This document shows, in pieces, positions 1-60,485 of a stretch of 60,485 nt of DNA. Below the pieces are notes generated by a model. That model saw nothing but the letters and a program-made list of their open reading frames with translations. It was not told the origin of the DNA and ran no database searches. The translations under genes were made by a program, and so were the position numbers. The stretch comes from Candidatus Parcubacteria bacterium (GTDB lineage: Bacteria; Patescibacteriota; Saccharimonadia; Saccharimonadales; 2-12-FULL-41-12), in the NCBI GenBank assembly GCA_019347895.1, contig JAHWKM010000005.1, forward strand, positions 1-60,485, given 5' to 3'. Positions within the stretch are counted from its first letter, which is position 1, and the number at the start of each line of letters is the position of its first letter.

Positions 1-747
1 ACCGGACGGCCCATGCTCACTAGACCATAATCGGTCCCTGTCGTCCCAGGCCAAACCTTGGGGATTTCTATGACCGTAACTGTAAACTGCGTTATTAAAA
101 GGATTGTCGCCGGGAATACTGCCGTCTGCATTTATGCGTAAAATTTTTCCTGATAGTACGCTGGTGTCTTGAGCGCTTTGCTCGTCGCCTGCGTCGCCGG
201 TTGTAATATAAAGCTTGTCATCCGGACCAAATGCTATAAACCCGCCGTCATGAAACCTGGCCCCGGGAATTTGGTCGATAATGATCGTTTTTTCAGACAA
301 ACCTCCGTTTTTATATATGTAACTTTCCACCCGGTTTATCAAACCGGCGTCAGTTCTGGTTGTTAAATAAAGATAAATTTTATTATTCTCAGCGAAATCC
401 GGATGCAGTGCCAAGCCCAATAGCCCGCCTTCCCCGCTGTGTTCTACTCCGGAAATTTCAATTGATTGTCGGTCGCTGCCTACTCTTTTTAGCTTGCCTG
501 CCCTTTCCGTCACTAATAAATCTCCCCCGGGCAGCTCAGCAATAGCCCACGGAATATTCAAATCAACAGCCGCAATTTTAATGTTCGCTTCATCCCGCTG
601 GCCTGATTGTGTACCCGCCGGCAAATTAGAATCGGTCGGCTTGAATATATATCTTTCGAGTTGCCCTGATAGAATAATCCATCCCCCAAATATCAAAATC
701 CCGGCCATCACAATTAACAAAAAACGCTTTTTTGACACCTTATCCAT
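1..747 (-). CDS. PQQ-dependent sugar dehydrogenase family protein (C-terminus cut by window edge)
   Basis: Minus-strand translation from ATG at 747: MDKVSKKRFLLIVMAGILIFGGW...DLNIPWAIAELPGGDLLVTERAG...GEGGLLGLALHPDF...HDGGFIAFGPDDKLYITTGDAG...YGHRNPQGLAWD; open to window start. Confidence 0.85.
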   Translation of the reverse strand, partial: MDKVSKKRFLLIVMAGILIFGGWIILSGQLERYIFKPTDSNLPAGTQSGQRDEANIKIAAVDLNIPWAIAELPGGDLLVTERAGKLKRVGSDRQSIEISGVEHSGEGGLLGLALHPDFAENNKIYLYLTTRTDAGLINRVESYIYKNGGLSEKTIIIDQIPGARFHDGGFIAFGPDDKLYITTGDAGDEQSAQDTSVLSGKILRINADGSIPGDNPFNNAVYSYGHRNPQGLAWDDRDRLWSSEHGPSG

Positions 748-786
748 CGTTTTATCATATCACTTTAATAGGGTTACAATTGTTGT

Positions 787-1314
787 ATGCAGCCGCGATA
801 TTTTATTGGCATTGCCCTGCCTGATGAGCTAAGCAGCCGAATTAGCAAGATTCAAAACGATCTATTTCAGCCAGGCAAAGTTATGCAGCCGCTCGTCCCG
901 CACATTACGCTGCTGAATCCGAATATGTTAGAAAAACTGCCGCCAAAAGATTTCATACCCCAAGTCAGAAAAGTTACTAATAATATTTTGCCAGTTGAAA
1001 TAAGACTTAGCGAAATTTCAATGTTTAAAAAGCGGGTAATTTACATAAAAGCTGAAGGTAAAGCAGCCGTGTATCTATATGATGAGCTAGTAAAACTATT
1101 GCCAGATTCTGTTCGCACTAAATTTACACCCAATCGGAAATTTGAACCGCACATCACACTCGCCCAGGCCAAACCCAAGCAAAATTTAGATCCAAAGTTG
1201 ACTGAGCAAATCAAAACCAGGCTCAGCCCCCTTCTTCCCGTCCACTTCGAAGCCCAAAACCTATCCCGCTTCATTTGGCAAGGACCAAGAATCTATCAAG
1301 TTACAGAAGTCTAG
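787..1314 (+). CDS. 2'-5' RNA ligase / cyclic phosphodiesterase family protein
   Basis: Two HxT-type motifs (PHITLLNP, PHITLAQA), YFIGIALPDELSS start. Confidence 0.8.
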   Translation: MQPRYFIGIALPDELSSRISKIQNDLFQPGKVMQPLVPHITLLNPNMLEKLPPKDFIPQVRKVTNNILPVEIRLSEISMFKKRVIYIKAEGKAAVYLYDELVKLLPDSVRTKFTPNRKFEPHITLAQAKPKQNLDPKLTEQIKTRLSPLLPVHFEAQNLSRFIWQGPRIYQVTEV

Positions 1315-1315
1315 T

Positions 1316-1693
1316 CTAAAGACTTACGAAAAGCTGGCGTTCTCGGGGACCGTCGAGTTCGACTAGGATTATTCGCTGCCAGGTGCCGAGGACTAGCTTG
1401 CCGTCTTCCACCGGAACTGTCACTTGCGGACCTATTATTGAACTGGCCAAGTGAGCCGGTACGTGAGACGGATCATGCGGATGGCGGTAGTTTAGCTTCG
1501 GTATCATCTCCCAAACCGCATCCAGTAAATCCAGGTCTGTTCCCGGATCCAAATCTGCCGTAGTTATAGCGCAAGTGGTGTGGGCAACAAAAACCGAGCA
1601 AAGTTTAGTCTCTTTAGTAATATAGCCTTGAACCTGGTCTGTTATATCTATAACCTGCCTATTTCTATCTGTTTGAATTGTCAATCTTTTCAT
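1316..1693 (-). CDS. YjbQ/UPF0047 family protein
   Basis: CSVFVAHTTCAITTADLDPGTDLDLLDAVWEMIP...YRHPHDPSHVPAHLASSIIGPQVTVPVEDGKLVLGTWQRIILVELDGPRERQ; start chosen at MKRLTIQT. Confidence 0.85.
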   Translation of the reverse strand: MKRLTIQTDRNRQVIDITDQVQGYITKETKLCSVFVAHTTCAITTADLDPGTDLDLLDAVWEMIPKLNYRHPHDPSHVPAHLASSIIGPQVTVPVEDGKLVLGTWQRIILVELDGPRERQLFVSL

Positions 1694-1790
1694 AATTAAT
1701 ATTTTACCCCACCCCTTGCACCTTTGCACAAATTTGTTACACTGGCCCTATATTAACCATTAATGGTGGGAAACAAACAGGAGGAAAAAT

Positions 1791-2489
1791 ATGAATAATA
1801 ACAAAAATATTGCTGACCAGTTCAGCGAGTCAGTCAGTGAATTTTGGAACGCAATCGGCAGCTATCTGCCAAAAGTTTTTGGCGCGCTATTATTACTTGT
1901 CTTAGCGGTAATTGTAGCTAAGCTAGCTCAAACAGCCGTAGTAAAAGGCTTACAATTAGCGGGCGTGGACAAATTAGCCAAAAATAAGAATGTTTCTAAA
2001 GGCTTAAAAACAGCCGAAATTGATCTGGACTTTATTGCTATAACCGGCCGGATTATTTTCTGGGTAGTTATTATAATCTTTGCCCTGACAATCGCCGATG
2101 TGCTTGGGTTGAGCGCTATGAGCGAAGTTATTAGCGGCTTGCTTGGTTACCTGCCTAGCGTATTAGCCGCGGCTATTGTCTTAACTGTTACCGTAGCTGG
2201 TGCCAGATTGATTCGTGACGTGGTTTCAGCCGCGCTTAGAAGAATGCGTGTCGATTACGGCCACATTATCGGCAATATTACCTTCTACCTTATATTGGTT
2301 TTCGGTACGGTAATGGCTATCGACCAGCTAGGTTTTGATACTACAATCCTAACCGCTAACATAACGATAATCGTAACGGGCTTTGTGCTAGCATTAGCCT
2401 TAGCCTTCGGACTCGGCGGGCGCGATTTAGCCGGCCGCCTGCTAGAGGATGCCTACAGCAACGTCAAAAAAGCCAAGCACAAAAAATAG
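1791..2489 (+). CDS. Membrane protein with conserved TM-helix repeats (mechanosensitive-channel-like)
   Basis: SFWNAIGSYLPKVFGALLLLVLAVIVAKLAQ repeated TM organisation; preceded by AGGAGG-like RBS. Confidence 0.6.
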   Translation: MNNNKNIADQFSESVSEFWNAIGSYLPKVFGALLLLVLAVIVAKLAQTAVVKGLQLAGVDKLAKNKNVSKGLKTAEIDLDFIAITGRIIFWVVIIIFALTIADVLGLSAMSEVISGLLGYLPSVLAAAIVLTVTVAGARLIRDVVSAALRRMRVDYGHIIGNITFYLILVFGTVMAIDQLGFDTTILTANITIIVTGFVLALALAFGLGGRDLAGRLLEDAYSNVKKAKHKK

Positions 2490-2508
2490 CTGTATTTTCA
2501 GTTTTTTA

Positions 2509-2886
2509 TTAATCTTCGTTGCTAATCGCGAGCATATTACCCGAGGGGTCTTTAATCCAAACGACTATGAAATCACCCATTTTGTGAATATCGCCCTCTA
2601 TAGTAATTCCCGGTAATTCGGGATAGTGTCCGAAGCTCACGCCTTTTTCCTTTAAGGCAGAAGCAACTTCTTCCACGTTTGGTACCACGAAGGCAGCATA
2701 AGTAGCTTTATTAGTTCCGGCATACTGCGACGGATAAACAAATAATTTACTATTGCCGCTTCTATATGTAATTCCCCCTTCATTCCTTTTTACTTCCTCC
2801 AAACCTAGCGTCTGACCGTAGAATTTTTCGGCTTCCTCTAGGTTGTTAACGGCAATTGTTGCCGTAACATTCGCATCTTTTAACAT
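2509..2886 (-). CDS. VOC/glyoxalase family protein
   Basis: ATIAVNNLEEAEKFYGQTLGLEEV...VVWIKDPSGNMLAISN. Confidence 0.85.
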   Translation of the reverse strand: MLKDANVTATIAVNNLEEAEKFYGQTLGLEEVKRNEGGITYRSGNSKLFVYPSQYAGTNKATYAAFVVPNVEEVASALKEKGVSFGHYPELPGITIEGDIHKMGDFIVVWIKDPSGNMLAISNED

Positions 2887-2957
2887 ATCCCCTCCTTAAT
2901 TAATTTGTAATCTAATTAAAGACCAAAGGGGGCAAAATGCGCAGTAAATTTTTATGC

Positions 2958-3158
2958 TTAGGGTTCTTGGGGAACAATAATCCAAAGGATTACATACGGG
3001 ATAAAGCCGGGCAAACCGCCAGGCAACAGCAATATAACAAAAATTATCCTGGGGATAATAGGATCAACGTTGAAATAATGCCCTAAACCGCCGCAAACTC
3101 CGGCAATAACTTTGTCATCCCGCGATCGATACAGCCGTTTTGGTTCAGTTTCATTCAT
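2958..3158 (-). CDS. PspC domain protein
   Basis: RLYRSRDDKVIAGVCGGLGHYFNVDPIIPRIIFVILLL. Confidence 0.9.
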   Translation of the reverse strand: MNETEPKRLYRSRDDKVIAGVCGGLGHYFNVDPIIPRIIFVILLLPGGLPGFIPYVILWIIVPQEP

Positions 3159-3185
3159 AGTTATAGTGTAGCAAAAATTTCTACG

Positions 3186-4059
3186 CTAATTAATATTGAG
3201 CATAACTACGCCTACCACTACTAAGACCGCGCCTGCTCTCTTGGTGATTATTATTTTTTCCTTATCAAAAATTGCTGCCAAAAGCGAAGTTACCAAGACC
3301 GAGGCTGATGCGATAACAGCTGGGATTATAAGATTCCCGGATATTTCTGAACCAACAAAAAAACCTATGGCTCCCAAGGTAAGGGTAAGCCCGGAAGCAA
3401 TTCCTATCTTGTTTTTGCGTAAATTCCTTAGCGATTTTATAGTAGCTGATTTATTTTTAAGAAATGACAAGGTTAAAACATATATTGCCGCCGAAACGGC
3501 CGTAAGGCCAGTTATTGTTTCCCAAGGTAATTCATCAACTACCATATTTAAAAAGAAAATATCTACGCCTAAAAATATAGCCGCCAGTAATGCCATGACT
3601 ACTTCTTGGCTTAAATGATCTTTTATCTTACGGGTGTTTAACTTTTCTGTACCAAGCAATACTGCCCCAAAAACTATTATTAACATGCGGAGATTTTAGG
3701 TTGGAAAATGTAAGGCCCATAAATAAAAATGTTGCTAGAAGTACAAATAAGGGATAGGTATTTATCAAAGGAATGACGACTCCAGCCTGGCCAATCGAAA
3801 GAGCCTTAATAGATAAAATATAACCCGCGGTAAAAAACGCGGCCGCCAGCATGATTATCAAGATTTGGTTTAATCCCGGTATACTTTGTCCTGAAATTAA
3901 AAATATAATCGTCAATATAATTGCGGCCGGCAAGTGAATAGCCAAATTTACTTCCAAGCCGGCGTGTGTTTTGCTGTTTCTTGTGGCCAGCCAGTCGCTT
4001 ACACCCCAAAAAATAAGGGCGACTAAACCGCCAATTGTCGCCGCTAAAACTCCATTCAT
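3186..4059 (-). pseudogene. EamA/DMT-type transporter split by a frameshift (ORFs 3628..4059 and 3186..3686)
   Basis: Two consecutive ORFs in different frames form one 10-TM-like protein; break near 3680-3695. Confidence 0.6.
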
Positions 4060-4066
4060 TAACTAA

Positions 4067-4657
4067 TCATACATTATATTCAGACCGCCTAGATGCAATA
4101 ATAGTCCTGGCCGAGTGAACAAACACGAGCGCGAACCCCAGGCCGAATAATATTTCGCCAGTGTACAAATTATTGATCTCGGCAAAATAATAGCTCAGCC
4201 CGCTGATGATCAGACCGGCTATTAGCAGCAGGCTATAGATTACATTAGGCACGCTGCGAAGAACTTTTAACCCCCAATAAAGTCCTATCAGAGCCCCTGT
4301 AACAACAAGGGTTAACGAGATGTAGTGATGCGTCAATCTGTAAAATTCATTGACCTGATAAGGGTAAGTGCTGAAGGCAACCAGTATATATTCGACGCTT
4401 AGTATTTTACAAAACAAGCCCAGCTGCCCTAGCCGGAGTTCTTTAGCGCGTAATCGGCGAGCGGCCAGCCACAAAAATATTCCGGCTCCCATAAAAGAAA
4501 AGCTGTAAGGAACAAGTGTTACCAGCTGCGTACCGTAATGGCTGATTCCACCCTGATCATCGCGCAGAAAATACACCGGTTCAATAATGAAGCAGACAAG
4601 CATAAAAAATCCCAGATTAAGCTGGCTCAAGATGATAAATCCCCGTACCTTTTTCAC
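4067..4657 (-). CDS. Hypothetical multi-pass membrane protein
   Basis: 196-aa ORF with several hydrophobic helices. Confidence 0.5.
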   Translation of the reverse strand: MKKVRGFIILSQLNLGFFMLVCFIIEPVYFLRDDQGGISHYGTQLVTLVPYSFSFMGAGIFLWLAARRLRAKELRLGQLGLFCKILSVEYILVAFSTYPYQVNEFYRLTHHYISLTLVVTGALIGLYWGLKVLRSVPNVIYSLLLIAGLIISGLSYYFAEINNLYTGEILFGLGFALVFVHSARTIIASRRSEYNV

Positions 4658-4790
4658 GAGCCAAAGATAATTAAATTTTTCATATCAAGCGTACCTCATA
4701 TTAAAACTAATCATAGCATCAGGTATTTATAGGTCCGAAATAGAAATTTTTGCTGGCCTGGGTTTCCGCCGGTTGGTAAATAATATCCGG

Positions 4791-6095
4791 CTATTTTGAG
4801 AGTTTTGTGAGTAGATCATCGACTTTAACTCTTTCTTGTTTTGTCGTGTCTCTGTCCCGAATTGTTACATCATTGGCGTCTAAGCTCTCAAAATCTATTA
4901 CTACGCAATATGGGGTGCCTATTTCGTCTTGTCGACGATATCTTTTGCCGATGTTGCCGTTGTCGTCCCACATGACGTTGCCAAATTCTTTTTTCAGCAT
5001 GTCATAGACTTCTTTGGCTTTAGCGACCAACTCCGGTTTATTTTTTAGCAGCGGGCTGACTGCAACTTTAACCGGCGCTAAATTATGAGGCAGTTTTAGA
5101 TATGTGCGTTTTTCACCGTTTATTTCATCTTCTATGTAAGCTGAGGTTAAAACCGCCATAATCAAACGTTCTATGCCGAAGCTTGGTTCAATCACATGCG
5201 GCAAAAATGGTTCATTTCCGTCTTTTGGACGGTATTGCATGTTTTTTCCTGAAACTTTTTGATGGTTGGATAAATCATAATCAGTGCGGTAAGCAAGACC
5301 GAGCAATTCGTCTTTTTTGTGCGGAAAATCGAACTCAAAATCGATCGTGCGCTTAGAATAATGCGCCCTATCTTCTTCTGGTACTTCTAGCTCATGGACA
5401 GATTCCTCAGGTAAGCCTACTTTTCTTAAAAATGTTTTTATGCTTAAACGCCAATTTTCAAAAGCTTCTTCCCATTCATCCGGATGGATAAAATATTCAA
5501 TTTCCATTTGCTCAAACTCCCGCGAACGAAATACAAAATCACGCGGGCTTATCTCGTTTCTAAATGCTTTGCCAATTTGAGCGATACCAAACGGAATATC
5601 AGGATAAAAACTATCAACTACATTATTAAAATTGGTAAAAATCCCCTGTGCTGTTTCCGGTCGGAGAAAAGAATCTGGCGATTTTGCGTCTTCAACCGCA
5701 CCAAACTTAGTCTTGAGCATCATGTTAAACATGCGCGGTTCGCCAAAGGCATCTATTTGGCCACAGGTCGGGCATTTATTATCCTCCAAATGATCTGCCC
5801 GAAACTGCGAATGGCAATTAGTGCAAACTACTAAGGGATCTTTAAAACCTGCTAAGTGACCGCTGGCTTCAAAAACCTTTTCAGGCATAATTATTGCTGC
5901 GTCCACGCCATACATATCGGCTCGGTCTTCGACAAAGGTTTTCCACCACAGACTTGTGATATTACGCTTTAGCGCTACGCCCAAAGGACCGTAATCCCAC
6001 GTTCCGCTCAGACCGCCATAAATCTCAGAGCCTTGGTATATAAAACCCCGGCGTTTGCAAAGCGAAACAATATCTTCTAAAGAAATATCACTCAT
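4791..6095 (-). CDS. glyS: Glycyl-tRNA synthetase (dimeric type)
   Basis: SLCKRRGFIYQGSEIYGGLSGTWDYGPLGVALKRN...FRNEISPRDFVFRSREFEQMEIEYF...VIEPSFGIERL. Confidence 0.97.
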   Translation of the reverse strand: MSDISLEDIVSLCKRRGFIYQGSEIYGGLSGTWDYGPLGVALKRNITSLWWKTFVEDRADMYGVDAAIIMPEKVFEASGHLAGFKDPLVVCTNCHSQFRADHLEDNKCPTCGQIDAFGEPRMFNMMLKTKFGAVEDAKSPDSFLRPETAQGIFTNFNNVVDSFYPDIPFGIAQIGKAFRNEISPRDFVFRSREFEQMEIEYFIHPDEWEEAFENWRLSIKTFLRKVGLPEESVHELEVPEEDRAHYSKRTIDFEFDFPHKKDELLGLAYRTDYDLSNHQKVSGKNMQYRPKDGNEPFLPHVIEPSFGIERLIMAVLTSAYIEDEINGEKRTYLKLPHNLAPVKVAVSPLLKNKPELVAKAKEVYDMLKKEFGNVMWDDNGNIGKRYRRQDEIGTPYCVVIDFESLDANDVTIRDRDTTKQERVKVDDLLTKLSK

Positions 6096-6143
6096 TAAAC
6101 TAGATTATATTATAAATTAATATCTATTGGTATTACCGGTAAT

Positions 6144-6893
6144 CTAGATCGATCCTGAAACATGAGCAGTTACGAAATCAGGCTGAGGCTGCTGCGGTCC
6201 CCAAAAAGCCAGTGTCTTGTCTCTTACACTTCCAGTATTAACGATTTCATCAAACAATAATGCGTTTTCAGGACGCGGAAAATCATGTGCAAGAGGACTA
6301 ATATTTACACCTATATCAGCAGGTTCTATCATAAATCCGACTGGCAGATCAGGCTGCTCGAAACGCGTAGGTTTTAATATTCCCATACTATATCCTCTTT
6401 TTAAGCTATGAACAGCTAATGCGTCCAAGCCGATATATGGTGCATCGGCTACCATAAATAACTCAGGCCGATCATCGACTTCTAGTTTAGGTTGAATAGT
6501 GCGGTGAAAGTTTTTAATACTAGAACCAAAACCGCGTCTTGATACTTGGGCTAGTTTTACGCCCTTTACTGTTGGATCAGGCTGGTCTTCGAAGTAACTA
6601 AGAGCATCAGTAAAGTCATCGCTTGTAGCAAGGCTTAAGTCAAATCTATGTGATGCAACCCGGCGAAGCAGACGTTCCTGAATACTGTCATTTTCGTCAG
6701 TAGCCTTCATAATTAGATATAATCCCAAGTAACTAAATCTGGTCTCGTCGTTTAGTAAATTACGAATATGGCCACTATTTAGTCTTGCGCCATTATGGCC
6801 AAGAGCAAATCTAATACTTTCTGGCAATATCCTTTTGTCAGGATCATATTCACTTGAAGGTTGGGATCTTCTTCTAGTTAAGGGCGACATCAT
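6144..6893 (-). CDS. Hypothetical protein with a phosphoribosyltransferase-like motif
   Basis: NALLFDEIVNTGSVRDKTLAFWG resembles the PRPP-loop motif; rest unrecognised. Confidence 0.4.
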   Translation of the reverse strand: MMSPLTRRRSQPSSEYDPDKRILPESIRFALGHNGARLNSGHIRNLLNDETRFSYLGLYLIMKATDENDSIQERLLRRVASHRFDLSLATSDDFTDALSYFEDQPDPTVKGVKLAQVSRRGFGSSIKNFHRTIQPKLEVDDRPELFMVADAPYIGLDALAVHSLKRGYSMGILKPTRFEQPDLPVGFMIEPADIGVNISPLAHDFPRPENALLFDEIVNTGSVRDKTLAFWGPQQPQPDFVTAHVSGSI

Positions 6894-7102
6894 ACATAAA
6901 TCACAAATATAAGACTGAGAATCTTATCTAAGCTAAGTTTTTTATAAGTTTTTCTAAGTTTTCCTCTTCACTTACTGTTTAAATTGTAGCATCTAAACTT
7001 TTGATAGCATAGTTTCTGAAAAAAACCTTCCGGATTTTCTTCTGTAAAAAATTTATGTATTTTATAACAAATATTCAGTTAATGCAAGTTGAGAACCCGC
7101 TA

Positions 7103-7795
7103 CTATTTTAAATGTTCTTGGAGTAAAAAATTGGAAAGTCCTTCAACTTCTAAAGCATTTTTATTGGGAAGCTTATTGATTTTTACAAATAGTTTTTTGC
7201 TATTAAGGTAGCGGAGGATTTTTATATGATTTTGGTTGTATTTGCCTGATTCATGGACCGCAAAACACTGGTGGTCAAAATCAAAATTGTATTTTTTATT
7301 TGGGGGCAATGGCGCGCCGGTTGATAATGTTTTAAGATTTGGCTCTACGCCTATGAGATTTAGCAGCTTTAGTCCAAACCAAATTTTAATTTGCCCGAGC
7401 GGCAGATTTTTATCATTTAATGATGCTAGCACATTGCTGAGATACGGATAATATTCGCTTCCTTCCTCATCCACGGTAAGTTTATTGACATTTTTTAGGC
7501 AGTCATAGGCATACATTGCTCTGTCTATATCGCTTGTGATATTGCCGTAAAATTTATCCATCCGGCTGGAAGTAAGCATGTACAGATCTCCCCTGCCCTT
7601 TAATAGTATGAGATGATTCTCCGCGAATAATTCTATGCCGCCGGCCAGCTTGCTTTTGCCGGAACGAACGGATTTGGCAATAGCCTTTAGCTTGCCGTGC
7701 TCCTGGCTCAGGACAGTTATGATACGGTCTTTTTCACCGTAATCAATGCGCGCTAAAATTATAGCTTTGTCGGAAATGTTTTTGCTGGTCGGCAT
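7103..7795 (-). CDS. recO: DNA repair protein RecO
   Basis: DKAIILARIDYGEKDRIITVLSQEHGKLKAIAKSVRSGKSKLAGGIELF. Confidence 0.9.
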   Translation of the reverse strand: MPTSKNISDKAIILARIDYGEKDRIITVLSQEHGKLKAIAKSVRSGKSKLAGGIELFAENHLILLKGRGDLYMLTSSRMDKFYGNITSDIDRAMYAYDCLKNVNKLTVDEEGSEYYPYLSNVLASLNDKNLPLGQIKIWFGLKLLNLIGVEPNLKTLSTGAPLPPNKKYNFDFDHQCFAVHESGKYNQNHIKILRYLNSKKLFVKINKLPNKNALEVEGLSNFLLQEHLK

Positions 7796-7801
7796 AGTCT
7801 A

Positions 7802-8176
7802 TTATTCTAAAAGTTTCTCTGCGTTTTTTATAAGTTCATCAAGCGTTACAGATGATTTATACAAGTGTGCGGCCACGCCCATATCTTCTAAGATAGAGTC
7901 CGTAACGCCCAGATCCTCCTTGGGCATTTGGCTGTAAATAACAATAGGAATATTTAGCCATTCAGGATAGGAGCGGAATTCATGAATAAATTCCAGACCG
8001 TTATGCTTGGGCATAAGAAGCTCTAAAATAACCAAGCGCGGAGTACTTTTATCGGCTTGCTCAATGGCTGATTGTGAGGTGTGGGCTATAGCCGAGGACC
8101 TTTCCTGCCTTGCCAGAGCTTGGGCAATAACCAGCGCTAACTCCTTTGACGGTTCGATTATAAGCACGTCTGTCAT
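7802..8176 (-). CDS. Receiver-domain protein with Glu in place of the phospho-acceptor Asp (pseudo-receiver)
   Basis: TDVLIIEPSKELALVIAQAL...PRLVILELLMPKHNGLEFI...YKSS. Confidence 0.8.
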   Translation of the reverse strand: MTDVLIIEPSKELALVIAQALARQERSSAIAHTSQSAIEQADKSTPRLVILELLMPKHNGLEFIHEFRSYPEWLNIPIVIYSQMPKEDLGVTDSILEDMGVAAHLYKSSVTLDELIKNAEKLLE

Positions 8177-8937
8177 AAAAGATGCAATTGCTGGCTTTTT
8201 ATCAGCCGCAAGGCCAAGCCGCTGCTGCTGCCCCTTCTCGCGACATGCAAACCGTCGCCGGCAGCATTAGCAAAAAGATCGGCGATAGCCAAATGAACAC
8301 CGCTGCTTTTTGAATGCAAGGCTATAGCCAGATGCGAGTTGCCTTGAAGTTTGCGGGCCAGCGACATCTCGCTCCGGCTGACTTCAAGATTGGCCAGCAC
8401 GGATACGGTCACATTATTGCCCCGCTGCCTTCTGGCGCTAACCATGATCTGTCTGGTAGATTTTTCTTCTACTGATTCCAGGGCCATGTTCAATAAGCAC
8501 CAAAGTGCGGTTTTTAATCCTTTGGGGTTAGTTTCTACCGTCTGGTCATGAATGTCGGAAATCAAGTTAATTCGCTGGCTGGCGGCAACTGGCCGAAATT
8601 CCTCAAGAGCATCATATATAACCGATCCGATACCAATTGTCTCAAGCGGCAGTTTAACCTGCCCGTACTCTGACTGAGCTAGCAGCAAGTAGCTGTCAAT
8701 CAGTTTTAAAGTCTGTTCAGCGGTATTCTGGATTGACGCGAAAGACGCGTCAGAGGAATTCAGCGCTTCAAGTTCTGCCTGCCGGGCAATTAGAATTAAC
8801 GGGTTTTTTAATTCACGGGCCAATGCCCCGAGCAGCTGCGTATTACTTGGAAAATTTTGATTTTCGCCCACAGAATTCCCCCGCTTTTCTTTAATAATTG
8901 TATCACGCGCACTCATTACTATAGCAAGCTGTAGCAT
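8173..8937 (-). CDS. Histidine-kinase-like protein with degenerate H-box (pseudo-kinase)
   Basis: LLGALARELKNPLILIARQAEL (H->R); weak C-terminal ATPase-like region; 4-nt overlap with the receiver gene. Confidence 0.65.
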   Translation of the reverse strand: MLQLAIVMSARDTIIKEKRGNSVGENQNFPSNTQLLGALARELKNPLILIARQAELEALNSSDASFASIQNTAEQTLKLIDSYLLLAQSEYGQVKLPLETIGIGSVIYDALEEFRPVAASQRINLISDIHDQTVETNPKGLKTALWCLLNMALESVEEKSTRQIMVSARRQRGNNVTVSVLANLEVSRSEMSLARKLQGNSHLAIALHSKSSGVHLAIADLFANAAGDGLHVARRGSSSGLALRLIKSQQLHLL

Positions 8938-8984
8938 TTAAGTTTCTTTAAAAGTCTGCCTATCCTTGGAGGAACCAAGACATT

Positions 8985-9364
8985 TCGGCAGTACTTCGTA
9001 CCTTCCCCGACCCACTTTCTTGTGTTGACAAGAAAGTGGGCAAAGAAACGCTCGTCAGGTGATAAAACGCGACTGAAGCGAGATACCAGAATCATGGAAT
9101 TCTAATTATTGGGTTTGGGCATTGAGAGCCGTCCTGATTGGTGAGTGTCAAAAACACAATTACTAGCGAGGCAGTGTTAAGCCAATTTCTCTTTGGAAAT
9201 AATGCAAAATTGGTGAGTTTGCCGAGCATTGTGTCTTTTGACAATGAGCCAGTCAAGATGGTTCGACGCCCAAGAGCTTTTGCATTCTTTTGTCGGCACA
9301 AAAGAATGGACTTGGTTCTTGGTCGCAAGAACATGGCTTGGTTCTTCACTAGAAGAACATGGTT
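8985..9364 (+). repeat. Composite multi-hairpin intergenic element A
   Basis: Core GTTTGGGCATTGAGAGCCGTCCTGATTGG...CCAGTCAAGATGGTTC plus terminal stem-loops (9011-9040 13-bp stem; ATTCTTTTGT/ACAAAAGAAT; TTCTTG/CAAGAA; TTCTTC/GAAGAA). Confidence 0.75.
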
Positions 9365-10015
9365 TTATGGCGAAAATGTAAGGTCAGGCAAGATTATATT
9401 ATTGAAGTCTTTAAACCGGTCCGAAGCTTGGCTGGCAATAGTTATGGTTTTATCCCTTAGCGGCAGGACTATGACAGATTCAACCCTACCCTCTTCAACC
9501 TGCCCGTCAAATTTAACACCTACGACACCCGGTACTTTAGGCAATGAATACGCTACTGCCTTTAACAATCCATCCCGGACTTGGCCTTCGTATTTAGTTA
9601 TTGATTCATCATAAGACATACCTTCAACAGTTATTTTTAAAGCGTGCGGACTGTCATTCGCAGCCGATACAAACTTCGGGTTAAAGATATACTCCGCATT
9701 TTCCTCGTTTAGTATGTAGGAGCTCCAGGTTTTAGGATAGCTGACTTTTATACCCCCAAATTGTGCCGGCCCCTGGTATTCACTCAAAGGAAATTTCTCG
9801 CGCTCCAAAAATTCATTGTCTTTCTCTGTTGCGAGCTTTTCGTTAGCCACCTCTACGGCCGCTTCAATCTTTTGGTCGACATTATTTTTATAATCATTGC
9901 GCTCGTAAAATGCCCAGGCAGCGAAACCAAGTACTCCAAAAAAGCATACTGATGAAATAATCAGCGGTATTAATAAAATGTTCAAAGCGCCCTGTTCGCC
10001 GAGTTTACGCTTCAT
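9365..10015 (-). CDS. Hypothetical membrane-anchored protein (PsbP-like fold suspected)
   Basis: Single N-terminal TM, then FGGIKVSYPKTWSSYIL... Confidence 0.45.
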   Translation of the reverse strand: MKRKLGEQGALNILLIPLIISSVCFFGVLGFAAWAFYERNDYKNNVDQKIEAAVEVANEKLATEKDNEFLEREKFPLSEYQGPAQFGGIKVSYPKTWSSYILNEENAEYIFNPKFVSAANDSPHALKITVEGMSYDESITKYEGQVRDGLLKAVAYSLPKVPGVVGVKFDGQVEEGRVESVIVLPLRDKTITIASQASDRFKDFNNIILPDLTFSP

Positions 10016-10104
10016 CCGCTTAAGAGCTCTCTTTCATTTTTCAACCCGCAGAAATTAATACTGTCCGATTTTCTAACGGTATTCATAATTCTTATGTTAT
10101 CACA

Positions 10105-10587
10105 TTAGTATTTGTACAGATATACGCCGTGCAGTTCTTTTATGTGTTTTTTGGCCGTAATTTTAAAGGAGTTGCTGACGACAAGTATTGGCTTTTTATA
10201 GCGAGTTCGAATTTTTTTATCGAGTTTGTTCATATATCTATCTAACAAGAAAATATAAATAGCGTCGCATTCCGGCCAATTCTTGGTCCAAAAATTACCC
10301 CAGATGATTTTTACCTGGCTCCTATATTTTCGCGTTTGATAAATCGATATTAAAACCAGCAGCGGATTCAGTTCATAGCCGACCACGTATAGGCCCCTCT
10401 GGGCAGCGCTAACCATAACCCGCCCGTCGCCGCTGCCAAGTTCCAGCAGTGTTTGGCCGGGCTTCAGCTCTAAAAGATCTAGGGCGTTTTTTTTAGTGTT
10501 GGCCAGCGTGGGCAAATAAGGCGCGCCGAAAAAAACCACCATGCCGAATGTTAGGATTATTGCAAAAATTGCATATAAGAATAGCAT
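10105..10587 (-). CDS. Class I SAM-dependent methyltransferase
   Basis: LLELGSGDGRVMVSAAQRGLYVVGYELNP. Confidence 0.8.
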   Translation of the reverse strand: MLFLYAIFAIILTFGMVVFFGAPYLPTLANTKKNALDLLELKPGQTLLELGSGDGRVMVSAAQRGLYVVGYELNPLLVLISIYQTRKYRSQVKIIWGNFWTKNWPECDAIYIFLLDRYMNKLDKKIRTRYKKPILVVSNSFKITAKKHIKELHGVYLYKY

Positions 10588-10596
10588 TTTTTAGGG

Positions 10597-10782
10597 TTAG
10601 CTTCTTGTTATTTTCTTGATTTTGGCTTCGGATTTTTTTAAATAAACGTCCATCTCGGCTATTACCTTTTGGCTTTTTTCGTATAATTTTATAGCTTCGT
10701 CCACGTCTAACGACTCGTCTTCCAGCTTGGCTATTAGCTTGTCCAGCTCTGTCTTTAGGTTGGTGTATTCATTTGAGCTCAT
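10597..10782 (-). CDS. xseB: Exodeoxyribonuclease VII small subunit
   Basis: LKTELDKLIAKLEDESLDVDEAIKLYEKSQKVI; directly downstream of xseA. Confidence 0.9.
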   Translation of the reverse strand: MSSNEYTNLKTELDKLIAKLEDESLDVDEAIKLYEKSQKVIAEMDVYLKKSEAKIKKITRS

Positions 10783-11890
10783 TTATTTTCACAACCTCGC
10801 TAGTTAACTCGCCGTCGATTAATTCTATGGATATATGTTCTTTAATTTTAACATCCTTTGTCCCCCGTACCTGTTTTTGGCGGCTATTCCTAATTAGCGC
10901 GTAGCCTTTATCCAGCGGCAATTTTGGATTCAAAGCGTTAATCAAACTGGCTTTTTGGTCTAAATTTATCCGTTCTTGTTCAACTTTTGTGTTCAATTTC
11001 TGGTATAAATATTCAACTATACGAAGATTGTCTTGTCTATTCTCTTCAATAATATGGCGGACATTTCTCTGTAGATTTTTTTTGTTTTGTTCAAAAGCTG
11101 ACTTCTCATGCCGGCCGTCGGGCACCAGAAGCTCCGCGGCGTTGCTGGGCGTACTGGCACGCTGGTCAGAGGCTAGCTCAGCTAGGCTTATGTTTCTTTC
11201 ATGGCCAATAGCTATCAGTGTAGGCACCCGGCTGGACGAAATGGCGCGTACAACCCGCTCATCCGAAAATGCCGCCAAGTCGTCTTCGCTTCCGCCGCCG
11301 CGTATCAGCACCAAAGCTTCCGGCGGATCAGCCATCTGACTGACAAAATTAACGGCTCTAATGATCTGTTCCGGCGCGCTGGCGCCTTGTACCAGGCAAT
11401 CCAACACTTCTATTGTTAGGTTGCCCCAGCGTGCATTAATAATCTTTATAAAATCACTATAGGCAGCTGAATCAAAAGAAGTAATCAAGGCAATTCTGCC
11501 AGGGGGGTAAGGCAAAGGGCGCTTGCGGTCTTGGCTAAAAAGACCTTCTGCTTCCAGCTTCTTAGCTAAAAGTGATTTAGCCTTGGCGATCGAACCTTCC
11601 CCGGTGACCTTGATGCTTCTCGCATTTACAGAAAAACCGTATATATTATGCAGCCAGGGTGATCCGTTAACCTCTAGGTTCATCCCGTCCTCCAGCGGAC
11701 CGGGCAAGACTGTAACAGGACCAAAAAATTTCAGCGAAGACTTTTCATCCTTAAGGTCAAAATAAACCCAAGCGTTTTTGCTGATTCTCAGATTTGCCAG
11801 CTCGCCGCGCACATTAACATCTGGCAGAATCATCTGCATGGATTGGTTAAATACAGCTACGAACTCACTGACCGATAGAGTTGGCGTCAT
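10769..11890 (-). CDS. xseA: Exodeoxyribonuclease VII large subunit
   Basis: LSVSEFVAVFNQSMQ...VRGELANLRISKNAWVYFDLKDEKSSLKF...RGGGSEDDLAAFSDERVVRAISSSRVPTLIAIGHERN. Confidence 0.95.
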   Translation of the reverse strand: MTPTLSVSEFVAVFNQSMQMILPDVNVRGELANLRISKNAWVYFDLKDEKSSLKFFGPVTVLPGPLEDGMNLEVNGSPWLHNIYGFSVNARSIKVTGEGSIAKAKSLLAKKLEAEGLFSQDRKRPLPYPPGRIALITSFDSAAYSDFIKIINARWGNLTIEVLDCLVQGASAPEQIIRAVNFVSQMADPPEALVLIRGGGSEDDLAAFSDERVVRAISSSRVPTLIAIGHERNISLAELASDQRASTPSNAAELLVPDGRHEKSAFEQNKKNLQRNVRHIIEENRQDNLRIVEYLYQKLNTKVEQERINLDQKASLINALNPKLPLDKGYALIRNSRQKQVRGTKDVKIKEHISIELIDGELTSEVVKINELK

Positions 11891-12978
11891 GTTTTGCCCA
11901 AATCGCCCATATTCTTGCCGATCCCGCCCGCACTATTGATGGTTTTATGGTAAAAGTAATAACCTATCGGCAGCTGCAGCGACATTGTCAGCATTCTATA
12001 CATAATAACCGCGGGGATGCTTACGGCCGGAGACACTCCGCCGGTTGCCAAAACCGCAACCATCAAGGCCTCATAAATACCAACTCCGCCCGGTAATACG
12101 GAGATTAAGCCGGCGAAGTTAGCTATGGCGTAGGCAATTATCACGGCACCGGGGTTGACTGCCTCGCCAAAAGCCAAAAATACACTATAAAGCGCGGCAA
12201 TCTCCCCGAAGTTTGCCAGGCTAATGTAGAGTATCGGTTTTTTTAATTTTTTCAGATCTTTTTTAATTTCTAAATAATTATCATGCAGTTCGTAAAACAT
12301 TTTTCTGGCGGCAGCTATATTGATCGTTTCGGGACTCGCCGGTCTTACGAAATGAATCAAACGGTTAACTAACTTGGTTAGAAAGGTGAAGAAGCCGCTT
12401 ATCCGTTCACGGCTGCTAATGATGTATGCCAGCAGCACCGTACCGACAACCAGTAATGTAGTTAGCGAGCTAGCCACCAATATGGTCAGGTTGCCCGCCT
12501 TGCCCGCGGCGGCTAAAACAAACAGCCCGAAGAAAATAAAAATCTGGAATGATACAAACGTATTGATAAACCGCATGGCTTGAACCAGCGTAGATCTCCC
12601 GGCGCTTATGCCGAACTCGTGCATCTTTAGGCTAAAGTAGGAAAAACCGGTAACTCCTCCGCTGGGAAAAACATTGTTCACAAAATTAAGTTCCAGCGTA
12701 ATTTTGTACATCGTCCAATACTCTATCTTTTTGCCCAGTATCTTAAACATGTCTATATACATCTTTGTATAGCCATGGAAAACCAAAAATTTCCAGAGAA
12801 GAATAAGCACCAGAAAGCTAGCTTGAACCCGGCCGAGATTAGATAGAGTTTCGCCTATTTGTTGCCGGGAAACATAAATAAGCACCCCCAAAGCCAGCAA
12901 GGTTATAATTGTAATAATTTTTTTCCATTTGCCGCCTAGCTTTTCTGCCATCAGGTACTTAGTATAACTTAAGTTCAT
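11887..12978 (-). CDS. Lysylphosphatidylglycerol synthase-TM / flippase-like membrane protein (UPF0104)
   Basis: Polytopic; ELNFVNNVFPSGGVTGFSYFSLKMHEFG...SVLPGGVGIYEALM. Confidence 0.8.
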   Translation of the reverse strand: MNLSYTKYLMAEKLGGKWKKIITIITLLALGVLIYVSRQQIGETLSNLGRVQASFLVLILLWKFLVFHGYTKMYIDMFKILGKKIEYWTMYKITLELNFVNNVFPSGGVTGFSYFSLKMHEFGISAGRSTLVQAMRFINTFVSFQIFIFFGLFVLAAAGKAGNLTILVASSLTTLLVVGTVLLAYIISSRERISGFFTFLTKLVNRLIHFVRPASPETINIAAARKMFYELHDNYLEIKKDLKKLKKPILYISLANFGEIAALYSVFLAFGEAVNPGAVIIAYAIANFAGLISVLPGGVGIYEALMVAVLATGGVSPAVSIPAVIMYRMLTMSLQLPIGYYFYHKTINSAGGIGKNMGDLGKT

Positions 12979-13030
12979 TGCCCGAAAAATGATTCGGGAA
13001 TTCCCGGGCAGCTATGATAATATTGCTTAA

Positions 13031-14224
13031 ATGCTAAAAACTACACGAAAACTTATCAAAAAAACAGCGGCCAATCTCAACATTTCTGACGATGTTCTCA
13101 CCCGACTGCTTAAGGTTGATAAAATTCATGAATTCGAGATCCAGCTCAAAAGTGGCAAAAAATTTAAGGCTTACCGTTCGCAGCACAATAATCGGCTTGG
13201 TCCCTATAAAGGCGGCATCCGTTTTCATCCGGAAGTAACCGCCGAAGAAGTCGAAGCCTTGTCTATACTTATGAGTTTTAAATGTGCGGCGGTTGGTTTG
13301 CCTCTGGGCGGCGGCAAAGGAGGTATTAGCGTAAACCCGAAAGAACTTAATATTGACGAAATCGAAGAACTTAGCCGGGCTTACGTAAAACACTTGCATC
13401 CGCACATAGGCCCCGATAAGGACGTGCCGGCGCCCGACGTTAATACAAATAGCCAAATAATAGACTGGATGGTCGACGAATATTCCCGTCAGACAAACCT
13501 GGAAACTGTCGCCAGCTTTACGGGGAAGAGCTTGCTCAAAGGCGGCAGCCACGGGCGCGAAGCAGCCACGGGCTACGGCGGCGTCATCGCCCTCAATCGC
13601 TACCTTGAGCTGAAAAACGAGCAAAATAAGGAGATTTCTATAGCTATCCAGGGTTTTGGCAAAGTCGGGAAATTCTTTGCCCGAAGAAGCCGGCCAAACT
13701 GGAAAATCACGGACGTTTCCGACAGCAGCGCCAGCCTCCAAAACTCTCAGGGCCTGGATATAGACGAATTGATAAAATTTAAAAACGACGGAAAATCATT
13801 TAAAGATTTTTCTTCGGCCACCGCGACGGTATTAAAGAGCAATCAAATTATAAGCGCGGATACAGACGTACTTGTCCCCGCTGCGCTTGGCAACGCAATA
13901 ACGCAGAATAATGCCGGCTTAATTAAAGCTAAAATAATTGTGGAGCTGGCTAACGGGCCGGTGACTGAACCAGCCTTCCGTATTTTGGATAAAAAAGGCG
14001 TAACGGTCTTGCCTGATATTATCGCTAACGCCGGCGGCGTAATCGTAAGCTACCTGGAGTGGCAGCAAAACCTAAACCATGAAAAGTGGCCGGTAGAAAA
14101 GGTTGAAAGCCGGTTAAAAATGTATATAGAAAAAGCCATAGAGACAGTTTATTCAGTATCTAAGTCAGACAAGGTGTCCATCAAAGAAGCCGCTCTGCGG
14201 GTAGCTATAAAAAGACTAATATAA
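13031..14224 (+). CDS. Glu/Leu/Phe/Val dehydrogenase
   Basis: FKAYRSQHNNRLGPYKGGIRFHPEVTAEEVEALSILMSFKCAAVGLPLGGGKGGI. Confidence 0.95.
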   Translation: MLKTTRKLIKKTAANLNISDDVLTRLLKVDKIHEFEIQLKSGKKFKAYRSQHNNRLGPYKGGIRFHPEVTAEEVEALSILMSFKCAAVGLPLGGGKGGISVNPKELNIDEIEELSRAYVKHLHPHIGPDKDVPAPDVNTNSQIIDWMVDEYSRQTNLETVASFTGKSLLKGGSHGREAATGYGGVIALNRYLELKNEQNKEISIAIQGFGKVGKFFARRSRPNWKITDVSDSSASLQNSQGLDIDELIKFKNDGKSFKDFSSATATVLKSNQIISADTDVLVPAALGNAITQNNAGLIKAKIIVELANGPVTEPAFRILDKKGVTVLPDIIANAGGVIVSYLEWQQNLNHEKWPVEKVESRLKMYIEKAIETVYSVSKSDKVSIKEAALRVAIKRLI

Positions 14225-14950
14225 TTAAACAGATACGTTAAATAGCCGGCCAATGAAATAAGTAGCCGTCATGGCCAGAATTCCGCCTGCTACAACTCTA
14301 GCTATAGCTTTTCGGGCTTTTGCTCCGCCCACTCTGGCGCTTAAAAACCCGGTGATCGATAAGGCCAAAACAACCGATACAAAAGTCACCCATATTTTTT
14401 GCGGCTGCGGCGGCAGCAGTACCGCCACCAGCGGAATAAGCGCTCCGCAGACAAAAGCGGCGGCTGAAGCAAAAGCCGCGTGCCAAGGGTTAGTTAAATC
14501 GTCGGGATCAATCTTGAGCTCCGCTTCGACATGAGCCCGGAAGGGATCGCGGGCTGATAATTCCTTAGCGACGTTCATCGCGGTTTTTTCACTCAAGCCC
14601 TTTCGTACGTATATTGCTGTCAATTCCTTTAATTCTTCCCTCGGGAAGTTTTTCAACTCGTAGGCTTCTTTGGCAAGCAAGGCTTTTTCACTGTCGCGCT
14701 GCGAACTAACAGATACGTATTCTCCGGCTGCCATCGAAAGCGCTCCTGCCACAATACCGGCCAGACCAGCGGCTAGAACTATGCTCGCGTTGCTTGTAGC
14801 GGTGGCGACACCTACTACCAGTCCGGCAATTGATACAATTCCATCATTGGCGCCAAGCACGGCCGCCCTCAGCCAATTTAACTTTGAAGCTTTATGATTC
14901 TTATGAAATTGCGGATGCCTGCCGGAATGTTTGTAGCTTTTATTTCTCAC
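14225..14950 (-). CDS. VIT1/CCC1-family transporter
   Basis: LRAAVLGANDGIVSIAGLVVGVATA...GALSMAAGEYVSVSSQRD. Confidence 0.9.
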   Translation of the reverse strand: MRNKSYKHSGRHPQFHKNHKASKLNWLRAAVLGANDGIVSIAGLVVGVATATSNASIVLAAGLAGIVAGALSMAAGEYVSVSSQRDSEKALLAKEAYELKNFPREELKELTAIYVRKGLSEKTAMNVAKELSARDPFRAHVEAELKIDPDDLTNPWHAAFASAAAFVCGALIPLVAVLLPPQPQKIWVTFVSVVLALSITGFLSARVGGAKARKAIARVVAGGILAMTATYFIGRLFNVSV

Positions 14951-14990
14951 ATTCTTTATTTTACAATTTTTACTCGGTTATACTAAGTTA

Positions 14991-16238
14991 ATGCAGACAA
15001 TTATTATTCACGGTCGCCAGCCGGGACTTGGCAGAGCCGAGCTGGAAAGTTTATATGGCCCTGAAGTATCGCGCCCGGCAGGCAATATCGCCACTCTTAT
15101 AGATAAAAACCCGTCCGAGATCAATTTTATGCGCCTGGGCGGAATGGTTAAATTCGCTAAAATCCTAACGGTTTTAGATACTACCGACTGGAGAGAAATC
15201 GAAGTGTTTTTATTGGAGGCAACCCCGCAGCATTTTTCAACTTTGCCTGAAGGCAAACTTAAAATAGGTCTGAGCGCATACGATATAAAGACCAGTCCAA
15301 AAAGCCTGCATATAACCGCCCTCAAGCTTAAAAAAGCCGCCAAAGCTACTGGCCGTTCCGTTAGAATAATTTCCAATAAAGAATTAGCATTGAACAGCGC
15401 TACGGTGCTTTATAATAAATTAACTCAAAAACTAGGCTGGGAAATAATATTTGTGCGCGATGGGAACCAAACCATAGTCGCCCAATCAATAGCGGTCCAA
15501 GATATAAACAGCTACGCTCGGCGCGACCAAGAGCGCCCATACCGCGACGCTCGCGTGGGCATGCTGCCGCCTAAATTAGCGCAGATCATCATTAATTTGG
15601 CAGTTGGCCGAATTAGTAGATCGAAGGCAGTAGATAGTACGATTCTAGACCCCTTTTGCGGTACGGGTGTTGTTTTGCAGGAAGCAATTTTGATGGGCTA
15701 CCAAGCTTACGGAACAGATCTTGAGCAAAGGATGGTTGATTATTCTGAAGGGAACTTAAAATGGCTTACTGGTCTCCACGGATTACCGCCGGCTTGCCCT
15801 GACGGCTTGCCAATGACGGAATCAAACAGCCGGCCTGCCACCTATAAGCTGGAGATTGCTGATGCGACTAGCCATACTTGGGAGCCAAAGCCCGGTTATA
15901 TTGCCGGCGAAACTTATTTAGGCCGGGCATTGTCTTCTCTGCCACAGCGCCAAACTCTACAAAAAATTATTTCAGACGTCAATACAATCCACCTAAAATT
16001 TTTGAAAAACGTAGCTAGTCAGACCGAGCCCGGCTTCCGGCTATGCCTGGCCGTACCAGTCTGGGCCGCTTTGGCAAATTCCAAAGCCAAAGGCTTTATC
16101 CGTCTTCCGACCCTTGATAAATTAAACGATTTGGGTTACAATCGTATTAAATTCGCGCACGCAAGCCAAGATGAATTAATTTACCATCGTCCTGGCCAAA
16201 TAGTCGGCAGAGAGCTGGTAGTACTCGAAAGGAAGTAA
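14991..16238 (+). CDS. TRM11-like RNA methyltransferase family protein
   Basis: ILDPFCGTGVVLQEAILMGYQAYGTDLEQRMVDYSEGNL; N-terminal THUMP-like region. Confidence 0.7.
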   Translation: MQTIIIHGRQPGLGRAELESLYGPEVSRPAGNIATLIDKNPSEINFMRLGGMVKFAKILTVLDTTDWREIEVFLLEATPQHFSTLPEGKLKIGLSAYDIKTSPKSLHITALKLKKAAKATGRSVRIISNKELALNSATVLYNKLTQKLGWEIIFVRDGNQTIVAQSIAVQDINSYARRDQERPYRDARVGMLPPKLAQIIINLAVGRISRSKAVDSTILDPFCGTGVVLQEAILMGYQAYGTDLEQRMVDYSEGNLKWLTGLHGLPPACPDGLPMTESNSRPATYKLEIADATSHTWEPKPGYIAGETYLGRALSSLPQRQTLQKIISDVNTIHLKFLKNVASQTEPGFRLCLAVPVWAALANSKAKGFIRLPTLDKLNDLGYNRIKFAHASQDELIYHRPGQIVGRELVVLERK

Positions 16239-16241
16239 AAT

Positions 16242-16514
16242 ATGTCAAAGATTAAAGCAGGCGGCAGCAGTAAGAACAACCACGACAGTCCCGGCCAGAG
16301 GCTGGGTGTCAAGTTATCGGGCGGCCAGAAGGCCAAGGTCGGGCAAATTATCGTCCGGCAAATCGGTATGACCAAGCGTCCCGGCCCCGGTACCAAAATG
16401 AGCGTAAACTTCACAATTCACGCCGCAAAAGACGGCGTAGTGGCTTTTAAAACCCGCAGAGTGCGTACCTTCACCGGCCGCACCGTCCCCCGCACCGAAG
16501 TCTCAGTAGTATAA
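16242..16514 (+). CDS. rpmA: 50S ribosomal protein bL27
   Basis: KAGGSSKNNHDSPGQRLGVKLSGGQKAKVGQIIVRQIG...GPGTKMSVNFTIHAAKDGVVAFKTRR. Confidence 0.85.
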   Translation: MSKIKAGGSSKNNHDSPGQRLGVKLSGGQKAKVGQIIVRQIGMTKRPGPGTKMSVNFTIHAAKDGVVAFKTRRVRTFTGRTVPRTEVSVV

Positions 16515-16527
16515 CGCGCTGGCAGCC

Positions 16528-16908
16528 CTATAGGCCAAGGTGGAATTTGATACGGTCTACTACGTCGGCTATTACTACTTGAGATTTTATTAGATAGTCA
16601 TCAGCGCCGAGTGCTTTGGCACGTTCTTTGTCGCTGTCTTGGCTTAATGCGGTTAGCATAATAATCTTAATTTCTTTAGTCTCTTCGGTGTTACGCAGTA
16701 TGTCTAAAACATCAAAACCGCTGACTTTCGGCATCATAACGTCTAATAAAATTAGGTCCGGTTTGATCTGTATAGCTGTAGCCAATGCGTCTTCGCCGTT
16801 AGATACCCGCCTGGTAGTAAAACCTTCGGCCTGCAAGCGCGTTTCATAGACGCTAGCTAACCTGTCGTCGTCTTCTACCAATAAAATTGTTTTTTTATTT
16901 TCTTCCAT
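16528..16908 (-). CDS. Stand-alone response-regulator receiver
   Basis: ILLVEDDDRLA...DLILLDVMMPKVSGFDVL...ADDYLIKS; all catalytic residues present. Confidence 0.92.
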   Translation of the reverse strand: MEENKKTILLVEDDDRLASVYETRLQAEGFTTRRVSNGEDALATAIQIKPDLILLDVMMPKVSGFDVLDILRNTEETKEIKIIMLTALSQDSDKERAKALGADDYLIKSQVVIADVVDRIKFHLGL

Positions 16909-16949
16909 TAATATAATGCTAAATTAATCCGCTTGAATTTACAAGTAGA

Positions 16950-18596
16950 TTAGATACCTCTATTTTTAATAATAGCCTCTATAAAGCCTTTGAACATAGG
17001 ATGAGGGTGGTTTGGGCGGGAGTTAAACTCCGGATGAAACTGGCTGGCTACAAAATACGGATGATCAATACCTTCTATCATTTCCACTAAGAGCTCGTCA
17101 GGGCTGGCGCCTGCTATCTTAATGCCCCACTCCTGGTATTTGTCCCGAAATGCGTTATTACACTCATATCGATGGCGGTGCCTTTCCCGTATTTCCTTTT
17201 TTCCATATATGCTTCTGGCTATAGTGCCGCTGGCAAGTACACAGGGATAATCGCCGAGACGCATAGTACCGCCGGTTTCTTCCTTGCCTAGCTGGTCCGC
17301 CATTGTATCAATAACCATATGCCGGCTGTTGGGATCGAATTCTCGGGAATTCGCGTCTGCTACACCGGCGTTGCGTGCGGCAGCGATGACGCCAACCTGA
17401 AGTCCTAAACATAGGCCAAGGTAAGGTTTTTTATTCTTGAGTGCGTACTGGGCGGCGGCAATTTTACCTTCAATTGCCCGGCTGCCGAAGCCGCCGGGTA
17501 CTAAGATGCCGTCGTAGTTCGACAGTTCTTTGATGGACTGCGTATCTTCAGCATTTACCCAGCGGATATCCAGGCCGACGCCGGCAGCCCAGGCCGCCGC
17601 TTTCAACGCCTCGAATACCGAGATGTAAGTATCTTGGTTGTCTAAATACTTAGCAACCACGCCGACACTTACTCTCTTTTTTGGTTTATTAAGCGCGCTG
17701 GCTACCATTTTGGACCAGTCATTTAATTTGGGTTTCTTAGCGTTTAGGTCCAGCCTTTTAGATAAAAACTTGCCGATACCGTTTTCTTCCAGCGTCAGCG
17801 GGACTTCGTAGATGGTTTCGGCGTTTGGCAGCAATACCAAGGCTTCTCTGCTTACGCCCGCGTAGGAACTGAGCTTTTGCAAAGTCTCCTCGCCCGGCTG
17901 CCCCTCGCTTCGGGCCACCAATACATCCGGTACTATCCCGGCGGAGCGCAAATCCCGAACCGCGTTTTGGGCAGGCTTGGTTTTATACTCTTGGCTCGTA
18001 CCTAAAAATGGCAAATAAACCACATGCACATAAATATAGTTTTCCCGGCCCAGCGTAAGACCCATTTCTCGAATAGCCTCTATAAATGCCGGGCTTTCAT
18101 AGTCGCCGACAGTCCCGCCTATCTCTACGATATGTACGTCGAAGCCTTTTCCGGCTGCGGCAATTTCTTTTTGTATAGCGTTAGTCAAATGCGGAATGAC
18201 TTGCACTGTTTTGCCGATAAATTTACCGGCCCGCTCATCTTGAATCAGCTTCAACAGCAACCGGCCGCTCATCAAGCTGCTTTTTTGGGTCAGCTGAACA
18301 TTGATGAACCGTTCATAATGGCCTAAGTCCAGATCAGTTTCCGCCCCGTCTATGGTAACGAAACATTCGCCATGCTCAGCCGGATTTAGGGTACCGGCGT
18401 CAACATTAAAATAAGGATCGCATTTTTGTATATTGACCCGCAGACCGCGGGCTTTTAAGATGTTACCGATCGAGGCGCTGGTGATACCCTTGCCGATTCC
18501 CGACAAGACGCCACCTGTCACAAAAATATATTTTGTTTGCTTTGCCAAACCTCTATTAACCCTTCTGTTAAAAATAAATATTACCTCAGATAACAC
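16950..18596 (-). CDS. pyrG: CTP synthase (true start probably slightly downstream)
   Basis: KYIFVTGGVLSGIGKGITSASIGNILKARGLRV...LCLGLQ. Confidence 0.97.
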   Translation of the reverse strand: MLSEVIFIFNRRVNRGLAKQTKYIFVTGGVLSGIGKGITSASIGNILKARGLRVNIQKCDPYFNVDAGTLNPAEHGECFVTIDGAETDLDLGHYERFINVQLTQKSSLMSGRLLLKLIQDERAGKFIGKTVQVIPHLTNAIQKEIAAAGKGFDVHIVEIGGTVGDYESPAFIEAIREMGLTLGRENYIYVHVVYLPFLGTSQEYKTKPAQNAVRDLRSAGIVPDVLVARSEGQPGEETLQKLSSYAGVSREALVLLPNAETIYEVPLTLEENGIGKFLSKRLDLNAKKPKLNDWSKMVASALNKPKKRVSVGVVAKYLDNQDTYISVFEALKAAAWAAGVGLDIRWVNAEDTQSIKELSNYDGILVPGGFGSRAIEGKIAAAQYALKNKKPYLGLCLGLQVGVIAAARNAGVADANSREFDPNSRHMVIDTMADQLGKEETGGTMRLGDYPCVLASGTIARSIYGKKEIRERHRHRYECNNAFRDKYQEWGIKIAGASPDELLVEMIEGIDHPYFVASQFHPEFNSRPNHPHPMFKGFIEAIIKNRGI

Positions 18597-18642
18597 TCTT
18601 TAGCAAGCCTCGGTTGATCTTTAATTGTATATAAAAGACATT

Positions 18643-19203
18643 TCGCACGCACTTCGTGCTTACAGCGAGATACTTTTCCCTGCAGCAGCAAAAGTATGCA
18701 AAAGTGCTGCAGCAGGTTACCAAACACGACTGGTTTGAGATACCAGGCTGGTTGGTTAGGCAAAAAACGTCCCTTCGGGGCCGGTCTTCGAATTTATTAT
18801 TAATATAAGATGATTCTCAGACTAGCTTTTGCCTAAGCCATTCCAACCAGCGCAGGTTCAAACCAATCGGTTTGGCAAGTGCTGGTTAAAAGCAGATGAG
18901 AAAACAAGTTTTTCTCAAATAATAAATAATGGCAATTCCATTTTTTGGGTTTGGGCATTATGGAGCGCCCTGATTGGCGAATGTCAAAAACACAATTAGC
19001 AGCGAGGCAGTGTCTAAGCCCCGCCCTCTATTGAATTAATTAAGGTGGGGTGAGTTTGCCGAGCGTTGTGTTTTTTGACAATGAGATAGTCAAGGTGCGT
19101 AATACTGCCCAATCGGTTTGGAATACCTTTGCCGAAACAAAGGTATTGATTTGCTTCTTTATCCAAAGAAGTATGGCTTGGTTCTTCGCCAGAAGAACAT
19201 AAT
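18643..19203. repeat. Composite multi-hairpin intergenic element B (two cores head-to-head)
   Basis: Plus-oriented core 18957-19100 matches elements A, C and D; inverted left half folds with the same topology; shared terminal stem-loops. Confidence 0.75.
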
Positions 19204-20418
19204 TTATTGTTTTAAAAATCGTATAGCGGCGTCACGCTGCGGATCTTTTTTGGCTTCCGCGTCTTTATCGGTTAACTCGACTTTTTTGTCCGGTTCAATG
19301 CCTTCCTTATCGATATTGCGGCCGTTTGGCGTGAACCAGCGGGCTATAGTAACCTTTAACAGGCCGCCGAAATCAAGCGGTTTTACTTCTTGCACGCTGC
19401 CCTTGCCGTAGCTTTGTTCGCCAAATAAGGTAGCCGCATTGTTGTCCTTTAAGGCTCCCCCCACAATCTCGCTGGCGCTGGCGCTGCCTTCGTTTATCAA
19501 TACTGCCGTTTTTATTCCTCCTAGCATTGGGGTGTTTTGTGAAGTATAGGTCTTTATAACTACCTCATCTCGCTTTTCTTGCAGGATTGTGGCACCTTTT
19601 GGCAGCCAAATCTCTGAAACCCCAACCGATGCTTCCAGCAGGCCGCCGGGGTTGCCGCGCAGGTCCAAAATCACCTTATTCACCTGTTTGGCCTTAAAGT
19701 CTCTGGCGGCTTCTTTTACCAACTGGACAGTATCCTCGCCGAACCTGGTAATTTTTATAACTCCGATGTTTGACTCGAGAGTTTCAATTTCCACGCTCGG
19801 TATGGATATCTGGGCGCGGCTTACTTCTATATCCAGTTTTTCGCCGTTTCGAATTATGCCCAGCTTTACCTTCGTGCCTTTCGGCCCCCGTATTTTCTTG
19901 ACCGCTTCGGTAATAGATAAGTCATAGGCACTTTCTCCGTCGATTTCAGCGACTATATCTTTGGCTTTTATGCCGGTCTTGGCCGCCGGGAACCCTTCAA
20001 TCGGAGCTACGATTACAATCGCCTGTTCTTCCTTGCCCAGCTCGGCCCCGATACCCTCAAATGAACCGCTTAAACCTTCCTCAAAATCTTTGCTCTCCTC
20101 AGCATTCAAATATTCCGTGTAAGGGTCGCCGGAAGCCTTAACCAGCCCTTCCTTGAGCCCGTTGATCAATTCATCCGGGTCCAAATTCCCATCAAAACTA
20201 GCCTTGAGTTCGTCATATACTTCTTCGACGCCTTGGTAATTGAGTTTATTAGGCAAACGGTTGTTTTGGGAGGCCTCGTTTCGTTCGGTAGGCAAATTAA
20301 AGCTTATGACTCTTTGTTGTCCTAAAATAACACCAAGCGAAAAAACCAAGGCTATTAAAATTGCGCCTTTGAAAAAGTTTTTAGGCAACTTAAGTCGTGG
20401 TTTATATTTATTTTTCAA
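19204..20418 (-). CDS. S41 family C-terminal processing peptidase
   Basis: PDZ plus VILDLRGNPGGLLEASVGVSEIWLP, LINEGSASASEIVGGALKDNN, GEQSYGKGSVQ. Confidence 0.95.
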   Translation of the reverse strand: MKNKYKPRLKLPKNFFKGAILIALVFSLGVILGQQRVISFNLPTERNEASQNNRLPNKLNYQGVEEVYDELKASFDGNLDPDELINGLKEGLVKASGDPYTEYLNAEESKDFEEGLSGSFEGIGAELGKEEQAIVIVAPIEGFPAAKTGIKAKDIVAEIDGESAYDLSITEAVKKIRGPKGTKVKLGIIRNGEKLDIEVSRAQISIPSVEIETLESNIGVIKITRFGEDTVQLVKEAARDFKAKQVNKVILDLRGNPGGLLEASVGVSEIWLPKGATILQEKRDEVVIKTYTSQNTPMLGGIKTAVLINEGSASASEIVGGALKDNNAATLFGEQSYGKGSVQEVKPLDFGGLLKVTIARWFTPNGRNIDKEGIEPDKKVELTDKDAEAKKDPQRDAAIRFLKQ

Positions 20419-20508
20419 AAAACCCTTCCATATTCACTTATATATTAGCGTAAATCTAAAGAAAAATCTGCGGTTTTATTAAACTTTAGACTCTCTTTTG
20501 AATAGATT

Positions 20509-21726
20509 TTAGAAATGTATGAATTCTAAGCCAGAAGCTCTGACGTTCATTTCGCTATATTGCCCTGGTGCTCCAAAATTGAACTGACTAACTCTGATCC
20601 ACCCACCCCCCAGAACCGCCTCTACGTACATTACATGTCCAACAGGTCCGTAGTATCCTCCTGCTTCAGCAACCGCCACATCACCAACCCTTGGGTTGCT
20701 GTCTACTTTAATACCAGCGCTACGAGCATTGTCATCCCACAGATGGGCATTACCACGTCCTCCCCAATAAGGCATGTCTCGGCCTGATGCAGCAACCCTA
20801 TAAGCGGTATAGCTAACGCACTCGCGGTTGTACATACCCCAATTGTCGATAGTGTTATCCAGCGGATAATTGCAACCCCAGCGAGCTCCAAAATTATTTA
20901 CCGCATCGCGAGGATAGCCACCGCCGCAATTTCCACGAGCAACAATACTGACTCCTCCGCTACTTATAGCCCGTTTATTAGCTGCAAGCTGCTCGGCACG
21001 TATACTAGCTATTCTTCTTTGATTTGCCCTGATCTGAGCTTCTACCTTATTTTGCTCACTTTTATTCAAAGATAGTAGCCTGTTTTTTTCACTGCGTTGG
21101 CTTAATAATTGATTTTTTAGCCTTGTTTGTTCTTTAAGCAGTTTTTCTGCTTTATCTTTTTTAGTACTTAAGTCCAGCTTTAGCTGGTTGACCTTATCAA
21201 GGGTGGTCTTTACCTGGGAGCTAACACTTTCCCTGTACTGCTGCTGGTCAAAAAAGTCCGCCAAATCGTCACTCGAGGCCAGCATTTCCACAGTTGAAAT
21301 GTCGCCTTCTACGTAAATAGCCCGAATTATATCTCTTAGCAAACCTTTTTGCCTTTCAAGCTCTATCTCGGCTTTTTTGATTTCTTGTTTTAGCTTCGTA
21401 ATTTCTTTCTGGTGAGCCCGGATAGCTCCCGCTTTAGCATTAATTTCAACTTGCAGCTTATTAACAAGGTCTTTTAAACTTTTGGCCTCCGATCCAAGCT
21501 GGGCTGCAGCGGCCTCTTTTTTATTATTTTGTTTTTCTAGTTCTTTAATCCTTGTATCAAACTGATCAGCCTGAGCAACAGAAAAGCCGGCGACAGAAAA
21601 GGCCATGACAAAAACCAAGCATAAGGCCATTATTCCTTGGCGGCTTAGAACGGAAATACTTCTGTTTTTAATTTTTTTTGATTTTGACATTTTTATTTTT
21701 TGAGTGTACAAATACAATTTTAGCAT
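20509..21726 (-). CDS. Coiled-coil CHAP-domain peptidoglycan hydrolase (PcsB-like)
   Basis: N-terminal signal and long coiled coil; C-terminal NRECVSYTAYRVAASGRDMPYWGGRGNAHLW...VGDVAVAEAGGYYGPVGHVMYVE. Confidence 0.85.
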   Translation of the reverse strand: MLKLYLYTQKIKMSKSKKIKNRSISVLSRQGIMALCLVFVMAFSVAGFSVAQADQFDTRIKELEKQNNKKEAAAAQLGSEAKSLKDLVNKLQVEINAKAGAIRAHQKEITKLKQEIKKAEIELERQKGLLRDIIRAIYVEGDISTVEMLASSDDLADFFDQQQYRESVSSQVKTTLDKVNQLKLDLSTKKDKAEKLLKEQTRLKNQLLSQRSEKNRLLSLNKSEQNKVEAQIRANQRRIASIRAEQLAANKRAISSGGVSIVARGNCGGGYPRDAVNNFGARWGCNYPLDNTIDNWGMYNRECVSYTAYRVAASGRDMPYWGGRGNAHLWDDNARSAGIKVDSNPRVGDVAVAEAGGYYGPVGHVMYVEAVLGGGWIRVSQFNFGAPGQYSEMNVRASGLEFIHF

Positions 21727-21879
21727 AAGCTTATAAATAAATCAACCCCTCTCCCCCAGGTTGCGGAGGAAATTATTTAGTATTAGATGTAGTTTGATTT
21801 TCGTAGTATTTATGTGTGGGGGGCGCAACCTGCCGGTTTTTCGGTATTTGTTTATTGCGCTTATGACTATACTAACACA

Positions 21880-22869
21880 CTATTTTCGGAGACGAAGTTT
21901 TTCTAATTTTTGGCGGAACATCGGATGCGACACCCGCAAATAGCGGTGAGTAGCAATGAGCGAAGAGACCACGCCGATAGCTATGCCGGCTCCTAGCTGC
22001 AGCAATAAGATCCACCAGAAGTTCGACGCAAAATAAGTATTGGTATATTGAAGATCCAAAAGTCCCAAGCTGGTCGCGCCAAATGCCTGGGACTGAAATA
22101 CAAATAATGAATTAATCAGCAGCAGAGAAATAACGGCGGATACTATGCCATAAAGCATGGCTTCCACTATAAAAGGACCTCTTATATACCAGGGGTTCGC
22201 GCCCAGCAGTCGCATGATGTTCAGCTCCTCGCGCCGGTTAAAAATAGCCATCTGAATGGTGTTAAATATCAGAAGCATGGAGATCACTGCGAAGATAACA
22301 ACACCCGCGAAGACTGCCCTCTTAAAAAAAGATGTGGCGTTGGTTATTTTATCTATGGCATCCTTGCGGCTGCCGGAGTATGAGGTTTCGGTATAAAGTT
22401 CCTTGACCTCCGGAGATTCTATGAGGGCTGTTATGCTTGCTATTTTATCGGGCTCATATTCATGCGGCTTGATTCGGACTGTCTCCGGCAAAGGGTTCTC
22501 TACCGAGGCCACGGCAATCAACGCGTCGGCATCCTGGTCGTTTTTTTTCTCTTTTCGGTAATCTTCCAGGGCTTTTTCTTTTGAAATGTATTCCACGGAT
22601 TTAACTTCAGGATTTTCTTGCAACTTTTCGAGCAATTCATTTCTCTGCTCTTCGTTCACTGAATCCTTTAAGTAAACAGATATGCCGATTTTGTCATTAA
22701 TTTGCTGAATGGTGTGATTGAAGGTCGCGTTGGCAATAACGGAAAACAAAACGATAGTAAGGGTTACGACCATAACTGCCGTGGCTGCCACGCTCAGGCT
22801 AATGTTGCGCACAAAGTTTACGCTACCGCTGCGAAATACTCTCGATAAGGTAATGAAACGCCTGTCCAT
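21880..22869 (-). CDS. ftsX: Cell division protein FtsX
   Basis: Permease topology; NIMRLLGANPWYIRGPFIVEAMLYG; downstream of ftsE. Confidence 0.92.
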   Translation of the reverse strand: MDRRFITLSRVFRSGSVNFVRNISLSVAATAVMVVTLTIVLFSVIANATFNHTIQQINDKIGISVYLKDSVNEEQRNELLEKLQENPEVKSVEYISKEKALEDYRKEKKNDQDADALIAVASVENPLPETVRIKPHEYEPDKIASITALIESPEVKELYTETSYSGSRKDAIDKITNATSFFKRAVFAGVVIFAVISMLLIFNTIQMAIFNRREELNIMRLLGANPWYIRGPFIVEAMLYGIVSAVISLLLINSLFVFQSQAFGATSLGLLDLQYTNTYFASNFWWILLLQLGAGIAIGVVSSLIATHRYLRVSHPMFRQKLEKLRLRK

Positions 22870-22887
22870 ATTAGATTACACCTTTTC

Positions 22888-23060
22888 GATCTGCCTTACA
22901 CACTTGAGTGCCAGACACAATCCGCCCACGGCGGACGGACTGAGCCGTATAATTTATACGGCTCAGGAGTATCACAGGAGAAAATTGCGTCTGGCGCCAA
23001 GAAGCTGGCGGGGTTTTGGGCTCTGCCCGAAAGCGGGACAGCTGGTGTGTAAGGCAGATC
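22888..23060 (-). other. Multi-stem structured element between ftsE and ftsX
   Basis: Perfect 16-bp outer inverted repeat GATCTGCCTTACACAC/GTGTGTAAGGCAGATC; inner stems GCCAGACGCAAT/ATTGTGTCTGGC and CTGAGCCGTATAA/TTATACGGCTCAG. Confidence 0.7.
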
Positions 23061-23769
23061 ACTCGTTATACCCGCTGTTAGCCCTATCGCTGACGATTTT
23101 GCCGTCTCTTATAGTCACCACGCGTCTTTTCAGACGGTTTACAATTTCTTGATTATGGGTAGTCAAAAGCACAGTCGTGCCGAATTTATTAATTCTTTCT
23201 AATACTTTTATAACGTCCCAGGCATGCTTCGGGTCAAGATTGCCGGTCGGTTCATCGGCTATTAATATCTTTGGCTGGCGGACAACCGCCCTGGCTATCG
23301 CTACCCGCTGCATTTCGCCTCCCGATAATTCGCGCGGATAATTCTTGGCCTTATTTTTAAGTCCGACAATATTTAATACTTTAGGCACGGTATAACGGAT
23401 TTCCCGGTTGGAATAACCGGCAATTTCCAGAGCGAACGCTACATTTTCAAAGACGGATTTATTGGGCAGCAATTTAAAATCCTGAAAAACCACGCCTATT
23501 TTTCGACGAAGCCTAGGAATATTTTTATCCTTTAACCGTTCATAATCTATTCCGCCGATAATAATTTTGCCGCTTGAAGGTTTCTCTTCCCTAGTCAAAA
23601 TTTTAAGCAGCGTGGATTTGCCGGCACCACTTGGACCTACGATAATCACGAATTCCCTCGGTTCAACATGCAAGCTAATCCGGTCCAGGGCAGCCATCTT
23701 CCTAGGCTGGTATGTTTTAGTTACTCGATCCAAAAGAATCATTAGCACTATTATAGCAAAAACGCTCAT
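23059..23769 (-). CDS. ftsE: Cell division ATP-binding protein FtsE
   Basis: IVGPSGAGKSTLLKIL...LSGGEMQRVAIARAVVRQPKILIADEPTGNLDP. Confidence 0.95.
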   Translation of the reverse strand: MSVFAIIVLMILLDRVTKTYQPRKMAALDRISLHVEPREFVIIVGPSGAGKSTLLKILTREEKPSSGKIIIGGIDYERLKDKNIPRLRRKIGVVFQDFKLLPNKSVFENVAFALEIAGYSNREIRYTVPKVLNIVGLKNKAKNYPRELSGGEMQRVAIARAVVRQPKILIADEPTGNLDPKHAWDVIKVLERINKFGTTVLLTTHNQEIVNRLKRRVVTIRDGKIVSDRANSGYNE

Positions 23770-23818
23770 CTTTAGATAAAGAAGTAAAATCTTATTTATA
23801 ATAAAGAACGAATTTCCG

Positions 23819-24366
23819 GTACTTCGTACCTACAGCCATCTTCTTTCGACAAAGAAGCAAGTCCATTCTTTTGTGCCGACAAAAGAATGCAAAAACTCTT
23901 GGGCGTCGATCCATCATGACTGTCTCATTGCCAAAAGCAACAACGGCTTGAAAAACTCCCTTTGGTCGGCTTCGCTCTTTATTAATTAATAAAGATGTCG
24001 CTCAGCTCGCTTTCAAGCCTTAAAGTTGTTGTTTTGACACTCGTCAATCAGGACGGCTCTCTATGCCCAAACACGGGAGAATGGAATTTCCATTACTATT
24101 TAATTTGAGAAATTGAAGAATTTCTCATCTACTTTTGGTCAGGCTCTGGAAGTTCCTGATGAGTGAATGTCTAAAGCACAATTTCTAGCGAGGAAGTGTC
24201 TGAAGCTTTCCATCCTATGGATCAATAAAGGAAGGCTGAGTTTTCCGAAGCATTGTGCTCTTTGACAATGAACTCCTCAAGAACTGGAAGCCGCCTGCGG
24301 CATTTTGGGATACTTTTGCTGCTGCTGGGAAAAGTATCGACTTGTTTCTTGGTCACAAGAAAATGA
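23819..24366. repeat. Composite multi-hairpin intergenic elements C (minus) and D (plus), head-to-head
   Basis: TTTGACACTCGTCAATCAGGACGGCTCTCTATGCCCAAAC (reverse complement of the element A core) and a plus-oriented core at 24147-24290; terminal stem-loops on both ends. Confidence 0.8.
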
Positions 24367-24368
24367 CC

Positions 24369-25445
24369 TTATTTAATAGAATAATCAGTATAGGCTTCGA
24401 GGAAGTCATTTAGGTCGCCGTCCAGGACCTTGTCCGGGTCTTTGCTCTCATAACCCGTCCGCAAATCTTTTACCTGTTTATAGGGGTGTAGGACATAGTT
24501 TCGTATTTGGTTGCCCCAGGCGGCCTGTTCATTCGGGCCCTTCAGTTGGGAAATTTTTTCGGCATGCTGCTCTATTTTCAATTGGGCCAGTTTGGAGCGC
24601 AAGATTGTCATAGCTGTTTCTTTATTCTGTAGCTGCGAACGCTCGTTTTGGATACTGACAACAATACCGGTTGGCAAATGCGTAACGCGCACGGCTGAAT
24701 CGGTAGTGTTTACGCTCTGGCCACCTCGTCCGCCAGCCCGGAAAACATCGATTTTCAGCTCGCTGTCATCTATTGGCAGGGATTCAGGTTCGTCAATTTC
24801 GGGCATAATGTCGACTTTGGCAAAGCTGGTTTGGCGCAAGCTTTGGGCGTTAAATGGGCTCTGCCGGACCAGACGATGGACACCATGCTCGCCTTTTAGC
24901 TTGCCGTAGGCCAGCGGACCAGAAATTTCTAAACTTACACTTTTTAGACCGGCCTCATCGCCGATAGATTCATCTAAAATCCTGGCTTTGTAGCCTTGCG
25001 CCTCCGCCCAGCGCAAATACATCCGCTGCAGCATAGCCGCCCAGTCCTGAGCGTCAACGCCGCCAGCCCCAGCCCGTATATCCAAAAGAACGTTATGTTC
25101 GTCGTACGGACCGCTAAAAGCCAGGTCCGTGTGCATACTCGTATATTTTTTTCGCAAAATTTTAAATTGTTTTTCTATGCCAAGCCGCAAAGACTCATCG
25201 TGCATCTCCAGCAATTCCTTTAGTTCCGCTGACTCTTTTTGCAGCTGTTCCCAAGCGTTAATTTTTTCTTCCAACCGTGCCAGCTGCTGCATTACCTTGA
25301 TAGCTTTTTGATTATCGTTCCAAAATCCCGGTTCTTCGCTTTTTTTCTTTAATTCTATTTGCTTCTTTTTTATTTTTTCCAAATCAATAGCCTCAACATC
25401 TTTTTGAATATTGCCGGCTAATTCGTTTATTTGCTGGGCGTCCAT
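24369..25445 (-). CDS. prfB: Peptide chain release factor 2
   Basis: RAGAGGVDAQDWAAMLQRMYLRWAEAQGY...[29 protein letters not shown]; no internal UGA frameshift site. Confidence 0.95.
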   Translation of the reverse strand: MDAQQINELAGNIQKDVEAIDLEKIKKKQIELKKKSEEPGFWNDNQKAIKVMQQLARLEEKINAWEQLQKESAELKELLEMHDESLRLGIEKQFKILRKKYTSMHTDLAFSGPYDEHNVLLDIRAGAGGVDAQDWAAMLQRMYLRWAEAQGYKARILDESIGDEAGLKSVSLEISGPLAYGKLKGEHGVHRLVRQSPFNAQSLRQTSFAKVDIMPEIDEPESLPIDDSELKIDVFRAGGRGGQSVNTTDSAVRVTHLPTGIVVSIQNERSQLQNKETAMTILRSKLAQLKIEQHAEKISQLKGPNEQAAWGNQIRNYVLHPYKQVKDLRTGYESKDPDKVLDGDLNDFLEAYTDYSIK

Positions 25446-25473
25446 GGTATCTGGCTTAATTCTTTGGCAGCTT

Positions 25474-26760
25474 TCAATTCCAAAGCGCGCTTAATTTTTC
25501 GGCCAGTTTATCGGCTGGGCGGCGGTCCGTGCCGCCTAAAATTCCCAAGCCCCAATTTTTATCCGTGAATAAATCTTGTACGCCCTTAACGATTTGCTGT
25601 TTGGTTACGGCCTTTATATGCTGCGGTGTTTTAGTATACTCCTCGATTTTGTCCTCAAAGAAATACCGGCCCATGTAGCCCGCGGATAACCCGCCAACTG
25701 TCTGAACGTCGCGCTGGAATCGCCCCAGCCGGTATTGTTTAGCGGCCTTAAGATCCTTTTCGGTTATCTTGCCGTCTTGTATTTTCTTTATCTCAGTAAT
25801 GATAATATCAAATAATTTCGAGGCATTTTTAGGCTGGACCTGAGCTCCAAACCACCAGTTGGTGGTATATTTGTCAAAAAATATGTTGGAATTCATACCG
25901 TAAACTAAGCCTCTCTCACGGGCTTTGCCCAGTACCCGCGAGTGCAAGGTCTCGGTTAGCATGCTGTTAACTAAGCTCATGGCATACAGTTCCTTTTCTC
26001 TCATGCGCCGAGCCATAAAGGTATCAAAATAAAAATAAAAGTTATCGACTGTTTCATTAGGAATAAATAGCGGTTTTTTGAGGCTCGTTGGTCGTTCTTC
26101 CGGTAATTTTTTACGACCGCCGCCTTTTGGTAAACCAATTGCGGCTAGACGTTTTTTAATATGATTGCGCCGGTTTAGAGTTAGATTGCCGGCGATGACG
26201 AATCTGATATTGCTGGTGTAGTGCGTTTTTTTATAGTGGTCAACTAAATCCTGGCAGGTGACGTTATCCATAAGCTCCAAGCGTTTTTGATAGGTGGCTG
26301 AATGGTAGCCGTAAGCTTCACGCAAGGCCAAGCTGAGGTGCCGGAAATGATTATTCGACCGAGCCATGAGCTCTTCCCGGACATTGCCTACCTCGGCCTT
26401 AAATTCTTCTTCGGCAAAAAGCGGTTCCGCCAAAGAAAGAATCATCCGGTCTATTATGCGCTGCCACTCAAAATCAGCGCACTCGGCTTCATAAGTTATG
26501 TCGTAATGGCCGGTACTGGCATTGGAATACGCTCCGTTTTTTTCAAAATCCGCCTGAAAATCCCGGGCTCTCGGAAATTTCTTATTGGCGCCTAAAATGA
26601 CATGTTCCATCAGATGCGGCGCCTCCCATTTTGCTTCCGGAACCAGATATTCTCCCGCCCGGACATTTATATAAAAAGTCATGACGCTGGCATCGGGGAC
26701 ATTAATAAATAGCCCCCTGGCCCCGTTATCGAATCTAGCTTCAGAAACCCAATGCTTCAT
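25474..26760 (-). CDS. M16 family zinc peptidase
   Basis: HLMEHVILGA (HxxEH) with the downstream Glu region; start set at MKHWVSEARF. Confidence 0.92.
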   Translation of the reverse strand: MKHWVSEARFDNGARGLFINVPDASVMTFYINVRAGEYLVPEAKWEAPHLMEHVILGANKKFPRARDFQADFEKNGAYSNASTGHYDITYEAECADFEWQRIIDRMILSLAEPLFAEEEFKAEVGNVREELMARSNNHFRHLSLALREAYGYHSATYQKRLELMDNVTCQDLVDHYKKTHYTSNIRFVIAGNLTLNRRNHIKKRLAAIGLPKGGGRKKLPEERPTSLKKPLFIPNETVDNFYFYFDTFMARRMREKELYAMSLVNSMLTETLHSRVLGKARERGLVYGMNSNIFFDKYTTNWWFGAQVQPKNASKLFDIIITEIKKIQDGKITEKDLKAAKQYRLGRFQRDVQTVGGLSAGYMGRYFFEDKIEEYTKTPQHIKAVTKQQIVKGVQDLFTDKNWGLGILGGTDRRPADKLAEKLSALWN

Positions 26761-26938
26761 CCAGATCTCCTGCACCATTCTGCCCGCCAAACTGCAAAGC
26801 CGTCTGCCCCGCAGGATTCTTGAGCTAAAACGCGATTTTCTTCTGCGGTACTCAAGGCGACGTACATATTTCCGTACGTCTTTTTCCGTTCCTCAAAGAG
26901 AAATCGCTTTTTAACTTCAAGTGCAGAATTCTGATACA

Positions 26939-29545
26939 TTACTTGCGCTTCTTGCTCTTCTTTCTTCTTTGACGCTCGGCTTTTCGCGATTTTTTAATCT
27001 TATTGTGGGATCTCCTGAGTTCGCTATTTTGTTTCTTTTCAGAGGCGAAATGGGCTTCTTCGAATTCCTGGCCTTCTATAATTTTGTCGGCATTATCGAC
27101 AGATCCGCGAGCGGCGCGCGTAAGTTCGGTCTCTACCGAACGGTTAAGCTCGGACTGCTCGAGCGGACGCGCATGAAAGAGCGCCCGGACTACATCGTGC
27201 CGCAAGTCCCGCTGCATTTGCTCAAAAATAATTTGCGACTGTTTTCGATATTCTACCAAAGGGTCTTTTTGGCCGACACCCATCCAGTGGATTCCTTCGC
27301 GCAGATGCTCCATATTCTCCAGATGCTGCATCCAGAAATTATCCAAGATCTGCAAATACGCATCCCGCTCGACTTTTCGTAATATTTCAGGGGTGAAGCG
27401 CTCTTCTTGCTCTTTATAAAGTTCATCGGCCGCCTTGATCAGTTCCTCTTCAAACTTCTCGGCCGGCTGGTCAAACAAATGATCCAAAGTACCCTCGTCA
27501 AAAGGAAAAACTTCCTTCACGAAAGCCTCGTAATCTTCACTCGCGGCTTGCGGCGAATTGGCCAGGTCTTTGGCCTCTGAATGAATGAAAATTTTAATAC
27601 GCTTGCTGATGTCGGCTTGTTTTAGAATTTCCGAACGCATCATATAGGTAGCTTTGCGGTGGCGATTCATCACATCGTCGTATTTAACGACGTTTTTTCT
27701 GGCATCAAAGTTAAAGCCTTCTACCTTCTTTTGCGCGCCCTCCAGGCTTTTGCTAATAACCCGATTTTCAACCGGCGTGTCATCATCTACGTTCATGCGG
27801 TCCATAACCTTCATTATTCTCTCGCCGCCGAACACACGCATCAAATGGTCTTCGCAGGAAACAAAAAATTGTGTCGCGCCCGGATCTCCCTGGCGGCCGG
27901 AGCGTCCGCGCAGCTGGTTGTCGATCCGCCGGGCCTCATGCCGCTCCGAGCCGACTACGAATAAACCGCCGGCCTTTTTGGAGTCCTCATCAAGTACAAT
28001 ATCTGTTCCGCGGCCGGCAATATTGGTAGCCAGCGTGACAGCACCGCGCGTTCCGGCCTTGGCAATAATCGCGGCTTCCCGCTCGTTGTTTTTTGCGTTT
28101 AATACCTGGTGGGGCACCTCAGCTTTTTTTAGCAGGCTGGTGAGTTTCTCATTCTTTTCGATTGACGCCGTTCCTATTAAAACCGGCTGGCCGTTTTTAT
28201 GCAGTTTCTTTACTTCGGCTATCAAGGCTTTGAACTTGCCGGCCTCATTTTTAAAGATTTTGTCCGGTAAATCTTTACGTATGAGTTTTTTATGGGGCGG
28301 AATCTCCAGAACCTCAAGTTTGTAGATCATATGGAATTCTTCAGCCTCGGTCAACGCCGTACCGGTCATACCCGACAATTTTTTATACAGGCGGAAGTAG
28401 TTCTGAAAGCTGATTGTCGCTAAGGTTTGGGATTCTTCTTGGATTTCGACGTTTTCTTTGGCTTCGATTGCCTGATGGAGTCCTTCGTTATAGCGCCGGC
28501 CGGCTAGCAAGCGTCCGGTAAATTCGTCGACTATCACTATTTCGCCGCTGCTGGTGACCACATAGTCTTTGTCGCGCTTAAAAAGTGCTTGGGCGCGCAA
28601 TGCCTTGTCCAGGTGGTAAATTGTTCGGATATTGCCGGTACCATAAAGATTATCGATACCTAATATTTTTTCGACTAAATCGACGCCGTCATCATTTAGG
28701 GCAACTTGTTTGCGCTTTTCGTCGACCTCATAATGCTTGTCGCGCTCCAGCTGGCGAACCACTTTGGCGAATTGCTGGTAAGATGTGCTGCTGGCTGTAG
28801 AAGGGGCTGAAATAATCAGCGGTGTGCGGGCCTCGTCAATTAAAATCGAATCCACCTCGTCAACAATAGCAAAATTTAAATCTCGCTGGCGCAATTGTTC
28901 AATCTCACGAACCATATTGTCGCGCAAATAATCAAATCCGAATTCATTGTTGGTGCCGAAGGTTATATCAGCCCGGTAAGCTTCCTGGCGGGTGCATGGT
29001 TTTAAATGGTGCATTCTTGGGTCGTCATGTTCTTCGTTTTTATATTTGGAATCAAATATAACTGATTTCTCAGGTATAATGGCTCCGACGCTAAGGCCTA
29101 AAAAGTCATAAACTTCACCCATCCAGCCGGTGTCGCGCTGCGCCAGGTAATCATTAACCGTGACCACATGCACGCCTTTGCCTTCCAGCGCGTTCAAATA
29201 AGCCGGCAAGGTAGAGGTAAGAGTTTTACCCTCGCCGGTTTTCATCTCCGTAACAGCACCTGTATGCAGGCCCATTCCGCCGATCAGCTGTACGTCGAAA
29301 TGCCGCTGCCCTAACGTCCTTCTAGCTGCTTCTCTGACGGTTGCAAAAGCTTCGGGTAATATTTCATCAAGCATTTTGCCTTTTTCTAATTCACTTTTGA
29401 ATTTATCGGTTTGGTTCCTAAGATCTGTATCGGATAATTTTTTGATTTTCGGCTCAAGGTCATTGATTTCGCTAACGCGTTTAGTTAGCTTTTTTACCGT
29501 CCTGATTTGCGGGTCGCCAAAAACTTTTTTAAGAATTTTTTTCAT
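26939..29545 (-). CDS. secA: Preprotein translocase ATPase SecA
   Basis: GMGLHTGAVTEMKTGEGKTLTSTLPAYLNAL...NIAGRGTDIVLD...NQLRGRSGRQGDPG. Confidence 0.98.
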   Translation of the reverse strand: MKKILKKVFGDPQIRTVKKLTKRVSEINDLEPKIKKLSDTDLRNQTDKFKSELEKGKMLDEILPEAFATVREAARRTLGQRHFDVQLIGGMGLHTGAVTEMKTGEGKTLTSTLPAYLNALEGKGVHVVTVNDYLAQRDTGWMGEVYDFLGLSVGAIIPEKSVIFDSKYKNEEHDDPRMHHLKPCTRQEAYRADITFGTNNEFGFDYLRDNMVREIEQLRQRDLNFAIVDEVDSILIDEARTPLIISAPSTASSTSYQQFAKVVRQLERDKHYEVDEKRKQVALNDDGVDLVEKILGIDNLYGTGNIRTIYHLDKALRAQALFKRDKDYVVTSSGEIVIVDEFTGRLLAGRRYNEGLHQAIEAKENVEIQEESQTLATISFQNYFRLYKKLSGMTGTALTEAEEFHMIYKLEVLEIPPHKKLIRKDLPDKIFKNEAGKFKALIAEVKKLHKNGQPVLIGTASIEKNEKLTSLLKKAEVPHQVLNAKNNEREAAIIAKAGTRGAVTLATNIAGRGTDIVLDEDSKKAGGLFVVGSERHEARRIDNQLRGRSGRQGDPGATQFFVSCEDHLMRVFGGERIMKVMDRMNVDDDTPVENRVISKSLEGAQKKVEGFNFDARKNVVKYDDVMNRHRKATYMMRSEILKQADISKRIKIFIHSEAKDLANSPQAASEDYEAFVKEVFPFDEGTLDHLFDQPAEKFEEELIKAADELYKEQEERFTPEILRKVERDAYLQILDNFWMQHLENMEHLREGIHWMGVGQKDPLVEYRKQSQIIFEQMQRDLRHDVVRALFHARPLEQSELNRSVETELTRAARGSVDNADKIIEGQEFEEAHFASEKKQNSELRRSHNKIKKSRKAERQRRKKSKKRK

Positions 29546-29614
29546 AAATTATATTCACTTACCTCCAAGTGGTTTTGATACATTGTAACGTTTTTTATCA
29601 GTTGTTTCCAGAGT

Positions 29615-30235
29615 TTATAGCGTGAAGCGTATTTCTTCCTTTTTAACGGGCGCGCCATTTTCAAAATGATAAACCAATATTAATTCATGCGGCATTTCAA
29701 CTTGGCTTACGGCCTCATCCGCCAAGCCGTCCAAGTGCTTGATAAGCGCCCGGTTAGTATTGCCGTGAGTGACCGAGATTACGATTTCTCCGGCGGCAAT
29801 CTCAGGCAATATATTTTTTTGTAAATATGGAACGGCTCGCTCGTAAACGTCCTTTAGCGATTCACCTTCCGGTACACGGTAATCCCAGCTGCGGCGGATT
29901 TGCATAAACTCCGCGTCCCCAACCTCTTTTTTAACCTGCCACTTGTTTTTGCCGGCAAATTTACCATAACTGCGTTCGTTTAAATGCTGGTGGGCTTGGA
30001 CGGGTATTGCCTGCTCGTTAATTATTATATGCTCATGAATGATTTGCCATGTATGTTTAGCGCGGATTAGCTCTGATGTGTAAGCTTTGGAAACACCGTA
30101 ATTCCTTAATGCTTCAGCAATAGCTTTGGCGTGCTTTTTGCCCTTCGGACTTAACAGCGGGTCGTGCCAGCCGGTCCATAAGCCTTTAGCGTTATATACC
30201 GTTTCTCCATGCCGGACTAATATTAATTTAGACAT
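29615..30235 (-). CDS. gpmA: 2,3-bisphosphoglycerate-dependent phosphoglycerate mutase
   Basis: LILVRHGETVYNAKGLWTGWHDPLLSPKGKKHA...LNERSYGKFAGKNK. Confidence 0.93.
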   Translation of the reverse strand: MSKLILVRHGETVYNAKGLWTGWHDPLLSPKGKKHAKAIAEALRNYGVSKAYTSELIRAKHTWQIIHEHIIINEQAIPVQAHQHLNERSYGKFAGKNKWQVKKEVGDAEFMQIRRSWDYRVPEGESLKDVYERAVPYLQKNILPEIAAGEIVISVTHGNTNRALIKHLDGLADEAVSQVEMPHELILVYHFENGAPVKKEEIRFTL

Positions 30236-31512
30236 TATTTCCTATCCCAGGCGGCTAATTTGCCCGGACCGATTTGTTCTGAGATTCTTATAAGTTCGTT
30301 GTACTTAGCAGTCCTCTCGCCGCGGCTCAAACTGCCGGTTTTAATCTGTCCGGCACCTGTGCCAACGGCAAGATGCGCGATGGTTGTATCTTCGGTTTCG
30401 CCGCTGCGATGGCTTATTATAGTGTTCCATCCGGCTTTTTGCGCCATGACAATAGACTCTATAGTTTCGCTAAGCGTACCTATCTGGTTAGGTTTGATCA
30501 ATATCGCATTAGCTGCTTTTTGCTCAATTGCTTTAGCCAATAATTGCGAATTTGTAACCAGCAAATCATCGCCTACCAGCTGGATTTTAGCTCCAATTGC
30601 CTTTGTAAGGTTTTTCCAGCCTTGCCAGTCATCTTCGGCGCAAGCATCTTCAATCGACGTAATCTCGTACTGCTGTGCCAGTCCGGCCACCCACTCAACC
30701 ATTTGCCGGCTGTCCAGCTCCCGGCCATCGCTGGTTAATTTGTATTCACCAGCCTGATAAAATTCTGAGCTGGCTATATCTAAAGCGATACAAACGTCTT
30801 TGCCGTATTTAAAGCGTGATTTGCCTATGGCTTCCACCAGCAGCTCCAGCGCGGCTTCGTTGCTTTCAAGCTTGGGTGCGAAACCGCCTTCATCTCCGAC
30901 AGTGGTTGGTTGGCCTAAATTACTTAATGATTTCTTCAGCGAATAAAAAACATCGGCAATTATTTCTATAGCTTGGTCAAAGTCTTTGGCACCAACCGGC
31001 ACCAGCATGACTTCCTGGACGTCCACCCCGCCACTGGCGTGCGCCCCGCCGTTCAGCACGTTTACCATTGGCATGGGCAGGGATAAATCCTTCTTACCGC
31101 CGGCTTTTTTGTAGAGGCTGGAAATATGTCTATATAACGGCTGTCCTTGGGCGGCAGCGTGCGCCGCAGCCAATGAAACCGATAAAATCGCGTTGGCTCC
31201 CAGGCTGGATTTTTGCTCGGTTCCATCAAGCTCTATCATTTTTTTATCAATGGCCGACTGGTCGGCAGCCTCCATGCCGATGAGCTCTTTTGCGATAATA
31301 TTATTTACATTTTCAACGGCCTTATACACGGCTTTGCCGCCGAATTTTTTGCCGCTATCGCGTAACTCAACCGCTTCCAGCGCACCGGTAGACGCTCCGC
31401 TTGGAACGATAGCCCGGCCAATAAAACCGTCTTGCAAGGTGACTTCCGCTTCAACGGTGGGATAACCTCTCGAATCAAATACCTGCCTGCTGAATATTTT
31501 TTTAATTTTCAC
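30235..31512 (-). CDS. eno: Enolase
   Basis: RQVFDSRGYPTVEAEVTL...GDDLLVTN...ILIKPNQIGTLSETIE...SHRSGETEDTTIAHLAVG. Confidence 0.98.
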   Translation of the reverse strand: MKIKKIFSRQVFDSRGYPTVEAEVTLQDGFIGRAIVPSGASTGALEAVELRDSGKKFGGKAVYKAVENVNNIIAKELIGMEAADQSAIDKKMIELDGTEQKSSLGANAILSVSLAAAHAAAQGQPLYRHISSLYKKAGGKKDLSLPMPMVNVLNGGAHASGGVDVQEVMLVPVGAKDFDQAIEIIADVFYSLKKSLSNLGQPTTVGDEGGFAPKLESNEAALELLVEAIGKSRFKYGKDVCIALDIASSEFYQAGEYKLTSDGRELDSRQMVEWVAGLAQQYEITSIEDACAEDDWQGWKNLTKAIGAKIQLVGDDLLVTNSQLLAKAIEQKAANAILIKPNQIGTLSETIESIVMAQKAGWNTIISHRSGETEDTTIAHLAVGTGAGQIKTGSLSRGERTAKYNELIRISEQIGPGKLAAWDRK

Positions 31513-31539
31513 GGTTACCCTCCAAATTAATTCTTGATT

Positions 31540-31896
31540 CTATTTCCCCTGCAGCCGATTGATTAGCCGGCGATGCAGGCGCGGGCCGGCGTGTTTTTCT
31601 TTATATTTTTTGAGCTGAATTTTTAAATTTTCTTCTACCAAATCTATGGCTTCGGGTATCGTCAAACCCTTTTTATGGACGGTAATTTGGGTTTTGGGCA
31701 GTCTTAATATAACTTCGCATTCGTATTGTTTCTTATCTTTAGCTTTTGATTGTTTAATTTTTACTTCTGCATGGGTAGATTCGCGGGCATTTTTTGGGAT
31801 GAAACGGTCCAGCGCGCCAATTTTTCTTTGCACGTAGCTTTCTATATCATTATTTAATTTTTTATGGACTCCGCTGATATTGATAGATTTGATCAT
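31540..31896 (-). CDS. Ribosome hibernation promoting factor / RaiA-like
   Basis: INISGVHKKLNNDIESYVQRKIGALDRFIP...AIDLVEENLKIQLKKYKEKH. Confidence 0.85.
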   Translation of the reverse strand: MIKSINISGVHKKLNNDIESYVQRKIGALDRFIPKNARESTHAEVKIKQSKAKDKKQYECEVILRLPKTQITVHKKGLTIPEAIDLVEENLKIQLKKYKEKHAGPRLHRRLINRLQGK

Positions 31897-32059
31897 ATCT
31901 TTTCTCTGCCTCCTTTGGGAGCTAAAATTACATAAGAAAACATTCCTGAGTCCACCCTCTTTAGCTGCAAATTAGCATAATTCTTCTCAAAGTATTTTCC
32001 AATACTCTTCGTCAAATTATGTAATTTTCGCATAAAGATCATTGTCATCAGAAATATTT

Positions 32060-33352
32060 CTATATAAATTCAGCTCCCATGTATTTTTGTAAAACTTTAG
32101 GTACCACCACAGAGCCATCGGCTTGCTGGTTGTTTTCTATAATGGCAATTAGCGGTCGCTGCGAAAAAGCCGTGGCGTCATTATTGTGCACGAACTGGAT
32201 GTTGCCGTCTCGGCGCTTTACCCGCGTATTGGTGCCTCGGGCCTGAAAATCAGTTATGTAATCGGCCGTATGGGTTTCTCGGTATTTATTCTGGGCTGGC
32301 AGCCAGACATCTATATCCATGCCGCGGGCGTTCGGAAAGCCGATATCGGCCGTACATTTATTAAGCAAACGATACGGCAACTCTAATTGCTGCATAAGAT
32401 ATTCCTGAATCGCCACCATGAATAAATGTTCCTGCAACGATGCTTCAGCCAAGTTAAAGCTCTCCATTTCCAGTTTATTGAATTGATGCAGGCGTAAAAT
32501 ACCTTCCATGTCTTTGCCGTAAGTACCGGCCTCGCGACGAAAAGCTGTGGTATGGCCAACGTAGCGGATAGGGAAATCGGCTTCGGTCAGAACTTCCCCC
32601 ATATACATCGGTGCCAGCGTATGCTCGGCGCTGGCATTTAGCCAAAGCTCATCATTTTCTAATTTATAAGTTTGCTGTTCTTTGTCCAACCGTCCGGTAG
32701 CTTGGTAGACTTCCGTCTTAGCCATAGCCGGCGGAATTACAGGTATAAATGGTTTCGGGCTGACATTTAGATCATTGTCCCCAATAATTTTTTGCAGGAT
32801 TTTTTCATCAGTTAATACGCTCAGTCCGAAATTCCAAAGCGCGTATTCCAGCATAACTAAATCACCCTTTAAATAAACGAATCTCGTACCGGCCACTTTT
32901 GCGCCGCGCTCTTTGTCCAGCCAGCCCTTGGCTTCGGCGATCTCAGAATGGTTTTTTATTTCAAAATCAAAGTCTGGTTTTTCGCCCCAAGTTTTAACCT
33001 CTTGATTTTCGTCTTCGCTGGCGCCAACCGGCACGTCGTCAACCGGCATATTCGGTATGCTTTTGAGCAATTTAAGCCACTGCTCTTCAGTTTCTTTGAG
33101 GTATTCCTCCCTGTGGGCCAGTTCAATTTTAATTTGGCGCCCTTCTTCCACCAGCGATTCTTCCGGTTTACCGCCTTTTGTAGATTCAGCTATTTTGTTA
33201 CGTTTGCCTCTAAGCTCTTCAACCTGGGCCAATAATTCTTTGCGATCAGAATCATATTTCAAAAGCTGCTCAACATCAACCTCAAAACCCTTCTGAGCCG
33301 CCTTTTTCCGCACCAGCCCCGGATTATCCCGCACAAACTGAATATCAATCAT
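32060..33352 (-). CDS. serS: Seryl-tRNA synthetase
   Basis: MIDIQFVRDNPGLVRKKAAQKG...FRREAGTYGKDMEGILRLHQFNKLEME. Confidence 0.97.
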   Translation of the reverse strand: MIDIQFVRDNPGLVRKKAAQKGFEVDVEQLLKYDSDRKELLAQVEELRGKRNKIAESTKGGKPEESLVEEGRQIKIELAHREEYLKETEEQWLKLLKSIPNMPVDDVPVGASEDENQEVKTWGEKPDFDFEIKNHSEIAEAKGWLDKERGAKVAGTRFVYLKGDLVMLEYALWNFGLSVLTDEKILQKIIGDNDLNVSPKPFIPVIPPAMAKTEVYQATGRLDKEQQTYKLENDELWLNASAEHTLAPMYMGEVLTEADFPIRYVGHTTAFRREAGTYGKDMEGILRLHQFNKLEMESFNLAEASLQEHLFMVAIQEYLMQQLELPYRLLNKCTADIGFPNARGMDIDVWLPAQNKYRETHTADYITDFQARGTNTRVKRRDGNIQFVHNNDATAFSQRPLIAIIENNQQADGSVVVPKVLQKYMGAEFI

Positions 33353-33359
33353 GGTTCGA

Positions 33360-34142
33360 TTATACGCCTTTTTTATAGAATTTTTGCATGTGTTTAAGGG
33401 TTAGTTCGGTGCGTTTGCGGGCGTAGGCGCAATGTTCGCATTCTCCGCCCATGGCTGCCGTGCCTACCTCCGGCATATTACCTTCCATGCACTGTTTCAT
33501 CTTCATAATTGTCGGCTCCACCCAATCATCGTTGCCCGTATAGGGAATAACTTTTGTGCGGAACTCTATGCGGTCATTGAAGCCGTCCATATCCATTCGG
33601 CCATTGGTATAGACAAAATAACCGGTATCGCTGACGTCAAAACCGTTTTGGCGCAGCAGCCACTGATATATTTCCATCTGGCGCTTGTACATTATTTGCC
33701 AGTCGGAATCCAGGGTAATCTCGGCGTTTTTTGCCGTAGCTTTATAATCAACGACGATTAGTTGGCCATCGTCATCTACCCAGATGTCATCCACGGCTCC
33801 AAAGATGTGCAAATTAGTCGGCTTGTGAAGCGCTGTGACGCCCGTGAAGTTGTGCCGCCATTTATCCAGGTCACCATGGGTATACGGTATAGCCTTGATT
33901 TGATTATCCAGCATCAACGGGTGGGGGGCGGCTTTTTTTCGATAAACGTCGAATTCTTTTTTGAATAGTTCATCAATTGCCTTGTTGATTTGGAACGGAG
34001 GGCTGCTAGGGCGGGAGATTTTAAGGCGCGCGTCCAGCCAAAAACAGCGCGAACACTGGACAAACAGCTCGATTTTACTGCGGGATAATTTATAAACTTC
34101 CTTTTGCCCCGGTTTGTAGGGCAAATTTCTTTGATATGCCAT
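33360..34142 (-). CDS. PD-(D/E)XK nuclease family protein (RecB/Cas4-like fold)
   Basis: LSRSKIELFVQCSRCFWLDARLKI...LIVVDYKATAKN...QMEIYQWLL...GGECEHCAYARKR (Cys cluster). Confidence 0.75.
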   Translation of the reverse strand: MAYQRNLPYKPGQKEVYKLSRSKIELFVQCSRCFWLDARLKISRPSSPPFQINKAIDELFKKEFDVYRKKAAPHPLMLDNQIKAIPYTHGDLDKWRHNFTGVTALHKPTNLHIFGAVDDIWVDDDGQLIVVDYKATAKNAEITLDSDWQIMYKRQMEIYQWLLRQNGFDVSDTGYFVYTNGRMDMDGFNDRIEFRTKVIPYTGNDDWVEPTIMKMKQCMEGNMPEVGTAAMGGECEHCAYARKRTELTLKHMQKFYKKGV

Positions 34143-34168
34143 AGAGTTTTATTTTAGCAGTTTTTTGA

Positions 34169-35080
34169 TTAGGTTACTTTTGCAAATAATTCCGGATGCG
34201 ATTTTGGAAGCTTAGCAAATAAATCAACCATTTTTGTAGTAATTGTGCCCGGATTTGAAGAAATTTGCTTGTCATTAACCTGCCGGCACCAGGTTATTCC
34301 CGTAGCGGTTCCGCTAAAAAATATTTCATCGACCGCAAATAATTCTTCTTTTTTAACCTTGCGCTCTTCCACCTCAATCCCCTGCTCGCTCGCAATCTCA
34401 AGAATAGTCCTTCTAGTAATGCCTCCTAAAATATCGCTATCTAAAGACGGAGTAATCAGTTTGCCTTCCTTGGCTAAAAAAATGTTCATAACGGCACCTT
34501 CGGAGACATCTCCATTTTTATCCAGCATGATGGCCGAATCAAACCCGGACTGGCGCGCTTCGTTGATGGCCAAAGCGGAATTAATATATCCGCCGGTGGC
34601 TTTGCTGCTAGGCGGTATGGATTTCGAATTGTTTCTGACCCAGTCTGAAATGCACACTTTAAGGCCTTGGTTTTTATCAAAATAATTTTCAATTTTTAGC
34701 ATGTAGATTGCCAGCTCGTAATCGCCCGCAATGCCGGGAGATAAATTAAGATCGCTTCGGTATATAATCGGCCGGATATAGGTTGGCGCGGAGATTTTAT
34801 TTTTTTTGGCCAAATCAAATATTTTTGCCTTGATTTTTTCCGCGCTAAATTTATAGGGAAATCCAAGAATTTTAATACTGTCCTGCAGGCGCTTAATATG
34901 ATCCTCAAGTCTGAATACCGCCGGGCCGGTGGGAGTTTGAACTATTTTTAGTCCGCCGTATATGCCGCCGCCGTAATGCAGCGCGTTAGTCATTATCGAC
35001 AGCTTGGCTTCCTTAATTGGTATTATTTTTCCTTCAAAATAAGCATAATCATAAGGAGTTGCGAAAGGTTTTGAACTCAT
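34169..35080 (-). CDS. ilvE: Branched-chain amino acid aminotransferase (class IV)
   Basis: YAYFEGKIIPIKEAKLSIMTNALHYGGGIYGGLK...YINSALAINEA...GITRRTILEIA. Confidence 0.92.
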   Translation of the reverse strand: MSSKPFATPYDYAYFEGKIIPIKEAKLSIMTNALHYGGGIYGGLKIVQTPTGPAVFRLEDHIKRLQDSIKILGFPYKFSAEKIKAKIFDLAKKNKISAPTYIRPIIYRSDLNLSPGIAGDYELAIYMLKIENYFDKNQGLKVCISDWVRNNSKSIPPSSKATGGYINSALAINEARQSGFDSAIMLDKNGDVSEGAVMNIFLAKEGKLITPSLDSDILGGITRRTILEIASEQGIEVEERKVKKEELFAVDEIFFSGTATGITWCRQVNDKQISSNPGTITTKMVDLFAKLPKSHPELFAKVT

Positions 35081-36156
35081 TTTTTGTTCAATTCCGCCGG
35101 ATACGACCCCAAGACCTTGCAAATTCTGGTCATTCCATCAATTTTTTCCAAGGCTAGCTTAACCGACTCATCGTCTCTATGCCCGACAAAATCAATATAA
35201 AAAGCATACTGGCCTTGCTCGTAAGGCTGCGACTCCAGCCGGGTCATGGAAATATTTCCCTCGGCTAAAACGCCCAGGATCTGATACAGCGCGCCGGGCT
35301 TGTCTTTGGCAACGCAAATCATTGATGTCTTATCGCTTCCGGTTGGTTTGGTCTTAAGATTTCCCAGGGCTATAAATCGCGTCTCATTGTCAGGCTGATC
35401 ATTGATAGCTGTTTCCAAAATATTTAAGCCGTAAATCTCCGCCGCTTTTTTTGGTGCAATAGCAGCACCTTCTGTTGTATTAGCAGCCATTTGGGCAGCC
35501 GAAGCGTTGCTTTTTTGAGGCACATGAATAGCACTCGGTAAATGAGTAGCCAGCCATGTGCGGCACTGGCCAAGGGCTTGAGGATGGGCGTAAACTCTTT
35601 TTATGGACGAGAGGTCTTTATCCTTGCTAAGCAGGCAGTGCGCAACCGGAACGCTGATTTCGGACACAATATTAACGTCCGTTTTAAGCAGCAAGCTGTG
35701 CGTCTCCCGGACGGCACCTTCGCTGGAATTTTCAATCGGCACGACAGCAAGTTGAGTCGTACCGGCTTGAACCGCCCGAAATACCGCGGATATGGTCTCT
35801 TCCGGATGCAACTGCACGGTGTTGCCGAATAGTTTTAGGGCTGCTTCCTGGCTGTAAGTTCCTTCCGGCCCCAGATAACCCACGCTTATAGGCCGATCAA
35901 GCTGCAGCTGATCGCGAAAACTTGAGATTATTTGCGTAAAAATCGATCTCACGGCATCTGTGGTCAGCGGGCCATTATTAATGTCGCTCAGACGTCGGAC
36001 TATCTCAATCTCCCTTTCTGGCCGAATAGGAGTTTTTCCAGTGGAAGTTTTTTTAATTTTAAGAGCCAGCCTGGCACGGTCATTCAGCAGATCCAGAATT
36101 TTGCTGTCCAGCCCGTCAATCTCTTTTCTAATCTTTTCTAGATCGCTATCGCTCAT
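35077..36156 (-). CDS. pheA: Bifunctional chorismate mutase / prephenate dehydratase
   Basis: N-terminal CM helix (LEKIRKEIDGLDSKILDLLNDRARLALKI), VGYLGPEGTYSQEAAL, C-terminal ACT (GALYQILGVLAEGNISMTRLESQP). Confidence 0.93.
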   Translation of the reverse strand: MSDSDLEKIRKEIDGLDSKILDLLNDRARLALKIKKTSTGKTPIRPEREIEIVRRLSDINNGPLTTDAVRSIFTQIISSFRDQLQLDRPISVGYLGPEGTYSQEAALKLFGNTVQLHPEETISAVFRAVQAGTTQLAVVPIENSSEGAVRETHSLLLKTDVNIVSEISVPVAHCLLSKDKDLSSIKRVYAHPQALGQCRTWLATHLPSAIHVPQKSNASAAQMAANTTEGAAIAPKKAAEIYGLNILETAINDQPDNETRFIALGNLKTKPTGSDKTSMICVAKDKPGALYQILGVLAEGNISMTRLESQPYEQGQYAFYIDFVGHRDDESVKLALEKIDGMTRICKVLGSYPAELNKK

Positions 36157-36883
36157 TTTTATCCTTTAATTCTTCATCAATTTTACTTAATACCTTAATA
36201 AATCTAGTCCGCACCTCTGCAGCGTAAGGATTACCGCGCTCTATAGTCTTAAATAATTCTATACTGTGCAAGCGCTCTAGCTCAACCAAGTCAAGTAGTT
36301 TTTGATAATAGCCTGTTTTGAGGGGGCTGCTTGGCAAGTCAAGTTTGAGCAGTCCCCGGCCGACAAAAAACGTCAGGGCATGCACCAAGGCCATTTCCCT
36401 GTCATGCTCTTCCGGACCCATCTCAATTATTTCCAGCCGCAAAAAATCCCTGAGCAAGGTTAGGATTTGATTATAATCTTTAACTTCTAGCGGATAAATA
36501 ACAATTTTCTGCCCGTTAAGATTGGTACCTTTTACAGTCTGCGGCCCGAACAAGGGATGTGTGGCTACCAACTGGCATTTGCCGTCTAAGTATTTTTTCA
36601 TAATTTCGACCGGTTTGGTTTTAACAGAGCATACGTCGAGCACAACAGTTTCAGTATTCACATACCTTGCAAGCTTTTGGCATACTATCGGCATTTCATC
36701 CAGTCCGCAGGCCATAATTACTACTCGGCAAGCAGCAACTTCTTTAATAGTGGTTTGCGTGATTCTATTTGGCAGAGATTTTGATATGTCGCGCTTGCTA
36801 TATACCAGCACATTGCCGTATTTAACCAGTATTTTAGCTATGAATTCACCGAACGCGCCATAACCAACTATACCTGTGTTCAT
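36146..36883 (-). CDS. Prephenate dehydrogenase-like protein
   Basis: GIVGYGAFGEFIAKIL...VLDVCSVKTKPVEIM...LVATHPLFGPQTVKG. Confidence 0.85.
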   Translation of the reverse strand: MNTGIVGYGAFGEFIAKILVKYGNVLVYSKRDISKSLPNRITQTTIKEVAACRVVIMACGLDEMPIVCQKLARYVNTETVVLDVCSVKTKPVEIMKKYLDGKCQLVATHPLFGPQTVKGTNLNGQKIVIYPLEVKDYNQILTLLRDFLRLEIIEMGPEEHDREMALVHALTFFVGRGLLKLDLPSSPLKTGYYQKLLDLVELERLHSIELFKTIERGNPYAAEVRTRFIKVLSKIDEELKDKNER

Positions 36884-36893
36884 TTATACAAGC

Positions 36894-37586
36894 TTACAGG
36901 AGTTTTGAAACGGCTACAATCGCGGCTGTTTCAGCGCGAAGTGTAAGCTCGCTGATTTTTACTATTGCCAGTTCACGGTTTTTAAATAAAGCCAACTCTG
37001 CATTGGACCAACCGCCTTCAGGACCGATCAGCACACCTGACGGTTCGCTAATTTTCAATTTACAATTTTCAATTTTCAAACCATCTGGTTCGCAAACCAT
37101 TAACTGGACCTTGTCCTTATGCTTTTCGATAGTAGCTTTAAGCTTTAGCGGACTATGAATTTGCGGTATGTCAAAGCGGCCGCATTGCTCGCTGGCTTCG
37201 ATAACTATCTTCTGCGAGCGTTCCAGGTTAAAATCTTTTTTAATTGTCCTGTCGCTAATGACGGGTACAAAATCCGAAACGCCCAGCTCGGTGCACTTTT
37301 GCAATATTAATTCATTATTATCACGCTTTAACAGCGACCAAAATAAGAATAATTTTTTAGTTATTTTCTTTGGTTTTATATCGCTTAATTTTTCCAAATC
37401 TACGGACTTGTTGGAAATTTTTAATATTTTATAAACAGCTTCAGTTTGATCTTGGTTAAATAAAATTATTTGCTGAGCGGCCTTAAGTCTCAATACCTTT
37501 TCCCACTGCCAAAGCAAGGTTTTATCAGTTATCCTAAGCCCGCTGTCCAGGTGCTTGTCGGCCACGTAAAACCTATGAAGTCGCAA
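36894..37586 (-). CDS. rsmE: 16S rRNA m3U1498 methyltransferase
   Basis: LLKRDNNELILQKCTELGVSDFVPVISDRTI...GVLIGPEGGWSNAE...LTLRAETAAIVAVS. Confidence 0.93.
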   Translation of the reverse strand: MRLHRFYVADKHLDSGLRITDKTLLWQWEKVLRLKAAQQIILFNQDQTEAVYKILKISNKSVDLEKLSDIKPKKITKKLFLFWSLLKRDNNELILQKCTELGVSDFVPVISDRTIKKDFNLERSQKIVIEASEQCGRFDIPQIHSPLKLKATIEKHKDKVQLMVCEPDGLKIENCKLKISEPSGVLIGPEGGWSNAELALFKNRELAIVKISELTLRAETAAIVAVSKLL

Positions 37587-37600
37587 AATATAACCTGTTT

Positions 37601-38503
37601 TCAGTTAAAAAGAGCGACGAATACAACGATAAAAAAGGCGACCCTGATCAAAAAATCAGTAGATATGTATTTACCTTCAATCTGTAAATACTCCTCTTTG
37701 CCGGCGCCGCTTCGTATGTAACGAGACTGAGTCAACGCCAGGCTGATAAATCCAACCAATAGTACCGCGGCAAGCACGTAAACGTGCCAGCCGAAAGCCT
37801 GCATGCCATAAAGGGACGTACCGACTAAACCAACAGCTAGAGGGAACCAGGCAAAAACGCCGGTGACCAAGCTTATGTAAAATGACGCGTAACTTTGGGC
37901 GCCTGCTTTGTTCTGTTTTTCTGAAACCCAGCCCAAAAGCGCTGTTACCAATATTAATACGGCGATAAGTTTTAGGGTTACTATGTCTGAAACGCCGCCG
38001 ATCAAGCTTACAAATGCTAGCGTTAAAGCGGAAATTATTCCCATAGATATCCATCTAAGCGCAGGGGCTTTATTATTTACGCCTTCTTCGTATTTAGCGC
38101 GTAATCTTGTGGCTAGCAACAGAGAAAAAACCGCGCTTAAGCCAAATATTGCCGCTAGCAAATAGCGAAGCTCTACGCTGGCGACGATTTCATAGGCTGG
38201 CCCTAAAACTGTTGACTCAAGGCTGGCCAGCTCATCTTTTGTTGAGTAAGGCAAGTAAAATTCAGCCGATTTGTTCGATAAAAATACCACGCTCAAGACC
38301 GCAAAAATAGCGTTGATTGCCGCCGCGAAAAGATTGAACTTTTTCAATTTCGCAAATGTGACCGACTGCTTAGATTCTTTCTTAGGCGCCATTGCTTTAC
38401 TGACAGCTTTTTTTGCGGTTGTTTTTTTTGTTGTTGTTCTGGCCGAAGCTGTTTTTCTCTTTGCAGCTGATTTCTTGTTTGACGATTTTTTGGCGGTAGC
38501 CAT
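37601..38503 (-). CDS. Heliorhodopsin-like 7-TM protein lacking the retinal-binding Lys, with Lys/Ala-rich N-terminal tail
   Basis: LLAAIFGLSAVFSLLLATRLRAKYEEGVNNKAPALRWISMGIISALTL...GGVSDIVTLKLIAVLILVTALLGWVSEKQ...SLALTQSRYIRSGAGKEEYLQIEGKYISTDFLIRVAFFIVVFVALFN. Confidence 0.75.
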   Translation of the reverse strand: MATAKKSSNKKSAAKRKTASARTTTKKTTAKKAVSKAMAPKKESKQSVTFAKLKKFNLFAAAINAIFAVLSVVFLSNKSAEFYLPYSTKDELASLESTVLGPAYEIVASVELRYLLAAIFGLSAVFSLLLATRLRAKYEEGVNNKAPALRWISMGIISALTLAFVSLIGGVSDIVTLKLIAVLILVTALLGWVSEKQNKAGAQSYASFYISLVTGVFAWFPLAVGLVGTSLYGMQAFGWHVYVLAAVLLVGFISLALTQSRYIRSGAGKEEYLQIEGKYISTDFLIRVAFFIVVFVALFN

Positions 38504-38651
38504 CTTAAATTCTCCCTTATTTCCCTTTGCAGATTACTATATCATAAGAGTAGTATAAAAGCATGAGTAATAAGACTACAGTCTACGCACTTGCTAAGAA
38601 CGGCTTGCAAAGTAGAGCTTTGCCCGGCTTAGGAGGCGTGGTGTGTAAGCT

Positions 38652-39173
38652 GTGAAGGCCACTTTGGCTGGCGGTTGTTTCTGGTGCACGGAAGCGGTTT
38701 TTCAGGAAGTAAAAGGAGTACAATCAGTAGTTTCCGGGTATAGCGGCGGACGAAGCGATAATCCCACGTATGAGCAAATACATTCTGAAGATACCGGCCA
38801 CGCCGAGTGCGTCCAGGTCACGTTTGATCCGGCAGTTATAAGTTACGAAGAAATTCTTCAAGTTTTTTACTATACGCATAATCCAACCACGCTCAATCAA
38901 GACGGGGCTAATTATGGTGCCGAATATCGGTCAGTGATTTTTTACCATGACGCCGAGCAAAAAATGATAGCCGAAGACGTGAGTAAAAATTTCGCGGCGC
39001 AAATTTGGGATGACCCGATTACGACCCAAATAGTGCCCTTTGAAAAGTTTTACCCGGCCGAAGATTATCATCAAAACTTCTTTAAAAACAATCCAAGCCA
39101 AGCTTATTGCCAGCTAATAATCAACCCAAAGCTAGAAAAATTCCGCAAAAAATTCAAGTCACTTTTAAAGTAA
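38652..39173 (+). CDS. msrA: Peptide methionine sulfoxide reductase A (GTG start)
   Basis: KATLAGGCFWCTEAVFQEVKGVQSVVSGYSGG...YAEDYHQNFF-type C-terminus (PAEDYHQNFFKNNP). Confidence 0.96.
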   Translation: MKATLAGGCFWCTEAVFQEVKGVQSVVSGYSGGRSDNPTYEQIHSEDTGHAECVQVTFDPAVISYEEILQVFYYTHNPTTLNQDGANYGAEYRSVIFYHDAEQKMIAEDVSKNFAAQIWDDPITTQIVPFEKFYPAEDYHQNFFKNNPSQAYCQLIINPKLEKFRKKFKSLLK

Positions 39174-39211
39174 CGGCAAACTATGCAGTGTGGTGTGGAG
39201 GGTATGGTAGT

Positions 39212-40738
39212 TTATTCTTCGAATCTGAGTCTTTTAATGAGCCAATCCCTGGGTAATATACTCAAAAACCAGCCGGCTCGCGGTCCTGAATCTTTGCCGA
39301 TAATAACCCGGTATAGAGTTTGAAAAAGTTGTTTCGGCTCAAGCTCGGTTTTGTCTTTAAAGTCATAAATCGCCTTATGAAACCACTCGCCGCCAGCATT
39401 AGCCGGAGCTTTTTGTATTTTATCGGCTAAGGCCCGCAGATAATCTTTTTGGGCTTCACTAAATTGTGCCTTGTCAGAGGTTTCGTTCAAACTAAATTTA
39501 ATATCTTTTGGAGCCCACTTATCCAGCCAGTTAGCTATAAATTTTAATTCGGCTAGAATGGTTCCTGCCTCGTTTCTAGTAGCTGGGCCATATTCTGTCC
39601 TGGAAATGACTTCAATGGTTTTATTAGGGTCGCGAAGCGCTGATTGATAGCTGGCCACCAGATGACTAAAAGGTATGCTGCTGACTATAGAATCAACCCC
39701 GTTCTCGCACAGCTCAATTAGCTGTTTATCGGCTTCGTCCTTATTTTCTTTGGCTAAGAGCTCGGCGAATTCATCAATCAGTTTCGCAACGTTTTGCGGG
39801 TCAAAAAACAACAGTTTGTTAGGAGGTGATCTGAATATAAAAAATCTGGCTACTTCCGGCGGCAATACTTGCACGACGTCTCTCATTCCAATAGCATCAC
39901 CCTTGCTGGCGCTCATTTTGGTAGTTTTGCCAGCTTGGTTTATAAAATCATATGGAATTGGAAGAGGCGCAGGAGCCTTAAAGACCCTGTCCATAAGTCC
40001 TTTGCCCGTTTCATAGCTGCCGCCCTTTGTGGCGTGATCTTTCCCGAACGGTTCTATGTTTATGCCTTGAAGCCACCAGCGTGCCGGCCAATCAATCCGC
40101 CAATCCAGCTTGACCCGCCCATTTTTGTACACTGCTGTTTGTTCCTGGCCGTTTTTGTCCAGATATTTTATGGTTTTCTGGTCAACATTTATGCCCACGA
40201 AAGGCCTTTTCTTTAAACAGCCGGCTTCGTTCACTTGGATAGGCGACCAATTTTCATCCAGTTGACGTCCTGATATTTCTTCCAATACTTTTCTAACTTC
40301 CCCTATATGAGACAGGACAAGTTCTATAGCAGGAACAAAGTAGCCTTCCCGGTATTTACGATGGCTGCGGATAACTTCCATCTCAACACCTAGTGCTTCA
40401 ACGCTTTTTAAAAATGGCTTCAGGGAATAATCGGCGTAGGTTTGTCCGGAGCCGTCCGGAGCCGGCATGTCACAAAGCGGCTGGCCCAGGTACTGAGCAT
40501 ATTCTTCCGGCAAATTAGCCGGTACTTTTCGAAAACCGTCCTGGTCATCAACAAAATGTATGTGCTTGGACTTTCGGCCCCGGCGTTTTAGTTCCAGAAC
40601 TACCGCGTCACAGGTCAAAATTTCACGCAGGTAGCCCATATGGTAGTTACCCGAGGGAGAAATCCCGGATTCCACAAGAATCTCTCCCTCAGGATAGAGT
40701 TTTTCCGCCTCATCAATAATTTTATTTAACCACAGCAT
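39212..40738 (-). CDS. lysK: Class I lysyl-tRNA synthetase
   Basis: ESGISPSGNYHMGYLREILTCD (HIGH-type), TTKMSASKGDAIGM (KMSKS-type). Confidence 0.93.
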   Translation of the reverse strand: MLWLNKIIDEAEKLYPEGEILVESGISPSGNYHMGYLREILTCDAVVLELKRRGRKSKHIHFVDDQDGFRKVPANLPEEYAQYLGQPLCDMPAPDGSGQTYADYSLKPFLKSVEALGVEMEVIRSHRKYREGYFVPAIELVLSHIGEVRKVLEEISGRQLDENWSPIQVNEAGCLKKRPFVGINVDQKTIKYLDKNGQEQTAVYKNGRVKLDWRIDWPARWWLQGINIEPFGKDHATKGGSYETGKGLMDRVFKAPAPLPIPYDFINQAGKTTKMSASKGDAIGMRDVVQVLPPEVARFFIFRSPPNKLLFFDPQNVAKLIDEFAELLAKENKDEADKQLIELCENGVDSIVSSIPFSHLVASYQSALRDPNKTIEVISRTEYGPATRNEAGTILAELKFIANWLDKWAPKDIKFSLNETSDKAQFSEAQKDYLRALADKIQKAPANAGGEWFHKAIYDFKDKTELEPKQLFQTLYRVIIGKDSGPRAGWFLSILPRDWLIKRLRFEE

Positions 40739-40827
40739 GCGTCAGTCTATTATAAGATATGCGACTGCAAGAGCTGCTAAAATTGTTTAATATTTTTTAT
40801 TATAGATAAGTTTAAGGAGTTACTTAT

Positions 40828-41274
40828 ATGCAGCTAACCAGTAAAGATTTCGAAAATAATCAGGTTATGGCGGATAAATTTACCTGCCGGGGTGAAAATT
40901 GCAGTCCGCAGTTAAATATTAAGGATGTGCCGCAAGATGCGCAGAGTCTTTGTTTGATTTTGCATGACCCCGATGCTGTAGGCAGTGACTTTACGCACTG
41001 GCTGGTTTGGAATATCGATCCTAAAACTACCGTGATCGAAGAAAATAGCCTGCCTATTGGCAGCATGGAGGGAACAAACGATTTTGGTAATGCGGGTTAT
41101 GGCGGCCCCTGCCCGCCGGCCGGAACTGGCACTCACCGCTACATATTTGAACTCTACGCCCTTGATACTACCTTAAAACTATCCGATACCACTACTGAAG
41201 ACCAGCTACGCTCGGCAATAGAGTCCCCCATAATCGATCACGCGGTTTTGACCGGGCTGGTTAGCTCTGAATGA
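40828..41274 (+). CDS. YbhB/YbcL (PEBP / Raf kinase inhibitor-like) protein
   Basis: FTCRGENCSPQLNIKDVP...LILHDPDAVGSDFTHWLVWNI...GYGGPCPPAGTGTHRYIFELYAL. Confidence 0.93.
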   Translation: MQLTSKDFENNQVMADKFTCRGENCSPQLNIKDVPQDAQSLCLILHDPDAVGSDFTHWLVWNIDPKTTVIEENSLPIGSMEGTNDFGNAGYGGPCPPAGTGTHRYIFELYALDTTLKLSDTTTEDQLRSAIESPIIDHAVLTGLVSSE

Positions 41275-41733
41275 CTAGCTTACTTCAGTGACTTTGTAAG
41301 TTTTAGTATCGTTGGGCGCTGGAATTTCTACGATGTCTCCGACCGCTTTGCCAAGTAAAGCCTGGCCGATTGGCGACTCGTCAGAAATTTTGCCTTCTAA
41401 CGGATCGGCTTCTACTGTCCCTACAACTGCAAATGTCTTATTGCCGCCATCACCTTTTAGCTTGACGCTGCTGCCAAGTACGACTTTGCCGCCGGATCGA
41501 GGTTTGTTTATAACTTCCGTATTCGTAAGGATATGCTCCAACTCAGAAATACGCGATTCAGTACGTTCTTGGTCTTCTTTGGCAGAATGGTATTCCGCAT
41601 TTTCCGTTAGATCACCTTGTTCACGGGCAGCTTTAATAGATTCGGCGATTTCGCCGCGGCGGGATGTAAGCGCCTCAAGCTCGGCTTGAAGTTCTTTTAT
41701 ACCTTCTTTTGTCATGTGAAACTGTTTTTTCAT
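41275..41733 (-). CDS. greA: Transcription elongation factor GreA
   Basis: MTKEGIKELQAELEALTSRRGEIAESIKAAREQGDLTENAEYHSAKEDQ. Confidence 0.96.
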   Translation of the reverse strand: MKKQFHMTKEGIKELQAELEALTSRRGEIAESIKAAREQGDLTENAEYHSAKEDQERTESRISELEHILTNTEVINKPRSGGKVVLGSSVKLKGDGGNKTFAVVGTVEADPLEGKISDESPIGQALLGKAVGDIVEIPAPNDTKTYKVTEVS

Positions 41734-41771
41734 CTGTATTCCTCCATTTTATGGCCAATTTAATACGCCTT

Positions 41772-41804
41772 TTGCACTTTTGGCTTCCCCGGCTTAAAGT
41801 GCAA
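41772..41804. terminator. Stem-loop between proS and greA
   Basis: TTGCACTTT...AAAGTGCAA, 9-bp stem, 15-nt loop. Confidence 0.45.
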
Positions 41805-41853
41805 TGTGCGTGTTAAGCCTGCTTTGGATGCCTTAGATTATAGCGATCTTACG

Positions 41854-43104
41854 CTACTTCGCAAGCCTTTTTATCAACTCATCCTTTGTAATAATTTCGG
41901 CATTTTCTTCCGTGCGTTTTTGAAATTCAAAACCGCCTTTTCCTAAGCTCTTTTCACTAATCACAACGCGGCAAGGAATACCGGTTAAATCCGCGTCGGC
42001 AAATTTCTGGCCGGGCCGAATGTCCCGATCATCATACAGGACATTAATGTTTTTACTCTGTAAAAATTCGTACAGCTCTTTAGCGGTTTCTATTATTTTT
42101 GATTCGATTCCAAGAGATGCCAAATATACTTGATACGGCGCAATGTTAGCTGGCCATACCAGGCCCTTTTTATCGGCAAATTTTTCAACCAGGACACCTA
42201 TCAGTCTGGTAATACCAATGCCATATGAGCCAAGGTGTACAAACTGCGACTCGCCGGCTTCATTCGTATACTTAAAGTCCATTTCCTTACTTTTTATGGT
42301 ATCGAAATTAAATATATTGCCGACTTCCGCGGTTTTTACACGCTCCAGTTCATCACGTTTTAGCCCTAGTTTATCCACTACTTCGTCGGTAAAAACTTCT
42401 TCATTGACCGCTATTTTTTTATCCCGGCTTAGATAAACCGCGTCTTCCCCGGCCTCGCAAATGGTCTGGAACTCATGGCTAAATTCCGTAAATGCCCCGC
42501 CGCTGGCGACGGTTAAGAACGTTTCCTCACCTATACCTAACCGAGAGAATACTCTATGATAAGCTTCGATGCTTTTTTGATAAAAATCTTCATGCTGATC
42601 CGCGTCCAGGCTGCAAGAGTACATGTCTTTCATCACGAACTCCCGCCCGCGCATGACGCCGCTTTTTGCCCTGAGCTCATTGCGCAGTTTTGTTTGGAAC
42701 TGGTAGACATTGGCCGGCAAATCTTTGTAGCTTGATAAATGGTTTTTCATCATTTGGATAATCGCTTCCTCGTGCGACCAGGCCAGTCCGACTTCCGTGC
42801 CATTTTTAAGCTTCGATTTGAACCATATATCTACAATTTCATCGCTCCATCTGTCTGTTTTTTCCCAGGTTTCTCTAGATTGTAGGCTGCTCATAATCAG
42901 CTCTTGTCCGCCGATTGCATTCATCTCTTCGCGCACAATCTGCTTAATATTTTCCGCCACGGCCAGACCCAGCGGCAAATACGAATAAACCCCGGCCATT
43001 TCTTTATGGACATAGCCGGCCTGAATCAACAGCTGGGCATTACGCGCCGTCTCATCGGCCGGTACATTTTTAGACGTTTTTGTGAATAACTGCGACTGAC
43101 GCAT
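41854..43104 (-). CDS. proS: Prolyl-tRNA synthetase, short form without the INS editing insertion
   Basis: TSKNVPADETARNAQLLIQAGYVHKEMAGVYSYLPLG...RSKSGVMRGREF-type motif 2, LGSYGIGITRLIGV motif 3; 416 aa. Confidence 0.95.
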   Translation of the reverse strand: MRQSQLFTKTSKNVPADETARNAQLLIQAGYVHKEMAGVYSYLPLGLAVAENIKQIVREEMNAIGGQELIMSSLQSRETWEKTDRWSDEIVDIWFKSKLKNGTEVGLAWSHEEAIIQMMKNHLSSYKDLPANVYQFQTKLRNELRAKSGVMRGREFVMKDMYSCSLDADQHEDFYQKSIEAYHRVFSRLGIGEETFLTVASGGAFTEFSHEFQTICEAGEDAVYLSRDKKIAVNEEVFTDEVVDKLGLKRDELERVKTAEVGNIFNFDTIKSKEMDFKYTNEAGESQFVHLGSYGIGITRLIGVLVEKFADKKGLVWPANIAPYQVYLASLGIESKIIETAKELYEFLQSKNINVLYDDRDIRPGQKFADADLTGIPCRVVISEKSLGKGGFEFQKRTEENAEIITKDELIKRLAK

Positions 43105-43126
43105 TTTTATCTCCTTTGCAATTTCC

Positions 43127-43954
43127 TTATTGTACCATTCTCGTACATGCGCATTTGCCTAAAATCATATCAACTGGACTAATGCCAGAGTTTCCGTAAA
43201 TTACTTCACCGACCTTGCCGCTCTTAACCGCTTTAGCCATTGCTTTTAATTTGCTTTCAATACCTCCTGTTCCCCTTACGGATTTCATCCCAGCAAATTT
43301 TTTTAGCAGCATATCAATGTCATCTACCTTTATTTGTTCAACTACCTCATCATTATCATCTTTAAAACCATCCGTGCGCTGGCTCTGTAGAATTAAATAT
43401 TTTGCCCCTAAAACAATGGCTATGTGTGCTGCTAGCCAGTCATTGTCAGGTTCAAAATCTTTTTTTCCGTGTTCTTCGCTATTAAGGTAAGCCGCCAAAA
43501 ATTCATCAAGTTCTTCTTCGCCTGTAGCTTGATTTTCATTGATAATAGGCAAAGCTCCTCGATACAAATCATCCCGAATAGCCCTTTGAAATAAATGTCT
43601 TTCATAGGCATCATCAAGCTCATGATTAGTAGCAAGTATTTGAGTGGTTTCTACTCCGTATCTGTCGCCAGAATCACTCCATCGTTGCATCTGTCCCAAT
43701 GTGCCTCTTCTAGCCAGTTCGGCAAAAGTAAGTCTCTCGGGATCAATTCCACGATCAACACAATATTGTTTGCCCTCTACGACTGAACCTGACGCGACTT
43801 GAGCTGTAGCCGTAACTAAGCCAGACTCTCTAAGTTCAACGTTATATCCCGTTGTCCGGTCTATTTTTTCTTGGTCTGATCCAATGCCATTTTCATTAGC
43901 GAAAGAGCCTGAACCACCTTTTAAAATTCCTATTTCTAATTTTTCCAAACTCAT
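43127..43954 (-). CDS. Glutamate 5-kinase-like amino-acid kinase
   Basis: LPIINENQATGEEEL...DNDWLAAHIAIVLGAKYLILQSQRTDGF...RGTGGIESKLKAMAKAVKSG. Confidence 0.75.
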   Translation of the reverse strand: MSLEKLEIGILKGGSGSFANENGIGSDQEKIDRTTGYNVELRESGLVTATAQVASGSVVEGKQYCVDRGIDPERLTFAELARRGTLGQMQRWSDSGDRYGVETTQILATNHELDDAYERHLFQRAIRDDLYRGALPIINENQATGEEELDEFLAAYLNSEEHGKKDFEPDNDWLAAHIAIVLGAKYLILQSQRTDGFKDDNDEVVEQIKVDDIDMLLKKFAGMKSVRGTGGIESKLKAMAKAVKSGKVGEVIYGNSGISPVDMILGKCACTRMVQ

Positions 43955-43982
43955 AGTTTTCTCCAAAATCAGCACAAACAAA

Positions 43983-44004
43983 AAAACGGCCCGGAGGCCG
44001 TTTT
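43983..44004 (-). terminator. Attenuator terminator hairpin upstream of the glutamate-5-kinase-like gene
   Basis: Minus-strand AAAACGGCC-TCCG-GGCCGTTTT TTT (9-bp stem, U-run); outer AAAATCAGC/GCTGATTTT. Confidence 0.8.
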
Positions 44005-44036
44005 GCGCTGATTTTTTAAATTTACTTAATTTTAAC

Positions 44037-44096
44037 TTAGCCTCCGGGGTTAATCGGGGCCGGCGGAACAATTAAGTTTATTTTTATAACAATCAT
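44037..44096 (-). CDS. Proline-rich leader peptide MIVIKINLIVPPAPINPGG*
   Basis: ATG ATT GTT ATA AAA ATA AAC TTA ATT GTT CCG CCG GCC CCG ATT AAC CCC GGA GGC TAA; stop abuts the antiterminator strand. Confidence 0.65.
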   Translation of the reverse strand: MIVIKINLIVPPAPINPGG

Positions 44097-44139
44097 AATT
44101 ATCCATAAACATTAACATACCAAAAAGATTTTAGCAAAT

Positions 44140-44190
44140 ACAGTACCGTAAACTTGTCCGGCCGGACATAAAAATGGTACTGTTTTTATT
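44140..44190 (-). terminator. Stem-loop downstream of the CPBP protease gene
   Basis: CAGTACC...TGTCCGGCCGGACA...GGTACTG nested inverted repeats. Confidence 0.5.
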
Positions 44191-44198
44191 TTTAATTG

Positions 44199-45044
44199 TT
44201 ATTTTATATGGAAGATGAAAATACTGACGAAAGCTATGCTGTTTTTTGCAGCGTGAACTAGCATGCCGGCGTAGATGTTGCCGGTTTTCTCGCGCAGCCA
44301 GATCAAAAACATAGACAACACAAAGGTATCAATGGCAACTATCCATAACGGATGATTGCCGCTGCCTAGTTGAAGGTGGGCGAATCCGAAAATCGCGCTG
44401 GCTAATAAGGCGGCGGATACTTTGCCTAATTTTTTAACTAAACCGCCGTATAAAAAGCCGCGGATCAATATTTCTTCGGAAACAGACGGAACAATCACTA
44501 AGCTTATGAAAACCATGGCCAATGCTATCTGGCCGGCTGCTTGATCAAAACCGATCTGCTGGTCTTGCTCCACATTAATGGCCGGTACAAACGACGAGAT
44601 TACCGCTACCACGATAATCAATGAAACAAAATAAACCCCGAAAACCGGGATGGCCAGCAGCAAGTTTTTTAGGCTGGTTTTTTTAAGTCCAATATCGCTC
44701 CATTTTACGCCGCGGAGATTTAAAAAAAGCCGAAGAAGCAAGATGGTAAATATACCGACAGATAAAAAATAAAAGAATTGGGCTATCGTAGAACCACTCA
44801 GCAAAGCCACTGTTTGACTTTGGTTCAAACCCTTAGCAGCCGCATATAATCCCAACCCTACGGCGGCTATTATCTGTGAGCCAAAATATACAGCGATGGT
44901 TATTAAGATCGCGGAAATTGGTCCAAATTCTGTTAATTTCTGGGGTCGTTTTTTAAAGCCGGTTTTTTTTGCCATATTATGGCTAGGCTCAACTTCGGTA
45001 TTGTCTCTTGCCGTTTCGCTAGTTTCTTTTTTTGCGCTAGCCAT
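44199..45044 (-). CDS. CPBP family intramembrane metalloprotease
   Basis: VSEEILIRGFLYGGLVKK ... SAIFGFAHLQLG. Confidence 0.88.
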   Translation of the reverse strand: MASAKKETSETARDNTEVEPSHNMAKKTGFKKRPQKLTEFGPISAILITIAVYFGSQIIAAVGLGLYAAAKGLNQSQTVALLSGSTIAQFFYFLSVGIFTILLLRLFLNLRGVKWSDIGLKKTSLKNLLLAIPVFGVYFVSLIIVVAVISSFVPAINVEQDQQIGFDQAAGQIALAMVFISLVIVPSVSEEILIRGFLYGGLVKKLGKVSAALLASAIFGFAHLQLGSGNHPLWIVAIDTFVLSMFLIWLREKTGNIYAGMLVHAAKNSIAFVSIFIFHIK

Positions 45045-45058
45045 ATATGCCCTATTTA

Positions 45059-46165
45059 TTAGAAGAAGCGTTTAATATCAACAATCGTAATTAAAATAAT
45101 AAGTCCCATTAAAGCCACGAAGCCAGCTCCGTGAATAAGTTCTTCTGTTTCTTTTTTTAACGGCTTGTTTAAGGCTCTGAACAGTAGCAATACAAATAGC
45201 CTGCCGCCATCCAGTGCCGGTATGGGAAGGGCGTTGATTATAGCCAAAGTAAGAGAGATTATGGCGATTATAACCAGTACGAAGCTAAGTCCGATCTGGC
45301 TGCCCGCTTCTAGGATTTTGACTATGCCGACCGGGCCTGTTACTTGCTCGCTAGCCGTTTTGGTGTCGCCTTTAAACAAGCTGGAGAAAACTTTTCCCAG
45401 GCCTTCAAAAGTCAGGCCTGTAAGCTGAGCAGACAGCCCGACGCCCACGATTGGCGCCGACCAGGTGCTGCGTTGCAGCTGAACGGCGCTGGCGCCGGGT
45501 TCGGTAGCAACACCAAGGAAGCCTCCGTCATTTTCTTGGTTTAGCGCCACCTCGAGAGCCTGGCGCTTGCCATTCCTTTCGATAACTATCGGTACGGTTT
45601 GGCCGGCATTTTCTTCTGTTAAATCACCGATTTCTCCTAAGCGGCTGATCTGTGTATTATTTATTGAGACTATCCGGTCGCCTTCCTTAATTCCGGCTTG
45701 CTCGGCCGGGGAATTTTCGGTGACCTTACTGGTAAGAACTTCTATTTCTTGGATTACTTTTGTATCGCCGGCGATGGTATATTGCTTATCGACCAGCTTC
45801 GGCATGCCTAGGACAGCTAGGGCGCTAAAAAGCAAAATTGCTACCACCAAATTCATAAAAACGCCCGCCAGCATAATCTTGATCTTGGTTTTTATCGGAG
45901 CCGCGCCGAAGGTGGCCGGCCGCCTGTCTTCGTCGTTTTCACCCTTTAGCTTTACAAATCCGCCCAGCGGCAACAGGTTTATTGTGAAGAGGAACTTGCT
46001 ATTATTTGTCTTAACCTTGCGTCCCCATACTTTTGGCGGGAAACCTATGCCAAATTCCTCTACTTCAACGCCGCCGCGACGGGCCGCCAAAAAATGCCCC
46101 CACTCATGGACCACAACCAAGCCCACGAAGAGCACAAAAGCTAAAACCATTAATAATACTGTCAT
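45059..46165 (-). CDS. rseP: Site-2 protease RseP-like (M50) with PDZ
   Basis: VVVHEWGHFLAARRGGVEVEEFGIGFPPKVWG...NALPIPALDGGRL. Confidence 0.93.
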   Translation of the reverse strand: MTVLLMVLAFVLFVGLVVVHEWGHFLAARRGGVEVEEFGIGFPPKVWGRKVKTNNSKFLFTINLLPLGGFVKLKGENDEDRRPATFGAAPIKTKIKIMLAGVFMNLVVAILLFSALAVLGMPKLVDKQYTIAGDTKVIQEIEVLTSKVTENSPAEQAGIKEGDRIVSINNTQISRLGEIGDLTEENAGQTVPIVIERNGKRQALEVALNQENDGGFLGVATEPGASAVQLQRSTWSAPIVGVGLSAQLTGLTFEGLGKVFSSLFKGDTKTASEQVTGPVGIVKILEAGSQIGLSFVLVIIAIISLTLAIINALPIPALDGGRLFVLLLFRALNKPLKKETEELIHGAGFVALMGLIILITIVDIKRFF

Positions 46166-46725
46166 ATGGTGAGGATTTCTTGTTCTTTGGTTTTGGCGGT
46201 TAACTCGACTTGGGTTTTGACCTTGGTCATTAGATCATCGATTTGTTTAGCGTAGCGTTTTTGTTCGTCCTCGCCGATTTGTTTGTCTTTTTTAGCCTGG
46301 TCGATCTCGCGCATGGCTTCGTGGCGGGCATTTCTCATGGCTATCATGCATTCTTCTACTTTTATATTAAGCTGCTTTACGATTTCGCGGCGGCGCTCTT
46401 CTGTTAGCGGTGGAATTTGGACGCGGACTACCTGGCCGTCGTCGCTGGGATTCATGCCTAATGTCGGGTTGTTCCTGATGCTATCTGAAATAGATTGTAA
46501 ATTATTCGGGTCAAAGGGGCGAATTTGCAACAGCTGAGGCTCCGGCGTCGTAATTGTCGCCACCTGGATAAGCGGCATTGGCGAACCATAAGCGTCTACC
46601 TTAAGGCTTTCCAGCATATCCGGATGGGCCCGGCCGGTGCGCAGCTTTTTTAGCTCATTTTTAAAATGCTCGGCCGCCGCCTGAAATTTATTCTCCGCCT
46701 GCTTAACTGATTGCTCTGGAGTCAT
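46162..46725 (-). CDS. frr: Ribosome recycling factor
   Basis: LKKLRTGRAHPDMLESLKVDAYGSPMPLIQVATI. Confidence 0.97.
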   Translation of the reverse strand: MTPEQSVKQAENKFQAAAEHFKNELKKLRTGRAHPDMLESLKVDAYGSPMPLIQVATITTPEPQLLQIRPFDPNNLQSISDSIRNNPTLGMNPSDDGQVVRVQIPPLTEERRREIVKQLNIKVEECMIAMRNARHEAMREIDQAKKDKQIGEDEQKRYAKQIDDLMTKVKTQVELTAKTKEQEILTI

Positions 46726-46745
46726 GTTATTTAAGTTTACCCTAT

Positions 46746-47336
46746 TTACGAAACTTCGCCCAAAGCCAGGCGGCTAAATCTTTTAACTACTATATTTTCG
46801 CCTAGTTTGGCGTTATTTTCCTTTACGTATTCAGCGATTGTCTGGTCAGGATTTTTTATAAAGGGCTGGTCAAGCAGGCAGCGCTGTGCAAAATGTTTTT
46901 TTAGCATTCCTTCTACTATTTGCTCTATCATATTTTCCGGCTTGCCCTCGGCTTTTATTTTTTCGCTGAATTCCGCCTTTACCTTTTCACGCGCGTCTTC
47001 AGGCACATCATCTTGGCTTATGTATTGGGGGCTGGAGGCCGCGATATGCATCGCCAGATTTTTAACCATATCTGTGAAGATTTCATTCCTGGCTACAAAA
47101 TCAGTCTCGCAGTTAACTTCTACGACGACGCCTATTCTGCTGTCGTGGTTGTATGTGCCGATAATGCCGGCGCGTGCTTCACGTTCGCCGCGTTTTTCAG
47201 CCTTGGTCAAGCCTTTTTTGCGCATGGCCTCCAGGGCTTTGTCAAAATCACCGCCGGTTTCTTCCAGGGCTTTTTTGGCGTCCGTTATGCCTACACCGGT
47301 AAGTTCGCGCAGCCGTTTAATTTGCTCTATATCCAC
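46746..47336 (-). CDS. tsf: Elongation factor Ts
   Basis: IKRLRELTGVGITDAKKALEETGGDFDKALEAMRKKG. Confidence 0.98.
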   Translation of the reverse strand: MDIEQIKRLRELTGVGITDAKKALEETGGDFDKALEAMRKKGLTKAEKRGEREARAGIIGTYNHDSRIGVVVEVNCETDFVARNEIFTDMVKNLAMHIAASSPQYISQDDVPEDAREKVKAEFSEKIKAEGKPENMIEQIVEGMLKKHFAQRCLLDQPFIKNPDQTIAEYVKENNAKLGENIVVKRFSRLALGEVS

Positions 47337-48071
47337 CTAGGCCTCCTTATCAGATTTTTCTTCTTCATCTTTATCACTTGTCTTAACTTTTGATTTGCCC
47401 TCGCTAATTGCCTGTTTTACATAATCAACAATTAGCTGCACGCCTTTTATGGCGTCGTCATTGGCCGGAATCGGGTAGTCAACCAGGCTCGGGTCAGCAT
47501 TGCTGTCGACTATAGCGACCACCGGAACTTTCAGCTTTCGAGCTTCCTTGACGGCGTTGAGTTCATTGTTTACATCAATTATAAATACCGCGCCCAGCTT
47601 GCCGGACATATGTTTAATCCCGCCGTATAAATAGTTCATATGGTCGATTTCTTCCTGGTAACGCTGTACTTCAAGCTTGTTATACTTGGCGTCCAGCGCT
47701 CCGGAATCCATTTTTTGTTCCAGGTCTTTTAGATGTTTGATGCGGTCATTCATAGTGGCGGTGTTGGTCAGCATGCCGCCAACCCAACGCTCTGTCACGA
47801 AAGGCATGTTAGTTTCATCGGCTGCTTGCCTAACGATGTCTTTAGCTTGGCGCTTAGTGCCCACCAACAGAACCTGCTTGCCGGCGGCAGAGGTAGCCTC
47901 AATGAAGCTTAGAGCTTCATCCAGTTTTTTAACGGTTTTTGTCAGGTCGATTATATGGCTGCCGCCGCGTTTGCTGTGAATATAGGGCGCCATTTTAGGA
48001 TGCCAGCGGCTGGTCTTGTGCCCAAAGTGAACACCCGCCTCCAGCAGTTTTTTGATATCAACATTAGCCAT
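47337..48071 (-). CDS. rpsB: 30S ribosomal protein uS2
   Basis: LLEAGVHFGHKTSRWHPKMAPYIHSKRGGSHIIDLTKTV. Confidence 0.98.
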   Translation of the reverse strand: MANVDIKKLLEAGVHFGHKTSRWHPKMAPYIHSKRGGSHIIDLTKTVKKLDEALSFIEATSAAGKQVLLVGTKRQAKDIVRQAADETNMPFVTERWVGGMLTNTATMNDRIKHLKDLEQKMDSGALDAKYNKLEVQRYQEEIDHMNYLYGGIKHMSGKLGAVFIIDVNNELNAVKEARKLKVPVVAIVDSNADPSLVDYPIPANDDAIKGVQLIVDYVKQAISEGKSKVKTSDKDEEEKSDKEA

Positions 48072-48225
48072 TCGCTAATTCCTTTCGTCTTCACCGAAGG
48101 GCTCTAAACAGTGCCGAAGCGGCCGCTGAGTGAGAGGAATATTTCCCCGGTTGTTTAATTATTACTCTGGAACAGTATCACACCTGTTGACCTATGTCCA
48201 GGTATACGATAGAATCTATATCCTA

Positions 48226-48555
48226 ATGAAGAAAGAAATTCACGCCAAAAACTATCGGCCTGTAGTGTTCCAGGACATATCCAATGGAACGACCTTTTTG
48301 ACGCGTTCTACCGCCAAAGCGGAAGATACTATCAAGCTGGACGGAGCAGAATACCCGCTGATAAAAGTTCATATTTCCAGCGCTTCGCATCCGTTCTTTA
48401 CCGGCCAGGAGAAATTAGTCGATATCGAAGGCCGGGTTGATAAGTTCAAAGCCCGCGCCAAAGCCGCCGCCGACGCCCGCGCCAAAACCCAAGCCAAAGC
48501 TAACAAGCCCGCGGCCAAAAAAGAAGAAAAAGAAGCACCTCAAAAAATCGGCTAA
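48226..48555 (+). CDS. rpmE: 50S ribosomal protein bL31 with Ala/Lys-rich C-terminal extension
   Basis: [30 protein letters not shown]...[24 protein letters not shown]. Confidence 0.9.
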
Positions 48556-48701
48556 TTTAATCATTCAAAAACTTTATCAAAATATTGACTCTTCTGAAGC
48601 ATATGCCCTAAATACTAAGATTCAAAAAATGCTATCATCTCTCTCAAAAAGACTTAAAGAAAAAATACCATCAACCATAAGCAATAAATAATAAACCAAC
48701 C

Positions 48702-49754
48702 ATGTATGAAAAAGAACAATTATTAAGAACCGAATACGAAGAATTGCAGAAAAAACTGCAGGATCCTGATATTTATTCTGATAAGTCTTATCCTAAGCTG
48801 GCCAAACGGGTCAGTGAATTAGAGGAAGTTATCGGCCTGTTTGAACAGCTTCATAAAATTCAAGTAAATGAAAAATTGACTCAGGATATAGTCAATGCCG
48901 GTGGAGAATTATCAGAGCTGGCTCATGAAGAATTAGATGCTATAAAAGAACAGCGGCTGGCTGCCGAGCAAGCTTTGGAAGAAGTGTTGACGCCGAAAGA
49001 TCCCAATGACGAGCGAAATGCCGTCATAGAAATACGCGCCGCAGCCGGCGGCGATGAAGCCAGCTTGTTTGCCGGCGAACTGTATAAAATGTATGCCCGC
49101 TGGGCTGAAAATCATGGTTTTAAGACAGTACACGTAGACGACAGTCCTTCCGAGGCCGGTGGTTTTAAAGAAGTTATTTTTGAAATAAACGGAAATGAAG
49201 CCTATAAAAATCTGAAGTTTGAAGCCGGTGTTCACCGCGTACAAAGAGTTCCCGTTACGGAATCCCAAGGCCGAGTGCACACCAGTACAGTAACAGTTGC
49301 CGTAATGCCTGAAGCCGAGGAAACCGACATGGAAATCAAGCCGGAAGATCTGCGAATAGACGTTTTTCGCTCCGGCGGCCACGGCGGCCAGAGCGTGAAT
49401 ACCACGGATTCGGCCGTGAGGATAACCCATGTCCCAACCGATACCGTGGTAACCTGTCAGGATGAAAAATCACAGATAAAAAATAAAGAAAAAGCTATGG
49501 GAGTTCTGCGCTCTCGCTTGCTCCAAGCCAAAATCGAAGCCGAGCAAAAAGAATTGTCCGATGCCCGGCGCAAGCTAATTGGCTCTGGCGACCGCTCGGA
49601 AAAAATCCGCACTTATAACTTTCCCCAGGATCGCATCACAGACCACCGCATAGGCTATTCCCGTTCCAACATCCCGACCGCCCTAACCGGCGACATAGAC
49701 GATTTGATAGAAAACCTCCACCAAGCTTTTCGCACCGCAACTGAAAACAAGTGA
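48702..49754 (+). CDS. prfA: Peptide chain release factor 1
   Basis: [27 protein letters not shown]...[25 protein letters not shown]. Confidence 0.97.
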
Positions 49755-49769
49755 ACTTGTTTTCAGTTG
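49738..49769 (+). terminator. 15-bp stem-loop spanning the prfA stop codon
   Basis: CAACTGAAAACAAGT-GA-ACTTGTTTTCAGTTG; stop TGA overlaps the loop. Confidence 0.5.
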
Positions 49770-49832
49770 TTCTTGGCACATTTTGTATTATTTGGGCTGT
49801 AAACAGTCGACTGTAACCTGTAAACTACATGC

Positions 49833-50699
49833 ATGACTATTGCGCAGTGGTTGTTTGATGTGATGCAGAAGCTGGGCGAGGCCGGGGTGGATTCCCCGCG
49901 GCGCGATGCCTTAGTGCTCTTGGAAGATACGCTAAATAAAGATCGGGCCTGGATAATTACTCATCCGGAATATGAAATTCCAGGTCATCAACTACACGAA
50001 ATTAACCAGCTTGTTAAGCGACGGATTGACCGCGAACCGCTGGCATATATCCGAAACAAAGCGTGGTTTTACAAAAGATTTTTTAACGTCACTCCTGATG
50101 TTATGATCCCCCGCCCCGAATCCGAATCATTCATCAATCTTATAAAACAAATCACGAATGATAATGTGAAAGGTCTGACCTTTCACATAGTGGATGTGGG
50201 GACTGGGAGCGGTTGCTTGGCTATTACGGCTAAGCTTGAACTTCCGAGCCGCGAGAAATTTCCGGGCTGCGAAGTAATCGCCATTGAAAATAGCGAAAAG
50301 GCTTTAAAAGTTGCCAAAAAAAATGCTGAAAAACACCAAGTGCATATTCAGTTCTTAAAAGGCAATCTGCTTGAACCCCTGCTAAATACTAACTACGAAC
50401 TACGAAATACTATCTTGATGGCTAACCTACCCTACGTGCCCGATGGCTTAGTAACCAGTCCGGAGATAAAGCAGGAGCCAGCCGAAGCATTGTTCTCCGG
50501 CAAGGACGGCCTGGATCATTACCGTAAATTCTTCACACAAATTGCAACAATGTCGCAAATCGATAATAGAAGTATAGGGTTGGAATATGTATTAACTGAG
50601 TCTTTAAAAACTCAGCACGCAGAAATGATTAAGCTGGCGAAGAAAACCGGTTACAAGCTAATCAAAACCGACGTGTTAATACAAATCTTTAGAAAATAA
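49833..50699 (+). CDS. prmC: Peptide chain release factor N5-glutamine methyltransferase
   Basis: PRRDALVLLEDTLNKDRAWIITHPEYEI...VDVGTGSGCLAI...LMANLPYVPDG. Confidence 0.92.
   Translation: MTIAQWLFDVMQKLGEAGVDSPRRDALVLLEDTLNKDRAWIITHPEYEIPGHQLHEINQLVKRRIDREPLAYIRNKAWFYKRFFNVTPDVMIPRPESESFINLIKQITNDNVKGLTFHIVDVGTGSGCLAITAKLELPSREKFPGCEVIAIENSEKALKVAKKNAEKHQVHIQFLKGNLLEPLLNTNYELRNTILMANLPYVPDGLVTSPEIKQEPAEALFSGKDGLDHYRKFFTQIATMSQIDNRSIGLEYVLTESLKTQHAEMIKLAKKTGYKLIKTDVLIQIFRK
50165..50187. repeat. 23-bp perfect palindrome inside prmC
   Basis: TGTGAAAGGTC-T-GACCTTTCACA. Confidence 0.85.
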
Positions 50700-50701
50700 A
50701 A

Positions 50702-51886
50702 TTATTCTGCAGCTTCAAGCGTAGCTTCTATAGTCATCTCAGCGCCGTCCCGAATAACCGTGAGCTTTACCTTATCGCCTACCGAAAGACGCCCGAGCAC
50801 AGAGGCTAAGCTATTACGATCGTTGATTTTGTTATCGTTGACTTTGACTATTATGTCTTTTTCTTTTAAGCCGGCTTTGGCGGCCGGGCTATCCTTAATA
50901 ATTGGCGACCCGTTTTGGAGAGGCGCGAGATAGGATCCCCGCTTGGTATCTAGGTTAAGTTGGTAGGCAATATCATCGGTCAGGTTGATGTAGCGGACGC
51001 CAAGATAAGGCCGGCGCAACTCCCCCGTATCAAGCACGCTTTTGATCAATCCGCTGATATCGCTTATAGGGATGGCGAAGCCGATATTTTCGGCCGACCC
51101 TGCGGCTACCGCCGTATTTATGCCGATAACTTCTCCGCTCATATTGACCAGCGGGCCCCCGGAATTACCTTGGTTGATGGCTGTGTCGGTCTGAAAAAGA
51201 TTTTGCAGCGTTTCGCTGCCTGAAGCGGCTGAACCGGCACTGGCTTCGATGTTCCGGCCGTAACCGGAAATTATGCCGGCCGTAACTGTGTTTTGAAATT
51301 GGCCCAGGGCATTGCCGATAGCTATTACTTTGTCCCCTACATTTACTTTTGATGAATCTCCTAATTTAACAGGCTTCAGATCTTTACCTTTTTTATCATT
51401 AACTTTTAAAAAGGCAATGTCCAGCGGGTCATTCGCTCCCGTTCGGCCAACTACGCTTATATCATCCAGCTCCGTGCCGTCAGACAATGTTACCGATATA
51501 TTGTCAGTATTCTCCAGTATAACGTGGCGATTGGTGACAATTATCCCGTCAGCACTTACGATAAAGCCGGTTCCGGCGCTTTTTTGGGAAAATTCCCTGG
51601 CTCCGAAAAATGTATCGGTCACACCCGTACTGATGACATTGACTGATACTACGCTCTGCCCTACTTCTTCGGCTAACTGGGCGATCAAACCGCTTTCATT
51701 ATTGACAATTTGCTGCTGGGCTTCACGACCTTGATTGACGGCGGTTTTATCATTACTGTAGTAGCCGCCCACGAATCCTGCGCCTACGCTGGCGATAAGC
51801 ATTAATATTACCAGTCCGATTTTTTCGCTCATTGAAAACGGCTTCTTCTTAGCTGATTCAAAAGACTTGGATTGATTATTTTCCAT
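50702..51886 (-). CDS. HtrA/DegP-like trypsin-PDZ protease
   Basis: GTGFIVSADGIIVTNRHVI...NDPLDIAFLKV...TDTAINQGNSGGPLVNMSGEVIGINTA. Confidence 0.96.
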   Translation of the reverse strand: MENNQSKSFESAKKKPFSMSEKIGLVILMLIASVGAGFVGGYYSNDKTAVNQGREAQQQIVNNESGLIAQLAEEVGQSVVSVNVISTGVTDTFFGAREFSQKSAGTGFIVSADGIIVTNRHVILENTDNISVTLSDGTELDDISVVGRTGANDPLDIAFLKVNDKKGKDLKPVKLGDSSKVNVGDKVIAIGNALGQFQNTVTAGIISGYGRNIEASAGSAASGSETLQNLFQTDTAINQGNSGGPLVNMSGEVIGINTAVAAGSAENIGFAIPISDISGLIKSVLDTGELRRPYLGVRYINLTDDIAYQLNLDTKRGSYLAPLQNGSPIIKDSPAAKAGLKEKDIIVKVNDNKINDRNSLASVLGRLSVGDKVKLTVIRDGAEMTIEATLEAAE

Positions 51887-51925
51887 AAGCCTTATTATAA
51901 CGTCCTTCCCGGATTCATTAAAAAA

Positions 51926-52678
51926 TTAAATTGTTTTGTCGCCCCATTGGCCGAAAACAAGCAGCACAAATACAATCGCAAACATGGTGAAAATAATCTG
52001 CTGGCGAATAGTGGAGGACAGCCGGTCGCTGCTTTCTAAATAATAAAGCCCTGCCAGTCCGAAAGATAACGAGCCAAGCAAAAGCGCCGGATGGGCAATG
52101 GGGCCAAAAAACAGTAGCCAGTGGCCTAAAACCCACATTATCGCGCCCGCGAAAAAAGCCCATATAGAAGATAGTAGCCTGCCATGTTTTTCGTCAAAAG
52201 CATTTAAGAAATGCCGGGCTGAAAAATATCCAACCACCCAATAGGCCGCCACATAAACCGCCAGGACACCGTCATCGATAGCGTAAAAAATGCTCGAAAA
52301 ACCTAAGACCGCCGCGATCAAGGCTTGAAGTGATATTAGGCCAACTTTTACACCAGGCTTGATATAAAGCAACCAAATTTCAAACAAAACAACCCATAAT
52401 ATTTGCAGCCACATAGCGCTAGTGGAGCTCATAAACATTAAAAAGCTAACACCGACTATAATATCAACCGCATTTGTTCTAAGATGTGCCAGCCAATATC
52501 TGGGATGCAAGGCAAACATCCGCCATTTACTCATAAGCAAAACCGCTAGCGCCACATATACTAGATCAAGGCGAACCAAAACCAGCAAAACCGGCGGCAG
52601 CAGGGCCAGGAAACTAAGATGAAACGCATGAGCAAAACCCCGGCCGGGACGTATTTTTTCGACAATATATTTAACCAC
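51926..52678 (-). CDS. Hypothetical multi-pass membrane protein
   Basis: 250-aa polytopic hydrophobic ORF. Confidence 0.55.
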   Translation of the reverse strand: MVKYIVEKIRPGRGFAHAFHLSFLALLPPVLLVLVRLDLVYVALAVLLMSKWRMFALHPRYWLAHLRTNAVDIIVGVSFLMFMSSTSAMWLQILWVVLFEIWLLYIKPGVKVGLISLQALIAAVLGFSSIFYAIDDGVLAVYVAAYWVVGYFSARHFLNAFDEKHGRLLSSIWAFFAGAIMWVLGHWLLFFGPIAHPALLLGSLSFGLAGLYYLESSDRLSSTIRQQIIFTMFAIVFVLLVFGQWGDKTI

Positions 52679-52727
52679 TTATTTTATCTCCAAACTCTTT
52701 TTAGCCTGTCCGCGTTTTATTTGACGG

Positions 52728-54419
52728 CTAGATGTCACTGCCGAGTATTATAACAAAGTCAGCAAAACTCGGTTGAATGGTTTTATCGGGCAAAGATCCG
52801 GTAGCAAAAACTTTAAAACGGCGCTGCAAATAGTGCTTGGTGTATTTTTTATCGCCATCTCGCATATCAATTAAAATTGTCTTGGGGTAATTAAGAGTAG
52901 GCGCGTTATCCGAACCGATAACCTTGTAGCCGTAAGACTTCAGCTCCTCGACTTTTTCCTTGCCCAGGCCGGATTTGGACGTTCCATTTAAAACAAGCAC
53001 GCTGGCGTTTTCATCTTTTATAAAGCTGTCTTTGAGGGTGTTCCTTATATAGGAATGAATCTCCGCGTAATTCCCTGCTCCTGTCCTTGGAATAACCACG
53101 GACTGGCCGTCAATGGTAGATGTTGCCACGAAATCATTTGGCGGATCGGCTAAACCGATAGAGACTATTTTAGAGCTATCAATGTCTTTGAATATTTCAT
53201 GCAACCTGGCCAAATCCTCCAGGTTAAAATTAGATTTAATGTGATTGCCGAAATTATCCAGCAGTTGGGAAATTTTGGCCGGATTGGAATAAGTTTCGGC
53301 GCTCATAATCTTATTTTTAGTAGCCGTGATTATTGCCCTTTGTCTTTCAGACCGATCGAAATCCCCGCGCTTACTTGAGAAGCGCGACCTGGAATAAGCC
53401 AACGCTTCGAAGCCGTCCATATGCTGGTAACCCTTTTTGACACTAAGGGTGTAGGGCCTTCCGTTAATACGCATCTGCTCATGGATCGGCTGGGTCGCTT
53501 CAAAATCAATTCCGCCAATGGTGTCTATGGCTTTTTCAAAGCCGGAAAAATCTATCGCGCTGCGGTAATGCACGGGTATTCCTAAAACTTCTTCGACAGT
53601 ATTTTGAACTAAGTTAAATCCCTCATTTTCAGCTCGGTCTTTTACTTGGTCGGTAATTTTGCCGGCATTGTTAAGAACGGATGATTTGCCGGTATAAAAA
53701 ACGCTGTTGATTTTCATGGAGCCATTACCTGGAACTTCGACCAATAAGTCGCGCGGTATACTGACCAAACCGGCTTCTTTGGCAATAGGGTCAATGCTAA
53801 CTAATATAATTGTATCTGTTAAATCCGGTCCCGTGTGCCCTTCGCCGCCGCGTCCCAGGAGTAATATATTAACCCGTCCGTCTCCCTCGACTCTTAATTT
53901 GGATGGGTCGACTCCGCCATGCAGAGCGGCGGCGTTACCTCCGCCGCCTAAAATTTTGCGTAAATTTATATAGCCCTTAGCCGCCAAAAATCCAAATATA
54001 GCCAGCAAGATAAGTACTATAACGCCGGCAATTTTTAAGCGTTTTTTCCGCTTAGCTTTTTTGGCGTCATAAGGATCGATACCATCGACTCCGTTTTCTT
54101 TCTTCCGGCGCCAAGGCAAAAGCTTTGATCGTTTGCTATATGCCGGGCGCTGAACCACCGAGGGCACATCTATGGCTTGATTGGTTCTCGGCTGGCTGAA
54201 TCCTTCGCCGCTAGCTTTAAAATCACTGATATTTTGCGGTCTGGCAGCTGGCTGATTAGAATTATGTTCGCCTGTATTAAATCCGATGCCGCTTGAGTTG
54301 GAGGCGGATCCGGATTTAATGCCGTCGATAGAAACTCTGGGTTTTCTATATCTGTTTTTTTTATCGTTCATATACTTTGTCAAAGAACCAGTATAACTTT
54401 TTCTAGCCTTTCTTGCCAT
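52728..54419 (-). CDS. LytR-CpsA-Psr (LCP) family protein with C-terminal LytR domain
   Basis: ILLLGRGGEGHTGPDLTDTIILVSIDPIAKEAGLVSIPRDLLVEVPG...AYSRSRFSSKRGDFDRSERQRAII. Confidence 0.93.
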   Translation of the reverse strand: MARKARKSYTGSLTKYMNDKKNRYRKPRVSIDGIKSGSASNSSGIGFNTGEHNSNQPAARPQNISDFKASGEGFSQPRTNQAIDVPSVVQRPAYSKRSKLLPWRRKKENGVDGIDPYDAKKAKRKKRLKIAGVIVLILLAIFGFLAAKGYINLRKILGGGGNAAALHGGVDPSKLRVEGDGRVNILLLGRGGEGHTGPDLTDTIILVSIDPIAKEAGLVSIPRDLLVEVPGNGSMKINSVFYTGKSSVLNNAGKITDQVKDRAENEGFNLVQNTVEEVLGIPVHYRSAIDFSGFEKAIDTIGGIDFEATQPIHEQMRINGRPYTLSVKKGYQHMDGFEALAYSRSRFSSKRGDFDRSERQRAIITATKNKIMSAETYSNPAKISQLLDNFGNHIKSNFNLEDLARLHEIFKDIDSSKIVSIGLADPPNDFVATSTIDGQSVVIPRTGAGNYAEIHSYIRNTLKDSFIKDENASVLVLNGTSKSGLGKEKVEELKSYGYKVIGSDNAPTLNYPKTILIDMRDGDKKYTKHYLQRRFKVFATGSLPDKTIQPSFADFVIILGSDI

Positions 54420-54459
54420 ACTGCAATGAGACAAAAAATGTGATAATCTCTAGAGATAC

Positions 54460-55113
54460 ATGAATAATATACCGATTTATGGGGACCCGAATCCCCAGCC
54501 GTTTTCGCAGCCCGAACCAACGCCCCAGAAGCCAAAAAAGAAACTCAGTAGAGAGGTAATTTCGACTCTTTTGATTATCGCGGCGGCTCCGTTGATTGCC
54601 TTTATCTTGACGATATTTGTTTTTCAATCTTACGAAGTGGAGGGTGATAGTATGGAGCCTACCCTGCAAAACAAAGACCGACTAATAGTTAATAAGATAA
54701 ATAAGACTTGGTCTAATGTTAGCGGCCATAACTATTTGCCCGAGCGATTTGAAATTATCATATTTAATTACACCGGCTCCAATACAAACGGCGAAGGCGA
54801 CAAACAACTTATTAAGCGAGTGGTCGGTTTGCCCGGCGATAGAATAGTCATCAAAGATGGGGCGGTTACAATTTACAATGACGGGAATCCGGACGGGTTT
54901 AACCCGAAAGACAAGGATGAACAGCTGGACACAGCAGCTAGCACGACTGACGGTAATATCGATGAAACCATCGGCAAAGGCGAAGTTTTCGTAATGGGAG
55001 ATAACCGGCAAAATTCTCTTGACTCGCGGGTTTTTGGCCCGGTTAGCACTTCGGAAATTATTGGCAATCTGGCGCTGCGTATTTATCCTTTAGATGAAGT
55101 TCAAAGGTATTAG
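54460..55113 (+). CDS. lepB: Signal peptidase I
   Basis: VEGDSMEPTLQNKDRLIVNKI...QLIKRVVGLPGDRIVIKDG...VFVMGDNRQNSLDSRVFGPV. Confidence 0.95.
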   Translation: MNNIPIYGDPNPQPFSQPEPTPQKPKKKLSREVISTLLIIAAAPLIAFILTIFVFQSYEVEGDSMEPTLQNKDRLIVNKINKTWSNVSGHNYLPERFEIIIFNYTGSNTNGEGDKQLIKRVVGLPGDRIVIKDGAVTIYNDGNPDGFNPKDKDEQLDTAASTTDGNIDETIGKGEVFVMGDNRQNSLDSRVFGPVSTSEIIGNLALRIYPLDEVQRY

Positions 55114-55128
55114 AGCTAAATTAGCTCT
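55112..55128. terminator. Palindrome shared by convergent lepB and parB 3' ends
   Basis: AGAGCTAA-A-TTAGCTCT covering both stop codons. Confidence 0.45.
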
Positions 55129-55990
55129 CAGCCAGCAATTTAAATATTCTCTCCAGATCTTTATCGTTTTTATAGGTTATTTTTAAATCTCCCCCTTCAG
55201 ATTTGGGCTTGATTACGACCTTTGCCTCAAGTTTTTTGGAAATCGCCTCGGTCCGGGCGCGGTAATGTTCCAGGTTATTGCTGCCAAGCTTTTTAGCTGG
55301 AGAGGTTTTTTTATGCTCATTGGCATATTGCTCGGCCCGCCTGACTGACCAGCCGTATTTTATTATGGAGTCTAAAAGTTTTTTCTGCTGACCAGGACTA
55401 GCGCTTAAGGATAAAATCGTGCGAGCATGGCCTTCGCTTATTTTGTCATTTTGCAGAGCCTCTCTCGCATCCGGCGGTAATTTTAAAAGCCGGACCATAT
55501 TTACTACTGTAGTCTGGGCTTTGCCTAATTTCTTACCGATTTCCTCATAGCTTAAATTAAACTGCTGGTTAAGCTTGGCGATTGAAATAGCTTGCTCTAG
55601 AGGCGAAAGGTCAACTCGCTGCACGTTTTCCACCAATCCTATCTCCAGCCTTTCTTGCTCTGCGCTGGAGCGGACTAAAACCGGCAGGCTATTTAAGCCG
55701 GCAATTTTGGCCGCCCTAAATCTTCGCTCGCCGGCAATAATCACATATTGACCGTCTTCCGGCCTGACGACCAGCGGCTGCAATATACCGTGGTTTTTAA
55801 TGGATATAGCCAGCTCTTTTAAGCTTGTTTGATCAAAATGCTTCCTGGGCTGGTTCTTATCGGGGCTAACTTCGCTCAGTAATACTTTCTGGATCCGATC
55901 TTTTTTGTCTAGAAGCATAGAGCGGTCAAAATCATCCGGAAGCAAACTGCCGAAGCCTTTGCCTAATCCTTTGCTTGTTTTTTTATTCAT
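55121..55990 (-). CDS. parB: Chromosome partitioning protein ParB
   Basis: LGKGFGSLLPDD...DKNQPRKHFDQTSLKELAISIKNHGILQPLVVRPEDGQYVIIAGERRFRAAKIAGL. Confidence 0.96.
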   Translation of the reverse strand: MNKKTSKGLGKGFGSLLPDDFDRSMLLDKKDRIQKVLLSEVSPDKNQPRKHFDQTSLKELAISIKNHGILQPLVVRPEDGQYVIIAGERRFRAAKIAGLNSLPVLVRSSAEQERLEIGLVENVQRVDLSPLEQAISIAKLNQQFNLSYEEIGKKLGKAQTTVVNMVRLLKLPPDAREALQNDKISEGHARTILSLSASPGQQKKLLDSIIKYGWSVRRAEQYANEHKKTSPAKKLGSNNLEHYRARTEAISKKLEAKVVIKPKSEGGDLKITYKNDKDLERIFKLLAES

Positions 55991-56759
55991 AACCTTCGCT
56001 TCGTTTAACTACTTCTTGAGCCGCTTTTTTATAGGCCCTTGCGCCTTTGCTCCATTTGTCATACTCAGATATAGGTTTGCCGTAACTTGGCGCTTCGGCT
56101 AAACGTACATTCCTTGGGATGACCGCTTGAAAAAGCTTCTCCCCAAAATCACTGCTCAACTCATTATATACTTCACCGCTTAGACTGTTTCTTTTATCAA
56201 ACATTGTAAGCAGTACGCCCATCAGTTCAAGGTCCGGATTCAGCCGGCTCCTTATTTGCTGCATAACCTGCAAAAGCTGGCTAAGCCCTTCCAGCGCGTA
56301 AAACTCCGCTTGTACAGGCACCAGAACACTATCCGATGCTACTAAGGCGTTAACAGTTAGCAATCCTAGCGATGGCGGGCAGTCTATAAGCATAAAGTCA
56401 TATTGGAGTCCGGACAGAATATTTTTTAACGCAAATTCTCTCTCTTGCGCCCCTGCTAATTCAACTTCGCTGCTAGCAAGCCGCGCATTACCCGGCATAA
56501 TAAACAAATTATACAAATCAGTTTTGTAAATTACTTCTTCCGCCTTTTTATGCCCATCAATTGCATCCGCTAGCGTTGCCATTAAAGACTTATCTTCAAC
56601 CCCTAAGCCGCTGGTAGCGTTACCTTGCGGATCAAAATCAACTACAAGTATTTTTTTACCCTTTTTAGCTAAATACGCGCCAATACTTATCGCAGTAGTT
56701 GTTTTACCCACCCCACCCTTTTGATTTAATATTGCGATAATTTTTGATTTCAATTTCAA
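55983..56759 (-). CDS. parA: ParA/Soj ATPase
   Basis: IIAILNQKGGVGKTTTAISIGAYLAKKGKKILVVDFDPQGNATSGLG. Confidence 0.97.
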   Translation of the reverse strand: MKLKSKIIAILNQKGGVGKTTTAISIGAYLAKKGKKILVVDFDPQGNATSGLGVEDKSLMATLADAIDGHKKAEEVIYKTDLYNLFIMPGNARLASSEVELAGAQEREFALKNILSGLQYDFMLIDCPPSLGLLTVNALVASDSVLVPVQAEFYALEGLSQLLQVMQQIRSRLNPDLELMGVLLTMFDKRNSLSGEVYNELSSDFGEKLFQAVIPRNVRLAEAPSYGKPISEYDKWSKGARAYKKAAQEVVKRSEGYE

Positions 56760-57099
56760 GCATCCTAAAAACTTTGTTCCTTCTTAGACTATCATAAATA
56801 CTATAAATTTCATTTTGTATTATGATACTAGCCATATAATACTAGCTTTATTAAATATTCCTCCACTGGTCTGGCAGCGGCACCCTTTTACTAATCTCTT
56901 TTACTTTTACGCGATTTTAGGATCGGGTTAAGAGATTTTAATTATTTGCTAGGACATGTGCGGTAAATGGCGCGCAAGGTACCACTTTATGGCTAAGCGG
57001 TGATGTATTCTACATTAAAAATTAGTTTTGGAGCTTCAACCAAAGTTATAAGTTATAAAAATAGAAACATCAAACATAGAGAAACGATAGAAATGATAG

Positions 57100-57707
57100 A
57101 GGTCGGACCTATAACAGATAATAGGTATACAATTTTTACATTTTTATCTGTTAACTGTCAGCAAGTTAATGCTTAATCTCTTCTAGTTTTCTCTTATACT
57201 CTTCATAATCATAGACAAATTCTATGTATTTTTCTCTATCTTCGTGCATATCGAGTACCTTACTGGTCTTTAACCATTCTGGTTCATTGCCCCGTCGATA
57301 GTAGTCAATGCTCGAGTATGGATATCGTTTCCAGCTTCTTGGATTTAAATGTATATACCGACTAATATGGGTCAGGTAGGTATCGCTGCTAATGCGTGAT
57401 GCTTTATAGCGACCATCGAACAAAGCGCCGGAACGTTTGTATTTTAAGTTGAAATAACGACTGTAACTAATCATTAGGCTTTTCATAAATAAGCTAAGCG
57501 TACTCTTGTCCTTCTGATAAACCAATAAATGGAAATGATTTCTCATTAAACAATAGGTGAGCAATTCTATCCCTGCTCAATCCGCGAGCATAAACATGAT
57601 AATAAGACTCAGGAGCATCAAAACGAATAATATTTGGTGAAGGCATAATAAAATTACAATAGTAAATATCTAAATTGCAATTTCACTATCTGTTTGAGGT
57701 CCGACCT
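57100..57707. mobile_element. RAYT/REP-like module flanked by inverted palindromic ends
   Basis: AGGTCGGACCTATAACAGATAAT (57100-57122) and the inverted AGGTCGGACCTCAAACAGATAGT (57707-57685). Confidence 0.65.
57166..57646 (-). pseudogene. REP-associated tyrosine transposase (RAYT, Y1_Tnp) with internal deletion
   Basis: N-terminus MPSPNIIRFDAPESYYHVYARGLSRD (from 57646) then, in another frame, LTYCLMRNHFHLLVYQKDKSTLSLFMKSLMISYSRYFNLKYKRSGALFDGRYKASRI; middle segment missing. Confidence 0.8.
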
Positions 57708-57878
57708 TTTGCCTCTCGGGTATTAGCAACGGCCGTCATAATATGCCGTTATCGACGTAGCCTGCCTGCGTTAAGATACCGGCCAGCCTCAAAACCCGGG
57801 TTCTCTTACGCCTTACCCAGACTCCTGGTGCCGTTATTGATGACATAACGGCGGTGTTGGATGTTAATTCTCCTTTCG

Positions 57879-60485
57879 TTATAGCGAGCCTAAGCTACCC
57901 GTTATTACCCAGTTAGCGCCGTCACTGGTAATCTGCCGAGTTGTCCACTGCGTACCTATGGCGGTGGTGGCATTGCCGTCAATGGTTTCAGTACCGTCCG
58001 GGTCCATTGTTACGGTATTCAAACTGGAATCAATCTTTTTAATGGTGTAGGTGCGGCCATTGATACCAACAGCTGACGGCAAGCTAATGACAATCGAGCC
58101 ACCCCCTGCATCACCTAAGATAACCGAGTCGGAGGCGGTAGCGGTGTAGTTGGCGGTTTTGGTGGTAATGGCGGTGGTGATGTTGGCTGCGATAAAGCTG
58201 TCGTCAGTCTTCAGCGTGTTGGCCGCACTGCGGTAGAGGTTGGTGTCGGTACCAAAGTACAGGCCGCCGCTGGCAGTTGTAGTGTCGGTACCGACCGTCA
58301 GGATGCCGTTGGCAGGCACGGCGGCCGGACCGACGGCCAGGCGCTGATTGGTGGTGTCGGCTACCAGCAGGTTCTGTCCGGCGGCATTCTGGATATGGAA
58401 AGCGGTAGAGGAGTCGGAACGGTTTTTGAAGATAGCCTCGCCGTTGTTGTTGATTTGAAAGTTAGTACTGTAATCTGTGGTATTTAGAAACTTAAAGGAA
58501 TCAGACTGTACCTGAATGTCTCCTCCGGCGTTGTAATTGCCCAGCTGGATAGAGCTTGTGCCTGAAAGGTATTTTAAGGTGGCGTTGCCAGTACTGCCAT
58601 CAAGAGTAAGTGTCTTATCGGCGCTTAGATTGATATCAGCATTGGCTATAATTTTTCCATCATTAGTGTTTACGCTAAGCAAATTAGTCCCTGCGGCGTT
58701 TTGGACTTGGAAGGCAGTGGCGGAGTTTGTGGCAGTTTGGATACTAAAACTATCATCCGTCTTCAGCACGTTGGCGGCCGAGCGGTAGAGGTTGGTGTCG
58801 GTGCCAAACGTAATACCTCCGGCAGCGGCGGTGTCAGTATCTGCGCCGATATTTATTCTGGAAATCGTCTGGCTGCTGCCAACTTGCAGCTTGCCTTCGA
58901 TAAGGTTCTTGGCAGTCGCACCAGCCGAGAAAAGATTATAGCTATTGGAAGAGCCGACACCTGACTGGTCTTGGATGTAGAGGCCGTAGTTATTGGTGAA
59001 AGTACCACCACCGGAATTAGACGCGGATTGGATGTGTACGCCGTACCCGTCGGTGATGGTTCCGGTGCCAGCGTTCCCTACTATCGCGTTAACGCCTTTT
59101 GCGCTCGTAATAGTTCCGCTACTAGAGTTATAGATAAAATTATTTGATCCTTTGGCGTCAGTTACCGTACCGCTAGATACGTTTTGAGCCGTGAGAAAAG
59201 CACCGCTCAAAAAATCGACACTGCCGGTTCCCCGATGAGTGCCGCCAATGTTGGCGCCTTCCAGAACATAAAAGTTTTGAATATTACCACTTTGGGAGTT
59301 GGCTAAAAGCTGGGCGCCACGGAAGCTTGAGCTAGAAGCGGCAGCCGGGTTACCAGTAATACTGCTGTAGATAGCTTCCCTACCGCCGCCTGCCGTATCG
59401 GTGCGAGTTTCTTCAATGTTAACGGTTGTAGTGCTAAATATATTGGCTGTTGGGCCAAAGGCTGCCCGGCCGGCTACATCAAGATTACCTGCGAAGTTTG
59501 AAGTACCCGTCCCCTGCACCGTCAGATTGGAGCCGGTACCGTTGAGAACAAAGCTGTCATCGGTCTGCAGGGTGTCGGCGGCAGAGCGGTATAAGTTGGT
59601 GTCGGTAGCTGCCGTGCCGTCTCCAAACAGCAGTGCTCCGTCTTGGCGCAGCACGAAGCGGTTAAAGGCGTCGCCACTGACACCGGCACTGAGCGCGCTG
59701 TCGGTGGCGCTGCTCCGGCTAATGTTGAACTGGTCGTTGGTGGCGAGCATATCCGCGCCTCCGCGGAACAATACGGTATCCACTACACCTGCACCATCAC
59801 CCCACCAGTGATTACCATTGCCCTGGATGTAGAAACTAAGCTGGGGGTTTGTGCTGTTGTATGTACTAAATGCAATGTCGGCGGCGTTCCCCCGGTAGAC
59901 GCGGAATTGATCGTCGGTCTGCAGCAGATTAGCCGCTGAACGGTACAGATTCGTATCTGTACCAAAGTACAGGCCGCCAGCCGCTGTAGTGGTGTCTGTG
60001 CCGACAGTAAGAACACCGCCTGCCGGTACGGCAGCCAATCCTACGGCCAGGCGCTGGTTGGTAGTGTCGACTACCAGCAGGTTGCTCCCCGCCGCATTCT
60101 GTACCCGGAAGGCGGTGGTGGAATCAGTGGTGTTCTTGAACAGCCCGCTGCCATTAACCGTCAGATCACCTCCCGTAGTGTTGGTGGTGTTAGGAGTATA
60201 GGCACTGGTGGCCTGTCCGGTGTCGTTGATGGTGGTGGCGGTGACGCTGGTAGCCAGTGAAGTACTGGTAGTACCTTTTAAGACATCGTAGCTGGTGGCG
60301 TTAGCTACGGCTGTCCAGGAGATGGTGTTGTAGTTGGTGGCATCAAGGATGGCGTTGCCGGTGCTAGTGGTACCGGCCGGTCCGGGGATGGTAGCGCCGT
60401 TGGCGTTTTTAGCCACAATGAAGTAGTCGTAGGTAGTAGAGCCGATAGTACCAACGTTGGTAACCGTAGGAGCAGACGGAGTAGC
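57879..60485 (-). CDS. Large repetitive surface/fibre-like protein (5' end beyond window)
   Basis: Repeats such as GLYFGTDTNLYRSAANTLKTDDSF and STAFxIQNAAGxNLLVxDTTNQRLAVG; FnIII-like TSYDVLKGTT; C-terminal tail-fibre-like IVISLPSAVGINGRTYTIKKIDSSLNTVTMDPDGTETIDG; open to window end. Confidence 0.75.
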   Translation of the reverse strand, partial: ATPSAPTVTNVGTIGSTTYDYFIVAKNANGATIPGPAGTTSTGNAILDATNYNTISWTAVANATSYDVLKGTTSTSLATSVTATTINDTGQATSAYTPNTTNTTGGDLTVNGSGLFKNTTDSTTAFRVQNAAGSNLLVVDTTNQRLAVGLAAVPAGGVLTVGTDTTTAAGGLYFGTDTNLYRSAANLLQTDDQFRVYRGNAADIAFSTYNSTNPQLSFYIQGNGNHWWGDGAGVVDTVLFRGGADMLATNDQFNISRSSATDSALSAGVSGDAFNRFVLRQDGALLFGDGTAATDTNLYRSAADTLQTDDSFVLNGTGSNLTVQGTGTSNFAGNLDVAGRAAFGPTANIFSTTTVNIEETRTDTAGGGREAIYSSITGNPAAASSSSFRGAQLLANSQSGNIQNFYVLEGANIGGTHRGTGSVDFLSGAFLTAQNVSSGTVTDAKGSNNFIYNSSSGTITSAKGVNAIVGNAGTGTITDGYGVHIQSASNSGGGTFTNNYGLYIQDQSGVGSSNSYNLFSAGATAKNLIEGKLQVGSSQTISRINIGADTDTAAAGGITFGTDTNLYRSAANVLKTDDSFSIQTATNSATAFQVQNAAGTNLLSVNTNDGKIIANADINLSADKTLTLDGSTGNATLKYLSGTSSIQLGNYNAGGDIQVQSDSFKFLNTTDYSTNFQINNNGEAIFKNRSDSSTAFHIQNAAGQNLLVADTTNQRLAVGPAAVPANGILTVGTDTTTASGGLYFGTDTNLYRSAANTLKTDDSFIAANITTAITTKTANYTATASDSVILGDAGGGSIVISLPSAVGINGRTYTIKKIDSSLNTVTMDPDGTETIDGNATTAIGTQWTTRQITSDGANWVITGSLGSL

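Follow-up and report, generated by a model that had tools for sequence, protein, structure and literature searches.

The protein encoded at 37601..38503 (-) of the window (the whole 60,485-nucleotide stretch of DNA analysed here, from a Candidatus Parcubacteria bacterium of the Saccharimonadales) is a real, well-conserved heliorhodopsin (HeR) without the retinal-binding lysine, one of many such proteins at a fixed locus. Lysine loss at this one conserved locus is recurrent and the intracellular residue network is kept, a pattern that the original prediction for the window gene had overlooked. Such repeated loss, with the shape and the inner output machinery preserved, suggests that heliorhodopsins have a job for which no light is needed. 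The role of heliorhodopsins is still largely open; orthologues that share one locus and differ in whether they have the retinal lysine form a natural series in which light input can be told apart from the conserved output side, and which singles out residues Tyr92, Arg104, Trp105, Glu149 and Glu230 (numbering of 48C12) as well as the neighbours msrA and rRNA methyltransferases.

The window protein and its retinal site

The open reading frame is intact, as had been claimed: it runs from an ATG at 38503 to a stop codon at 37601-37603 and encodes 300 amino acids with seven transmembrane (TM) helices and an N-terminus predicted to be cytoplasmic. The start codon is supported by the MATAKK start shared with the same-genus homologue L049. 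Membership of the heliorhodopsin family, initially proposed from the TM pattern and motifs, was confirmed. The Pfam Heliorhodopsin profile PF18761 matched with an E-value of 2.1e-24 and 86.6 bits, above its curated cut-off of 26.7; the PDB heliorhodopsin sequences matched with E-values from 9e-13 to 9e-11; and an AlphaFold2 model made using 33 relatives (mean pLDDT 88.5) displayed seven TM helices and a two-stranded extracellular loop after TM1. When this model was compared with the PDB by Foldseek, the top ten places were all taken by heliorhodopsins, with TaHeR 6is6 in front (TM 0.89 by target length, rmsd 2.0). The NCBIfam HeR equivalog gave 82.6 bits (E 3.1e-23), which is below its curated cut-off of 100, so that the NCBI rule would not name the protein HeR. 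The beta-stranded TM1-TM2 loop is a hallmark of HeR (PMC9385722); in the window protein this loop, the heliorhodopsin dimer loop, spans residues 79-111 (38171..38269 (-)), with strands at 79-89 and 100-111 according to the DSSP analysis of the model. Another 7-TM family is ruled out by the Pfam, PDB and Foldseek results, and the matches to the heliorhodopsin profile and structures, not to Bac_rhodopsin, place the protein outside the type-1 opsin lineage. In the source genome (907 kb, 92.6% complete) the window gene is the sole HeR copy and no type-1 rhodopsin was found. Judging from homology and from its basic N-terminal tail, the protein would have the inverted topology, with a cytoplasmic N-terminus.

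Alignment of TM7 (DFLIR opposite SLVAK of 48C12) puts Arg287, codon AGG at 37643..37645 (-), at the position of the Schiff-base Lys241, and alignment of TM3 (RWISMG opposite RWVEYS) puts Ser153 (38045..38047 (-)) at that of the counterion Glu107. Both substitutions agree with the original prediction, and no Lys is found at position 241. The initial TM7 line-up, correct as to the Arg, had overlooked Asp283 (37655..37657 (-)), which stands at the position of the SxxxK serine, Ser237, giving DxxxR in place of SxxxK. The window protein thus has neither the SxxxK motif in TM7 nor the Glu counterion in TM3 that serve as criteria for a functional HeR, the 'bona fide HeR' of PMC8612252; His23 and His80 are also replaced, by Asn64 and Ser127. 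Covalent retinal binding is very unlikely, since Arg is by established chemistry unable to form a retinylidene Schiff base.

A retinal-free state is not a trait of the close group: Lys241 is retained in the other five genomes of the family, which combine it with Asp at 237 and lack an acid at 107. Asp at 237 is thus common to all six genomes of the family, where position 107 is S, F, A or Y. Across homologues, Arg recurs at position 241 in four other proteins (L036, L040, L044 and L045); the other members of the window's own family have Lys there. Arg as a marker of the window's clade is ruled out by these family lysines. Because the family neighbours keep Lys241, Arg287 could be recent, or could stem from an assembly or read error.

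Relatives, tree and conserved locus

A search of genome contigs with the single protein did not find relatives; a three-row alignment led to three Saccharibacteria loci. HeR matches were present in 49 of 61 related genomes, among them the six that make up the window's family. This genome set was unselected. The extra loci were chosen mainly for low scores, so the counts that follow describe the final set and not proportions in the order as a whole. The final set contained 32 canonical proteins, defined by Glu107 plus Lys241; all 32 have Ser237 too. Lys241 was absent from 24 non-canonical proteins, where it was replaced by Arg (5), Ala (4), Gln (3), Ser, Leu, Val, Ile or Glu (2 each), Trp (1) or Thr (1), and the ORF was intact at all 24 Lys-less loci. 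The two locus HeRs with Glu at the Schiff-base position are L072 and L077; L077 and L074 have kept Glu107 while lacking Lys241.

The HeRs of the locus form one clade of 48 rows (support 100/99), with canonical proteins at the base and the non-canonical ones nested inside. The 22- and 23-row clades containing the window protein had supports of 98/96 and 99/95, and a tree from a smaller set likewise nested the non-canonical proteins in the canonical locus HeRs. At least nine changes between Lys and another residue at 241 are counted by unordered parsimony, some of them as regains; with regain forbidden, our own count is 19 losses on the tree. From this nesting and the shared locus it follows that the gene was inherited vertically and lost its lysine without leaving the locus. 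The window protein is the positional orthologue of the Saccharimonadales HeR at the lysS-msrA-rsmE locus.

The order that recurs in many families is lysS, (DUF427), msrA, HeR, (HAD), TRAM/RNA uracil-5-methyltransferase, rsmE, PD-(D/E)XK nuclease, serS, hpf and secA, each locus carrying a subset of these neighbours. In the window these neighbours include msrA (peptide methionine sulfoxide reductase, PF01625; 38652..39173 (+)), a conserved neighbour that is divergent here, and an rsmE-type 16S rRNA methyltransferase gene (PF04452, PF20260; 36894..37586 (-)) that starts 14 bases past the HeR-like stop codon. The genes for a class I lysyl-tRNA synthetase (LysRS; PF01921; 39212..40738 (-)) and for a PD-(D/E)XK nuclease family protein (PF12705; 33360..34142 (-)) are in conserved slots. 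All 24 Lys-less proteins had at least one locus neighbour, and none was found away from the locus among the loci compared. Of the 16 remaining non-canonical rows, 15 likewise had such a neighbour; the exception, L026, is of canonical type and has an alignment gap at 107. Canonical Lys/Glu heliorhodopsins fill the locus in sister lineages; overall, 10 canonical HeRs were at the locus and 21 elsewhere, with many loci having short flanks (about 1.5 kb) that possibly hide neighbours. Five canonical genes with long flanks (L032, L033, L034, L080 and L081) had no locus neighbour; they constitute a separate canonical clade (100/100) off the locus and are extra copies in several genomes. A second copy, of canonical type, was found elsewhere in genomes G003, G012, G016, G045, G047 and G052.

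One oddity concerns the LysRS slot next to msrA and HeR, which holds a class I gene in the window and in several relatives and a class II gene in others (the loci concerned are the window, L041:5574-7103, L053, L054, L056, L058 and L077). Two classes of LysRS that are unrelated to each other have been swapped in place inside a single order.

Intracellular network, acid/base pair and N-terminal tail

The output side of heliorhodopsins is proposed to be the intracellular Tyr-Glu-Arg-Glu network. In 48C12, according to QM/MM and MD work, hydrogen bonds join His80-Asn16-Tyr92-Glu230-Arg104-Glu149 into a chain on the intracellular side, in which Glu149 and Glu230 hold Arg104 between them (PMC9726877). 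In the window protein the corresponding residues are Arg150-Trp151 (48C12 Arg104-Trp105; 38051..38056 (-)), Glu195 (Glu149; 37919..37921 (-)), Glu276 (Glu230; 37676..37678 (-)) and, at the intracellular gate, Tyr138 (Tyr92; 38090..38092 (-)). Among the 24 Lys-less proteins the Arg is found in 24 and the Trp in 23, the first Glu is Glu in 21 and Asp in 3, the second is Glu in 22 and Asp in 2, and the Tyr is found in 21. On the Schiff-base side, Tyr108 is present in 4/24, Ser237 in 3/24, Ser111 in 3/24 and His80 in 8/24 of them; in the canonical proteins R104, W105, E149, E230, Y92, Y108, S237, S111 and H80 are each 32/32. The Lys-less pair L050/L051, both with Gln at 241, is under purifying selection, with a dN/dS of about 0.07 (a rough value, dS being 2.16 and near saturation). 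The near-invariance of the network and this low ratio imply that the output side is constrained without light input. Residues conserved specifically in the clade are D90, R113, K178 and W239 (window numbering); going by the helix limits, they are probably located at or close to the helix ends and the extracellular loop.

A second regularity links positions 241, 107 and 237. Of 39 non-canonical proteins, 20 have a basic residue at 241, and 17 of these also have an acid at 107 or 237; of the 19 without a basic residue there, 3 have such an acid (Fisher 1.9e-5, kinship ignored); phylogenetically independent pairs gave 3.4 to 0 of 5 (p 0.125), in the same direction and not significant. In the window family the acid has shifted from TM3 to TM7, as Asp at 237. 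DxxxK in TM7 without an acid at 107 was seen in L049, L052, L048, L041 and L053. In the Lys-containing family members this Asp could be a relocated counterion, and in the window protein Asp283 and Arg287, one helix turn apart, may form an ion pair.

The Lys/Ala-rich tail announced by the original prediction is real, its composition being confirmed as distinct from background. This K/A/T-rich disordered segment covers residues 1-49 (38357..38503 (-)); window residues 1-51 include 16 K/R and 1 D/E, and the pLDDT of residues 1-40 is about 49-62. Applied to the window and the related loci, which have 298 ORFs between them, a filter for K-rich, acid-poor N-tails passed 18, all of them HeR-like, and one search of the source organism's own genome found no second match to the tail. 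A basic composition and a MAxxKK start are common to most of the clade. In the inverted topology the tail should be cytoplasmic. A coupling of the tail to retinal loss did not survive the comparison of loci: two canonical Lys241/Glu107 HeRs of the same locus (L016 and L068) carry a tail and four Lys-less copies (L036, L042, L027 and L057) have none, which rules it out as a marker of retinal loss. Since it is found on retinal-competent HeRs, the tail does not mark a light-free role; it is older than, or independent of, the loss of the lysine. As to the likeness to H1/HU, the window protein had no Pfam or NCBIfam match to a family of that type up to an E-value of 10; the resemblance is one of composition only, and nucleic-acid binding is putative.

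Proposed function and its alternatives

We put at slightly better than even (about 0.55) the probability that the window protein is a HeR orthologue that no longer binds retinal covalently and functions independently of light, in a membrane docking or regulatory role; a light-independent docking/regulatory protein that keeps the HeR output side is the most likely candidate. The protein keeps the fold of a HeR, its dimer loop and its intracellular Tyr-Glu-Arg-Glu network; it is probably devoid of any chromophore and would act constitutively or in response to a small ligand or ion. With its basic disordered tail and basic loops it would bind an acidic partner from the cytosol, be it protein, RNA or DNA, and keep it at the membrane, and Asp283-Arg287 would replace the core-stabilising Glu107-Lys241 ion pair. 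The docking step is modelled on AbHeR, which docks glutamine synthetase via cytosolic Lys/Arg residues (PMC9529153); AbHeR differs from the window protein in that it binds retinal, responds to light, has a known partner and has no long tail. More tentatively, and with rather less confidence, one may imagine a light-independent core function common to the retinal-binding and Lys-less HeRs of the msrA/rRNA-methyltransferase locus, where a machine connected with nucleic acids or translation would be tethered or regulated at the membrane by the intracellular gate and the basic tail. Retinal would then be an optional input, repeatedly kept or lost, and light sensing would not be the function that defines the heliorhodopsins of this group.

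Could light still be sensed? A non-covalent retinal or carotenoid-like chromophore might be used, or a covalent one in the Lys-containing relatives with Asp237 as counterion, the window protein being then a marginal variant. Five close relatives do combine Lys241 with Asp at 237, as in the DxxxK of type-1 rhodopsins, and the acid/base pair is retained as Asp283/Arg287. Arg, however, cannot make the Schiff base, and His23, His80, Glu107, Tyr108 and Ser111 are all replaced in the window protein; the source genome has no detected type-1 rhodopsin, and a BCD (Blh-type) search was silent in 41 genomes, as it was in the controls. We deem this reading unlikely. We give still less credit to Arg287 being an assembly or sequencing error for Lys, in a protein that would be a DxxxK HeR like the rest of its family: all five family relatives have Lys and AGG is one base from AAG, but Arg occupies the same position in the four independently assembled genomes named above, and Ser153 and the lost histidines stand regardless.

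A decaying relic, unneeded without light or retinal and drifting towards loss, with a residual conservation due to fold constraint, would account for the free variation at the retinal pocket positions, for the very divergent long-branch rows L056, L074 and L057, and for the absence of the gene from some genomes. It accords poorly with 24 intact ORFs at 24 Lys-less loci, with the finding that none of the six genomes in the window's family lacks the gene and with the dN/dS of the L050/L051 pair; moreover, the near-invariant charged network residues are near the surface and not obviously demanded by the fold alone, and the clade has conserved residues of its own (D90, R113, K178 and W239). We therefore view decay as doubtful, and a little less probable than a retained chromophore.

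The docking or regulatory protein that we favour has partial counterparts. With canonical HeRs (48C12, TaHeR; PF18761) it has in common the fold, the extracellular beta loop and the Tyr92-Glu230-Arg104-Glu149 network; it differs by the lack of the Schiff-base Lys, Glu107 and His23/His80, by Asp in place of Ser237 and by its basic tail. The opsin-related proteins (ORPs) are type-1 opsins without the Schiff-base lysine, including a Lys to Arg change in group A (Becker et al. 2016, PMC4915679); they are expressed and show no canonical retinal binding (PMC4915679). The resemblance lies in recurrent lysine loss, in an opsin fold that stays intact and in a function suggested to be independent of light. 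ORPs are haloarchaeal or fungal type-1 opsins, several of them beside chemotaxis transducers, whereas proteins of the window type are type-3 (inverted) rhodopsins whose housekeeping locus includes no transducer: the window protein works like an ORP but is not one. A cytoplasmic N-terminal addition on a heliorhodopsin is also seen in MORN-HeR and Znf-HeR (PMC8612252); there, the additions are folded domains and SxxxK is kept, in contrast with the disordered basic tail described here.

Three earlier HeR surveys required SxxxK or the TM7 lysine (PMC8612252, PMC9601134, PMC9166423), so that Lys-less members were filtered out. No report of a Lys-less heliorhodopsin was found in the open-access literature that was searched. 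Lys-less type-1 opsins were already known; Lys-less heliorhodopsins are new within that literature.

Two other features of the window deserve mention. Downstream of the HeR-like and rsmE-type genes, at 34169-36883(-), lies a cassette for prephenate dehydrogenase, chorismate mutase/prephenate dehydratase and a class IV aminotransferase, which is unusual for small-genome Saccharibacteria and is also present in the family members L049 and L052. At 57882-60485(-), a long open frame with a repetitive, secreted-looking sequence continues past the end of the window.
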